Source: Methanobacteriota archaeon
Lineage (GTDB): Archaea; Thermoplasmatota; Poseidoniia; Poseidoniales; Poseidoniaceae
Direction of reading: 5' to 3'
Length of the DNA: 40,291 bases
Assembly (NCBI GenBank): GCA_002706065.1
Contig: PAJM01000008.1
Coordinates: forward strand, 1 to 40,291
The position numbers and the translations under genes were made by a program. Within the stretch, counting starts at the first letter, position 1; each line of letters opens with the position of its first letter. The notes under the pieces were generated by a model. The model saw nothing but the letters and a program-made list of their open reading frames with translations, did not search any database and was not told where the DNA came from. Below are positions 1-40,291 of the stretch, piece by piece.

Positions 1-367
1 ATAGGGAGGATGTGTTGGTTCCAAGAATTGCATGCTCCGGAGCCATCTCGTCGAGTTGAGCGAAGACCTTGGCTTTGAGTTCAGGGATTTCAGGAACAGC
101 TTCGATGACGAGATCAACATCGTGGACTGCGGTCTTCATGTCTGGTTCTGCTCGGAGATTCTTAGCCCATGCTTCTTTTTGCTCTGCAGTGGTTTTTCCT
201 CGAGCAATACCTTTGTCCCAGAATGCATCAATACGTTGCATGCCTCGTTCAAGTCCTTCAGGAAATGCATCGTAGAGGGCTGTTGTCCAACCTGCTTGAG
301 CACAGACTTGGGCAATACCTGCGCCCATTGTTCCTGCACCGATGACTGCTACGCGTTCAATCGCCAT
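1..367 (-). CDS. 3-hydroxyacyl-CoA dehydrogenase, N-terminal part (runs off window)
   Basis: Only the first 122 codons are in the window; the gene continues beyond base 1. The translation opens MAIERVAVIGAGTMGAGIAQ, the dinucleotide-binding GxGxMGxGIA loop of the FadB/Hbd NAD-binding domain. It continues with a DLVIEAVPE strand and the ILGTNTSSL segment that carries the conserved Asn/Thr/Ser region of this family. Family members oxidise 3-hydroxyacyl-CoA to 3-oxoacyl-CoA with NAD+. Whether this is a short 3-hydroxybutyryl-CoA dehydrogenase or part of a longer fusion cannot be told. The ATG overlaps the end of the upstream transporter gene by 11 nt, so the two are probably co-transcribed. Confidence 0.9.
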   Translation of the reverse strand, partial: MAIERVAVIGAGTMGAGIAQVCAQAGWTTALYDAFPEGLERGMQRIDAFWDKGIARGKTTAEQKEAWAKNLRAEPDMKTAVHDVDLVIEAVPEIPELKAKVFAQLDEMAPEHAILGTNTSSL

Positions 368-1301
368 GATTTGTCCCAGTTGCTTGGGCTTCATCATGCT
401 TATCGCTCTGAGCGATGGCGACACCACCGACGATGAGGACGAATGCGATGAGGAGAGAGAGGCCGAGTTTCTCACCGATGAGAATGACGCCTCCAAGAAT
501 TCCAAACGGTGGTACGAGGTAGACATAGAGTGCTGATTTCGCTGCTCCAATTGTCCGGATCCCCTCTGCGAACCAAACATAGGCGATGACTGTTGAAAAG
601 ACGGCAAGGAAGACAATGCTTGCAATGATTTCCAAGTTGAATGTGGGCCATCCCTCATCGATGATTTCGTATCCAGCCCATGGGGTGAGAATGAACAGTC
701 CAACGACAGATGCCCAAACGGTCAATTCCAAGGGAGAGAGCGGTTGTTGAGAATCTGAGGTTGTCGTCGTCATAGCTTTCTTCATAAAAATGGTTGAAGA
801 TGCCCAGGCTCCTGCTGAGAGAATGATGAGTATGTTCCCAAGAATACGTTCATCGATTGGTATGTCGACGTTTGGTGAATAGACGAAGAGAATAGCAACG
901 CCAGTGAGGGCGATGATAAGTCCAGCTCCGAGTCGCTTCGTCATTTTCTCGCCAAGGAACGGAATGGCGAGTAAGGCTGTAATGATTGGATTGAAGGTGA
1001 TCATAAGTGATGCATCACCTGCTGCTGTGAAACGCATTCCATACATGAAGAAGGCTTGATAGAGAAACGTTGAGAAAAAACCGATGTAGAGCAAACGTTT
1101 CCATTCTTCTTTGGTTGGAATACGGAACATTCCCGTCATCTTTAGCCAGATGAGGAACATGGATACTGCAATGATGTAGCGAATCCAAGCAGCAGTAATC
1201 GGTGGGAAATCATCCAATGATATGACTCGTCCGGCTGTCCAACCAAGTCCCCAAATCATTGCAACAACAAGCAGTTTGAGGTGTGTTGCAGAATTTTTCA
1301 T
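357..1301 (-). CDS. EamA/DMT-family membrane transporter
   Basis: The 314-aa protein is almost wholly hydrophobic, with about ten predicted membrane helices in two EamA-type halves. The first half begins LLVVAMIWGLGWTAGRVIS and the second LSAGAWASSTIFMKKAM. Family length is about 300 aa. DMT/EamA proteins are metabolite exporters or importers; the substrate cannot be read from sequence. Its ATG overlaps the stop of the preceding gene as ATGA, and its end overlaps the start of the hydroxyacyl-CoA dehydrogenase gene, so it sits mid-operon. Location beside oxygenase and acyl-CoA genes hints at transport of an organic acid or related metabolite (inference only). Confidence 0.88.
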   Translation of the reverse strand: MKNSATHLKLLVVAMIWGLGWTAGRVISLDDFPPITAAWIRYIIAVSMFLIWLKMTGMFRIPTKEEWKRLLYIGFFSTFLYQAFFMYGMRFTAAGDASLMITFNPIITALLAIPFLGEKMTKRLGAGLIIALTGVAILFVYSPNVDIPIDERILGNILIILSAGAWASSTIFMKKAMTTTTSDSQQPLSPLELTVWASVVGLFILTPWAGYEIIDEGWPTFNLEIIASIVFLAVFSTVIAYVWFAEGIRTIGAAKSALYVYLVPPFGILGGVILIGEKLGLSLLIAFVLIVGGVAIAQSDKHDEAQATGTNHGD

Positions 1302-1834
1302 TCAAACCGCTCCAAGCCGAGCTGGAGGATTCGGGCTCGTGGAAGACCGATCTCCGGCAGGCCGTGGGCTGGGGCATACTGTTTGAGTCCTTCTAAGCGT
1401 TGGACGTACAATCCGTAGGATGCGATGTCGTTTTGATCGAATGGCGTTGGTACGCCCATTCGGGTCAATGTTTCGCATGCCTTCTGAGAGTAAATTGGAT
1501 AGACGTTGGTCGAAAAGTGCATCCATTGTGACAATCGAACGGTGTCGATGTTGTCGAGTGAAAGAATGTGCTCAAGCAGGTTGACTTTCGGGTAGGCGAT
1601 GGTTCGTAGTGCCATCAAGACTTCATTTTCAAGGTCGTCGTTCCATACAAGCGGGGTGTTGTCTGCCCATCCGTCTGCGATGTTGAGATGTTCAAGAGAG
1701 CGTTCCGATTCGATGGCGAAGAGAGCATCGACGTACGGTTTGTCTTCGTAAGCATCTTCGACAAGTTGAGGCAAGTTGTCGTAGAAACGCTCAACCATAT
1801 CGGCATGAATACCGAACAATTCGACTGGAATCAT
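1298..1834 (-). CDS. Uncharacterised 178-aa protein downstream of the BoxB-like oxygenase gene
   Basis: I do not recognise the family with confidence. The protein is soluble, acidic and tryptophan-containing, without signal peptide or membrane helix. A central stretch HFSTNVYPIYSQKACETL resembles the '(Y/F)PIYD' helix seen in several helix-hairpin-helix or DNA-glycosylase-like proteins, but this is weak. ATG at 1834 lies 11 nt after the upstream stop; an in-frame TTG at 1849 overlaps that stop (TTGA) and would add five residues. The end overlaps the transporter start by 4 nt. Tight coupling to the oxygenase gene suggests a shared pathway. Confidence 0.7.
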   Translation of the reverse strand: MIPVELFGIHADMVERFYDNLPQLVEDAYEDKPYVDALFAIESERSLEHLNIADGWADNTPLVWNDDLENEVLMALRTIAYPKVNLLEHILSLDNIDTVRLSQWMHFSTNVYPIYSQKACETLTRMGVPTPFDQNDIASYGLYVQRLEGLKQYAPAHGLPEIGLPRARILQLGLERFE

Positions 1835-1845
1835 AGAAATCCCAC

Positions 1846-3006
1846 TCAAGCGTTAGCGCCGATACCAGACTCGAGTTGTCGAGCCGAAAGTGGCTTGTTT
1901 TCGATCCATTCGAGCTTGAAGTACTCCTTGAGTGCTTCTTCATCTTCTGCGGTTGGGAGAATGGTACGAATGTATTCGTTCCACTCATCATCACTGCCTT
2001 CGAATTTTTCTCCGTGGACGGTGTAGCGCATTCCTTTGCAGTCACCGATGTCTCGGTTGAAGTTCTCGTGGGCGACGTAGAATTGTGTTGCTCCTTCTTT
2101 TTGGTAACCGTTGAGTTTGTTGACTTCTCGGACGATTTCGTCGTGGTAGTGGCCACGAGCTTCTTGGTTGAGGACTTCCTTGTCAACACCAATTTCAGCA
2201 TCCTGCTTCTTTCGTTCATCCCAGCGTCCCTTTATTCCCCAGACGTATGCCCAGTGAGCAGAGGACGAGGAGTCAACGCCGAACAAGTCGTGTGCAGTTG
2301 AGACCCACTTGTTCATGTAACGCTGGAGCATGTCTTGTGGAATAACTCCAGCCTTGATGATTCGACGCAATCCGTTCGATCCTGTTCCCAGGTGGAAGGA
2401 TTCTTCCTTGAGCATTGGGCCCATGCTTGCAGCAAGAGGCTTGAATGCAGAGGTCGAGAGCATACCGAGCTGGAATTTTCCATCACGATCGACAAACATG
2501 GTGTAGTTGAAGAAATCCAACCAGTGTGGCATAGGGCGGTTGAATGCACCGAGCAAGCGGTCGCCATCCTGTGCGTTTCGCTCGAGGAGTTTCTGAGCCT
2601 CACGTCGTCCTTGTTGTCCGAAGTAGGTCATGAGCAGGTAAGCCATCTGCCAGCCGTGGCGTTGTTCTTCAGCCATGATTCGAGCAGCAGCGTATCGATC
2701 GTAATCGGTTGGTGCTGTTGCGAGGAGGTGGCGTTGTTGTTCAACGGAAGCGAATTCTGTGTCGCCTTGAACGGTGATCATGGTAACGAGAGCGTCACGC
2801 ATGCTTTGGTGCGGAACTTGAAGTGAACGTTCCCACTTCTTTCGTCCAGCGTAGTCACCAAATTCGATTTCGTCGCCTGCTCGGTCCCAGTCGAAGAGAA
2901 TTGAGAGGTCAAAGTCACCAAGCCATTCTCGGTCGAATCCGACGCGATCTTGCCATTCGCCAAAGTTTGCAATCCAGTCATCCCATGTATTCGGTAGGTT
3001 GTCCAT
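1846..3006 (-). CDS. BoxB/PaaA-like diiron oxygenase (phenylacetic-acid-catabolic / benzoyl-CoA epoxidase family)
   Basis: The 386-aa ferritin-like protein resembles BoxB, the oxygenase component that epoxidises benzoyl-CoA. Diiron-ligand motifs are visible: a Glu/His-rich helix TEFASVEQQRH (about 83-93), ExxH in AEEQRH (E114, H117) and ExxH in KEESFH (E202, H205). The segments PTDYDRYAAARIMAEEQRH and LGAFNRPMPHWLDFF have the family spacing. BoxB is usually about 470 aa, so this is a shorter relative and its substrate may differ. No BoxA reductase or BoxC lies nearby. An upstream ATG at 3063 would add 19 unlikely residues. The ATG at 3006 is preferred because a TATA-like box lies about 25-32 nt upstream, consistent with leaderless translation. 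The HTH_10 gene lies directly upstream. Confidence 0.8.
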   Translation of the reverse strand: MDNLPNTWDDWIANFGEWQDRVGFDREWLGDFDLSILFDWDRAGDEIEFGDYAGRKKWERSLQVPHQSMRDALVTMITVQGDTEFASVEQQRHLLATAPTDYDRYAAARIMAEEQRHGWQMAYLLMTYFGQQGRREAQKLLERNAQDGDRLLGAFNRPMPHWLDFFNYTMFVDRDGKFQLGMLSTSAFKPLAASMGPMLKEESFHLGTGSNGLRRIIKAGVIPQDMLQRYMNKWVSTAHDLFGVDSSSSAHWAYVWGIKGRWDERKKQDAEIGVDKEVLNQEARGHYHDEIVREVNKLNGYQKEGATQFYVAHENFNRDIGDCKGMRYTVHGEKFEGSDDEWNEYIRTILPTAEDEEALKEYFKLEWIENKPLSARQLESGIGANA

Positions 3007-3030
3007 GTTGAGCACACGGGCGGGTCTACC

Positions 3031-3064
3031 TTGAATACATTGCGAACATGTTCGCACGAACATG
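3031..3064 (-). promoter_or_regulatory. TATA-like box plus 16-bp perfect palindrome and second half-site
   Basis: TGCGAACATGTTCGCA (3041-3056) is a perfect 16-bp palindrome. The 8-mer CGAACATG occurs at 3043-3050 and again at 3057-3064, one and a half helical turns along. On the minus strand a TATA-like TGTATTCA lies at 3038-3031, about 25 nt upstream of the oxygenase ATG. The palindrome is immediately upstream of that box, a usual place for an activator or repressor site. The likely binder is the adjacent HTH_10 protein (inference). Confidence 0.6.
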
Positions 3065-3069
3065 TGCGC

Positions 3070-3693
3070 TTACGGTGATTTACGCCGAATTTCCTCTGCC
3101 ATGTCGTTCATGATTCGGCTCTCTATGCGTTGAAGCATAGCGGAAAGAGTGGATTTTGCCATATCCATTGCTGCCGCTAATTTACTCAATGATGTCCTTC
3201 GAGGAACATCATAGTACCCCTCTCGGAGTGCAGCGTCGAAAATTTGTCGCTGACGGGAAGTGAGAAGAGTTGCACCGCTGTTCCGTGTTGACGTCAATCG
3301 GAATGGAATGTTTTCCCTGGTCAACTCAGAGAGCAATTGCCGAGCCTGCTCAGGTGTGCAGACAAAGGTCCAGTCGACCCATCCATCGTGGACTTCAAAC
3401 GGAGATCGTGGAACGACACCAACAATTCTCAATGGTCGGACAAAGCCTCCACCTCCACTGGCAATATCGACAGCAAAGCGTTGATTTCCTAACGAGCGAA
3501 CTTCATCAATTCCTGGATGTGCTTCCAATGCAAATTCAACATCGTCGTTGGCTGAGAGTGTTGCCGTTCCTCTTCCCTTGCCGAGAGGCATCGTTTCTTC
3601 GATTCGGAGAACGAGGGATGGAAGGGAACGAGATACATCCCCCGACCAGTGGCCTTCTGGAAGCCGAACTTGGATGCGGACGTGTTGAGACAT
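3070..3693 (-). CDS. HTH_10 (Bat-type) transcriptional regulator
   Basis: The 207-aa protein ends in a bacterio-opsin-activator-type helix-turn-helix. It has LLTSRQRQIFDAALREGYYD, then PRRTSLSKLAAAMDMAKSTLSAML, the typical archaeal 'LT.RQ.e.l..A...GYyd.PR..tl.elA..lgis.st.s..lrr' layout. The N-terminal about 140 residues form an alpha/beta sensing region with no recognised ligand site. Start ATG at 3693 lies just past the glpX stop; a longer in-frame start at 3759 would overlap glpX by 62 nt and is rejected. The gene sits immediately upstream of the oxygenase gene, with the palindromic site in the 60-nt gap, so local control of that gene is the simplest reading. Confidence 0.85.
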   Translation of the reverse strand: MSQHVRIQVRLPEGHWSGDVSRSLPSLVLRIEETMPLGKGRGTATLSANDDVEFALEAHPGIDEVRSLGNQRFAVDIASGGGGFVRPLRIVGVVPRSPFEVHDGWVDWTFVCTPEQARQLLSELTRENIPFRLTSTRNSGATLLTSRQRQIFDAALREGYYDVPRRTSLSKLAAAMDMAKSTLSAMLQRIESRIMNDMAEEIRRKSP

Positions 3694-3697
3694 AGAA

Positions 3698-4651
3698 TCA
3701 CAATGGTCGACGAGTCGAGAATTGTTCAACAGTTTTTGCTTGAACATCGATAAGTTCACTGTGGGTGATGGTGTAATCTTCGCCTATCTCTGCAGCTGGT
3801 AGGTAACCATCGCACACACCGGATGCAGCAAAAATAGCATCTTCGGATCGACACAAATCATGCGCTTTCCAAAGTCGAGTCAAGTCATCATCGATCATTT
3901 CCCCGGCACGTGCTTCTTCCTCAGGCGAACGGAAGACGAGCCTTCCTTCGAAGACGCCACCAAGTCCGCGTATGGCTGCAGCGGAAATCACACCCTCTGG
4001 TGCAGCACCAATGCCCATGAGCAGGTCAAACGGACCATCATCCTTTGCTGCCCATATAGCGCCGGACACATCACCGTCTCCGAGCAGTTCGAGTTGTGCA
4101 CCAGATGTTCTGATTTCTTTGAACAGGTCGGTATGTCGTTCCCGATCGAGAGCGACGACGTTAACCTCGCTGATGGGCTTGTCCAAAGCATGAGCGGTCT
4201 GTTCGAGGTTGTAGGCGACCGTTCCCTCAAGAGAGATGTGGCCTGCAAGTCGCGGTCCTGCTGCAATTTTGTTCATGTAACAATCAGGAGCGTGGAGAAG
4301 TGTTCCCCTCGGTGCGGCTGCAAGTACGGCGATTGAATTGGGTTGGTCATAGGCGCAATTGTTGGTGCATTCAAGTGGATCGACAGCGATATCGATGCGA
4401 GGGACTCCTTCAACTCCAACAGCACTACCAAGTTCTTCTCCGATAAAGAGCATAGGAGCCTCGTCTCGCTCACCTTCTCCTATTGCGACTCGACCATCGA
4501 ACGGTACGGCATCGAATGTCTTGCGCATCGCTTCGACTGCTGCATCGTCAGCAGCATTCTTGTCCCCTTTTCCTCGCCATGCGGAACTCGCAATTGCAGC
4601 TTGGTCAACAGCTTCTAGGAAGTGCTTAGCGAGGTCGGCGGTGCTGCTCAT
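3698..4651 (-). CDS. glpX: Class II fructose-1,6-bisphosphatase
   Basis: The 317-aa protein hydrolyses fructose-1,6-bisphosphate to fructose-6-phosphate in gluconeogenesis. It carries the GlpX hallmarks: WRGKGDKNAADDAAVEAMR, the metal-binding GEGERDEAPML, the DPLECTNNCA phosphate-site motif and the GAAPEGVISAAAIRGLGG loop. Length matches the usual 320-335 aa. The in-frame TTG at 4705 overlaps the helicase stop and would add 18 unconserved residues; ATG at 4651 aligns with the E. coli GlpX N-terminus and is chosen. It lies between a helicase gene and an HTH_10 gene on one strand. A class I aldolase gene at 9571 supplies the preceding pathway step but is on the other strand. Confidence 0.93.
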   Translation of the reverse strand: MSSTADLAKHFLEAVDQAAIASSAWRGKGDKNAADDAAVEAMRKTFDAVPFDGRVAIGEGERDEAPMLFIGEELGSAVGVEGVPRIDIAVDPLECTNNCAYDQPNSIAVLAAAPRGTLLHAPDCYMNKIAAGPRLAGHISLEGTVAYNLEQTAHALDKPISEVNVVALDRERHTDLFKEIRTSGAQLELLGDGDVSGAIWAAKDDGPFDLLMGIGAAPEGVISAAAIRGLGGVFEGRLVFRSPEEEARAGEMIDDDLTRLWKAHDLCRSEDAIFAASGVCDGYLPAAEIGEDYTITHSELIDVQAKTVEQFSTRRPL

Positions 4652-4701
4652 GTTCGTCCCAATCCGAGATTGGACATATGCCTTTTCGCTTGTTTTGATG
4701 C

Positions 4702-6384
4702 TCAACGACGACGGTTTGGACGTCCCTGACGACCTTTACCACGAGAATTATGCCTGCCGCCGGGCCCTTTCCGTCCCCCACCTTGGCGTCCTCCTCCATG
4801 GCGACGTTGAGACGGATGTCGGCCCTCAGGTTGGAAGGTCCAATCGTCACTTCGACGAGGCCGAACATATCGATGGCCGACTCGCTCCTGCTCCAAATCC
4901 CTGACGAGTTGATCAATAAATTCCTCTGGAAGTTCGACAGCAGTAATCTTGTCGAGCATTTCAATGCGCCCAACGCAGGCATCCGGTAGGTTACCAACGC
5001 GATAGACCATACCAGTGATCGCACCACGTTCGATTCCATCCATCGCTCCCAAACCAAGGACCAGTGCCGCTTTTGGACCATTGTCGCTTTTGTTCACCTG
5101 CGGTACGACTTCCGCATTGGATTCTGATGATGAACCTAGGAGTTTAGATAGGGCTGCAATTGCTACATCTTCAGCACTCATGCCAGCATTCTTCGCTTCA
5201 TTGAACGTATCGAGCGCATTCTGTTGAGGTTCAATTTCGCTGAATTCTTCGATCAATTGTACGCGTTGAATGTGGTCGATGTCTTTCTGAGTTGGTATTT
5301 CCATCCGTTCGAGTTGGCCAGCCTTCTTCTCGATTCGCTTGATGTGACGGACGGCACGATTTCCAACCAGCAAGACACTTCTTCCAGTACGCCCTGCTCG
5401 CCCAGTACGGCCAACTCGGTGGATGTAGGTGTCATCGTCTGTCGGCAAGTCATCTTGAAGCACCAAGTCTACACGGTCCACGTCGATTCCTCGTGCAGCA
5501 ACATCGGTTGCTACCAACACATTGGTTCGACCTTCGCGGAATCGGTTCATGACCCGTGTTCTCTCAGCTTGAGACATTCCGCCGTGAAGGGCTTCGGCAC
5601 CTTTCGGACGAAGAATATCGGCAACGGTCTCAACTCTGTTTCGAGTCTTGCAGAAGACAATGGTTGCACTTGGTTGCCAGGCGAGAAGGAGTTTTTCGAT
5701 TGCATCAACGCGTTGTTTGAGCGTAGAAATCATCACAAATTGTTTGACAAGACTTGGTGGTCGTTCCTCCTTCCCTGACGCTCGTATCTGCTCCGGTTCT
5801 TCGAGAATTCGGTTAGCAAGCTTTTGAACGTGCTTTGGCATCGTCGCCGAGAAGAGGAGGGTCTGGTGGTCTGGATTCATTTGCTCGACAATGTATTCCA
5901 AATCATCGGCAAATCCCATGCTCAACATTTCGTCTGCTTCGTCCAAAACCAGAACATCGTATTGATTGAGGTCAACGTTGCCTCGCTCCATGTGATCGCA
6001 TATGCGTCCCGGCGTAGCAACAAGAATGGCTTCTGGCCATTCGGTCAGTTGTTGAATTTGCTTTTTCATTGAAGCCCCTCCAATGAGTGCTGTAGCGATG
6101 TTGTCAAGCCCACTCAAGCGTTCGATCTCATTGACAACTTGGAGCGCGAGTTCTCGCGTGGGGCAGATGATGACACCTGGGCGGTGGGTTTGAAGAATGG
6201 GCAACACAAAAGCCGCCGTCTTTCCAGTTCCGGTTCGAGCGGTTGCAAGGACATCTTTTCCTTCAATCGCAGGAGGGATGGCCATTGCTTGAACAGGTGT
6301 AGCAACCTCGTACCCCAGTGCATCCAATCGGTCGAGGAGGTGAGCATCGAGGTTGAGGCTCTCAAAAGTGGTCGATTCGGACAT
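4702..6384 (-). CDS. DEAD-box RNA helicase with DbpA/DeaD-type C-terminal RNA-binding domain
   Basis: This 560-aa ATP-dependent RNA helicase shows the full motif set in order. There is a Q-motif region (FESLNLDAHLL to TPVQAMAIP), motif I ARTGTGKT, PTRELA, TPGR, DEAD in VLDEADEML, SAT in FSATMP, and ARGIDVDRV plus HRVGRTGRAGRTG in the second RecA lobe. After residue about 440 comes a DbpA-like RNA-binding domain (GAITGMVYRVGNLPDACVGRIEM). The last 40 residues are an Arg/Gly/His-rich basic tail. It resembles bacterial cold-shock DeaD/CshA proteins, which help ribosome assembly and unwind mRNA. Start is ATG 6384; the upstream in-frame start at 6393 is GTG. Confidence 0.95.
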   Translation of the reverse strand: MSESTTFESLNLDAHLLDRLDALGYEVATPVQAMAIPPAIEGKDVLATARTGTGKTAAFVLPILQTHRPGVIICPTRELALQVVNEIERLSGLDNIATALIGGASMKKQIQQLTEWPEAILVATPGRICDHMERGNVDLNQYDVLVLDEADEMLSMGFADDLEYIVEQMNPDHQTLLFSATMPKHVQKLANRILEEPEQIRASGKEERPPSLVKQFVMISTLKQRVDAIEKLLLAWQPSATIVFCKTRNRVETVADILRPKGAEALHGGMSQAERTRVMNRFREGRTNVLVATDVAARGIDVDRVDLVLQDDLPTDDDTYIHRVGRTGRAGRTGRSVLLVGNRAVRHIKRIEKKAGQLERMEIPTQKDIDHIQRVQLIEEFSEIEPQQNALDTFNEAKNAGMSAEDVAIAALSKLLGSSSESNAEVVPQVNKSDNGPKAALVLGLGAMDGIERGAITGMVYRVGNLPDACVGRIEMLDKITAVELPEEFIDQLVRDLEQERVGHRYVRPRRSDDWTFQPEGRHPSQRRHGGGRQGGGRKGPGGRHNSRGKGRQGRPNRRR

Positions 6385-6405
6385 ATTGCACACCGCTAGG
6401 CGTGC

Positions 6406-6425
6406 CCAGCAGTTCGACGTGCTGG
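6406..6425 (-). other. Small inverted repeat in the helicase 5' region
   Basis: CCAGCA (6406-6411) pairs with TGCTGG (6420-6425) around an 8-nt loop, just upstream of the helicase start. If transcribed it would be a 6-bp hairpin in the leader. A TATA-like CTTAAAC on the minus strand lies just upstream at about 6432-6439. Helicase mRNAs of the DeaD type are often controlled through their leaders, but nothing more can be read here. Confidence 0.3.
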
Positions 6426-6485
6426 CATCTCTCGTTTAAGCGCGCCCTATGCGAATGGGGAAATGATTCGGTTTCTCAGCGAGGT

Positions 6486-6938
6486 TCATCCTTTTCGCTT
6501 TTCAAGGATTTTTTGATCGGTAATCATTGCAGTCGGATACTGTCCTGCATCGTCTTTCTCGAACGATTTGATCATATCGAGGACACACAGGAGTCCTGCA
6601 CTGACCCCAGTCATTGCTTCCATCTCAATCCCAGTTTTGTAGTGAGCGGAAACATGAACTGTACAACGCAGGGCCAATTCTTCCCATTCCCAATCGACTT
6701 TGCAGCCCTCGAGTGGTATAGGATGGCAGTGAGGAATGATTCGAGGAGTTTCCTTGACGGCTTGTATGGCTGCAATGGTTGACGCTTCGAGGACGTCCCC
6801 CTTTTTCACCATCTTGTCGACAATCGCTTGCTTTGTTTCTGACTTGAGATGTAGGGTTCCTGTTGCTGACGCCGTTCGTTCGACGATCGGTTTGGAGCCA
6901 ATCTCAACTATGCCTTGTATTTCCTTCTTCATCTTCAT
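6486..6938 (-). CDS. moaC: Cyclic pyranopterin monophosphate synthase MoaC
   Basis: The 150-aa enzyme acts in molybdenum-cofactor synthesis, turning the cyclised GTP product of MoaA into cyclic pyranopterin monophosphate. Visible signatures are KPIVERTASATG, the KGDVLE segment, the active-site IPHCHPIPLEGC and GIEMEAMTGVSAGLL. Length fits the family. The ATG at 6938 overlaps the moaE stop (ATGA); the in-frame start at 6956 would overlap moaE by 22 nt and is less likely. It forms a two-gene unit with moaE. Confidence 0.95.
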   Translation of the reverse strand: MKMKKEIQGIVEIGSKPIVERTASATGTLHLKSETKQAIVDKMVKKGDVLEASTIAAIQAVKETPRIIPHCHPIPLEGCKVDWEWEELALRCTVHVSAHYKTGIEMEAMTGVSAGLLCVLDMIKSFEKDDAGQYPTAMITDQKILEKRKG

Positions 6939-7360
6939 CCCAATCCTGCTTTCCATGTTGACCCTGTGGAGGTTACTTCACGTTTCCACAGAGGTGCCTG
7001 TTTTTTGAGTTCATCGATAAGCCATTCACAGGCTTGAAATGCCTCTTTTCGATGTGGACTTGCAACGTGAATGCTAACGATTGATTCCTGAGGTTCAACC
7101 CTGCCGATGCGGTGCGCCATTGCTACGGAGAGCGTTCCAAACATGTCGCAGGCTTTGTGAGCAAGCCCTTCAAGCACAGGGCCAAGTTTTTCCTGCCATG
7201 CGTCAAACTCGAGGGCGTAGACTTCGGCTTCACCTTCCGTCCCTCGCGTGATTCCAAGAAATGAAACAATAGCACCGCATCCCTTTGTATCAAGTTCCAT
7301 ACGCAGGGCATCGTGATCAAGTGTGTTTAGGGCTTCATGGATGATGATTTGGCGCCCCAT
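6935..7360 (-). CDS. moaE: Molybdopterin synthase catalytic (large) subunit MoaE
   Basis: The 141-aa protein is the large subunit of molybdopterin synthase, which with thiocarboxylated MoaD converts cPMP to molybdopterin. It shows GAIVSFLGITRG at the N-terminus, AMAHRIGRV in the middle, and the SPHRKEAFQACEWLIDELKK and APLWKRE segments with the catalytic lysines. No MoaD gene is next to it. ATG 7360 gives the usual family length; ATG 7381 would add seven residues and has a weak TATA-like box at the right distance, so the start is uncertain. It is divergent from the flavoprotein gene at 7412. Confidence 0.93.
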   Translation of the reverse strand: MGRQIIIHEALNTLDHDALRMELDTKGCGAIVSFLGITRGTEGEAEVYALEFDAWQEKLGPVLEGLAHKACDMFGTLSVAMAHRIGRVEPQESIVSIHVASPHRKEAFQACEWLIDELKKQAPLWKREVTSTGSTWKAGLG

Positions 7361-7411
7361 GATGATGCGAAGCGAGCGCATGATTCAAGGGTAACGGCTC
7401 AATGGGCTATC

Positions 7412-8677
7412 ATGAGCGATAGCCCGGAAGGGACCGGACCCATTCACATCATGGGTGCAGGGTTGTCAGGATTAGCATCTGCTATTATTCTCGCAAAGGC
7501 AGGAAAAGAAGTGCATGTGCATGATATTCGAGCAGATTCTGGTGCACGATTCGATGGGGATTTCCAAGCGCTTGAAAATTGGTCAATGGATGTTGACTTC
7601 TTTCAACAGTTGGAGGAATGGGGCTTTGATGCATCCGAGTTCAGAGCGACGGAATTCCAAGTAGTTGATCTCATCCATCCTGACGATGTCATCACGCAAC
7701 CAAAGAGCGACAGGGTTGCATACCGGATTGTTGAGCGTGGTACGGCCGATCACACCATTGACCAAGGTATGAAGCGACAAGCCATCGCTGCAGGCGCAAC
7801 AATTCATTACAAATCTCGAGTTGCAGAGAAAGATTGCACGATCATTGCATGCGGGCCAAAAAGAACCTCAGCCGTGGCATACGGTGAGATTTTCAAGACC
7901 TCTCATCCGAATCATATCGCTTTCCAAATGAATGACAAGTTAGCCCCAGGCGCTTACTCATACCTCATCATTGTCAACGGCGTTGGTCTGATTTGCACAT
8001 GTTTGTGGAGAAAACAATCGAAGAGTGAACGTTTCCTCAATGAAACCATTGCGTGGTATGAAAAGCATTACCCGGACCTTGACAGGATGCCAATTAAGCG
8101 CGTCGGCGGTAAAGGCGACTTCACCATCAATCAACGATACAAGCAAGATGGTCGATACTATGTTGGAGAGTCAGGAGGTCTTCAGGATTTCATGTGGGGT
8201 TTTGGAATGCGCATGGCCGTATGGTCTGGCGTTCTCGCAGCGAAGGACATACTGGGTGAATGCGATTATGAAACCGAAGTTCGCAAACAGTTGCTCCCTT
8301 ATGTCCGAACAAGTGTTGCCAATCGGTGGCTCATGAATCGAGTGGGCGATGGTATGTTCAAGCGAATGTGTCGTCGATGGATGAAGGATCAAAAGAAACG
8401 AGGCGATGGTTTGGTTTGGATTGGGAAATTGTTCAAACCATCATGGTACAAGACTCTGCTTTACCATCTTGTCACACCATTCATGCTCGAAAAAGACCCG
8501 AAAGCAATGGGTCGTGGTGTCCGACGCATGCCGTTCCGGAAAGCGAAATCGAGGGACGTCTGGGAACAGTCCCCTGAAGCTGAAAAAATCGGCAAACAGT
8601 GGGACGAAATCCGACGAGGTGGTGGCAAGATTTCCTTTGCCAATGATTCAGATGATTCGAGCATTTCCAGCGAGTAG
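7412..8677 (+). CDS. FAD-dependent oxidoreductase, geranylgeranyl-reductase-like
   Basis: The 421-aa protein starts with a Rossmann FAD-binding motif, IMGAGLSGLASAIILAKAGKEVHVHD. It has a second FAD-contact segment, YYVGESGGLQDFMWGFGMRM, in the place of the GDAAG motif of the geranylgeranyl reductase / FixC group. Archaeal members reduce the double bonds of isoprenoid lipid chains or quinone side chains; the exact substrate is not decidable here. The last about 60 residues are basic, then Ser/Asp-rich and low-complexity. Start ATG 7412 places the FAD motif 14 residues in; the longer start at 7337 would cross the moaE start region. Confidence 0.78.
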   Translation: MSDSPEGTGPIHIMGAGLSGLASAIILAKAGKEVHVHDIRADSGARFDGDFQALENWSMDVDFFQQLEEWGFDASEFRATEFQVVDLIHPDDVITQPKSDRVAYRIVERGTADHTIDQGMKRQAIAAGATIHYKSRVAEKDCTIIACGPKRTSAVAYGEIFKTSHPNHIAFQMNDKLAPGAYSYLIIVNGVGLICTCLWRKQSKSERFLNETIAWYEKHYPDLDRMPIKRVGGKGDFTINQRYKQDGRYYVGESGGLQDFMWGFGMRMAVWSGVLAAKDILGECDYETEVRKQLLPYVRTSVANRWLMNRVGDGMFKRMCRRWMKDQKKRGDGLVWIGKLFKPSWYKTLLYHLVTPFMLEKDPKAMGRGVRRMPFRKAKSRDVWEQSPEAEKIGKQWDEIRRGGGKISFANDSDDSSISSE

Positions 8678-8691
8678 ACGCGACGATTTCT

Positions 8692-8699
8692 TCATAATG
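8692..8699 (+). promoter_or_regulatory. TATA-like box for the crotonase gene
   Basis: TCATAATG is centred about 25 nt before the crotonase ATG at 8720, the spacing expected for leaderless transcription in archaea. It lies in the 42-nt gap after the flavoprotein stop, so the crotonase-aldolase pair may have its own promoter. Confidence 0.4.
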
Positions 8700-8719
8700 C
8701 AAACCGCATTCGGAAAGGC

Positions 8720-9574
8720 ATGAGCGACCTCAATTTCGAAGCCATGCCCAACAAACTCGTGAATTATGCTACACTCGATGGTATCGCTGTCATTGAATTG
8801 GCTAGTGATGCATCAGGTGAGGCTCTTACCGAAGTCAATGACCGATCACCAAACACGTACACTCACGGAATGATGAGCGACCTTGACGATGCGATTATCA
8901 AGGCCCGTTTTGATGATGATGTTTCCTGCATCGTCTTGACCGGTAACGGTTCCTCCTTCTTCTCTGCTGGTGCATCGATTAAGATGCTCAACAGTGTCTC
9001 TCCCGGATTCAAGTACAACTTCTGTCTCCACGCCAATGAGACACTTTCACGCCTTGAACAGACGCCGAAATTGGTTGTTTGTGCAATCAACGGTCACGCA
9101 GTAGGTGGCGGTCTTGAAATCGCAATGGCTGCAGACATCCGCATTGCTCGAAAGAACTCTGGCAAAGTGGGACTTCCTGAAATCAACCTTGGTGTCCTTG
9201 CAGGCACAGGTGGTACTGCCCGCTTGACTCGCTTGATTGGTAAAGCAAAGGCACTCGAGATGATGGTAACTGGAGAGTTGATGTCTTTCGAGGACGCACA
9301 TGCTCACAATCTCATCAATCACATTTGGGAAGGAGACGCTTCTGACTTCCGTCGAGACATTCTCGATTGGTGTGGTCAGTTCACTCTGCCGAACAAGGCA
9401 ACGAAGGCGGTTGGAAACATCAAGCGCTCGTGCCAAACTGGTCCAGAAATTCCGTTCGAATATCACCTTGCGCTCGAGCGTGAGTTGCAAGCTTCACTCT
9501 TCAACTCAAGCGATGCGAAGGAAGGAATTGCTGCCTACGTCGAAAAGCGAGTTGCGAACTTTACTGGTCAATGA
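8720..9574 (+). CDS. Enoyl-CoA hydratase/isomerase family protein (crotonase)
   Basis: The 284-aa protein has the crotonase fold. The oxyanion-hole strand SSFFSAGASIKML is followed by AINGHAVGGGLEIAMAADI and then KVGLPEINLGVLAGTGGTARL. Glu residues in GGGLE and LPEINLG match the two catalytic glutamates of enoyl-CoA hydratases, so hydratase activity is plausible, although the superfamily also includes isomerases and hydrolases. Its stop overlaps the aldolase start (ATGA). An N-terminal ATG at 8744 is possible, but the TATA-like box fits 8720. Confidence 0.9.
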   Translation: MSDLNFEAMPNKLVNYATLDGIAVIELASDASGEALTEVNDRSPNTYTHGMMSDLDDAIIKARFDDDVSCIVLTGNGSSFFSAGASIKMLNSVSPGFKYNFCLHANETLSRLEQTPKLVVCAINGHAVGGGLEIAMAADIRIARKNSGKVGLPEINLGVLAGTGGTARLTRLIGKAKALEMMVTGELMSFEDAHAHNLINHIWEGDASDFRRDILDWCGQFTLPNKATKAVGNIKRSCQTGPEIPFEYHLALERELQASLFNSSDAKEGIAAYVEKRVANFTGQ

Positions 9575-10512
9575 GCGTGAATGGAATGTCCGACTACCAC
9601 ATTCCTGCCGACGTTCCCGATGAATTAGCGGATACATATCTCGAGAACCTCATGGCTGCGACCTGTGGTACAGGATCGATGAATCTGTTTGCTTGTGATC
9701 AAAAAATCGAGCATCTCAATGATGACTTCTACGATGGTGGGAATACAATCCCGCTTTCATCAAATGACCCTGGGCATTTGTTCGAAATCGGAGCACAGGC
9801 CCATCGAGAAGGTACAGTTGGTGTCCTCGCAGCACAAGGAGGACTCGTCTCGTTGTATGGGCGCGATCACCCCGATGTACCCTATCTGGTCAAATTGAAT
9901 TCCAAATCACACCTCGTCAAAACCAAGCAACGAGATCCTGTGAGTCTCGCAATGTGGGACATGGACGATGTGATGTCATTGGTTTCCAATGGCCTCAACG
10001 TTGTTGGAATCGGTTATACGATTTACATTGGTAGTGAATATGAGCACGAGATGCTGACTGAGGCTGCACACTTCATTCGACAAGCCCACGAGGAAGGAAT
10101 GATTGCTGTCGTATGGATGTACCCTCGCGGTAAAGCAGTCGAAGATGAGAAAGATCCTCAATTAATATCTGGAGCTGCAGGGGTCGCTGCGTGCATCGGT
10201 GCCGACTTTGCTAAGGTCAATTATCCACGAGCATGGGACGGAATGACCCAACCAGAATCCCTCAAGGTCGCAGTTGAGGCCGCTGGTCGATGTGGCATCA
10301 TTTGTTCTGGCGGTGGAACGCTTCCTGCGCATGACTTCTTGCAGCGTTTGTGGGATCAAATCAACGTCAGTGGATGCAAAGGTGCTGCTACTGGACGAAA
10401 CATCCATCAGAAGTCAACCGAAGAAGCAGTTCGAATGACTGCTGCTTGTCATGCAATCATTTCGCAAGGTGCAAGCGTTGATGAGGCAATGGATATTTTC
10501 CAAGGCAATTGA
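9571..10512 (+). CDS. Class I fructose-bisphosphate aldolase, DhnA/archaeal type
   Basis: The 313-aa TIM-barrel protein matches the archaeal/FbaB-type class I aldolases. It has FACDQKIEHLNDDF near the start, then VGIGYTIYIGSEYEHEML and AVVWMYPRGKAV. GADFAKVNYP contains the Schiff-base lysine, and CSGGG is the C-terminal phosphate-binding loop. The enzyme interconverts fructose-1,6-bisphosphate with two triose phosphates. A related DeoC/DhnA-family aldolase with another substrate is possible. Translation is coupled to the crotonase gene by a 4-nt overlap. GlpX at 3698 would take the next gluconeogenic step. Confidence 0.87.
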   Translation: MSVNGMSDYHIPADVPDELADTYLENLMAATCGTGSMNLFACDQKIEHLNDDFYDGGNTIPLSSNDPGHLFEIGAQAHREGTVGVLAAQGGLVSLYGRDHPDVPYLVKLNSKSHLVKTKQRDPVSLAMWDMDDVMSLVSNGLNVVGIGYTIYIGSEYEHEMLTEAAHFIRQAHEEGMIAVVWMYPRGKAVEDEKDPQLISGAAGVAACIGADFAKVNYPRAWDGMTQPESLKVAVEAAGRCGIICSGGGTLPAHDFLQRLWDQINVSGCKGAATGRNIHQKSTEEAVRMTAACHAIISQGASVDEAMDIFQGN

Positions 10513-10543
10513 ACCAACTCTGTTTAATGCAGACTGAACAAGG

Positions 10544-10550
10544 CTTTATT
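10544..10550 (+). promoter_or_regulatory. TATA-like box for the DUF2892 gene
   Basis: CTTTATT is centred 27 nt before the ATG at 10574, which suggests a leaderless transcript. It is the loop of a small inverted repeat, AGGC/GCCT (10541-10554). Confidence 0.4.
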
Positions 10551-10573
10551 GCCTGAAGTTTGGATTTTCCATC

Positions 10574-10810
10574 ATGAAAAACGTCGGTGGTGCAGAGAGA
10601 ATCGCTCGTGCACTGTTCGGTTCGAGTTTTGTTTTACTCGATTTTTTTGCAAACATCCAACTTGAACTCGTGTTCTTAGTGGTTGGACTGTGGGGCGTGA
10701 TCACATCAGCTCTCGGCTACTGCCCCTTTAATGGCATCATGGGAAGAAATACATGCGCCATCAAGTATGATGATTCGCCCACAGAAGATGTGGTTGCAGA
10801 ATCAGTCTAG
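10574..10810 (+). CDS. DUF2892 (YgaP-type) small membrane protein
   Basis: The 78-aa protein begins MKNVGGAERIARALFGSSFV and has two hydrophobic helices (about 11-27 and 31-47). These are followed by the family's ALGYCPFNGIMGRNTC segment with two cysteines. DUF2892 domains occur alone or fused to rhodanese in YgaP; the standalone function is unknown. The gene stop overlaps the stop of the convergent winged-helix gene by 4 nt. Confidence 0.85.
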   Translation: MKNVGGAERIARALFGSSFVLLDFFANIQLELVFLVVGLWGVITSALGYCPFNGIMGRNTCAIKYDDSPTEDVVAESV

Positions 10811-11133
10811 TTCTTCTTCATGTCATCGCCCATGGTAATGTTGCCTTGTTGGTCGATGATGATTGGAGTTCCTTCTTTCCAGCCAGGGCAGTTGTCTTCT
10901 ACCCAGATGCGGGTTGCCCATTCGCAGATGTCGTATCCACCGGATAGAATGCCTGAGCGCTTGATGTAGCCGACTTTGACGATGTCTTTGTCCTTGGAGA
11001 GAACGTTGCCAAGTTGTTGACTTGTTGTCCCATGACGCATGGTGCTGTTGATGTGTTCTAGAATCTCTGCGGTGTTTCGTGGTCGATCGCCTAGGAATTT
11101 CTTGATTTTTTCTCGTATGCGTACAGTTTTCAT
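10807..11133 (-). CDS. Small winged-helix-like DNA-binding protein
   Basis: The 108-aa protein starts MKTVRIREKIKKFLGDRPRN. It continues NTAEILEHINSTMRHGTTSQQLGNVLSKDKDIVKVGYI, which reads as a winged helix with a helix-turn-helix at about 17-45 and a wing near 50-65. The C-terminal part (WATRIWVEDNCPGW) is not recognised. The start is fixed by a strong Shine-Dalgarno, AAAGGAGGA (minus strand 11149-11141), 7 nt before ATG 11133. The longer in-frame start at 11226 lacks such a site. It is divergent from the 840-aa protein gene, also with an N-terminal winged helix, across a repeat-rich gap it may control (inference). Confidence 0.75.
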   Translation of the reverse strand: MKTVRIREKIKKFLGDRPRNTAEILEHINSTMRHGTTSQQLGNVLSKDKDIVKVGYIKRSGILSGGYDICEWATRIWVEDNCPGWKEGTPIIIDQQGNITMGDDMKKN

Positions 11134-11140
11134 GTTCTTG

Positions 11141-11149
11141 TCCTCCTTT
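11141..11149 (-). promoter_or_regulatory. Strong Shine-Dalgarno for the small winged-helix gene
   Basis: AAAGGAGGA on the minus strand is nearly a full complement of the archaeal 16S rRNA 3' end and lies 7 nt before ATG 11133. This shows the transcript is leadered and chooses the shorter start. Confidence 0.7.
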
Positions 11150-11226
11150 GAATTTCGCTTTTCGCTCATTGGCGATGTCGCTATTTTCAAGGAGCGAGGC
11201 CACTCATATAACCGTTCCTCCATCAA

Positions 11227-11405
11227 ATGACGAGTTTGTTACCATTAATGACGAAAATCAGTGTACTTTTTACACGTATGTTCACTGGATGTAAGTGAAA
11301 TCTCACAATTCCAGTGGAAAGTAGTAACTAAATGTAAGTAATTATCGTGTTATTAGGCAACAAATAAAAAGGAGTCTCTTTAGAGCGTAACAGAAGTGAC
11401 TCATC
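11227..11405. other. AT-rich divergent intergenic region with ORB-like inverted repeats
   Basis: This gap between two divergent DNA-binding-protein genes holds several symmetries. GTGTA/TACAC (11261-11275) forms a 5-bp stem. CACTGGA (11283-11289) is the reverse complement of TCCAGTG (11310-11316), with an inner GTGA/TCAC pair (11294-11297, 11302-11305). ATGTAAGT is repeated at 11289-11296 and 11332-11339. TTCCAGTGGAAA (11309-11320) matches the dyad core of archaeal origin recognition boxes. The region could be a divergent promoter/operator, an Orc1-binding site, or both. Confidence 0.5.
11362..11370 (+). promoter_or_regulatory. TATA box upstream of the 840-aa protein gene
   Basis: AAATAAAAA lies about 40 nt upstream of the ATG at 11406, predicting a leader of roughly 10-15 nt. 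The leader would include AAGTGA (11394-11399), a weak Shine-Dalgarno. Confidence 0.4.
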
Positions 11406-13928
11406 ATGCCAAGGAAGACAATTCGAAGTCGTTACCAGCGACGTATTCTCGATTGGCTCCTTGATGGGGGTGGAACGGTATCCCAGGCTTCAGAAGCACT
11501 GGGTATTGCCATGCCTCATGCATCACTGGCGATGCGGCAATTGAGGGAATTGAATGAGGTGCAGAGGGATGATACAGCATCGATACGAGGGGCTATCCAT
11601 CGATTAACACCTTCTGGAGCCGATCATTTACTTCGGGATCTTATCGAACGTGTGCGTCAACATGTCAGTACGGTGCCAACTGGAATGAATGCAGTTGTGT
11701 TATCCAACGACCATTCAAGCGTCGTTCTTGGAGTGCTTTCCACACCCTCATCGAGACTGATCTCCTTGCCCCGTAGAACCGAATTGTTGGAGCAAGATGT
11801 CCATTTCGCTTCCAGTGGAAAAGGAGGGGGGCTTTGGGCCATCCAACGAGGGTCATCCATTCACTGGATTTCACTCGCGACATTCGAATCAACATCAGCA
11901 CCATCCACTCCAATCGAAGGGACATTGACTGCGTTCGCTACTCAGACGGAATCAATCGGAATTCTTCGGCTTCGTTTGCTCGACCAATCCGACACATGGG
12001 GTGTTGCTAACGGTACATGGATCCGACTCAGCCCGAGAGAAACCGAAGGGCCATCACAGCTTCAAATCGGTGAACATGCCATCGGCCAGGTTGTTGGTAC
12101 ACCGTTCTCGGTACGGCCAGAGCATGGATTGTATGCGCACTTGCCTTCCTCAGTCGACCGGACATTGTTGGTATCGTCACTGGGAAATCGTGCACAACTC
12201 ATGACGGAATCGATGTCGTTCTCCAATCATCGCTCCTTGCCAATCGATATACTCGGGCCTTGGATGAAGAAGCGTCATCCACGCTTGTCTTCGACCAAAC
12301 GGAAGGCCCGATTGCGTTCATTGACACGCTGGCTCATCTCGGGCCGAGGGAAACAACCGCATCTGAACCTGCGTAGAGCGTTGCTTGCAGACTTTGGTGA
12401 GCGTACCTGGAAGGAACATTCCAATGCAATTGATGTTGTGCTTTTGGATGGTATCTCGCAGCATGGAGCTACATGCATCGTTGAATGGATGCTCGAATCA
12501 ACGAATTTTGATATGGTGGTTGAATGGCCTTGGGCCGAGCTTGATGATCCTGCGTTGATGGAACGTCTTCTCGCGTCAGGACGTTGCCGCGCCCTCATCA
12601 CTTCTCGAGGAGAAGCAAAGGAATTCTCTAGTAAGACAGCCACGGTTTTGTCCACAGAACAACTTGCAACAATCACCTATCGTCCTCAAGAATCCTACGA
12701 TTTCCCTGTTCATCTTGCGCGAGCAGTGACACGCACAGAACCAGAAGCAACGCGTGAGGGTTTACCTGCAAATGCAGGCGAGCTCCTCGAGTGGTTCCAA
12801 TCTGGAGGATTGGATGAGAATGTTTTGACAAGTCAAGACAATGAATTGAAGCAAGTCAGACACCACATTCGTCAAGCGATGCGGATGTTCCCTCATGGAA
12901 ATTCTGATTACTCCAATTCAGTGGAGAGAGAGGTTCCCCTTGCTGCTTGGATCGCAAGTCCTGAAGCGGAACGGCCTGCACGATGGAAACGAATCTCGGC
13001 TGTGTTACCGCACGGTTGGATTGACTTGATTTCAGTAGATGCGCTTGAGGTTGTGGAATTGGTAAAAGCCATGACTCAAACCGATACTGAGTGGAAACAA
13101 AAAGCGGCGCGACAGGTCACTCATGCCTTTGATTCGAACTCATCACTGTTGGTTGATCTTGTTCCGCTTCTCGAAATTGATGCCTACAAAACAATGGCTG
13201 CGCACATTCTTCTTCTTTCCAGCAGAAGGCATCGAACGGAATTGAAATCCATCCTCCCCAAAGCAGCAACCGTTTGGTTGGATGCGCCTTACGATGAGGT
13301 GCATGTGCTGAGCGCACTCTTCGAGAATAGTGCTGCTTCATTGACGGGGCAGGATCAACTCTTGCACCGATTCCTCAAGGGTTCAAGCGTACATCCACGA
13401 GGTTCTGTGCTGCGAACGTGGTCCGATCTGCTTACCCTTTTGGATGATGGAGCGCCTATTCCGCTTGATTTGATGCGAACCTGCATCAATGTCCTCCCAG
13501 AACAATGGTGGTCGACATGGTCATTGGAATGGCTCGACGCTCAACTTTCAACTGCAGGCGGACGTGAATGGCTTGCACATCATCCCAAAATTTGGCCAGC
13601 CCTAATCTTCAGGCCAAAGGGAGAATCTCTCGGATTACCCGGCTATGTGCGACACCATCAGGGATATGCTGAACGAACGAACTTGAAACTCAACTTGCTG
13701 ATGGTTCCAGAGGGACCCGGTACTGCTGCTTTGATGGATGTGCACGATATGATTCAACGCTTGGAACATGACAGTTCAGTCCATCAAGGTCGCCTTCATC
13801 CACTCGTTGGTTGGTTGTCATGCGATGTCGAAACATGGCCTGATTTCACGATGGAAGAATTGCTTGACGGGCACCATGACATCGCCAAGTTACTGATTGG
13901 ACAGGCCATGTTACGACGAATGCAGTGA
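11406..13928 (+). CDS. Large uncharacterised protein with N-terminal winged helix
   Basis: I do not recognise this 840-aa protein. Residues about 1-75 look like a MarR/ArsR-type winged helix: RRILDWLLDGGGTVSQASEALGIAMPHASLAMRQLREL, then a wing ending HRLTPSGADHLL. The rest has no signal peptide, membrane helix or clear nucleotide-binding motif. It includes a basic patch at about 290-330 (KKRHPRLSSTKRKARLRSLTRW), and residues 500-830 are largely helical and Trp-rich. The layout suggests a DNA-bound protein with a large sensing or scaffolding body. It stands alone, with its own TATA box, divergent from the small winged-helix gene and upstream of a 350-nt non-coding gap. Confidence 0.75.
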   Translation: MPRKTIRSRYQRRILDWLLDGGGTVSQASEALGIAMPHASLAMRQLRELNEVQRDDTASIRGAIHRLTPSGADHLLRDLIERVRQHVSTVPTGMNAVVLSNDHSSVVLGVLSTPSSRLISLPRRTELLEQDVHFASSGKGGGLWAIQRGSSIHWISLATFESTSAPSTPIEGTLTAFATQTESIGILRLRLLDQSDTWGVANGTWIRLSPRETEGPSQLQIGEHAIGQVVGTPFSVRPEHGLYAHLPSSVDRTLLVSSLGNRAQLMTESMSFSNHRSLPIDILGPWMKKRHPRLSSTKRKARLRSLTRWLISGRGKQPHLNLRRALLADFGERTWKEHSNAIDVVLLDGISQHGATCIVEWMLESTNFDMVVEWPWAELDDPALMERLLASGRCRALITSRGEAKEFSSKTATVLSTEQLATITYRPQESYDFPVHLARAVTRTEPEATREGLPANAGELLEWFQSGGLDENVLTSQDNELKQVRHHIRQAMRMFPHGNSDYSNSVEREVPLAAWIASPEAERPARWKRISAVLPHGWIDLISVDALEVVELVKAMTQTDTEWKQKAARQVTHAFDSNSSLLVDLVPLLEIDAYKTMAAHILLLSSRRHRTELKSILPKAATVWLDAPYDEVHVLSALFENSAASLTGQDQLLHRFLKGSSVHPRGSVLRTWSDLLTLLDDGAPIPLDLMRTCINVLPEQWWSTWSLEWLDAQLSTAGGREWLAHHPKIWPALIFRPKGESLGLPGYVRHHQGYAERTNLKLNLLMVPEGPGTAALMDVHDMIQRLEHDSSVHQGRLHPLVGWLSCDVETWPDFTMEELLDGHHDIAKLLIGQAMLRRMQ

Positions 13929-14016
13929 ATTCCGATGAATTGAAATGTAACATGTGAGAGGGTTGGTCGCCGTACGTGCAACATCAGCCTGAGCTACTGT
14001 GAAATTGCAATGACGT

Positions 14017-14222
14017 CTGATACCAATGATACGGTCCGCTATCGAAGACTGGGACGACCCTTCGGGGAGTGACTTCCGGTGCAAAAGCGGAAACCCGGGC
14101 TGGACTATGGGTCCTCGATCGACTTCGGAATGAAATCGAGACAACCGACCGGCTCTACAGTACGCCCTGGTACCGAGGGTCAGGCCTTCGAGGAAACAAT
14201 GAACAAGGCCGTTAGGTATCAG
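14017..14222 (+). ncRNA. Putative structured non-coding RNA in a 348-nt gap
   Basis: No convincing protein is encoded between 13929 and 14276. The gap holds nested complementary segments. A closing stem pairs CTGATACC (14017-14024) with GGTATCAG (14215-14222). A second stem pairs ACGGTC (14031-14036) with GGCCGT (14207-14212), including a U-G pair that only works on the plus strand. Internal hairpins are CCC-UUCG-GGG (14058-14067), TTCCG/CGGAA (14074-14092), CTCGAT/ATCGAG (14114-14140), CCCT/AGGG (14165-14179) and GGCCTT/AAGGCC (14183-14210, which competes with the second stem). It lacks the conserved cores of RNase P RNA and SRP RNA. It could be a stand-alone RNA or a leader of the downstream CoA gene. 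Strand and ends are uncertain. Confidence 0.5.
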
Positions 14223-14276
14223 GGCACAGCTTTTCACACTATTTTCTTCATTTGAAGCGATGTCATCAAAGGCTTC

Positions 14277-15317
14277 ATGCTTCAGCCAACCAACATGCAA
14301 GCGGACCGTTCATTCCGTCGATGTCTCATCGGCGGAACATTCGACCGTTTTCATTCAGGCCATCAGTTGCTCATCCAAACAGCTCTCCGTCAAGCCGATT
14401 TCATTGAAGTTCATGTCACCAACGATGAGATGGCCATGAGCAAAAGTGGATGGATTCAATCCCTTGACGATCGAATGGAATCCTTGCTTGGCTGGTTAAG
14501 TGAGAATGCACATTTGCGTTATGAAGTCCATGTGCTCAATGATGTCCATGGTCCTGCTCCAACTCATCGAACCGCGGACAGCATCGTTGCGACGGTGGAA
14601 ACAATTCCCAGATGCCATCAGATCAATGAACAACGATACGAGAATGGCCTCCCACCGTTATCAATACTTGAGGCACCTCACCTCAACGATGAACTGGGTG
14701 GGATTCTTTCGTCAAGCCGAATTCGACGTGGCCTTATCGACAGGGAGGGTCACCCTTGGATTCCTCCTTCTTACGAAGGAAAAGTACTGCGAATGCCTTC
14801 GATCTTAGATGATGAATTCAAAACGCCAATGGGAGAATTGTATGAAGGACCGGAGGATGCACCCGAGGTCGCTCTCTCAGCAATGCTTGAAGCGTTGCCA
14901 ACAACTCACGGCTCCCTTGTTGCAGTTGGTGATGTTACAGTGAAAGGACTCATGGAGATGGGTATTTTGCCGGACGTTGCCTTTGTAGATGGGCAAACCA
15001 AACGAGAAGCATTGGAAGAATCCTTACAGGTTCGCAAAGAAGACTTCCCACTTCGAAAGAGCATCAGCAATCCACCAGGGCAGCTAACACCAGCCTTGTT
15101 GGAGGCAGTTCGTTGGTCCTTCGAGCAGGATGAACCGGTTCTCATCGATGTCGATGGCGAGGAAGACCTCGCCCCGATGTTTGTGCTTGCTACGGCTCCG
15201 CTCGGTACCATCGTCGTCTACGGGCAACCAAGGAAAGGTGTTGTAATGCGCATTTTGGATTTGGAAGCAAAACACCGTGCAAGGAACCTTCTCGTTCATT
15301 TTGAGGCCGAACAATGA
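14277..15317 (+). CDS. Fused phosphopantetheine adenylyltransferase / GTP-dependent dephospho-CoA kinase (DUF359)
   Basis: The 346-aa protein joins two CoA-synthesis enzymes. Residues about 15-165 are an archaeal PPAT nucleotidyltransferase: IGGTFDRFHSGHQ carries the HxGH nucleotide site (H26, H29), and SSSRIRRG is the C-terminal substrate loop. Residues about 185-345 match DUF359, shown in archaea to be a GTP-dependent dephospho-CoA kinase, with VAVGDVTVKGLMEMGILPDV and AFVDGQTKRE. Together they would convert 4'-phosphopantetheine to CoA. In most archaea these are separate genes. ATG 14295 is an alternative start. The stop overlaps the glycosyltransferase start (ATGA). Confidence 0.88.
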   Translation: MLQPTNMQADRSFRRCLIGGTFDRFHSGHQLLIQTALRQADFIEVHVTNDEMAMSKSGWIQSLDDRMESLLGWLSENAHLRYEVHVLNDVHGPAPTHRTADSIVATVETIPRCHQINEQRYENGLPPLSILEAPHLNDELGGILSSSRIRRGLIDREGHPWIPPSYEGKVLRMPSILDDEFKTPMGELYEGPEDAPEVALSAMLEALPTTHGSLVAVGDVTVKGLMEMGILPDVAFVDGQTKREALEESLQVRKEDFPLRKSISNPPGQLTPALLEAVRWSFEQDEPVLIDVDGEEDLAPMFVLATAPLGTIVVYGQPRKGVVMRILDLEAKHRARNLLVHFEAEQ

Positions 15318-16417
15318 CTGAATCTCCTCTCGTCACCGTAACTGTCTGTGCTCGAGACGGTTCACATTGGGTCAAGGATTGCTTGGATGCAATTCATGCA
15401 CAAACGCATCGACCGTTGGAAATCATCGCTGTGAACGATGGTTCAACAGATTCAACAGGAGCAACCATGGATCAGTGGAAGCAATCGAACATAGACTCAG
15501 AGGTATCGATCACCGTTCTTCATCAGGATGCACTTGGGTTGTCTGCAGGACGGATGGCTGCACTTGAAGCGGCGAACGGTGAATGGGTTGCGATTACCGA
15601 CATCGATGTTCGACCTGAGCAAGATTGGGTCGAACAATTGTTGATTGCAATCACTCCAGTCGATGAAGAAACGATTGTTGCAGTCACTGGAAGAACAATT
15701 TTCCAGACGCATACGGACTTGGTAAGTCGATTCAGAGCAGTTCAAATCGCATCAAAATATCGGAATCGACCACGACGCACTTCGTTAGCGAATGGTCCGT
15801 GTTCAATGTTCAATCGCCAAGCACTGATCGACGTCGGAGGATTCAATCCCGACTGGTACCATGCCGAAGATATGGAAGTCAGTTTACGATTGTTGAATGC
15901 AGGAGGAAGCATTGTGTACGCTCCAGATGCACTTGTATCGCACGTTCCAGAAATAGGTGTGCGTCGTTTTTTGCATAAACGTCGCCGAGATGCTCGCGCA
16001 CACATGCGAATCGTTCGACATTATCCCGCTCGACAACGTTCGGGTCCCGGATTCGATTTTATTGGAAGTGCAGGTATAGCACTGTCAATCTTTCCAATCG
16101 CATTGTTGATGTTGCTCGGTTTAATCCCACTGCTGTTGGAACTCCCATCAGCAGAATCGGTGCAAGAGTTGTGGCAAACACAATTGGCATTTGGTAGTTT
16201 GATGCTTGGAGTGCTGGTCGAATTGATGTTTTGGCGGGGTCCGTTGGGTGTCATCACACGTAGCATGAAGAACGACGGCGGTAGAGGCGGTTTCATACTT
16301 GCAATTTCCGTTCGCATCCTTACCTTGAGGTGGTCGATTGCACTGTGGCAAGGACTGCTGCTTGGTTGCATGGATGCGGTGTTCGCACGAAATGGTCACA
16401 ACAGACTGTTTCGCTGA
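15314..16417 (+). CDS. Family 2 glycosyltransferase with C-terminal membrane helices
   Basis: The 367-aa GT2 protein has VTVTVCARDGSHWVKDCLDA, the nucleotide-sugar motif AVNDGSTDSTG, a D-x-D-like site in AITDIDVRP and a PCSMFNRQALIDVGGF segment. A YHAEDMEVSLRLLNAG motif (the ED..l..R acceptor/catalytic region) follows. Three hydrophobic segments (about 240-268, 285-305, 328-352) anchor it to the membrane. Such enzymes transfer sugars to lipid carriers, glycolipids or surface polymers; the acceptor is unknown. It is translationally coupled to the CoA-synthesis fusion and converges on the membrane-protein gene at 16418. Confidence 0.9.
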   Translation: MTESPLVTVTVCARDGSHWVKDCLDAIHAQTHRPLEIIAVNDGSTDSTGATMDQWKQSNIDSEVSITVLHQDALGLSAGRMAALEAANGEWVAITDIDVRPEQDWVEQLLIAITPVDEETIVAVTGRTIFQTHTDLVSRFRAVQIASKYRNRPRRTSLANGPCSMFNRQALIDVGGFNPDWYHAEDMEVSLRLLNAGGSIVYAPDALVSHVPEIGVRRFLHKRRRDARAHMRIVRHYPARQRSGPGFDFIGSAGIALSIFPIALLMLLGLIPLLLELPSAESVQELWQTQLAFGSLMLGVLVELMFWRGPLGVITRSMKNDGGRGGFILAISVRILTLRWSIALWQGLLLGCMDAVFARNGHNRLFR

Positions 16418-16981
16418 TCACATGACGGTTTCGTCACCAGGTGGTGCTCGGCTTGCTGCGTTGAGAGCAAAGCCGAACGCTACAAGTGTAACAGAAACAG
16501 AGTAAACACCGAGATCAATCCACGCCATGTACATGACACTGTAGCCGATGTAAAATCCAAATCCTAGCAGAAGACACCATGCTCCAACTGCACGCATAAT
16601 GCCACCTTCGGAACCAACCAATGCAGGCCATGTGTCGTTGATGATGAGAGATCGAGCAAATTCAGCAAGACCTCCTTCACCATTGTTGAGTGAACGCAGG
16701 CCAAGACCGAGAAGAGCTAGACATGCTGCAATGAAGATGCCGTCACCGGCGACGAAAGCAGGAGCGTCATCTTTGTTGCCGAATGCTTCAGCGAATGTTT
16801 CGAATGTTAGAAGGCCGCCCCAAGAGACGCGGTAGGTTGGATGAATCAATCCCATCATATTGAGGATGGAGAGTACAAGACCCCATGCTCCGATAGCAAC
16901 GTACCACTTTGAGAGGGTTGCTGAAGGACTGAGGAAAATGACTGATAATCCGCCAGATTCTGTTCGCTCATCACTGCTCAT
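16418..16981 (-). CDS. Small integral membrane protein of unknown function
   Basis: The 187-aa protein has four probable membrane helices: WYVAIGAWGLVLSILNMMGL (about 25-44), GDGIFIAACLALLGLGL, AVGAWCLLLGFGFYIGY and GVYSVSVTLVAFGFALNA. The N-terminus is polar and cytoplasmic-looking. I do not recognise the family. The ATG at 16981 is favoured: TTATAT on the minus strand (17010-17005) lies about 26 nt upstream, and a GGAGGT (16997-16992) precedes it by 10 nt. An in-frame ATG at 16999 would add six residues. Confidence 0.75.
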   Translation of the reverse strand: MSSDERTESGGLSVIFLSPSATLSKWYVAIGAWGLVLSILNMMGLIHPTYRVSWGGLLTFETFAEAFGNKDDAPAFVAGDGIFIAACLALLGLGLRSLNNGEGGLAEFARSLIINDTWPALVGSEGGIMRAVGAWCLLLGFGFYIGYSVMYMAWIDLGVYSVSVTLVAFGFALNAASRAPPGDETVM

Positions 16982-17004
16982 GGACTTGCCGACCTCCATT
17001 TGCC

Positions 17005-17010
17005 ATATAA
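17005..17010 (-). promoter_or_regulatory. TATA-like box for the small membrane protein gene
   Basis: TTATAT on the minus strand lies about 24-29 nt before ATG 16981, in the 40-nt gap after the orc1/cdc6 stop. Confidence 0.4.
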
Positions 17011-17020
17011 GAACAACGAA

Positions 17021-18262
17021 TCAGAGCGGGCGTTGTTGACGATAGCGATTGTTGAACACCGTTCGCATGTTTTCATCAGCATTCATCATGATTTCCTGAG
17101 TCTCAACGTTGCTTGGGATGCAGGAATTAATCTCTTTTGAACGACCATAGCGGCCACGACTACGTGTTCGGGCAGTGATGAGTCCGAGCATATCGAGATT
17201 AGCAATGATTCCAGAGATTCGACGTTGGGTGAGAGAGGGAAGGTTGAGATAGGAACATGCCTGGTCATAGACGTCGTACAGTTGACCAGTCTGAATGTTC
17301 TTCAAGCCGTTTCGTTCGTTGATCAAAACAGCCGCAAGAACAAGTTTCTGTTGTGTCGGTAGACCTGCGATGACCGGTTCGATTTGATCGGCCTCGATTT
17401 GATGCTGTGCCATTCGGACGTGATGTTGCTCGACCTTCTGGTCTCCAAGTTGTTCAGCTTTTTCGGTCGAAACGCGAAGGAGATCAAGAGCACATCGAGC
17501 ATCACCATGTTCTTGAGCAGCGAATGCAGAACAAAGGGCGATAACACCTTCAGATACAACATCCGGAGCGATGGACTCTTCGGATCGTTGACGTAGAATG
17601 TCTTTGAGTTGTTCAGCATCATAAGGAGAGAAGAGGATGTCTTGCTGTCCAAGTCGTGATCGTACTCGAGGGTCAAGGAACTCGGTAAATTTGAGATCGT
17701 TGGAGATGCCTATGACACACGCTCGAGCATCGTTGAGGAAGGAATTGAGATTTGTGAGATTGTAGAGGAGATCATCTCCTGCTTTTCGAACGAGATGATC
17801 AATTTCGTCAAGAACAATCACGTACACGCCTTTTCTTGAATCCATTCGTCGGACAAGTTCTTTGAACACGCGATCTGTTGGCCACCCAGTGAACGGGATT
17901 TCATCAATTTCGTGATCTTCAAGCAGACTGTTTCCAATGTGTGAAAGAACACGGTATTGTGTATCGATTTGGCGACAGTTAACAATCACGGGGGTAATAT
18001 CTCTCCGCATCTGTTCGCCTTTTTCTTTGAGTAGATTGGTGACGTGAAGTGTTACTGCTGTTTTTCCAGCACCCGTTACTCCGTAGAGGATCATGTTGGA
18101 AGGGATGTGTCCGTTCAAGGCTTCAACCAAGTTGAATGCGATTCGTTCGATTTCCTTCTCGCGGTGTGGCATAACCTCAGGCCGATGGCTATGGTGAAGA
18201 ATCTCTTTGTTTGTGAACAAACTGTGTCTGGAGAGCAATGTATCGAAGATGTTTTTCTTCAA
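17021..18262 (-). CDS. orc1: Orc1/Cdc6 replication initiator ATPase
   Basis: The AAA+ protein, 413 aa from the chosen start, binds origin recognition boxes and loads the MCM helicase. It shows RPEVMPHREKEIERIAFNLVEAL, Walker A YGVTGAGKTAVT, Walker B YVIVLDEIDHL, sensor-1 VIGISND and the DPRVRSRL arginine-finger region. EHGDARCALDLLRVSTEKAE is sensor 2, and a C-terminal winged helix spans about 310-390. A TTG start at 18262 is proposed because GGAGG (minus strand 18274-18270) lies 7 nt before it and the protein then begins LKKNIFDTLLSRHSLF, typical of the family. The ATG at 18346 would add 28 low-complexity residues. Upstream DNA is AT-rich and repeat-rich. Confidence 0.93.
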   Translation of the reverse strand: MKKNIFDTLLSRHSLFTNKEILHHSHRPEVMPHREKEIERIAFNLVEALNGHIPSNMILYGVTGAGKTAVTLHVTNLLKEKGEQMRRDITPVIVNCRQIDTQYRVLSHIGNSLLEDHEIDEIPFTGWPTDRVFKELVRRMDSRKGVYVIVLDEIDHLVRKAGDDLLYNLTNLNSFLNDARACVIGISNDLKFTEFLDPRVRSRLGQQDILFSPYDAEQLKDILRQRSEESIAPDVVSEGVIALCSAFAAQEHGDARCALDLLRVSTEKAEQLGDQKVEQHHVRMAQHQIEADQIEPVIAGLPTQQKLVLAAVLINERNGLKNIQTGQLYDVYDQACSYLNLPSLTQRRISGIIANLDMLGLITARTRSRGRYGRSKEINSCIPSNVETQEIMMNADENMRTVFNNRYRQQRPL

Positions 18263-18454
18263 GATTTGGCCTCCATTATATACTCCTCGATTGGGAGGCT
18301 CACCTCCCGTATCGGGATAGTTTCCGTGAGTCCGAGTCCCCCTCATAAGGATGTCCGTTCAAAATAATTGAAGGGCTTTATTATCGGATGAAATACGATT
18401 TTATTTCAGTGCAATGATTTCCGGAAATTCCCTTATTATGGGACAAAAAATATC
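18263..18454. other. AT-rich region upstream of orc1/cdc6 with dyads; candidate origin
   Basis: This 192-bp gap has a perfect 12-bp palindrome ATTTCCGGAAAT (18417-18428), an inverted pair TGAAAT/ATTTCA (18389-18394, 18403-18408), CCC/GGG flanking TTATTAT (18430-18442), and TTATTAT repeated at 18378 and 18433. Bases 18363-18460 are strikingly AT-rich. Archaeal origins often lie beside orc1/cdc6, so this is a candidate, but a clear ORB consensus is not visible here. It must also contain the orc1 promoter; a TATA-like ATATAA occurs at about 18283-18276 on the minus strand. Confidence 0.4.
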
Positions 18455-19249
18455 TCACGTTTCCGCCCGAGACCATGCCGAATTCTGGAAAATCCAGCGG
18501 TCCTCATCTTCAAGATGATGAACGTTCTCAGGATGGTTTGGAATTGTGTTCGTAAGAATTGGTTGGAATTCGGAGCGTGGTGAATCAACAAAGGTGTGCG
18601 TAATGAGAAGTGTGACGTCTGGGTGGCGTTCGGCTAAGTCTTGTATGTCGTCGGGATTGTGATGATGATCGGAGGCAACCCATTGAGGAAGCCCCATCTC
18701 AACGACAGCAAGTTGTGTCTGTCCAATCGCATGTTCGAGATTCTCGCATGGGCCAGAGTCGCCTGAGTGAACAAAAGAGCACCCGTCCGAATGTTGGAAA
18801 CGATAACCGTAGGGGTCGACAGCTTCGACATGCTGCACTCGGAAACGCTCCCAGCCCCAGCCGTCGATTGTACCGGATTGTGTCTCCACGAAACGGATAT
18901 TGTCCATGGCGTCATCCAGGCTCCCGGGAAACGCAAGATCGCACAACAGTTGAAGTCGTTCTCGAACACCACTTGAGCCGACGATTGTGAGGGGTTGTTC
19001 GCCCTCTCGATCGGAAATGTACTTTCGTTCCAGCAAGAGGAATGGTAAGCCAAACACGTGATCGCCATGAAGGTGCGTGACGAAGATGGTTTCGATGTCT
19101 GCTGGAGAGATACCCTCACGACGCAGACTAATCAAGGCTGTTGGGGGGGCATCAATGATATGTTTCCCATCGAAAATGAGGAACGAATGGTATCGAAGAT
19201 GAGGTAAGAAGGCATTTCCTGTGCCAAGCATTCTCACCTCGTGGCTCAT
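18455..19249 (-). CDS. Metallo-beta-lactamase-fold hydrolase, RNase Z-like
   Basis: The 264-aa protein has the RNase Z/ElaC-type fold: MLGTGNAFLPHLRYHSFLI at the start, then the zinc motif THLHGDHVFGLPFLL. SFVHSGDSGPCENL supplies the metal-bridging Asp, and LLITHTF gives the final His. It is shorter than the usual RNase Z (about 305 aa) and lacks an obvious exosite arm, so tRNA 3'-processing is possible but another phosphodiesterase or hydrolase role is equally open. ATG 19249 is chosen; the in-frame start at 19270 is GTG. Confidence 0.83.
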   Translation of the reverse strand: MSHEVRMLGTGNAFLPHLRYHSFLIFDGKHIIDAPPTALISLRREGISPADIETIFVTHLHGDHVFGLPFLLLERKYISDREGEQPLTIVGSSGVRERLQLLCDLAFPGSLDDAMDNIRFVETQSGTIDGWGWERFRVQHVEAVDPYGYRFQHSDGCSFVHSGDSGPCENLEHAIGQTQLAVVEMGLPQWVASDHHHNPDDIQDLAERHPDVTLLITHTFVDSPRSEFQPILTNTIPNHPENVHHLEDEDRWIFQNSAWSRAET

Positions 19250-19444
19250 ACACTCGCCTCTCCAGTCCACTCTTTCAATCCTATGATGCTGGGTTGTGAG
19301 ATTTGGAATGATGGGGGTCTTTTGTTGAAGATGTTACATTCAGCCAGTAGATAGTTGCAGAAGAGGCGTTCTGTGGCCCATTCCTAACCTTCAATTACTT
19401 CCGCCATTAGGGGCAAACGTTCCAACACGGACGAGGGTGGTTAA

Positions 19445-21238
19445 ATGGCTGACAATAACGACAATTCACTCATCATTTTGTTCGGCTCACAAACAGGTAA
19501 TGCCGAAGAACTTGCCGAAGAAACAAAAAAATTGGCTGACAAAGCAGGTTTGGATTCGCATGTCATAGACATGGATGAGTTCAGTGCAGAGTTGCTACCT
19601 CAACACAAGAGGATTTTAATCATCACCTCGACATGGGGCGAGGGTGAGATGCCCGACAACGCTGAAGACCTCTGGGGAGACGTTTGTTCATCAGCACCTT
19701 CACTGAACGGTTCTTATTTTTCAGTATGTGCAATTGGTGATACATCGTACGACGAGTACTGTAAAGCAGGTATCGATTGGGACAACAAGCTGCATGAGTT
19801 GGGTGCAAATCGAACCACTGAGATACAACTTTGTGATGTGGACTACGAACCTGAATGGCAAGTATGGGTCGACAAAGCGATACCGGCAATGGCTGCATTG
19901 GAGATTCCTTTGGAGGTCGTTGTAGAGGTCGCAGAAGAACCAGTAGCAGAAGTTGTCGTGAAAGAAAAGGTGGAGAAGCCCTCGGGCAAATCGGATTGGA
20001 GTGCAAAAAACCCCTACAATTCCACCATTACAGAATGTTACGTTCTCAACGGAGAAGGCTCGAAGAAAGAAACCCGACACATCGTTTTCGATTTGGGTGA
20101 CTCAGGTCTGGATTACAGGGTTGGTGATGCTCTTGGAGTTGTTCCTGAGAACCCGCCCCACATCGTCGAAGAAATTCTCGAACTGCAGGGTTGGGACAGA
20201 GATCAAATGGTGACAACTCACAAAGGAGAGAGGACTCTTTACGATGCGTTGAAGAAAGATTACGAAGTTCACATGGCGAACAAGAAATTCGTGAATTCAT
20301 TGACAGAGAAAATCGTGTCCTCTGGAATGTCAATTTCAATGAACATCGTCAAACGAAGTCGCGATAACCTCAACTGGTCGAGTGATTCTGAAGGTGACTT
20401 ACCCCCTGGTTTGAACGCAAGTATGGCCTCGGACGATCCAGCATCAAAGGTTGCCGCTATCGTTGCGGATTCGAAAGCCATTGAAGATTACCTATGGACC
20501 AGAGATTATGTAGACATCATGCGCGAGTTCAAGGCAAAATATACGCCTGATGAGTTCCTCGAATTAACAGATCGACTCAAACCGCGACTCTACTCCATTG
20601 CTTCTTCTCATGACGCTCACCCAGGGTATGTCGAACTGACAGTCGGTATCGTTCGATTCAATTACCATGATCGACAACGAGGAGGGTTGTGTACTCAATA
20701 CATGGCAGATGAAGTTGTCGTCAATGAAACAGATGTCGGCGTCTTCATGTCTCCTACCAAGTCGTTTCTCCTTCCTGAAGATACCACGACGGACATCATC
20801 ATGGTCGGTCCTGGAACAGGTATCGCACCGTTCCGAGCATTCATGGAGCAACGTGTCCATGACAAAGCGTCTGGCCGCAATTGGCTGTTCTTTGGAGACC
20901 AATCTGCGAAAACAGAATACTACTACAAGGACGAAATAGAGTCTTGGCTTGACGGCGGTGATCTCTACAAGTTTACCACAGCATGGTCTCGAGATCAGGA
21001 AGAGAAAATCTACGTACAACATCGTCTGAAAGAACACGGTGCTGAAGTTTGGGAATGGTTTGAAAACGGTGCATACTTCTACATTTGTGGCGATAAGCAA
21101 TACATGGCAAAAGACGTTCATCGAGCCTTAATTGATATCGCAATCGAACACGGTGGTATGTCGGAAGAGGATGCCACTTTCTTCATCGAGAAGACCATGA
21201 TGAAAGAACAGAAGCGTTACCTGCGTGACGTCTATTGA
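19445..21238 (+). CDS. cysJ: Sulfite-reductase-type NADPH flavoprotein (CysJ-like diflavin reductase)
   Basis: The 597-aa protein has an N-terminal FMN flavodoxin domain (LFGSQTGNAEELAEE, STWGEGEMPDNA), a linker rich in Val/Glu at about 160-185, and an FAD-binding domain with RPRLYSIASS and GGLCTQYMADE. The NADPH domain has GPGTGIAPFRAFMEQR and ICGDKQYMAKDV. It ends KRYLRDVY, almost the same as E. coli CysJ, and the length matches (599 aa). CysJ passes electrons from NADPH to the CysI sulfite reductase. No cysI lies in the window, so it may serve another acceptor. The start has GGTGG 5 nt upstream and begins at the conserved domain. Confidence 0.9.
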   Translation: MADNNDNSLIILFGSQTGNAEELAEETKKLADKAGLDSHVIDMDEFSAELLPQHKRILIITSTWGEGEMPDNAEDLWGDVCSSAPSLNGSYFSVCAIGDTSYDEYCKAGIDWDNKLHELGANRTTEIQLCDVDYEPEWQVWVDKAIPAMAALEIPLEVVVEVAEEPVAEVVVKEKVEKPSGKSDWSAKNPYNSTITECYVLNGEGSKKETRHIVFDLGDSGLDYRVGDALGVVPENPPHIVEEILELQGWDRDQMVTTHKGERTLYDALKKDYEVHMANKKFVNSLTEKIVSSGMSISMNIVKRSRDNLNWSSDSEGDLPPGLNASMASDDPASKVAAIVADSKAIEDYLWTRDYVDIMREFKAKYTPDEFLELTDRLKPRLYSIASSHDAHPGYVELTVGIVRFNYHDRQRGGLCTQYMADEVVVNETDVGVFMSPTKSFLLPEDTTTDIIMVGPGTGIAPFRAFMEQRVHDKASGRNWLFFGDQSAKTEYYYKDEIESWLDGGDLYKFTTAWSRDQEEKIYVQHRLKEHGAEVWEWFENGAYFYICGDKQYMAKDVHRALIDIAIEHGGMSEEDATFFIEKTMMKEQKRYLRDVY

Positions 21239-21246
21239 AGCTTGCT

Positions 21247-21498
21247 TCAATCATCATCAATCTGAAACGCCCAGACAGAGTGCTGCTGGCCATCGACTTC
21301 GATTTTGTTAATGCAGACTACGAACGGTGATTTTCGAAGTGCTCTGGATAAAATGTGTGCCTGAGCAGGTCGTCCTTCTTTGGTTAATGCGTCAATGATT
21401 TCCCGCGTTGTTCGAGGGCCATGCCGTCTCAAATATCCAACGATCCAATCAGCATGTTCACGTTGCAAACGACGTTCTTCTGTCCATCGTCTACGCAT
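21247..21498 (-). CDS. Small winged-helix DNA-binding protein
   Basis: The 83-aa protein begins MRRRWTEERRLQREHADWI. It continues VGYLRRHGPRTTREIIDALTKEGRPAQAHILSRALRKSPFV, a compact winged helix with its recognition helix near residues 43-55. It resembles in plan the small winged-helix protein at 10807. The chosen ATG lies 26 nt from a palindromic TATA box shared with nei. The in-frame TTG at 21513 would add five residues. It could regulate nei or itself (inference). Confidence 0.75.
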   Translation of the reverse strand: MRRRWTEERRLQREHADWIVGYLRRHGPRTTREIIDALTKEGRPAQAHILSRALRKSPFVVCINKIEVDGQQHSVWAFQIDDD

Positions 21499-21520
21499 GG
21501 TTATCGACAGCAAAACACCT

Positions 21521-21528
21521 GTTTAAAC
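21521..21528. promoter_or_regulatory. Symmetric palindromic TATA box shared by two divergent leaderless genes
   Basis: GTTTAAAC is a perfect palindrome centred between 21524 and 21525. The A of the minus-strand ATG (21498) and the A of the plus-strand ATG (21551) are both 26-27 nt from the centre. This is the distance expected from an archaeal TATA box to the start site on each strand. A single TBP site could therefore fire both leaderless genes. Confidence 0.6.
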
Positions 21529-21550
21529 ATCTGTGCTTTCATTAGAAACC

Positions 21551-22369
21551 ATGCCCGAGGGTCCTGAAATACATCGGGCTGCCAGTACCCTGAGGAAAGC
21601 ACTTGAGGGCCAAATCATAACCAACGTAGAATGTCCGTATCAAACCATTCGCAACCAGGAACATCGATTCCTTGGTAAAGAGGTCATTAGCGTTAAAGCA
21701 CGTTCGAAAGCAATGCTGATTCATATTGGAGATGATGTATTGTACAGTCACAATCAACTCTATGGACGTTGGACGGTACGAAAGACAACCAGTAAAGAAC
21801 GCAAAACTAACCGTTCACTCCGGATTAAATTGCAAACTGAATCACATGTCGCTTGCTTGTATTCTGCAACCGATATTGAACTTCTCGAACCTTGGGAAAT
21901 TGAGCAGCACCCCTACATTGCGCGTTTAGGTCCAGATGTCGCCGATCAAGAACTTCAACTCCAACCCGTTCTTGAACAGGTTCAAAATCCAAAATTCGGC
22001 GGTAGGCAACTTTGCCATCTCCTTCTGGATCAATCCTTCCTCGCAGGAGTTGGCAATTACCTTCGAAGTGAAATTTTGTTCAACGCAGGTCTCAATCCGC
22101 ACCGCCGTCTAAAATCCCTCACAACGGCCGAACAATCTCAACTTGCGGAGTCTGCACTTGCGACTACTCAACTCGCCTATGCCCAGAAAGGTGTGACAGT
22201 TGACAAGGACTTGTACGACTTGCTGCGCGAGCAAGGGCTCTCCCGTGGGCAAGCTCGCCATTATGTGTTCACACGAGATGGATTGAGCTGTCACCAATGT
22301 CAACGACTTATCACCCACACTCGATTGAGTGGTCGTCGTTTGGATTATTGTGAACATTGTCAGGTTTAA
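21551..22369 (+). CDS. nei: Endonuclease VIII / Fpg-family DNA glycosylase
   Basis: The 272-aa base-excision-repair enzyme begins MPEGPEIHRAASTL. Pro2 is the Schiff-base nucleophile and Glu3 the catalytic acid. PEGPEI is Nei-like rather than the Fpg-type PELPEV. SFLAGVGNYLRSEILF is the helix-two-turn-helix. The C-terminal zinc finger CHQC-x16-CEHC is intact. The enzyme removes oxidised pyrimidines and nicks the abasic site. Family members are common in bacteria and uncommon in archaea. The upstream in-frame start at 21533 is rejected because the catalytic Pro must follow the initiator Met. The end overlaps the convergent 105-aa gene by 4 nt. Confidence 0.95.
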   Translation: MPEGPEIHRAASTLRKALEGQIITNVECPYQTIRNQEHRFLGKEVISVKARSKAMLIHIGDDVLYSHNQLYGRWTVRKTTSKERKTNRSLRIKLQTESHVACLYSATDIELLEPWEIEQHPYIARLGPDVADQELQLQPVLEQVQNPKFGGRQLCHLLLDQSFLAGVGNYLRSEILFNAGLNPHRRLKSLTTAEQSQLAESALATTQLAYAQKGVTVDKDLYDLLREQGLSRGQARHYVFTRDGLSCHQCQRLITHTRLSGRRLDYCEHCQV

Positions 22370-22683
22370 TCATCATCAACAAAAACTTCAATCGCAAATG
22401 AGTCGTTTTGATGACCCCAATAGCAACGACCGGGTTCATCCTTTTTGATGTAGAAGTATTTCGTTGCAAACTGATCGCCAAATTCTCGATGCGGTTGTTC
22501 GAATTCAATTGCGATGCGTTCACTGTAACCTCCAAGCGAGCCGACGCCCGCTTTTGCTGGTAAACCATCGACCAACACCGAACGGAAAATGAATGGTTTG
22601 CCATTCCCAAGTTGCATGGGATGCGAATCATTCTGTACGATCAAATCTTGTTCTGTTGCGGGGCGTGTTTTGCGTTCTGACAT
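22366..22683 (-). CDS. Uncharacterised 105-aa protein
   Basis: I do not recognise this soluble, acidic protein. It has no membrane helix or metal motif; FIFRSVLVDGLPAKAGVGSL and a beta-rich C-terminus (TKYFYIKKDEPGRCYWG) suggest a small beta domain. ATG 22683 is preceded by GGTGAT with a 3-nt spacer, a clear Shine-Dalgarno. It converges on nei with a 4-nt overlap and is divergent from the biotin carboxylase gene. Confidence 0.7.
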   Translation of the reverse strand: MSERKTRPATEQDLIVQNDSHPMQLGNGKPFIFRSVLVDGLPAKAGVGSLGGYSERIAIEFEQPHREFGDQFATKYFYIKKDEPGRCYWGHQNDSFAIEVFVDDD

Positions 22684-22710
22684 GGTATCACCAAAGGAGC
22701 ATAGCAGGCG

Positions 22711-22738
22711 CTACTTATTAAAAATATTGTAATTAATA
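22711..22738. promoter_or_regulatory. Divergent AT-rich promoter region
   Basis: TAATTAATA (22730-22738) is centred 28 nt before ATG 22762 of the biotin carboxylase gene. A TATA-like TAATAAG on the minus strand (22720-22714) lies about 34 nt before ATG 22683. The stretch between is almost entirely A/T. Confidence 0.45.
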
Positions 22739-22761
22739 AGCAAGAAGCAGAGTCAGACCTC

Positions 22762-24144
22762 ATGACCGCTTTGCTCATAGGGTGCCTCGTTTACCCAAAG
22801 GCCATGGGTTTCAAGAAAGTCTTGATTGCAAATCGTGGCGAAATCGCCCTTCGGATTATGCGGGCTTTGCGTGACATGGGTATTGAAGCAGCGATTATCT
22901 ATGGGAAAGAGGACAGGTTGTCTTTGCCCGTCCAGTTTGCTGATGATGCAACCTTTAGGGATGTTATCAATCCGCTAGACGCGTATTTGGATATTGAAGC
23001 GGTAGTGCAAGCAGCCAAAGATATGGGTTGTGATGCAGTACATCCAGGCTACGGATTCTTGGCCGAAAACGCTGGTTTTGTGAAACGGCTGGAAGAAGAA
23101 GGTATCACTTTTATCGGGCCGAGTGCAAGTGTAATCACGCTCCTTGGCGATAAAATTGAGGCAAGAGCAGCAATGGAAGCTGCTGGCCTACCAACTGCAA
23201 AAGGATCCTCAGAACCAATTTCAGAGGCATCAGTTGCATCAGCCCTCGCAGATGATATCGGTTATCCAGTCATCATCAAAGCAGCAGCTGGAGGTGGAGG
23301 TATAGGGATGCAGATTGTTGAACAGGAACATGAATTTGAAAGTGCATTGAAACTCTGTCAATCCCGTGCAAAATCAGCCTTCGGAGACGATCGAGTCTTT
23401 GTCGAGAAGTACATTCAAGGAGCTCAACACGTGGAATTTCAAGTGCTTGCTGATGGAACAAATGCAATACACTTCGGTGAGCGTTTTTGCTCAATTCAAC
23501 GACGTCATCAGAAACTCGTCGAAGAAGGACCGTGGCTCACGCCTGAAAAACGGCATGAAATCGGTTCTCTCGTCTGCAAGGGTGCCGAATCTGTTGGCTA
23601 CAAAGGATTGGCAACGTTCGAGTTCTTGCGCGATGCGAACGGAGACTTTTACTTCCTTGAAGTCAATCCTCGTGTTCAAGTTGAACACACAGTTACAGAA
23701 CTAATCACGGGGCACAATCTGGTTGAATTGGGGATTCGTGTCGCACAAGGAGAAGCACTTCCGCTGAAGCAGGAAGAAATCACATGGCGAGGTCACAGCA
23801 TCCAATGCCGCCTCAACGCAGAAGACCCTGCAGAATTCATACCCAGTCCAGGACGTCTCTGGGAATGTCATTTCCCTTCAGGGTTCGGCGTCAGGGTCGA
23901 CACCCACGCCCATCCTGGATACGAAATGCCAGGCTGCTTCGACTCACTGCTTGCAAAACTCCTCGTATGGGGCCGAGACCGTGAAGATGCCATCCGAAGA
24001 ATGCGAACAGCACTCGATGAAACGATGATTACGGGTGTGGAACATTTGATTCCTCTTCATCGAAGAATTATGGATGAAGAGGATTTCATGAATGGGGACA
24101 TCACAATCCAATACATCGACATGCATCAAGAACTTCTTGGATGA
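22762..24144 (+). CDS. accC: Biotin carboxylase subunit of an acyl-CoA carboxylase
   Basis: The 460-aa ATP-grasp enzyme carboxylates biotin on a carrier protein. It has FKKVLIANRGEIALRIMRAL, HPGYGFLAEN and IIKAAAGGGGIGM (the glycine-rich ATP loop). ERFCSIQRRHQKLVEEGP, FLEVNPRVQVEHTVTE (catalytic Glu/Arg) and GHSIQCRLNAEDP follow. In this lineage it could serve acetyl- or propionyl-CoA carboxylase; no carboxyltransferase or biotin-carrier gene is nearby. ATG 22762 fits the TATA spacing. ATG 22804 gives the usual family N-terminus (446 aa) but lacks a Shine-Dalgarno, so the start is open. It overlaps the kinase gene by 4 nt. Confidence 0.92.
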   Translation: MTALLIGCLVYPKAMGFKKVLIANRGEIALRIMRALRDMGIEAAIIYGKEDRLSLPVQFADDATFRDVINPLDAYLDIEAVVQAAKDMGCDAVHPGYGFLAENAGFVKRLEEEGITFIGPSASVITLLGDKIEARAAMEAAGLPTAKGSSEPISEASVASALADDIGYPVIIKAAAGGGGIGMQIVEQEHEFESALKLCQSRAKSAFGDDRVFVEKYIQGAQHVEFQVLADGTNAIHFGERFCSIQRRHQKLVEEGPWLTPEKRHEIGSLVCKGAESVGYKGLATFEFLRDANGDFYFLEVNPRVQVEHTVTELITGHNLVELGIRVAQGEALPLKQEEITWRGHSIQCRLNAEDPAEFIPSPGRLWECHFPSGFGVRVDTHAHPGYEMPGCFDSLLAKLLVWGRDREDAIRRMRTALDETMITGVEHLIPLHRRIMDEEDFMNGDITIQYIDMHQELLG

Positions 24145-25091
24145 GTGGTTGCATGGACGTCTTGATTGTTGGAAGCATCGCCTACGATAGCATCACGTCG
24201 CCTCAAGGTTCTGCGATGAATACCTTGGGCGGTTCCGCCACTTATGCCGGATTGGCAGCATCGTTTCACCAACGTAGGATAGGATTGGGTCAAATTGGCC
24301 TTGTTGGGGTTGTCGGTACAGATTTCCGAGAGGATGACTTTGCAACATTGACCAATGCTGGGCTTGACACAACAGGGGTCGAGATCGTTGAGGGTTCGAC
24401 CTTCCATTGGGTTGGTTCCTACCATGGCAACATGGCACAAGCCGAGACCCACGAGACCCATCTCAACGTCTTTGAGACATTCCAACCGAAGGTTCCTGAG
24501 CATGGGACCTCATCAAGCATCACATTTTGTGCAAATTTGCATCCATCCATCCAACTCTCGGTACTTGACCAATCCAAACCAGTCCGTGCATCGATTCTCG
24601 ATTCCATGAACCTCTGGATCAACATCGCCCATGATGAACTCATTCAAGCAATGAAGCGAGTCGACATCGTGGTCATTAACGATGGAGAAGCATCAATGCT
24701 CGCAGGAACGGACAACCTTCTCCAAGCTGCGAAAGATGTTCAATCAATGGCTTCCATTCCAACCTTGATCATCAAGAAAGGTGAACATGGCGTACTTGCT
24801 TTGCACGGTGAAGAACTCATCGCACTTCCTGCCTATCCTACTTCGAAGGTTGTTGACCCAACCGGTTGTGGCGATACGTTTGCAGGAACACTTGCCGCTT
24901 GTTTAGCAGCCGGAACTGACACAATTCGTCTCGATGAATTACGTCAAGCATTGATTCACGCCACAGTGTCAGCAAGCTTCACCTTGGAAGATTTTGGAAC
25001 CAAAGGAATCGAATCGATTACGCTAGGATCTTACGAACGTCGCTTGTTGGAGTACTGTGCAATCTCAGGAACATCAATCGATACGCCGTAG
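24141..25091 (+). CDS. PfkB-family carbohydrate/nucleoside kinase
   Basis: The 316-aa ribokinase-fold protein has the N-terminal substrate motif TLGGSATYAGLAASF. The PfkB signature 2 is DPTGCGDTFAGTLAACLA, whose Asp is the catalytic base. IKKGEHGVLAL precedes the ATP site. It phosphorylates a sugar, nucleoside or related alcohol; which one cannot be read. Translation is coupled to the biotin carboxylase gene (ATGA). ATG 24153 is an alternative start closer to the first strand. Its 3' end overlaps the convergent two-TM gene by 18 nt. Confidence 0.88.
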   Translation: MSGCMDVLIVGSIAYDSITSPQGSAMNTLGGSATYAGLAASFHQRRIGLGQIGLVGVVGTDFREDDFATLTNAGLDTTGVEIVEGSTFHWVGSYHGNMAQAETHETHLNVFETFQPKVPEHGTSSSITFCANLHPSIQLSVLDQSKPVRASILDSMNLWINIAHDELIQAMKRVDIVVINDGEASMLAGTDNLLQAAKDVQSMASIPTLIIKKGEHGVLALHGEELIALPAYPTSKVVDPTGCGDTFAGTLAACLAAGTDTIRLDELRQALIHATVSASFTLEDFGTKGIESITLGSYERRLLEYCAISGTSIDTP

Positions 25092-26495
25092 TCCGTGTTG
25101 ACTCGTTTGCATTGGAGCGGCTTCCTGTGAATCCGTGAGTGAACTGAACGATGAAGGAACTGGATTTTCTTCATCTTGAATGTGTTCGCCCATGATCTCG
25201 ATAATTTCCTCATCAATCCCTTGATCTTTCAAGCTCGAAATTCCATCTCGTACCCTGTTGAGAAGAGATGAGAACCTTCGAGGTTGCTCAGGTTCTGCCT
25301 GAGCACGCTTCGATGCAATTCGTCGTCTGGAAGTGGTTCTTGGCTGGATACGCTTCATTTCTCCTCGAGAATTACGCCTAATTCGAGCAGCAGTATCGGA
25401 CGCAGGGGGCGAGCTGTTGTGCTGACGAACCATACCTTGTTCAACCAGTGAAAGACTTGGCTCTTGTTCAACCAATTCAGCATTCAAAAGGGGCAGGTCT
25501 GGAGAAGTAAACGCTTCTGGAGTGGATGGAATATGTGCTCCCTCAGGTCCAACAAAACTTGGAAGATGAGCGGTTGGTAAAGGTGTTCGGAACAGTTCCG
25601 CAGGTTCTCTCGACATCCCTGTCGCTTCCTGAATCATTTGGGAGGAACTCATCGTTTGCTGGTGCATTGGAACAGGAAGCGGAGCATCTCCTAAGAACTG
25701 AGTCTCTGAAATTTGACCTGGACCAAGATTTGAATGCATATCCAACGGACTTGTATGTCCTCGTCGAGTGCCGACGTTGGCAATGCCACGTTCAATGATG
25801 CCATGCTGCAACGGCTCTGAGTGCATTGGTTGCTGATTCATTGTATCCTTTGCCCATCGGGGCAGAACTTCATCAATTTCGAATTCATCTGTTTCTAGAA
25901 CTGTTTCCCCAAGGAAGCTTGTAAGGCTCCGGGCAGGTTGCAAATCCTCCAGTGGAGCTGGAATCGCAAGGGCAGCAACATTGGCGGCCTGTCGGGGGAA
26001 TTCCGTATCTTCATTCAGCAGTTCGACACCGACACGTGCCTCTTCAAGGCTCAACCCATCGTTCATTCGTTGAATCAATGCTGATAATTTGAGCAAACGA
26101 GAATCAATGGCGTGGAGAACGTGGCAATCACCCAGTTCTGTGTCAAGGGTGAGGGTTGGGCGCTTGGTTAGAACCCATCCGGAAATCATTGCAAGCCCCA
26201 GACAGAAACCGATCAATCGCAAATCTGGGGGCGAGATGACTCGCCATGAAGCGTAAAGAATACAGAGCCCAACGAAGGCAACCCATCCCGGGATGAGGGT
26301 GGTATTGTGGTGTTGCATACGAACGATACGATCGTATCGAATGTCGATGCAGTTGCCGTTTTTGAATTCAATTGATAGTCGGTTTTCACCTAGACTTGCT
26401 CTCGCTCGACCGCTTTCGCCTGCCACGCGTAGGCCGTGGAGAACCATTTTCTCCCCAGACTCCGCAAGGCGTTCGTTGCGCCCTCTCGTCTGCAT
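25074..26495 (-). CDS. Two-TM protein with long disordered tail, unknown function
   Basis: The 473-aa protein has a beta-rich N-terminal part (about 20-65, ASLGENRLSIEFKNGNCIDI). Two membrane helices follow (LIPGWVAFVGLCILYASW and LRLIGFCLGLAMISGWVL, about 67-110), then a short region resembling part of a PH-like domain. The remaining about 300 residues are Pro/Ser/Gln/Met-rich and probably disordered, with a basic stretch near 385-415 and a short helix-rich end. I do not recognise the family. A TATA-like GATAATAG on the minus strand is centred 26 nt before ATG 26495. ATG 26447 is a possible internal start. Confidence 0.7.
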   Translation of the reverse strand: MQTRGRNERLAESGEKMVLHGLRVAGESGRARASLGENRLSIEFKNGNCIDIRYDRIVRMQHHNTTLIPGWVAFVGLCILYASWRVISPPDLRLIGFCLGLAMISGWVLTKRPTLTLDTELGDCHVLHAIDSRLLKLSALIQRMNDGLSLEEARVGVELLNEDTEFPRQAANVAALAIPAPLEDLQPARSLTSFLGETVLETDEFEIDEVLPRWAKDTMNQQPMHSEPLQHGIIERGIANVGTRRGHTSPLDMHSNLGPGQISETQFLGDAPLPVPMHQQTMSSSQMIQEATGMSREPAELFRTPLPTAHLPSFVGPEGAHIPSTPEAFTSPDLPLLNAELVEQEPSLSLVEQGMVRQHNSSPPASDTAARIRRNSRGEMKRIQPRTTSRRRIASKRAQAEPEQPRRFSSLLNRVRDGISSLKDQGIDEEIIEIMGEHIQDEENPVPSSFSSLTDSQEAAPMQTSQHGLRRID

Positions 26496-26517
26496 CCCAA
26501 CGTGCAGTTTGAGCCAC

Positions 26518-26525
26518 CTATTATC
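26518..26525 (-). promoter_or_regulatory. TATA-like box for the two-TM protein gene
   Basis: GATAATAG on the minus strand is centred about 26 nt before ATG 26495, which fits a leaderless transcript starting in the 91-nt gap after the EF-Tu-like gene. Confidence 0.4.
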
Positions 26526-26586
26526 AATGCATCCCTTGGAACGATGCTCAAGACAATTGTTCCAGGTTTATCCGAACGACGCCACA

Positions 26587-27633
26587 TCACTCGACCTTTC
26601 GGAGTTGTGCGCTCCCCATGATTCGTGGTTTCGAGTCGAGTTGAGCGATCAGAACGGAAGGTGAGTCTTCAATTCTCTGCAAAAGAGGTGTTTCCCAACG
26701 CACGGTGACGTTTCCGTCGACCGATTCAACGCGGCCAACGTTGAATTGAAGATCAATCGAGGCATGGATGACATCTCCCGCTTCAAGTTGCTTCTTTTGG
26801 AACGGAGAACCCGTCAATTTCATTGTAGAAACCGTGTGAGCCTCGAGTGGGAGCGGACGGAATGTGTTGGTCTTCTTGTCCTCGATTGCAGGGTGAGTAA
26901 TCAAACATGTTCCAGATAGGCTTTCTTCCTTCGCATTTCGAAGGGCAATACCAACTCTGTCTCCTGCTCCTGCTCGTGCAACGTCATCATCCATGACCTG
27001 CAACGATTTCACCGATCCAGTTCCTCCATGCGGTAGCATGGTCACTTCATCATGAACAGAAACTACACCTGATTGTACGTAACCAATGGCGACCAATCCG
27101 ATTCCTTTGACATTGAAATGCTGATCGATTGGAACGACGAGCGGTTGCTTTTCAATCGAGGCCAACAATTCAGAAACGTTGTCCATGATGCTGAAAAATG
27201 CATTGCGTAGTTCGATTCCATCCGCTTTTTCAAAACTCCATTTTGTAAGACCTGCCTGTTGGAACAATGATTTGACCATGTCCTCGTCAATCCATCCACC
27301 GTCGGCAGGAGCCAACACGGCAACTCCGTGTTCAATACCTGCACTTGCAAAAGCCACCAATGCTTCACCCAGCGTGGCATCAACCGCCGTAACTTCGATG
27401 AGACCTGCTCGAGCAGCGGAAAGCGCGTTGAGCAGTGGTCGAAGTCGTTCTGGATACTTTGCTGGGCGAATCAATGAGAGAATTCTCGCTTCACCATCGA
27501 CGGTTTCCTTGTGAACGTACGTGTGGACATCGCGCTGGTCTGTTGGTTTAGCGAGTTCTCGTGCGAGCTCATCACTTCCTACCATTGCGATGTTCAAGAC
27601 GGGCATGGTGTTGTCCACTGAACGTTCTTTCAT
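26587..27633 (-). CDS. EF-Tu/SelB-like protein with degenerate G domain
   Basis: The 348-aa protein resembles translation GTPases of the EF1A/SelB group but lacks the P-loop. The expected GHVDHGKT is replaced by MVGSDELARELAK. Domain 2 is clear: VKGIGLVAIGYVQSGVVSVHDEV, then AGAGDRVGIALRNAKEESLSG. A domain-3-like barrel follows, with PFQKKQLEAGDVIHASIDLQF and GRVESVDGNVTVRWETPL. Such proteins may bind RNA or tRNA without GTP hydrolysis; the function is unknown. ATG 27633 shares one base with the thioesterase stop (TGATG), so the two are co-translated. A longer in-frame start at 27699 is rejected. Confidence 0.75.
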   Translation of the reverse strand: MKERSVDNTMPVLNIAMVGSDELARELAKPTDQRDVHTYVHKETVDGEARILSLIRPAKYPERLRPLLNALSAARAGLIEVTAVDATLGEALVAFASAGIEHGVAVLAPADGGWIDEDMVKSLFQQAGLTKWSFEKADGIELRNAFFSIMDNVSELLASIEKQPLVVPIDQHFNVKGIGLVAIGYVQSGVVSVHDEVTMLPHGGTGSVKSLQVMDDDVARAGAGDRVGIALRNAKEESLSGTCLITHPAIEDKKTNTFRPLPLEAHTVSTMKLTGSPFQKKQLEAGDVIHASIDLQFNVGRVESVDGNVTVRWETPLLQRIEDSPSVLIAQLDSKPRIMGSAQLRKVE

Positions 27634-28106
27634 CAACCCTCTTGTTTGGATTTCCGCTTTGACAACATATTGTTTCGGATTTCTTGTGCGATTGCCCACT
27701 CGCTGTGTTCCTCATCGGTGTTCGGTTCGAGTTGCGGAATTGGAATTGGTCGCATCATCGAATCAATAGCAACCATGAAGAAATATCCCTCGCAAATGAC
27801 ACGAGTTTCCCAATCGGATTTTGTCATTGCGCATGCCGTTACTTTTACCCCAGCAGTGTGTGTACTGGTGTACACAACTCGACCTGTGACTTCGATCAAA
27901 TCTCCTTGCCGAGCCGGAGCAGTAAATGTCAGTGTGTCGATTGAAACGGTAACAAATTCCCGATGGGCAAATTTGGAACAAGCGATGCCTGCTGCTTTGT
28001 CCATTACCGAAAGCAATCGGCCACCAAACAGTGTGTCGTATGAATTCGTATCCTGCGGAAACACTTCTTCAATCAGCGTGACAGGTTCGGTCGAGAATGG
28101 TTTCAT
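27633..28106 (-). CDS. Hotdog-fold acyl-CoA thioesterase
   Basis: The 157-aa protein matches the YciA/BFIT-type thioesterases that hydrolyse acyl-CoA to fatty acid and CoA. NSYDTLFGGRLLSVMDKAAGIA is the hotdog helix with the catalytic Asp, and FVTVSIDTLTFTAPARQGDLIEVTGRV is the long beta region. ATG 28106 is chosen: it gives the usual length and has a TATA-like box about 24 nt upstream. The start at 28193 adds 29 unconserved residues. It is co-translated with the EF-Tu-like gene. Confidence 0.88.
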   Translation of the reverse strand: MKPFSTEPVTLIEEVFPQDTNSYDTLFGGRLLSVMDKAAGIACSKFAHREFVTVSIDTLTFTAPARQGDLIEVTGRVVYTSTHTAGVKVTACAMTKSDWETRVICEGYFFMVAIDSMMRPIPIPQLEPNTDEEHSEWAIAQEIRNNMLSKRKSKQEG

Positions 28107-28123
28107 GACTCTCCCACGCTTCC

Positions 28124-28134
28124 ATATGATATGA
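28124..28134 (-). promoter_or_regulatory. TATA-like box for the thioesterase / EF-Tu-like operon
   Basis: TCATATCATAT on the minus strand is centred about 22-25 nt upstream of ATG 28106, supporting that start and a leaderless transcript for both genes. Confidence 0.45.
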
Positions 28135-28254
28135 ACCCTTAGCGTCAGATGAGGCAATGGTCGTTGATTTCGCCCATTTTCATTCAGGGACAAGAAGGAC
28201 GGTAGAGCGACGAGGTTTTAGTCCAGTGTTGATACGGTTGTGTTAGGTGACACC

Positions 28255-31200
28255 ATGGCCAATGAAAACCGACGAACAAAAATTGCGCTCTTTCTCGTGA
28301 TGTTGATGGTTCTAACCCCACTCGCTAGCGGAGCCAGCATAACCAATTTCAGTTCTGGAACAAGCGAAGCTGAAATTGTATTGAATGATGCTGCAACCTA
28401 CTCCGATCATGTCGATGGTGCTGTCGACTTGCCACTTGGCGATTCGATAACATCTGCCAGTATGGCCGTCAGTTCCACTCCAGCTGTCCACGGTGCACAC
28501 ACTCGAATCGATATCGAGACCATGCCTCGTGTCTGGAATCCAAATTTTAACGGTCAGACGACCTCGTTTTCCAAGGCTGAAGACTTCCAGTTTGAGGACG
28601 GTTCAACTTCGACACCTGTCTCGTTGAAGGCAGAGGGGCTGTTGACGGATTTTGAAAGCGACCCTGCAGGATTTATGGATGGCACAACACCACCACTCCA
28701 ATCTGGAGCACCTTGGTCGCACGGCTCACTCTTTGGAGGGGCGGTCTTACCTACAAACTGTGCATCGGGCAGCGATTGTTGGGGAACGGGTCTCTACGAC
28801 AAGGATTACACCGATGACAACAACGGTGCAGCGTTCAAGGAAGTTCTCCTCTCACCGACACTTGATCTTTCATCGGGAACGGCTGTTAAAGACCCATCCG
28901 TTTACTTCGACTCTTTCCACCAGTTGATGACACTCTCAACCTCGAGTTCAACGAATCCAACATATCGATACGCAGATTGTGCTTACATTGAAATTCGTAC
29001 CTCTCCCACTCCTGTGTTCGATCCAGCAGCGACATGGGAGCACATTGATATCGACATCCAGAATTCATCCGGATTATCGTTCGGCTCAGGATACTATCAG
29101 GTCGGTAGCTCAGGATCGAACAACAAAATTGACGGCCGATGCAACGGCGTGAACTACAACGATTACGCGCTTGGAGGCACCTCAATCTCCACATTTAATC
29201 CGAGCGGATGGGCAAGCATCAAACTCGATCTCTCCGATTATGGAGGAAACTACATCGAACTTCGTTTCGTTCTTGAGTACAACAACGTTCTACCTTCAGG
29301 TGGTTACAACGTCTACAACGTCACCTCAATGCCAGGCTGGTACATCGACAACTTCCGATTTGGAAGTACGCTCCCTCAATCAGGATGGATGGGCGTTCGA
29401 AACATTCTGCCGAACGCTCAGGGTGGCGAGAACCATCCGAATGGATACGGAATCTTGACGATTGAAGCCGAAACGACAACGACCGCTGTCCTTTCTCTCG
29501 ACATTCTTGATTCACTAACAGGCCAAGTGGTCAATGACGACAATGGAAATGCAATGTCGGGACTCGTTGGCTCCATCCATGAGTTGTGGGACATCAATTC
29601 TTCGACGTATCCGACCGTAGATTTCCGATTCAACTTTGATTCAGGGCCTGATCAACTGTCAACACCGGTCCTCCACGGTTTTTCAATTGGAAGTCGAATC
29701 GGAACGGGTTTCAATCAAACCATCATCTCAGCGAATCCACCCGAAAATGGAATCTGGGCCTCACAAGGTCTTGGGGACTTGATGATGTACAATCCAGTGA
29801 TTCCTGACCATTCGTACAACCCGCCAATGGACCGTTCTCACTTCAGTTATCCTATCGCTTCGATTACGCCCGTCATAGAAGACGACTGTGCGGAATCTCC
29901 AGAAATTTCGGTAGCAATGGATGGATACGGTATCCAAATGCAAAACAATGTCAAGTACACACTCGGTGAATCAGCGGACATGCCAGATTCAACGTTTGGA
30001 TTTACCGCTGTTCTCTCGTATCAGAATCCATGCAACGTAGCAGGAATGTGGTTCGATCTTGAATTCGCTCACCACGCAGAGCAAATCCAGATTGACGTTG
30101 CTGGCGATGGTGACATGGAGTATTCCTTCACGGAACCAGCGTTCGATATGTTTGGCCGCCAAACGAAATTCATCAGTTCGAAAGATGCGAACGATGTTCA
30201 TTATGGAACCGACTCAAGGACGCTTGCGCTCAGTTTGTCTGGTACGGTTGACGGTGGTGAATTCATGCTCCCAGTAGGGGCGACCATACAGGCTGCAGAG
30301 GTTGGCTTCGACAACAACCAAATCATTTCAACAACCAACATGAATGAAGGATTTACTTGGAAATTGATGTCTGGTTTGGAAGAGGTAAATCTCGGCGAAA
30401 TCGGCAACATTACTCGAGGGGCACAGGAGATGTACCCCGAACAAATGAATCTCACATCTGCACTTAACACGTTGATGCAAAGTACGCTCACTCCAACTGC
30501 ACATATTGACGCCAATGGAAACGGATGGAAGAAATTCAGGTTCAGCATTGAAAGCCTCAATGCGACCAGTGGGTCCACCATCGATCTGGTAGGTCTCGAT
30601 GTGGTGTACGATGTCACGCATTACCTCACAACTGCGAATGAGTTTGCGAAGGAACTTGCCCAAGGGGTTGCGCTTTCCTCATCGACGGTTGGTTACGCCA
30701 CTGTTCCAATCGCAGTTCATGCAACAAGCGGTGGAGGCGTCTCCTTCTCCAGTCTTTCCGTGATCACATCTCCCGGATACACAACAACAGCATCACTTGT
30801 TGGAAGCCCTGTTGGTCTCTACCCGAACGGTGAGATTTACGAAATTGTTACGACGCACACAGTATCCTCTCTAACCGGATCCAGCTTCCAAGAAGCATCG
30901 CTGATCTTCGAATCAACGACGGGAACCATCGAATTGGCCTATTCCGATTTGAATGGCTTTACTGAAGTCGAAAATTCGAACAATTACATCTCCTTACAAG
31001 CATCTTCAGTGACAGACATCACCGAAGGCAAGGAAATTACATGGCGCTTTATCGTCAACAATGTTTGGGAAGATACTGAACAAGTTCGGATTTACGCTGG
31101 ACAAACTGCAAGCAATGGTGTCAACGGATTGCCCGATGCTATTGTCCTCGCACCAAGCGGTGGAAACGCAGTTGAGAACGATGCTGGAATCACGCTTTTC

Positions 31201-34152
31201 TCTGTTCTTAATGAAGAAGGTGTAGTTCAGAATCTTGATTCAGGAAACTCAAACCGATATGTGCGCATGACCGGTAGTGTTCGACTTGAATCCCTCAATG
31301 TCGCACCAGACCCATTGAGTTACTTCACAGTCGTTGAAGAGCGCAGCATCAACAGTTCAGGCGAGCAGCCGGTGTTTGAATGGACCGAGATTGCCAACCA
31401 ATCCGGTACGATTGGCGGTGATTTCGATTGGACCATGGACTTGGGGCCAACGACAGCGGGTGATCATTACTACCGATTCAGACTAACAGGCTATGAAGGT
31501 GGAGACACCGTTTGTCCAACGTCGGAATACCGACCTGACGATGCCTGTGCAATTCCATTCAACTTGACTGTTGACCAATTTGCACCAGAACTCGTTTCTG
31601 TGAAGGTCCTGAACGGGCAGGTCGATCCAAACTACGAATCCAACTGGCGAAGTCTCGTTGACGACACGTGGGTAATCCCATCCAACAACCAGTACGTCAA
31701 GGTCGGTGTCACAGACTTCCAGGACCTTCCAGCAACACTCAACCTCTACTACTGGGTTGAATATCAACACGATACCAACAGTGATGGTGTTGCTGACCAG
31801 AGTGAATACGCAATGGTCGCTTTGACTGGCGACGCAGCTTACCCAACGGCAAATTACACAGGCAACTACAATGATTTGGCGAATGCAGAGAAAGACCCAG
31901 TCGGTCGTGTCAGCATGTACCTCGAAGGCTATGACCTTGCTGGGAACGCAATTGATGGAGGTTCATATGGAATTTTCAACGATGAAGTAACTTATGCTTC
32001 CATGCCTTCCAAATCTCCAGAAATTCTCAAGTTTAGCATTGAGAATTCAGCTGGACGCCCGCTGCTCAATTCCAACCACCCTTCCTACGAAGGCGATTGG
32101 AATCAAACGATGTATGCTGGAAACGAATACCACCTCATTGTTGAGGCTGAAGATCGCAACGGTTGGAGAGACATCGACTACATTCAAGTCGAATTGACCA
32201 ACGACCGTGATGATCTCACCCTCTACTATTTCCCTCGAAATGAAACCGCATGGACGGACAGCCCTCACATCACAATTGTTCCAGAAGGTGAGGATTCCGA
32301 TGGACCGCAATTGCTTCGAATGGACGGCGACTATCTTGTCAATCCATTTACCGATGAGTTCTACCTCGACCTCCCGATTCGCATCAACTGGGGTATTGTT
32401 GGGTTGCAAAGCCTCGCATCTCCAGTAATCTCAATCGCTGACTTGGATGGAAACGATAAGCGTAAGATCGTTGGTTCAACGACTGAAATCACTCAGTGGT
32501 ACTATTCCGATGGAATCCGCCTCGACATTCGCACCGATGAAGCGAACGATTTGATGATTACACCGTACTTTAGCGACATCAGTCCACCGGTTACAGCAGA
32601 CGTTCGTGAGGGGTATGTCTACCCTGGAAACACCATCGCATTCGAAGGTCAATATGCATACATTGACGGGATTTTGGACAGTGTCTACATCCTGCCTGAA
32701 ATGGAATTAACACTCGAAGTTACACGACTTGAAGCCCAACCAAGCACAGTGGGCGGAGTTCAGTATTTCGCTTATGGCGCAGGTGGTGCAGATGGTACTA
32801 AGCAAGATGGACAACCAACTTATCACACCTTCAAGGGAGGCGCGTTCAACATTAACATCACTGCGCCAACATCAACCAACGAATACACGTATCAGTTCAA
32901 GCTCGTCAACCTGCCTGAGGGCGCTCTCGATACAACTGAAGCAGCATGTGCGACCTCAACGTCGTACGGTTGTGGAGACTTCGTCATCAAGGTCGATGCA
33001 AACGCTCCAGCAGTTCGGTCCAACACATGGACTGCACGAGATGAAGCAGGCACAGTTCTCGAGGATTCAGTTTCAACCTCGAATTTCAGATGTGTCGATG
33101 TTTCACTGCAAATCGACGAGAAGGAAGCCTTGTTCCAAGGCGACATCTCGGTTGCTTGGAAGTTTTACATTGACCCAACCAATGATGTCACATGGCCTTT
33201 CTACGGACAAATCCACGGAATTGATCCACTTACAGCACCGCTTTCATTGACGCCGGTTGCTGGTGGTTATGCTGCGAGTGCTGAATGTGTCGATCTCTGG
33301 CCATCAACCGAACAGGAATTGCCAACGCAAGAGCAAATCAACAACATTGAGGTTGTGTTCTGGATCGTCGGCGCAGATTCTGCAGGTTCAGCAGTTCTCG
33401 GTGGAGGTCCAACCGGTGATGGTTCGATTGCACCGATTTACTCTGGTGAAGCACGATACAACTCATTGTACAATTTCATCTTCGAAGAAGCGAGCTATTC
33501 CGTGAAAGAAATCGATCTCCTTCCACGTTCACCAGAAGTCGGTGAATCAATGACCTTGACCATTGAAGTCGTCAATACGGGTTCAAAGGCTGGAGAGGCA
33601 ACACTCCGGATTCAATCGGTCGTTGATGGCGGTATTCCAGTCACTGAAAAGACTGTTACAACAGAACTCATTCCAATCGATGGAGAGGTTGATGTTGAGG
33701 TGATACTGGAATCCTTCGTCAACCCAACCACAGGGATGTATTACCTTGTCTTTGATGATGTAACAGGTGAATTGCTCTACAATGGTTCAAGCACTGGTGA
33801 CAGTTTCAACGTCAAGATTGCAAGCGATAGCGATGATTCAGGAACGCTGATGTTGATTATCGTCATTCTCATCGGTTTGATTCTCGTGATGGGCATCGTT
33901 GGTTTGGTCGTTATGCGCCGAGGCAACAACGAAACCGATCAATACCTCTACGAGGATGAGGAAGAGACGAAGGCTTACGCTTCATTGCCTGGTCAATACA
34001 ACGAACCAGCTGCGGCACCACCTGCAGATGTCAGCCCACAAATGGCTGAAGCCATGCAAAAGTTCCCGCAGTGGTCACAAGCCGAGATTCAAGGTTACTT
34101 TGACCAAGGATGGGATATCGCCTCCCTACAAGATTGGCTCGACAACCAATGA
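28255..34152 (+). CDS. Giant secreted surface protein with C-terminal membrane anchor
   Basis: The 1965-aa protein has a signal peptide (RRTKIALFLVMLMVLTPLASGAS). A long beta-rich extracellular part follows, with many Asn-x-Ser/Thr sites and scattered Cys pairs. A Ca-binding-like loop DTNSDGVADQSEY lies in the middle. A CARDB-like domain (RSPEVGESMTLTIEVVNTGS) precedes one membrane helix (about 1863-1887). The 78-residue cytoplasmic tail is acidic, then Ala/Pro-rich, and ends in a compact WSQAEIQGYFDQGWDIASL segment. No protease motif is visible, so adhesion, S-layer association or polymer binding are guesses. ATG 28255 has AGGTGA 4 nt upstream; an in-frame GTG at 28240 is rejected. Confidence 0.88.
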   Translation: MANENRRTKIALFLVMLMVLTPLASGASITNFSSGTSEAEIVLNDAATYSDHVDGAVDLPLGDSITSASMAVSSTPAVHGAHTRIDIETMPRVWNPNFNGQTTSFSKAEDFQFEDGSTSTPVSLKAEGLLTDFESDPAGFMDGTTPPLQSGAPWSHGSLFGGAVLPTNCASGSDCWGTGLYDKDYTDDNNGAAFKEVLLSPTLDLSSGTAVKDPSVYFDSFHQLMTLSTSSSTNPTYRYADCAYIEIRTSPTPVFDPAATWEHIDIDIQNSSGLSFGSGYYQVGSSGSNNKIDGRCNGVNYNDYALGGTSISTFNPSGWASIKLDLSDYGGNYIELRFVLEYNNVLPSGGYNVYNVTSMPGWYIDNFRFGSTLPQSGWMGVRNILPNAQGGENHPNGYGILTIEAETTTTAVLSLDILDSLTGQVVNDDNGNAMSGLVGSIHELWDINSSTYPTVDFRFNFDSGPDQLSTPVLHGFSIGSRIGTGFNQTIISANPPENGIWASQGLGDLMMYNPVIPDHSYNPPMDRSHFSYPIASITPVIEDDCAESPEISVAMDGYGIQMQNNVKYTLGESADMPDSTFGFTAVLSYQNPCNVAGMWFDLEFAHHAEQIQIDVAGDGDMEYSFTEPAFDMFGRQTKFISSKDANDVHYGTDSRTLALSLSGTVDGGEFMLPVGATIQAAEVGFDNNQIISTTNMNEGFTWKLMSGLEEVNLGEIGNITRGAQEMYPEQMNLTSALNTLMQSTLTPTAHIDANGNGWKKFRFSIESLNATSGSTIDLVGLDVVYDVTHYLTTANEFAKELAQGVALSSSTVGYATVPIAVHATSGGGVSFSSLSVITSPGYTTTASLVGSPVGLYPNGEIYEIVTTHTVSSLTGSSFQEASLIFESTTGTIELAYSDLNGFTEVENSNNYISLQASSVTDITEGKEITWRFIVNNVWEDTEQVRIYAGQTASNGVNGLPDAIVLAPSGGNAVENDAGITLFSVLNEEGVVQNLDSGNSNRYVRMTGSVRLESLNVAPDPLSYFTVVEERSINSSGEQPVFEWTEIANQSGTIGGDFDWTMDLGPTTAGDHYYRFRLTGYEGGDTVCPTSEYRPDDACAIPFNLTVDQFAPELVSVKVLNGQVDPNYESNWRSLVDDTWVIPSNNQYVKVGVTDFQDLPATLNLYYWVEYQHDTNSDGVADQSEYAMVALTGDAAYPTANYTGNYNDLANAEKDPVGRVSMYLEGYDLAGNAIDGGSYGIFNDEVTYASMPSKSPEILKFSIENSAGRPLLNSNHPSYEGDWNQTMYAGNEYHLIVEAEDRNGWRDIDYIQVELTNDRDDLTLYYFPRNETAWTDSPHITIVPEGEDSDGPQLLRMDGDYLVNPFTDEFYLDLPIRINWGIVGLQSLASPVISIADLDGNDKRKIVGSTTEITQWYYSDGIRLDIRTDEANDLMITPYFSDISPPVTADVREGYVYPGNTIAFEGQYAYIDGILDSVYILPEMELTLEVTRLEAQPSTVGGVQYFAYGAGGADGTKQDGQPTYHTFKGGAFNINITAPTSTNEYTYQFKLVNLPEGALDTTEAACATSTSYGCGDFVIKVDANAPAVRSNTWTARDEAGTVLEDSVSTSNFRCVDVSLQIDEKEALFQGDISVAWKFYIDPTNDVTWPFYGQIHGIDPLTAPLSLTPVAGGYAASAECVDLWPSTEQELPTQEQINNIEVVFWIVGADSAGSAVLGGGPTGDGSIAPIYSGEARYNSLYNFIFEEASYSVKEIDLLPRSPEVGESMTLTIEVVNTGSKAGEATLRIQSVVDGGIPVTEKTVTTELIPIDGEVDVEVILESFVNPTTGMYYLVFDDVTGELLYNGSSTGDSFNVKIASDSDDSGTLMLIIVILIGLILVMGIVGLVVMRRGNNETDQYLYEDEEETKAYASLPGQYNEPAAAPPADVSPQMAEAMQKFPQWSQAEIQGYFDQGWDIASLQDWLDNQ

Positions 34153-34165
34153 TGGACGTGACCAC

Positions 34166-34972
34166 TTGAGTGTGGATTTGTCGTGGGAAGACATTGTCTG
34201 GGAGGACCCTGATGGGGGTCGAATTGTCCTACATGGAGTTCTTCCTACTACCGTTCATCCTCGTGCACTAAGGCCTCGGATTGAATGGCATGCACTCACA
34301 TTGCTTGAAGGTCCAGAAATTGAGGATGTTTGGCAACTGGAAGAAGAATCTGAAAAAGAATCACCAGGCATAAATCTCGCTTCCGCTATCTTAGGCGGGG
34401 GTCTCGATTCGGCCTTGATTGAGGATTTGACTCAACTCGATGAGATTCAAACCGGGCGATTTCCCGATCCAGAACCTCGACGTTTGCATCGACTTGCACT
34501 CCGTCACAATCGGCCAGTGTATTGCATTGAACCGACTCTCGATGATGCTGATTGGGAAGAGCAACGAACGCAAGAGGCGAAGGTATCGACCCATTGGCGA
34601 AAGTTACTGTCCATGGTTCGAATAGGGAAGAAGTGGAAAAAAGCAGTCAAAGTCCGAATCTTCGATGCAGTACCTCCTCCAAAGAACGTACCAAAAGATA
34701 TGGCGACTGCTTCGGTTCTTACCGCAGCGTGGTGGGATTTGACCGAATCAAGAATCAACTCAACGCTCTCAAAAGCCAGAGATGAACGATTTGCGAAGCG
34801 TCTCCGTGGAGCACTCGCTGTGGAACGCGCAAAACACGGCGATTCAGCGACGTTACTTCTGCCAATGGTTCAGACGTGGAGACCCGCACTTCTCGCAATG
34901 CTCAATTCAAATCCTCAACCAGAGGAGATTATTTCATCAACAAGCCCATCGGAACAACAGGAGGAGGAGTGA
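34166..34972 (+). CDS. Uncharacterised 268-aa protein upstream of the TBP-like gene
   Basis: I do not recognise this soluble protein. It begins (M)SVDLSWEDIVWEDPDGGRI, has a small beta segment (IVLHGVLPTTVHPR), an acidic stretch EDVWQLEEESEKE and a Gly-rich turn SAILGGGLDSALIED. A basic, helical second half follows (HWRKLLSMVRIGKKWKKAVK, RFAKRLRGALAVERAKHG). No ATG lies near: a TTG at 34166 follows GTGA with a 4-nt spacer, and a GTG at 34172 is an alternative. The open frame extends further upstream only inside the giant gene. Its stop shares a base with the next ATG (TGATG), so it is co-translated with the TBP-like protein. Confidence 0.7.
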   Translation: MSVDLSWEDIVWEDPDGGRIVLHGVLPTTVHPRALRPRIEWHALTLLEGPEIEDVWQLEEESEKESPGINLASAILGGGLDSALIEDLTQLDEIQTGRFPDPEPRRLHRLALRHNRPVYCIEPTLDDADWEEQRTQEAKVSTHWRKLLSMVRIGKKWKKAVKVRIFDAVPPPKNVPKDMATASVLTAAWWDLTESRINSTLSKARDERFAKRLRGALAVERAKHGDSATLLLPMVQTWRPALLAMLNSNPQPEEIISSTSPSEQQEEE

Positions 34973-35505
34973 TGAGCGGCAACATTGACGTTACAGTCGA
35001 GAATCAACTGGTTCGTTTTGTCGCCCCCGAACCGATTGATGGCAACGCAGTTGTAGAGCACCTCGATGGTCAACGTTTTGGAAAAATGGTCATCAAGGCA
35101 CTGCGAAGACCAAGAGCGACGCTTGTCATTGATCCTGAAGGACGCATTACCGTACACGGTACTCATCGCATCGAAGCAGCGCGCGATGCTGCGAAAGAGC
35201 TGATGCTTCGCCTTGGAAAAGACGATACCGGTTTGAAAACAGAACTGGGACCGATCATCGCCTCATTCTACTTCAATACGCCAATTAAGGTCCAATCCAT
35301 CGTTGGCCAATTGGGTGCAGGTGAAGGTCAATACGATGACCGTCTCGATTGTGGCATCATCAAAGACGAACGACACGATCTTGTCCTTCACGTGTGGGAA
35401 AACGGTCGTTGTGTCGTCACGGATGGCCGTCACCCGAAGATGGTTGCAATGGCTGCTGTTTATTGGCAATCAAAATTCAAAGACCTTGGGATCTCCAACT
35501 TTTGA
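34972..35505 (+). CDS. Divergent TATA-binding-protein-like protein
   Basis: The 177-aa protein has the two-repeat plan and length of archaeal TBP (about 180 aa). Repeat 1 holds QRFGKMVIKALRRPRATLVI and GRITVHGTHRIEAARDAAKEL, the counterpart of the FPGLVYR, ATLIFSSGK and TGAKS..DA segments. Repeat 2 holds IIASFYFNTPIKVQSIVGQ, LDCGIIKDERHDLVLHVWE and GRCVVTDGRHPK. Most of the DNA-kinking Phe positions appear changed (FPG to FGK and LDCG; IF to VI and HVW), so it may not bind a standard TATA box. GGAGGAG precedes the ATG. It lies between an unknown gene and a TatD-like gene on one strand. A canonical TBP is presumably elsewhere. Confidence 0.6.
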   Translation: MSGNIDVTVENQLVRFVAPEPIDGNAVVEHLDGQRFGKMVIKALRRPRATLVIDPEGRITVHGTHRIEAARDAAKELMLRLGKDDTGLKTELGPIIASFYFNTPIKVQSIVGQLGAGEGQYDDRLDCGIIKDERHDLVLHVWENGRCVVTDGRHPKMVAMAAVYWQSKFKDLGISNF

Positions 35506-35514
35506 GGGTTCAGC

Positions 35515-36408
35515 ATGGTCGATGCTCAACGGCTTTGGAAAGGCCCCATTCTTGACAATCATTTCCATCTCAACAGAAAAGGTCGCTTCTTGGATGCTGC
35601 GAAGGACTTCAAGAACGTTGGTGGAACCCATCTCGTTTTGGTCCACTGCCCAGATTTCTCATCGCCTCCAACCTCAATGAACGAACACAGAGAAACCTAT
35701 GCGGACACCGTTGCTATGGCGGAGAAGGTCCGAAACGAGCACAATCTGCATGTCCGTGTTGTTCTTGGCCCACATCCTGCAGCCTTTGCTCATCAATTCA
35801 TCAATTGGATGGAACAGGATGGAGAAAAAGGAATCGAGCGTGCATGTGAAAATTATCGAGACAGCATCGATGCAGCCCTTGAATACGTGAAGCAAGGTCA
35901 AGCCCACGCTATTGGTGAAGTTGGCCGACCTCATTGGGATGTTTCCGACGAGATATGGGATCTTTCCAATCAGTTGCTGGAGGAAACCATGGCCTTGGCT
36001 GCAAGGGAAGGCGTACCCCTGCAACTTCATGTTGAAGGAGAATTGGAATCAACCTATCGAGATTTATCCAATATGGCTGCGAGAGCGAATCTCCCTGCTC
36101 ACCGTTTGATTCGACATTATTCGCCCCCACAGATCGACGAATCCATTACACGCGGACTTACATCGAGTGTTCTTGTCGGGAAAGGTGCGCTTGAACCACT
36201 TCTTGCAACCTATGAACAAAACCAAACTGGATTCATGCTGGAAACCGATTATATGGATGACCCACGCCGCCCGGGGGCTGTTCTTGGACCAAAGACTGTA
36301 CCAAAACGAACTCAACAATTGATGGAAGCTGGGATGGATGAGGAGATTCTCTGGAGATGTCACGTCGATGTTCCAAACGCCCTGTACGGTGACGCAGAAG
36401 AATCGTAA
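35515..36408 (+). CDS. TatD-like metal-dependent hydrolase
   Basis: The 297-aa TIM-barrel protein has the TatD-family metal ligands: DNHFHL (HxH), AHAIGEVGRPHW (bridging Glu), PLQLHVEG (His), LIRHYSPP (His) and FMLETDYMDDP (final Asp). It follows the archaeal TatD-related group more than bacterial DNase TatD. Nuclease or other hydrolase activity is plausible; the substrate is unknown. ATG 35515 follows GAGGG with a 7-nt spacer and is 9 nt after the TBP-like stop. Confidence 0.88.
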   Translation: MVDAQRLWKGPILDNHFHLNRKGRFLDAAKDFKNVGGTHLVLVHCPDFSSPPTSMNEHRETYADTVAMAEKVRNEHNLHVRVVLGPHPAAFAHQFINWMEQDGEKGIERACENYRDSIDAALEYVKQGQAHAIGEVGRPHWDVSDEIWDLSNQLLEETMALAAREGVPLQLHVEGELESTYRDLSNMAARANLPAHRLIRHYSPPQIDESITRGLTSSVLVGKGALEPLLATYEQNQTGFMLETDYMDDPRRPGAVLGPKTVPKRTQQLMEAGMDEEILWRCHVDVPNALYGDAEES

Positions 36409-36462
36409 CTCTTCTTCTTAATCATCCATCACATTCAAGAAATCCTTCTGCATCGAAGGTTC

Positions 36463-37554
36463 ATGACAGACAAAGGAAGAACACTGGCTACTTCGATAGT
36501 AGCACTTCTTTTCCTGACTTTACTTCCATTACCTGCATCGGCTCAGGGCATCGTCGGAAGCATCTCTCTGGAATGCGGAGACGATCCGGACATTACTGTC
36601 AAGCCTGGCGAATATCAGGATGAAATCGTGGAATGTACGGTCACCAACGATGGAGCGATTCTTGCCGAAAACATCGATATCACCGAAGAGTGGGATGGTG
36701 TCTATGTGAACATGGCTGTCTCTGAAAACTCCTTTACACTCGAGGCAGGGGAATCCGCAGATTTCACAATTACGTTCTCTTGCGATGAGCGAACCGATGC
36801 AGAAATTGAATACGAATTTACCATTACTGCAACGGTCACTGCATGGGGTCCGATTCCAGTTGAAGGAACGCCGCTTTCACAAGTTGCAAACCATTCAGGA
36901 GATGTAACGATCAAAGAATACGGAATGGTGACTCTCGATGTTCCAGATACATCATCAAGAAATATGGAAGTAAGCGACGAAATCTCGATTACCTTCCAGG
37001 TCGACAACGATGGAAATTCTGTCGACACAATTGAAATTCGAATCACCAATGCAAACGAACTTGAACAGCTTGGATTCGTTCTCCAAAGCGGCGATTTCCT
37101 CCGGGCCGATGATGTTCAATCAGGAGGCGTTTCGAATCAGCTTGAATTCATCATCCGTGCTCCAAGTGAAGCGAAGTCAGAAATTCGAAACCTCATTGTT
37201 ATCGAAGCGAGCAGTACGCTTGACGACTCAAAGGATATTGTTGACTTTGACTTGATTGTCGAGGCTGAACAGGAATCAGGTAGTCTTGGAGCAGGTCTTT
37301 CAGAAGTAAGTACGGATGACATGGCGTTGTACGGGGCTATCGGCGGGGGCATCCTTCTGGTTCTCTTTTTGCTGATCATCATCGGCAGAGTTTCTAAGCG
37401 CTCATCCAAGAATAGGATTGCCACCGATGCGCCGACAGAACCTCCAATCGAAATCGACGATGATGAGCTTGAATTTGACCTCGACCTCGAGCTTGATTTC
37501 GATGATGATGAGTTTGATTCTGATGACCTTGATTCGATGCTGGACGATTTGTGA
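36463..37554 (+). CDS. Secreted, membrane-anchored surface protein with acidic cytoplasmic tail
   Basis: The 363-aa protein has a signal peptide (TSIVALLFLTLLPLPASAQG) and two immunoglobulin-like beta domains of the CARDB/NEW3 kind (about 35-140 and 145-270; VECTVTNDGAILAENIDI and ISITFQVDNDGNSVDTIEI). One membrane helix follows (LYGAIGGGILLVLFLLIIIG, about 287-306), then a tail with a very acidic end (about 20 Asp/Glu in the last 45 residues). Such domains usually decorate surface proteins; no enzyme motif is seen. It is followed by a strong hairpin. Confidence 0.82.
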   Translation: MTDKGRTLATSIVALLFLTLLPLPASAQGIVGSISLECGDDPDITVKPGEYQDEIVECTVTNDGAILAENIDITEEWDGVYVNMAVSENSFTLEAGESADFTITFSCDERTDAEIEYEFTITATVTAWGPIPVEGTPLSQVANHSGDVTIKEYGMVTLDVPDTSSRNMEVSDEISITFQVDNDGNSVDTIEIRITNANELEQLGFVLQSGDFLRADDVQSGGVSNQLEFIIRAPSEAKSEIRNLIVIEASSTLDDSKDIVDFDLIVEAEQESGSLGAGLSEVSTDDMALYGAIGGGILLVLFLLIIIGRVSKRSSKNRIATDAPTEPPIEIDDDELEFDLDLELDFDDDEFDSDDLDSMLDDL

Positions 37555-37586
37555 CGCCGTCCGCTGATTTTGAAACCTCTTGGAAG

Positions 37587-37611
37587 CCCTTCTTTTGCGA
37601 GAAAAGAAGGG
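37587..37611. terminator. Perfect 10-bp hairpin, likely terminator or leader hairpin
   Basis: CCCTTCTTTT (37587-37596) and AAAAGAAGGG (37602-37611) are exact reverse complements around a GCGAG loop. It lies 33 nt after the surface-protein stop and 54 nt before the fabI ATG. There is no U-run after it, so intrinsic termination is not certain; it may instead protect a 3' end or sit in the fabI leader. Confidence 0.55.
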
Positions 37612-37664
37612 GAATACTCAAAGACGTACTGTGCTCGGTATCACCTGCGAAATGAGGGGTGCGG

Positions 37665-38459
37665 ATGCTAGGTCTACAAGGAAAAACCGCTGTCGTGTTT
37701 GGAGTTGCAAGCGAAGATTCGATTGCGTGGGCCATTTGTCAACAATTAGCAGAGGCTGGAGCCGACCTGTTTCTTGGCTATCAAAAACGCTTCATGTCAC
37801 GTGTATTTCAACTCAAAGATAAGCTTCCTGCAATTAAGGGATTTTACCCACTCGACGTAGCGAACGATGATACAACACGCGAGTTCTTTGATGAATTTTC
37901 CAAGGAACACCAAGGGAGAACAATCGACGTCCTTGTCCATGCGATCGGTTTCGCCCCTCGAAGTTGCTTCGATCGGCCGATTCTGTTTGTCGAAGATTCA
38001 GACATCAATACGGCGATGACGATTTCAGCAAACTCCCTACAACGTTGTCTGAAGTTTGCGATGCCGTACCTTAGCGAAGGGTCTTCGACCATCACGCTCA
38101 CATATGCTGCTTCGACACGCTTCGTCCCATCGTATGGAATCATGTCGATGGCAAAAGCTGCACTTGAGTGTTGGACACGAGAACTTGCGTGTCATTTGGG
38201 ACCACATGGGCATCGCGTCAACAGTATTTCGTCGGGTCCGATTCGAACCATCGCCGCATCCGGCATTCCCGGTTTCGATCGAATTCTTGACCACGTTGAA
38301 GCAAATGCACCCCTTCGCCGCAACGTCAACCAATCAGACGTTGCCGGGACAACGCTTTGGCTCGCAAGTCCTCTTTCAGCTGGCGTCACAGGACAATGCA
38401 TCCACGTCGATGCCGGCTATTCAATCACCATGGTGCCGCAAAGCATCATGGACGCGTGA
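37665..38459 (+). CDS. fabI: Enoyl-[acyl-carrier-protein] reductase (NADH), FabI type
   Basis: The 264-aa SDR-fold enzyme reduces the enoyl-ACP double bond, the last step of each fatty-acid elongation round. It has GKTAVVFGVASEDSIAWAI (the FabI-specific cofactor motif), HAIGFAP, Tyr147 and the Tyr157-x6-Lys164 pair in YGIMSMAKAALE. SSGPIRTIAASGI is the substrate-loop hallmark, and the protein ends GQCIHVDAGYSI. E. coli FabI is 262 aa with Tyr146/Tyr156/Lys163, so the family call is firm. Start ATG 37665 follows GAGGGG; GTG 37659 is an alternative. Its stop overlaps the Shine-Dalgarno of the ketosynthase gene, so the two are coupled. FabI is essentially a bacterial/plastid protein. Confidence 0.95.
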   Translation: MLGLQGKTAVVFGVASEDSIAWAICQQLAEAGADLFLGYQKRFMSRVFQLKDKLPAIKGFYPLDVANDDTTREFFDEFSKEHQGRTIDVLVHAIGFAPRSCFDRPILFVEDSDINTAMTISANSLQRCLKFAMPYLSEGSSTITLTYAASTRFVPSYGIMSMAKAALECWTRELACHLGPHGHRVNSISSGPIRTIAASGIPGFDRILDHVEANAPLRRNVNQSDVAGTTLWLASPLSAGVTGQCIHVDAGYSITMVPQSIMDA

Positions 38460-38468
38460 GGTGAACAT

Positions 38469-40291
38469 ATGACGCTTACAACCGATGACGGAAAACCATG
38501 CGAAGGGCTTGAACAAGGGCCGTTTGAACCAATTGCAGTCATTGGCCTTGCAGCTATGATGCCCGATGCGGAGGACCTGTCATCCTTCTGGCAAAATATC
38601 ATCGATTCACATGTGAGCATCAAGGAAATTCGAGAAGGTCGATGGCCAGGCCCCGTCGATCATTTTTGGACGGAAGGTAAACCAGGCGATGTCGCTCATG
38701 GTTACACCTACGCGAAGATAGGCGCCTTCGTTGAAGGATATGAGTTCGATTGGCGTCGATGGCGTCAACCACCTGGGACCATACCGCAAATCGATCCATG
38801 CCAACTTTGGGCCGTATCTGTTTCCGCTGCAGCCATTGAACAAGCAGGGTATGGGGAAGGAGAGAAAGTCTTCCCTCGCGAGCGTGCTGGTGTTGTCTTT
38901 GCAAATGCTCTTGGCGGTGAGAACCGAAACCTGTCAAACATACGTGTTTGGTCAAACCATACTGCAGAACTTGCCAAAGAGCACGGAATGCCAGCCTCTT
39001 CAAAAGACGCATTCATGGATGCAGTCAATGAGCATGCGCCGAAGGTCGATGAAGACACCATGCCGGGTGAACTTGCCAATGTTGTATCGGGACGTGTCGC
39101 AAATCTGTTGGATTTGCAAGGACCAAATCACGCCATGGATGCGGCGTGTGCATCCTCGATGGCAGCAGTAATGGATGCCTGCCGACTTCTGCAAACACGA
39201 CAAGCAGACGTCATGCTTGCGGGAGCAACGGATCGAACAATGGATCCTGCAACATATGCTAAATTCAGCGCAATCGGTGCACTCTCTCCAACACACTCGA
39301 CTCCGTTTGATGCTCGAGCGAATGGTTTCGTCATGGGAGAAGGCGCTGGTGTCATGGTTCTCAAACGACTCAACGATGCGATTGCAGACGATGACACCAT
39401 CCACGCAGTGATTCGTGGTATCGGTGGCTCGAGCGATGGTCGTGGCAAAGGCATTACTGCACCAAGTCAACGTGGACAAATCCAAGCCATCGCCCGTGCC
39501 TACAATCAAGCAGGATATCCTGCATCTTCTGTTCAGTTGGTTGAAGCACACGGAACGTCAACGAAAGTAGGTGACGCCACTGAACTCTCAACGTTGACGC
39601 GTTTGTGGACTGATGCAGCAACTGGCGACAATGTTGCCGTTGGCTCAATAAAATCTCAAATTGGCCATCTGAAAGCCGCTGCAGGAATTGCAGGCATTAT
39701 CAAATCGGTCATGGCACTCCACCACCGAACCATTCCTCCTTCTGCGGGTTTTCAAACACCAAATCCGACCGTCGATTGGCAGAACATCCCGTTCTTTGTA
39801 CCAACTTCTCCTCTCGATTGGCCAGAGCCTGAGACACACCCGCGTCGTGCAGGCGTTTCCGCCTTTGGATTTGGGGGGACGAACTTCCACATCGCATTGG
39901 AGGGTTACAAACCCGAGTTTCATCGAGATATGGCCGAAGATTGGCAACAGCGATGGAATGCTTATTCGAAATCAACATCCGTTTCGGCTCCATCAATTTT
40001 TGATTCTTCAGCTACTGCATCGTTAACACATGATGAGTTGAAAGGCATTGAGGGAGGGATTCTCCTCCTCTCAGCGTCTTCAATTGATGCGCTCGCTACA
40101 GCACTCGAAGCAACAGCATTTGCAGGCTCGAAGTTTGATGACGACCCTCGTGGATTACGGCTTTCGATAGCCCTCCAAGCTGCGAGTTCGTCGTTCGATT
40201 CAACTCATCCTTGCCGCTTGGCACTGATCGCAACGTCTTGGGCTGAGTTTGAGAAACGGAAGACATTGGCACTCAAGTCGATTGCAGACCC
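38469..40291 (+). CDS. PfaA-like polyketide / polyunsaturated-fatty-acid synthase, ketosynthase end (runs off window)
   Basis: The reading frame from ATG 38469 stays open to the window end (607 codons). Residues about 15-480 form a type I beta-ketoacyl synthase: FEPIAVIGLAAMMPDAEDL, active Cys227 in DAACASSMAA, His361 in VEAHGTSTKVGD and His400 in GSIKSQIGHLKAAAG. The FGFGGTNFHIALEG end motif follows. After about 500 comes a linker and GILLLSASSIDALATALEA, typical of the region before an acyltransferase domain. This layout fits the PfaA subunit of bacterial PUFA synthases or a related modular synthase. GAGGTGA lies 4 nt upstream of the ATG and overlaps the fabI stop. Further domains lie beyond the window. 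Confidence 0.9.
   Translation, partial: MTLTTDDGKPCEGLEQGPFEPIAVIGLAAMMPDAEDLSSFWQNIIDSHVSIKEIREGRWPGPVDHFWTEGKPGDVAHGYTYAKIGAFVEGYEFDWRRWRQPPGTIPQIDPCQLWAVSVSAAAIEQAGYGEGEKVFPRERAGVVFANALGGENRNLSNIRVWSNHTAELAKEHGMPASSKDAFMDAVNEHAPKVDEDTMPGELANVVSGRVANLLDLQGPNHAMDAACASSMAAVMDACRLLQTRQADVMLAGATDRTMDPATYAKFSAIGALSPTHSTPFDARANGFVMGEGAGVMVLKRLNDAIADDDTIHAVIRGIGGSSDGRGKGITAPSQRGQIQAIARAYNQAGYPASSVQLVEAHGTSTKVGDATELSTLTRLWTDAATGDNVAVGSIKSQIGHLKAAAGIAGIIKSVMALHHRTIPPSAGFQTPNPTVDWQNIPFFVPTSPLDWPEPETHPRRAGVSAFGFGGTNFHIALEGYKPEFHRDMAEDWQQRWNAYSKSTSVSAPSIFDSSATASLTHDELKGIEGGILLLSASSIDALATALEATAFAGSKFDDDPRGLRLSIALQAASSSFDSTHPCRLALIATSWAEFEKRKTLALKSIAD

What the first reader, a model, noticed from the sequence alone, without database searches (positions are those of the whole stretch)
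34972..35505. Divergent TBP paralogue with altered DNA-intercalating positions, encoded in an operon
Seen: a 177-aa protein with two direct repeats that line up with TBP segments, with the FPG and IF phenylalanine motifs largely replaced. Known: TBP inserts paired Phe residues into the minor groove of the TATA box. Inference: a TBP-fold factor with changed DNA specificity, or one moved to another role, made together with an unknown basic protein and a TatD-like hydrolase.
Basis: partly seen in the sequence, partly recalled or inferred. Interest (0 to 1): 0.72.

Follow-up and report, generated by a model that had tools for sequence, protein, structure and literature searches.

The report
Order-wide divergent TBP paralogue in Poseidoniales
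Marine Group II archaea carry, besides their normal TATA-box-binding protein, a second protein of the same fold whose DNA-gripping residues have been replaced, always made from the same three-gene operon; what it binds is unknown, so it points to an unstudied factor in one of the ocean's commonest archaea.

Summary
Window 34972-35505 encodes a 177-aa protein that passes Pfam's TBP cut-off. Its family profile finds solved TBPs at E 7.6e-11, and its confident AlphaFold2 model (pLDDT 92.8) matches only TBPs well (M. jannaschii TBP, Z 17.1). A separate canonical TBP is present in this genome and in 60/60 Poseidoniales searched. The paralogue occurs in 141/145 genomes of the order (33/33 near-complete), single copy, under strong purifying selection; no orthologue was seen in Marine Group III or the rest of the phylum sampled. 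Three of four TATA-kinking Phe positions are lost: one is acidic (D/E 59/60), two mainly Gly or other small/polar residues. One stays aromatic (W/F 60/60). A TFB-contacting Glu is Arg in 50/60. It sits in a fixed operon (39/40 wide loci) with an order-specific TraB-fold-like protein (acidic, not 'basic') and a TatD-family hydrolase with intact metal ligands. TBP-TatD adjacency in other families suggests an ancestral TBP locus. Identity is near certain; the role, a non-TATA initiation factor (favoured) or a nucleic-acid-binding partner of the operon, is unproven. New variant of a known kind.

The parts
34172..34972 (+). Upstream operon gene: order-specific protein of about 266 aa (start GTG 34172, or TTG 34166), TraB-fold-like, lacking the TraB GTAH and GAGH histidines
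   Evidence: AlphaFold2 pLDDT 93.3; the only Foldseek/VIA matches above background are Tetrahymena complex IV 'TraB family protein' chains, Z 9.7 over 207 residues; 30/30 Poseidoniales, 0/87 other Thermoplasmatota
34972..35505 (+). TBP paralogue (TBPL), 177 aa, two TBP lobes
   Evidence: Pfam PF00352 33.7 bits; profile E 7.6e-11 to PDB TBP; model Z 17.1 to TBP; dN 0.023 against near-saturated dS
34990..35217 (+). N-terminal TBP lobe (residues 7-82)
   Evidence: AlphaFold2 secondary structure E8-17 H24-31 E34-36 E39-44 E49-53 E59-62 H67-80
35236..35490 (+). C-terminal TBP lobe (residues 89-173); first helix much shortened
   Evidence: AlphaFold2 secondary structure
35068..35091 (+). N-lobe stirrup (residues 33-40): about 3 residues shorter than in canonical TBP, F193 position lost (Gly37)
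   Evidence: HHalign to canonical Poseidoniales TBP; column counts
35131..35133 (+). Codon 54, equivalent of intercalating F210 (N.L5.1): Asp here, D/E in 59/60
35335..35343 (+). Codons 122-124, TFB-contact stirrup: D122 keeps C.L3.2 acidic (56/60 D/E); R124 reverses C.L3.4 (Glu in TBP; R 50/60)
   Evidence: contact assignment from PMC7221094
35347..35349 (+). Codon 126, equivalent of intercalating F284: Asp here, Gly in most of the family
35395..35397 (+). Codon 142, equivalent of intercalating F301 (C.L5.1): Trp here, W/F in 60/60
35155..35157 (+). Codon 62, His (59/60) at the position of human TBP Thr218, on the inferred concave face together with R15, T50 and D54
35515..36408 (+). TatD-family metal hydrolase, 297 aa; all six metal-ligand positions conserved in 89/89 loci sequences; the only TatD-family match in this genome
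   Evidence: PF01026 92.1 bits

Best explanation
[quoted passage not shown] about 0.97). It has lost the double-Phe kink on the N-lobe side and half of it on the C-lobe side, and it carries an acidic residue where F210 inserts. It therefore very probably does not bend TATA DNA as TBP does (inferred; about 0.8). The likeliest role is an alternative initiation or regulatory factor: TBPL uses a remodelled concave surface (conserved N11, R15, T50, D54, H62, W/F142) to bind DNA of another sequence or shape. It would recruit a TFB through its altered C-terminal stirrup, plausibly the order's second TFB (TFB2), and so direct the polymerase to a subset of promoters or modulate the canonical TBP (inferred; about 0.4). 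The TraB-like protein and the TatD hydrolase are presumably co-expressed and may modulate or be controlled with it (inferred).
For: Homology and fold. Separate canonical TBP in the same genomes. Near-universal single copy within the order. Strong purifying selection. Changed intercalators and TFB contact, with conserved new residues on the inferred concave face. Net charge is less negative (median -3 against -15 in canonical TBP), which suits a nucleic-acid binder. A second full-length TFB (zinc ribbon plus two cyclin repeats) occurs in most Poseidoniales genomes searched; its Thr facing TBP's C.L3.4 Glu is changed (Q 28/30 and R 2/30; K, R, Q, S, P or T), while canonical TFB keeps T 29/29. 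Where TBPL position 124 is Glu again, TFB2 is Thr again in two genera (g14, g20); all four Thr genomes have Glu. Precedent: the dinoflagellate C. cohnii TBP-like factor lacks all four Phe and binds TTTT (PMC5029490); TBPL1 has Trp at N.L5.1 (PMC7221094).
Against: No expression or binding data exist. The genus-level chance of the TFB2/TBPL covariation is 0.022, chosen after seeing the data, and most f2 genomes pair R with K/R, which is not complementary. TFB2 was not found in several genomes that have TBPL, though these genomes are incomplete. An acidic residue in the minor-groove position disfavours DNA there. The strict linkage is to TraB-like and TatD genes, not to a transcription gene.
Confidence: 0.4

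Rival explanations
1. TBPL has left transcription and is the nucleic-acid-binding (or scaffolding) subunit of a processing or repair module with its operon partners: it would recognise distorted DNA, an RNA/DNA hybrid or RNA and present it to the TatD-family hydrolase, with the TraB-fold protein as a structural partner.
For: The gene order upstream-TBPL-TatD is fixed in 39/40 wide loci while flanking genes are kept in 18, 9 and 19 of 40; overlapping or abutting reading frames; TatD metal ligands 89/89; TBP-type lobes serve as substrate-binding domains of RNase H3 (PMC4132731); acidic residue at the DNA-intercalating position and Arg in place of the TFB-binding Glu.
Against: Adjacency to TatD is also seen for canonical TBP in families f6 and f30, so the linkage may be inherited gene order rather than a shared task. 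TatD is near-universal in the phylum (77/80), mostly without TBPL. No direct interaction data.
Confidence: 0.3
2. TBPL is a regulator of the canonical machinery that does not bind DNA: it titrates TFB, or caps canonical TBP through saddle-to-saddle contacts.
For: Intercalators lost while the fold and part of the TFB-contact site (D122, L125) are kept. A TBP dimer is among the solved structures matched (1vok).
Against: E286R in human TBP reduces transcription, in line with weaker TFIIB contact (PMC7221094), and R124 mimics it. Conserved polar residues on the inferred concave face suggest a specific ligand.
Confidence: 0.15
3. An ordinary extra TBP that still binds TATA-like promoters, as the multiple TBPs of halophiles and methanogens are thought to do.
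For: Multiple TBPs and TFBs are well known in archaea (PMC2121645); TBPL keeps a full two-lobe saddle and one aromatic intercalator.
Against: Three of four intercalators lost, an acidic residue at N.L5.1 in 59/60, Thr218 to His and Asn253 to Pro, shortened N stirrup. The canonical TBP in the same genomes is nearly invariant (mean column entropy 0.25 bits against 1.71 for TBPL).
Confidence: 0.08

Closest known systems
Canonical archaeal/eukaryotic TBP (PF00352), e.g. M. jannaschii TBP 2z8u
   Same: Two-lobe saddle fold, detectable sequence homology, length
   Different: 14-18% identity; three of four intercalating Phe lost, N stirrup shortened, TFB-contact Glu reversed to Arg, less acidic than the canonical TBP of the same genomes
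TBP-like factor of the dinoflagellate Crypthecodinium cohnii (PMC5029490)
   Same: TBP homologue without the intercalating Phe residues
   Different: Eukaryotic; no canonical TBP in at least one dinoflagellate transcriptome; no known operon. TBPL coexists with canonical TBP and keeps one aromatic
Metazoan TBPL1/TRF2 (PMC7221094)
   Same: TBP paralogue with a changed residue at N.L5.1, coexisting with TBP
   Different: TBPL1 has Trp at N.L5.1 and mostly keeps the signature positions; here the residue is Asp/Glu
Multiple TBPs of Halobacterium NRC-1 (PMC2121645)
   Same: Extra TBP and TFB copies in an archaeon
   Different: Those were studied as transcription factors; their residues were not compared here. 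TBPL is order-wide and single copy
RNase H3 N-terminal TBP-related domain (PMC4132731)
   Same: TBP-type lobe used with a nuclease
   Different: One lobe, fused to the nuclease; TBPL has two lobes and is a separate protein
Poxviral VITF-3 and VETF TBP-like subunits (PMC12917281)
   Same: Highly diverged TBP folds that recognise DNA by other means (Ile intercalation; major-groove contact)
   Different: Viral; VITF-3 is a TBP/TFIIB heterodimer; no sequence relation tested. Poxviral initiation-complex chain 7amv_K matches the model only at Z 7.9

Membership tests
TBP family (PF00352), as homology and fold | Sequence match above the curated cut-off | tested here: met
   33.7 bits against 22.9 for the window protein; several orthologues pass on their own in genome scans, others fall just under
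TBP family (PF00352), as homology and fold | Two-lobe TBP saddle fold | tested here: met
   Model pLDDT 92.8, pTM 0.71; Z 17.1, rmsd 2.3, 164 residues aligned to 2z8u_A; every row above Z 13 is a TBP
Canonical TATA-kinking TBP | Two pairs of intercalating Phe (F193/F210, F284/F301) | tested here: not met
   G37, D/E54 and G126 (mainly) replace three; only the F301 position is aromatic, W/F
Canonical TBP, TFB recruitment | Acidic residues at both C.L3.2 and C.L3.4 | tested here: not met
   C.L3.2 acidic in 56/60 (D122); C.L3.4 is Arg in 50/60 and Glu in 3 (contacts from PMC7221094)
Canonical TBP | Sequence-specific TATA binding and support of transcription | not testable with these tools
   Needs protein and DNA
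Orthogonal TBP-TFB pair (TBPL with TFB2) | Co-occurrence and compensating contact residues | tested here: inconclusive
   TFB2 in most but not all genomes with TBPL; T with E in two genera, genus-level chance 0.022
TatD family (downstream gene) | PF01026 match and HxH, E, H, H, D metal ligands | tested here: met
   92.1 bits against a cut-off of 27; all six positions invariant in 89 loci
TraB family (upstream gene) | Sequence profile match | tested here: not met
   No TraB hit in Pfam; HHalign to a TraB profile from the phylum not significant
TraB family (upstream gene) | TraB fold | tested here: inconclusive
   Best and only matches above background are 'TraB family protein' chains of Tetrahymena complex IV, Z 9.3-9.7 but rmsd 5.1-5.4 and Foldseek E 0.02

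The most novel reading that the evidence does not exclude
Poseidoniales run a second, order-wide orthogonal initiation system: a TBP paralogue that recognises non-TATA DNA without the double-Phe kink, paired with its own TFB2 through a changed stirrup contact, and controlled by a TraB-like protein and a TatD-family hydrolase made from the same operon.
Probability: 0.15. Interest if true: 0.85.

Novelty: new variant of a known kind. Interest (0 to 1): 0.62.

Why it matters
TBP is among the most conserved transcription factors; this is a whole order of abundant marine archaea that keeps a second copy with the DNA-gripping and TFB-gripping residues replaced by other conserved ones. It would test directly how far the TBP saddle can be re-used, and would give a first handle on promoter choice or nucleic-acid handling in organisms with few laboratory tools. 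No description of it was found in the literature searched.

Tried and rejected
(1) Non-TBP fold or chance similarity: rejected. (2) The only TBP in the genome: rejected; the canonical TBP is on C21, with an identically scoring copy on C30, probably an assembly duplicate. (3) Virus or mobile origin: a scan of viral contigs with the window protein found no relative (it reaches close relatives only); the same scan with the family alignment could not be run. (4) Wider spread: no orthologue in Marine Group III or other Thermoplasmatota sampled; the weak matches looked at there are canonical TBPs or other divergent TBPs. (5) Placing TBPL on a TBP tree: it forms one clade (100/100) on a branch of about 4 changes per column, so its sister group cannot be told. 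(6) Upstream protein as TraB by sequence: not significant; by fold only suggestive. A first PDB sequence search with one TraB protein found nothing; the profile search named the chains. (7) TBPL-TFB2 covariation: suggestive only. (8) Two regular-expression attempts at TFB contact residues missed most sequences; replaced by an alignment. (9) The paper on TBP-domain superfamily history (PMC3597702) is not held; a search for TBP with TatD and operon gave one genome paper (Thermoproteus tenax), not read. (11) First family searches failed on a wrong frame for the upstream gene and were repeated.

Full report
WHAT IS THERE. The ORF at 34972-35505 is real: 177 aa, ATG at 34972 inside a TGATG overlap with the stop of the gene before it. 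Among close relatives dN is 0.024-0.068 while synonymous sites are close to saturated, so it is a strongly constrained protein.

IT IS A TBP HOMOLOGUE. Pfam TBP scores 33.7 bits against a cut-off of 22.9. A single-sequence PDB search finds TBPs at E 0.04; a profile of 49 relatives finds them at 7.6e-11; HHalign against canonical Poseidoniales TBP aligns 172 columns at E 4.9e-15 and probability 98.4 in a one-to-one comparison. The AlphaFold2 model (pLDDT 92.8, pTM 0.71) matches TBPs from Z 17.1 downwards, and every chain above Z 13 is a TBP. The rest are at Z 7.9 or less.

IT IS A PARALOGUE, FIXED IN ONE ORDER. The genome has a canonical TBP elsewhere, as do 60/60 Poseidoniales. TBPL is in 141 of 145 genomes of the order, 33/33 near-complete ones and 21/21 genera, always one match. 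The order is inferred to be Poseidoniales from the record titles of close relatives. No match of orthologue strength was found in the rest of the class (family f3, taken to be Marine Group III) or in the rest of the phylum sampled. All TBPLs form one clade on a very long branch. Canonical TBP in the same genomes is nearly invariant (mean entropy 0.25 bits), TBPL much less so (1.71).

CHANGED DNA AND TFB CONTACTS. Positions are mapped by alignment, not by a solved complex. F193: the N stirrup is about three residues shorter and the site is Gly37 in 51/60. F210: Asp/Glu in 59/60. F284: Gly in 38, Asp in 14, Glu in 5, Asn in 2, Ser in 1. F301: Trp 34, Phe 26. The window's own F36 occurs in no other of the 60 sequences. 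Other minor-groove positions: Asn163 is kept as Asn in 41/60, Thr218 is His in 59/60, Asn253 is Pro in 42/60 (the numbering of contacts is from general knowledge). TFB contacts: the acidic residue at C.L3.2 is kept (D/E 56/60); C.L3.4 is Arg in 50/60, and E286R in human TBP reduces transcription (PMC7221094). On the inferred concave face R15, T50 and H62 are among the most conserved residues, D54 also, which suggests a new specific ligand.

OPERON. Upstream gene, TBPL and TatD lie in this order in 39/40 wide loci from across the order, the 40th being cut by a contig end. The genes around them are found in 18, 9 and 19 of 40. The upstream protein is acidic, order-specific (30/30 against 0/87), confidently folded (pLDDT 93.3), and resembles only 'TraB family protein' chains of a ciliate respiratory complex (Z 9.7; named). 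By sequence it is not detectably TraB, and the histidines of the TraB GTAH and GAGH motifs have no counterpart in its invariant residues. The TatD-family protein keeps all six metal-ligand positions in 89/89 and is the only TatD match in this genome.

ORIGIN. In five genomes of two other families (f6, f30) a canonical TBP gene lies directly before TatD, and in one genome of a third (f12) a divergent TBP does. So TBPL may sit at an old TBP locus: one copy kept the housekeeping role elsewhere while the copy at the TatD locus diverged. This is inference; the tree cannot test it.

TFB2. The genome has a second, full-length TFB, found in most of the order. Its Arg facing C.L3.2 is invariant; its residue facing C.L3.4 is Q, K, R or others instead of Thr. 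All four genomes with Thr there have Glu in TBPL (two genera). The chance at genus level is 0.022, and the test was chosen after seeing the data. It is a lead only.

HOW IT MIGHT WORK. Shown: fold, homology, distribution, residue changes, operon. Inferred: loss of canonical TATA kinking (about 0.8). Favoured role: an initiation or regulatory factor with other DNA recognition, possibly with TFB2 (0.4). Rival: nucleic-acid-binding partner of TatD and the TraB-like protein (0.3). Loss of the Phe residues does not exclude DNA binding: a dinoflagellate TBP-like factor without them binds TTTT (PMC5029490), and a poxviral factor inserts Ile (PMC12917281).

LIMITS. Nearly all genomes are incomplete assemblies, several under 85% complete. 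Contact assignments rest on alignment. The choice of concave-face residues follows the known TBP strand pattern, not measured coordinates. No description of this family was found in the papers searched, but most subscription papers are not held.

Noticed in passing
L152 3342-4627, L153 745-1929, L154 3827-4966, L155 3419-4645, L157 2851-4000: Other Thermoplasmatota (families f16 and f34) carry a canonical TBP directly next to a second, divergent TBP on the same strand: a separate tandem TBP duplication.
   Followed up: partly
L225 2391-3778, L226 438-1912, L227 2371-3850, L229 3308-4775, L237 2357-3753: Canonical TBP lies immediately upstream of TatD in families f6 and f30, so TBP-TatD adjacency is not confined to Poseidoniales.
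   Followed up: partly
L158 3764-5290: In G174 (family f12) a divergent TBP lies directly before TatD and reads LIMRNG where TBP has LIF; this genome has three TBP-like matches.
   Followed up: no
L156 3803-4393: A genome of the class outside the order (G148, family f3) has a second, very divergent TBP (tree branch 3.7) besides its canonical one.
   Followed up: no
L245 (G000:C32:49006-50028): Second TFB of the order, with the TBP-contacting Thr replaced; its gene is often near contig ends in these assemblies.
   Followed up: partly
G000:C43:45101-45208: A 390-aa open frame contains a stretch 53% identical to the TFB2 zinc ribbon: a possible further TFB-like protein.
   Followed up: no
G000:C21:13854-14438 and G000:C30:6002-6586: The canonical TBP appears on two contigs with identical scores, probably an assembly duplicate.
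   Followed up: no
window 28240-34152: Giant ORF (1970 aa) with a hydrophobic stretch near its C-terminus just before the operon; its C-terminal part is found near the operon in 18 of 40 loci.
   Followed up: no

Follow-up and report, generated by a model that had tools for sequence, protein, structure and literature searches.

The DNA analysed here (the window) is a stretch of 40,291 nucleotides from an archaeon of the Poseidoniales, and its last part carries the head of a conserved operon of three genes, which encode a discrete FabI-type enoyl-ACP reductase, a megasynthase and a phosphopantetheinyl transferase (PPTase). The features of the locus are as follows.

34876 to 35505: TBP-like protein (partial match to PF00352), beside TatD and upstream of the operon.
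37659 to 38459, plus strand: FabI-type enoyl-ACP reductase gene, 266 amino acids from GTG 37659 or 264 from ATG 37665.
38458 to 38464, plus strand: Shine-Dalgarno sequence GAGGTGA, overlapping the fabI stop codon (TGA, 38457-38459) and preceding the synthase ATG at 38469.
38469 to 40291, plus strand: first 607 codons of the megasynthase gene, which runs on to G000:C8:47213 (L002:2470-11214).
38526 to 39932, plus strand: first ketosynthase (KS) domain, residues about 20-488, with Cys227, His361 and His400.
39759 to 40043, plus strand: KS C-terminal extension or linker to the acyltransferase (AT) domain, PF16197, residues 431-525.
About G000:C8:47223-47984 (L002:11224-11985): PPTase gene, the next gene after the synthase.

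A sequence-only reading of the window had described a fabI stop codon overlapping the Shine-Dalgarno sequence of a ketosynthase gene, an intact Cys227-His361-His400 triad and an AT-type linker behind the KS domain. All three were found as described, with the start codon just after GAGGTGA and the linker identified as a KS C-terminal extension by its Pfam match. The open reading frame cut by the window end encodes 2,914 amino acids on the full contig (G000:C8, 74.9 kb), and the chain has the order KS-AT-(degenerate ACP)-KS-ACPx3-KR-DH. Thus the domains expected beyond position 40291 are present, namely AT, three ACPs, KR and DH, followed by the PPTase. The order was taken from a Pfam run on the orthologue in genome G012 (KS, AT, KS, three PP-binding domains, KR and DH), which, like that of G031, is an allele without ambiguous bases. 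In the window's own assembly the stretch L002 holds 23 ambiguous bases, which probably reflect population polymorphism and leave 11 X in the synthase protein (at residues about 608-860 and 1350). Between the AT and the second KS lies a stretch, SVADYVGDRIAQH...LGLSESS, starting from residue 1034, that aligns by eye with the ACPs, lacks the acceptor residue and may be a degenerate ACP.

The three genes are tightly packed: fabI lies 9 bp upstream of the synthase, and the PPTase gene begins 9 bp downstream of the synthase stop codon. The PPTase (253 amino acids) is of the Sfp type, with the Pfam ACPS and N-terminal domains and the motifs GVDAE and WTSKEAVQK. Comparison of 2,878 codons of the synthase gene with a copy from the same genus gave 319, 142 and 1539 differences at the three successive codon positions, a clear sign of purifying selection. 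Downstream of the operon, the minus strand of the same contig encodes an Asp-rich repeat protein of at least 1,101 amino acids (L002:15694-18999) that by eye is of the DxDGDGxxD, calcium-binding-like type with a C-terminal membrane helix.

The product of 37659-38459 has FabI models and FabI crystal structures as its best matches in profile and structure-sequence searches, and the FabI of Thermus thermophilus (1ulu) matches it over its full length (E=4e-57). Tyr147, Tyr157 and Lys164, the residues named in the earlier reading, are borne out when numbering starts from the ATG at 37665; the protein is an SDR-fold FabI with the FabI-type Y-x6-K signature and an upstream tyrosine, and FabI is its best full-length match. 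However, its best score of 226 bits misses the NCBIfam FabI equivalog cut-off of 391 bits (the curated FabI models have cut-offs of about 300-480 bits), so that it is a divergent FabI, a point that counts against the explanation preferred below. It has the Y-x6-K signature and the full-length match in common with bacterial FabIs such as 1ulu, but in the tree it falls among other FabIs of Thermoplasmatota, and its partner is a type I synthase and not a type II system.

Among 60 relatives, 44 carry the synthase and exactly the same 44 carry FabI, and the two genes are neighbours wherever both are on one contig. This linkage and exact co-occurrence very well support the view that FabI is the putative enoyl reductase of the synthase. 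All 36 genomes of family f1 in this set have the synthase, whereas its sister family f2 is divided, with the operon present in genera g12, g15, g17 and g19 and absent from g13, g14, g16, g18 and g20. In a larger sample of the phylum, three f1 genomes, none of them complete, gave no synthase match. The same gene order was looked for in other Marine Group II genomes, and every Poseidoniales genome examined that carries the synthase gene shows it, with the PPTase directly after the synthase in nearly every complete locus. One record of family f1, Euryarchaeota archaeon UBA433 (L132, which shares its contig place with G364), is assigned by NCBI to Candidatus Poseidoniales, the group also called Marine Group II. 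Across the phylum the synthase was found in 102 of 390 genomes, including seven families outside the order Poseidoniales. In Thermoplasmatota family f15 (L217, L218) FabI adjoins the synthase, three further genomes of the phylum carry a close FabI at a separate place, and in sampled synthase-bearing members of families f11, f23, f26 and f39 FabI was not detected. Several non-Poseidoniales synthases therefore occur without detectable FabI, which is thus not required for every member of the family; this, too, counts against the preferred explanation.

FabI and such a synthase architecture are otherwise known from bacteria, and a chimeric contig or bacterial contamination of the assembly had been named as a way in which the reading might fail. 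Yet the operon is carried by G033, a genome in one contig, and by tens of genomes that were assembled independently. The upstream genes (a 260-amino-acid protein, the TBP-like protein and TatD) are alike in f1 and in f2 genus g17, and operon-less genera have the same upstream genes, with the downstream 247-amino-acid gene of g17 still close and other genes between. As operon-less genomes keep both flanks, the contig is no chimera; the flanking genes are archaeal and in synteny, branching within the group agrees with taxonomy, and the probability that we assign to contamination is practically nil. In a tree of the KS-AT region the Poseidoniales sequences form one fully supported clade, with the f1 clade inside it, and the FabI tree, for which the two PDB sequences were taken from search alignments, agrees in giving one Poseidoniales clade with full support. 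The phylogenies thus indicate that the operon has been inherited vertically within the Poseidoniales. The simplest history would place it in the common ancestor of the sampled Poseidoniales genera, from which several genera with small genomes later lost it. The AU test did not reject one common origin of the archaeal synthases (p = 0.396), nor did it establish one.

Catalytic residues were compared across 29 aligned chains; 20 of these come from Poseidoniales, and bacterial ones are among the rest. Invariant in all 29 are Cys-His-His of the first KS, the Ser, Arg and catalytic His of the AT, Cys-His-His of the second KS (Cys1349, His1497 and His1537 in the window's synthase), Ser-Tyr-Asn of the KR and the His of the DH. 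The DH motif HxxxGxxxxP is kept in all 20 Poseidoniales chains, and all 29 chains, bacterial ones included, have Glu where the DHs of polyketide synthases usually have Asp. The AT motif is HAFH, a malonyl-type signature, in all Poseidoniales chains examined. The activities of chain extension are therefore all present save enoyl reduction, which the FabI of the operon can supply. The second KS was considered as a chain-length factor (CLF), a role that its retained Cys-His-His rules out.

The carrier domains differ from the usual pattern. The attachment motif in Poseidoniales loci is LGIDTVKQAE in 47 of 52 copies and LGIDSIKQAE in the other five; at the phosphopantetheine site most copies thus have threonine in place of the canonical serine of the DSL motif. 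Threonine carriers are near-universal in this synthase family (L002:7600-8500, the ACP region; L033-L052; L191-L222), in archaea and many bacterial phyla, and serine carriers were found in two Poseidoniales genera and in individual ACPs of L221 and L069. Of the chains in the tree set, 47 are all-Thr, four all-Ser and two mixed, and the state changes four times over the whole tree and once within the Poseidoniales; the bacterial rows are biased for threonine, having been found via the Thr motif, whereas the archaeal rows were mostly found via the KS and are unbiased. Interchange of Thr and Ser in otherwise well-kept ACPs beside a PPTase gene points to threonine as a working phosphopantetheine acceptor. 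Against the explanation preferred below it must be counted that threonine is a poor acceptor in the ACP of Escherichia coli. We found no paper containing the Thr carrier motif in the open-licence literature searched. Such ACPs, common to a wide bacterial family, call into question the rule that carrier proteins need serine.

The nearest described system is the Type R secondary lipid synthase, a single chain of the order KS-MAT-KS/CLF-ACP(3-6)-KR with a PPTase gene downstream, of unknown product, known from Acidobacteria, Elusimicrobia and Roseiflexus (Shulse & Allen 2011, PMC3098273); the paper contains no word starting with 'archae' and does not cover archaea. The archaeal operon has in common with Type R the KS, AT, KS, PP-binding and KR domains in one open reading frame and the PPTase gene directly downstream. 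It differs in its hosts, in a discrete fabI as the first gene, in the number of ACPs (2-4 in archaeal chains, with three in the window's genome and two, fewer than the stated 3-6, in some members of the sister family) and in a C-terminal DH, which by Pfam is also present in the bacterial relatives and is absent from the published description. The archaeal second KS is no CLF by its active site, but the bacterial Type R relatives fail this criterion too, so the CLF label is probably loose and does not separate the archaeal chains. A search with the ACP motif found bacterial chains of the same architecture in Longilinea (Chloroflexota), Elusimicrobia, Acidobacteria, Rhodothermales, Gemmatimonadetes, Myxococcota and others. 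Bacterial relatives, including those of Longilinea, Roseiflexus, Elusimicrobiota and Acidobacteriota, share this architecture and are about 40% identical to the archaeal chain over KS-AT, and no FabI was seen beside the synthase in the bacterial loci examined. The synthase tree includes Elusimicrobiota, Acidobacteriota and Chloroflexota with Roseiflexus, the phyla from which Type R is known, but not the named Type R reference sequences, and its deep branches are weak.

The sequence-only reading had proposed a PfaA-like megasynthase served by a discrete FabI. That reading is supported, with the refinement that the synthase has the one-chain Type R architecture and is not a multi-subunit PfaA/B/C/D synthase of polyunsaturated fatty acids (PUFAs). 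The best NCBIfam family is indeed PfaA (TIGR02813), at 874 bits, below its cut-off of 1010.1, and the order KS-AT-tandem ACP-KR is common to Pfa synthases (Types A/B). In contrast to these, the archaeal synthase is one chain with an internal second KS and its own DH, its putative enoyl reductase is FabI where that of Pfa is the flavin enzyme PfaD, its carriers have Thr instead of Ser, and pfaB, pfaC and pfaD are not among the neighbours in the operon. A canonical PUFA synthase is ruled out by domain order and missing partners. The type I fatty-acid synthases of fungi, animals and mycobacteria follow the same one-chain iterative principle as is proposed here, but differ in domain order, in tandem ACPs and in having no enoyl reductase in trans, and they were not among the best structure matches by sequence.

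We consider it likely that the operon encodes an archaeal fatty-acid (secondary-lipid) synthase of the iterative type I kind, in which FabI acts in trans and whose acyl product, mostly saturated, is probably destined for membrane lipids. The PPTase would attach phosphopantetheine to the tandem ACPs, in most species at a threonine; the AT would load malonyl units as extender, the two KS domains would condense, the KR and DH of the chain itself would carry out reduction and dehydration, and the enoyl intermediate would be reduced by the separate FabI. Architecture, intact active sites, linkage, co-occurrence and vertical inheritance can be read from the sequences themselves; catalysis, and the saturation, chain length, release and destination of the product, are what we infer. 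The synthase has no thioesterase or obvious release domain, which counts against this explanation. Malonyl supply from carboxyltransferases, which are encoded in 60 of 60 genomes, is plausible, although these may be propionyl-CoA carboxylases instead.

The main rival is a synthase of a specialised product, a polyketide or a polyunsaturated or hydroxylated lipid, with FabI acting at some cycles only and a special lipid, such as the tail of a glycolipid or surface molecule, in place of bulk acyl chains. Type R is classed as a 'secondary lipid synthase' whose product is unknown (PMC3098273), PfaA is the best NCBIfam model, the operon is dispensable in several genera, and general lipid genes are absent from its flanks. 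The exact co-occurrence of FabI, however, points to full reduction, neither glycosyltransferase nor NRPS genes travel with the operon, and partners like PfaC and PfaD are absent from it. Moreover, the synthase is the only ACP system in nearly all genomes and is itself present in every f1 genus sampled, as suits a housekeeping function. Of the 60 genomes, 42 yielded PP-binding domains; the 16 that lack the synthase yielded none, and G029 alone has any beyond the synthase, so that with this one exception no discrete ACP of a Type II FAS was seen. We therefore regard a specialised product as rather unlikely. G029 has a second KS and a second ACP-bearing frame of 2,356 amino acids (G029:C24:13957-17202 and G029:C15:5798-6640), which may belong to another PKS/NRPS; no other genome of the 60 has the like.

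Homologues of LipM/LipB are known from archaea, an ACP substrate for them is not, and the operon might supply short chains such as octanoyl-ACP from which lipoic acid or a different cofactor is made. If so, operon-less relatives should lack lipoate. For a trace cofactor, however, a synthase of 2,900 amino acids that has 2-4 tandem ACPs and a pair of KS domains is out of proportion, and such a role seems very improbable.

Under the fatty-acid synthase reading, the acyl chains would most likely pass to glycerolipids via PlsC/GPAT-like acyltransferases. PF01553 acyltransferases, which fall into three classes, were found in 60 of 60 genomes. The PlsC-like class of about 270 amino acids and a 540-amino-acid class with H-x5-D (A and C) are present with or without the synthase and so are not specific to it. 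Of the 44 synthase-bearing genomes 36 have class B (542 amino acids; G000:C19:31494-33119), and of the 16 others none does (Fisher p about 5e-9, uncorrected for kinship), a count that overstates the evidence, as the genomes are related and non-independent. PlsC-type acyltransferases as a specific synthase marker are thus ruled out, and only class B follows the synthase, imperfectly. In the window's genus the class B gene is followed, after about 160 bp, by a gene for an acyl-CoA carboxyltransferase (G000:C19:31494-34740, L246 and beyond), and on its other side stands a GTPase that by eye is of the methylmalonyl-mutase type.

To our knowledge, these abundant ocean archaea have been thought to lack fatty-acid synthesis. 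Tentatively, the Poseidoniales might make saturated fatty acids de novo with the one-chain, Thr-phosphopantetheine synthase and its partner FabI, and build from them ester-linked membranes of bacterial (glycerol-3-phosphate) or mixed type; this would explain why known archaeal lipids are missing where these archaea dominate. Poseidoniales lack G1P dehydrogenase and have G3P dehydrogenase, and no one has so far found their lipids (PMC6461757, PMC6962369). That Marine Group II may have a fatty-acid pathway was suggested by earlier authors, as cited in PMC6962369. We found no description of a polyketide or fatty-acid megasynthase in Poseidoniales in the open-licence literature searched; what appears to be new here is the Type R architecture with FabI in archaea, together with Thr carriers, and not fatty-acid synthesis in Marine Group II as such. 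The conserved operon makes the membrane composition of the Poseidoniales a directly testable question, and a synthase with its own reductase and activating enzyme offers acyl chains a concrete source, one open to expression and assay with no need to grow the archaeon itself.

Outside the Poseidoniales the synthases vary in form. In L202, L217 and L218 the synthase ends in a fused PPTase. The synthases of the Thermoplasmatota loci L216-L224 and L229 are about 3,050-3,800 amino acids long, with an N-terminal extension of 250-650 amino acids before the first KS, which gave no Pfam match in the others and holds at least one ACP in L216.
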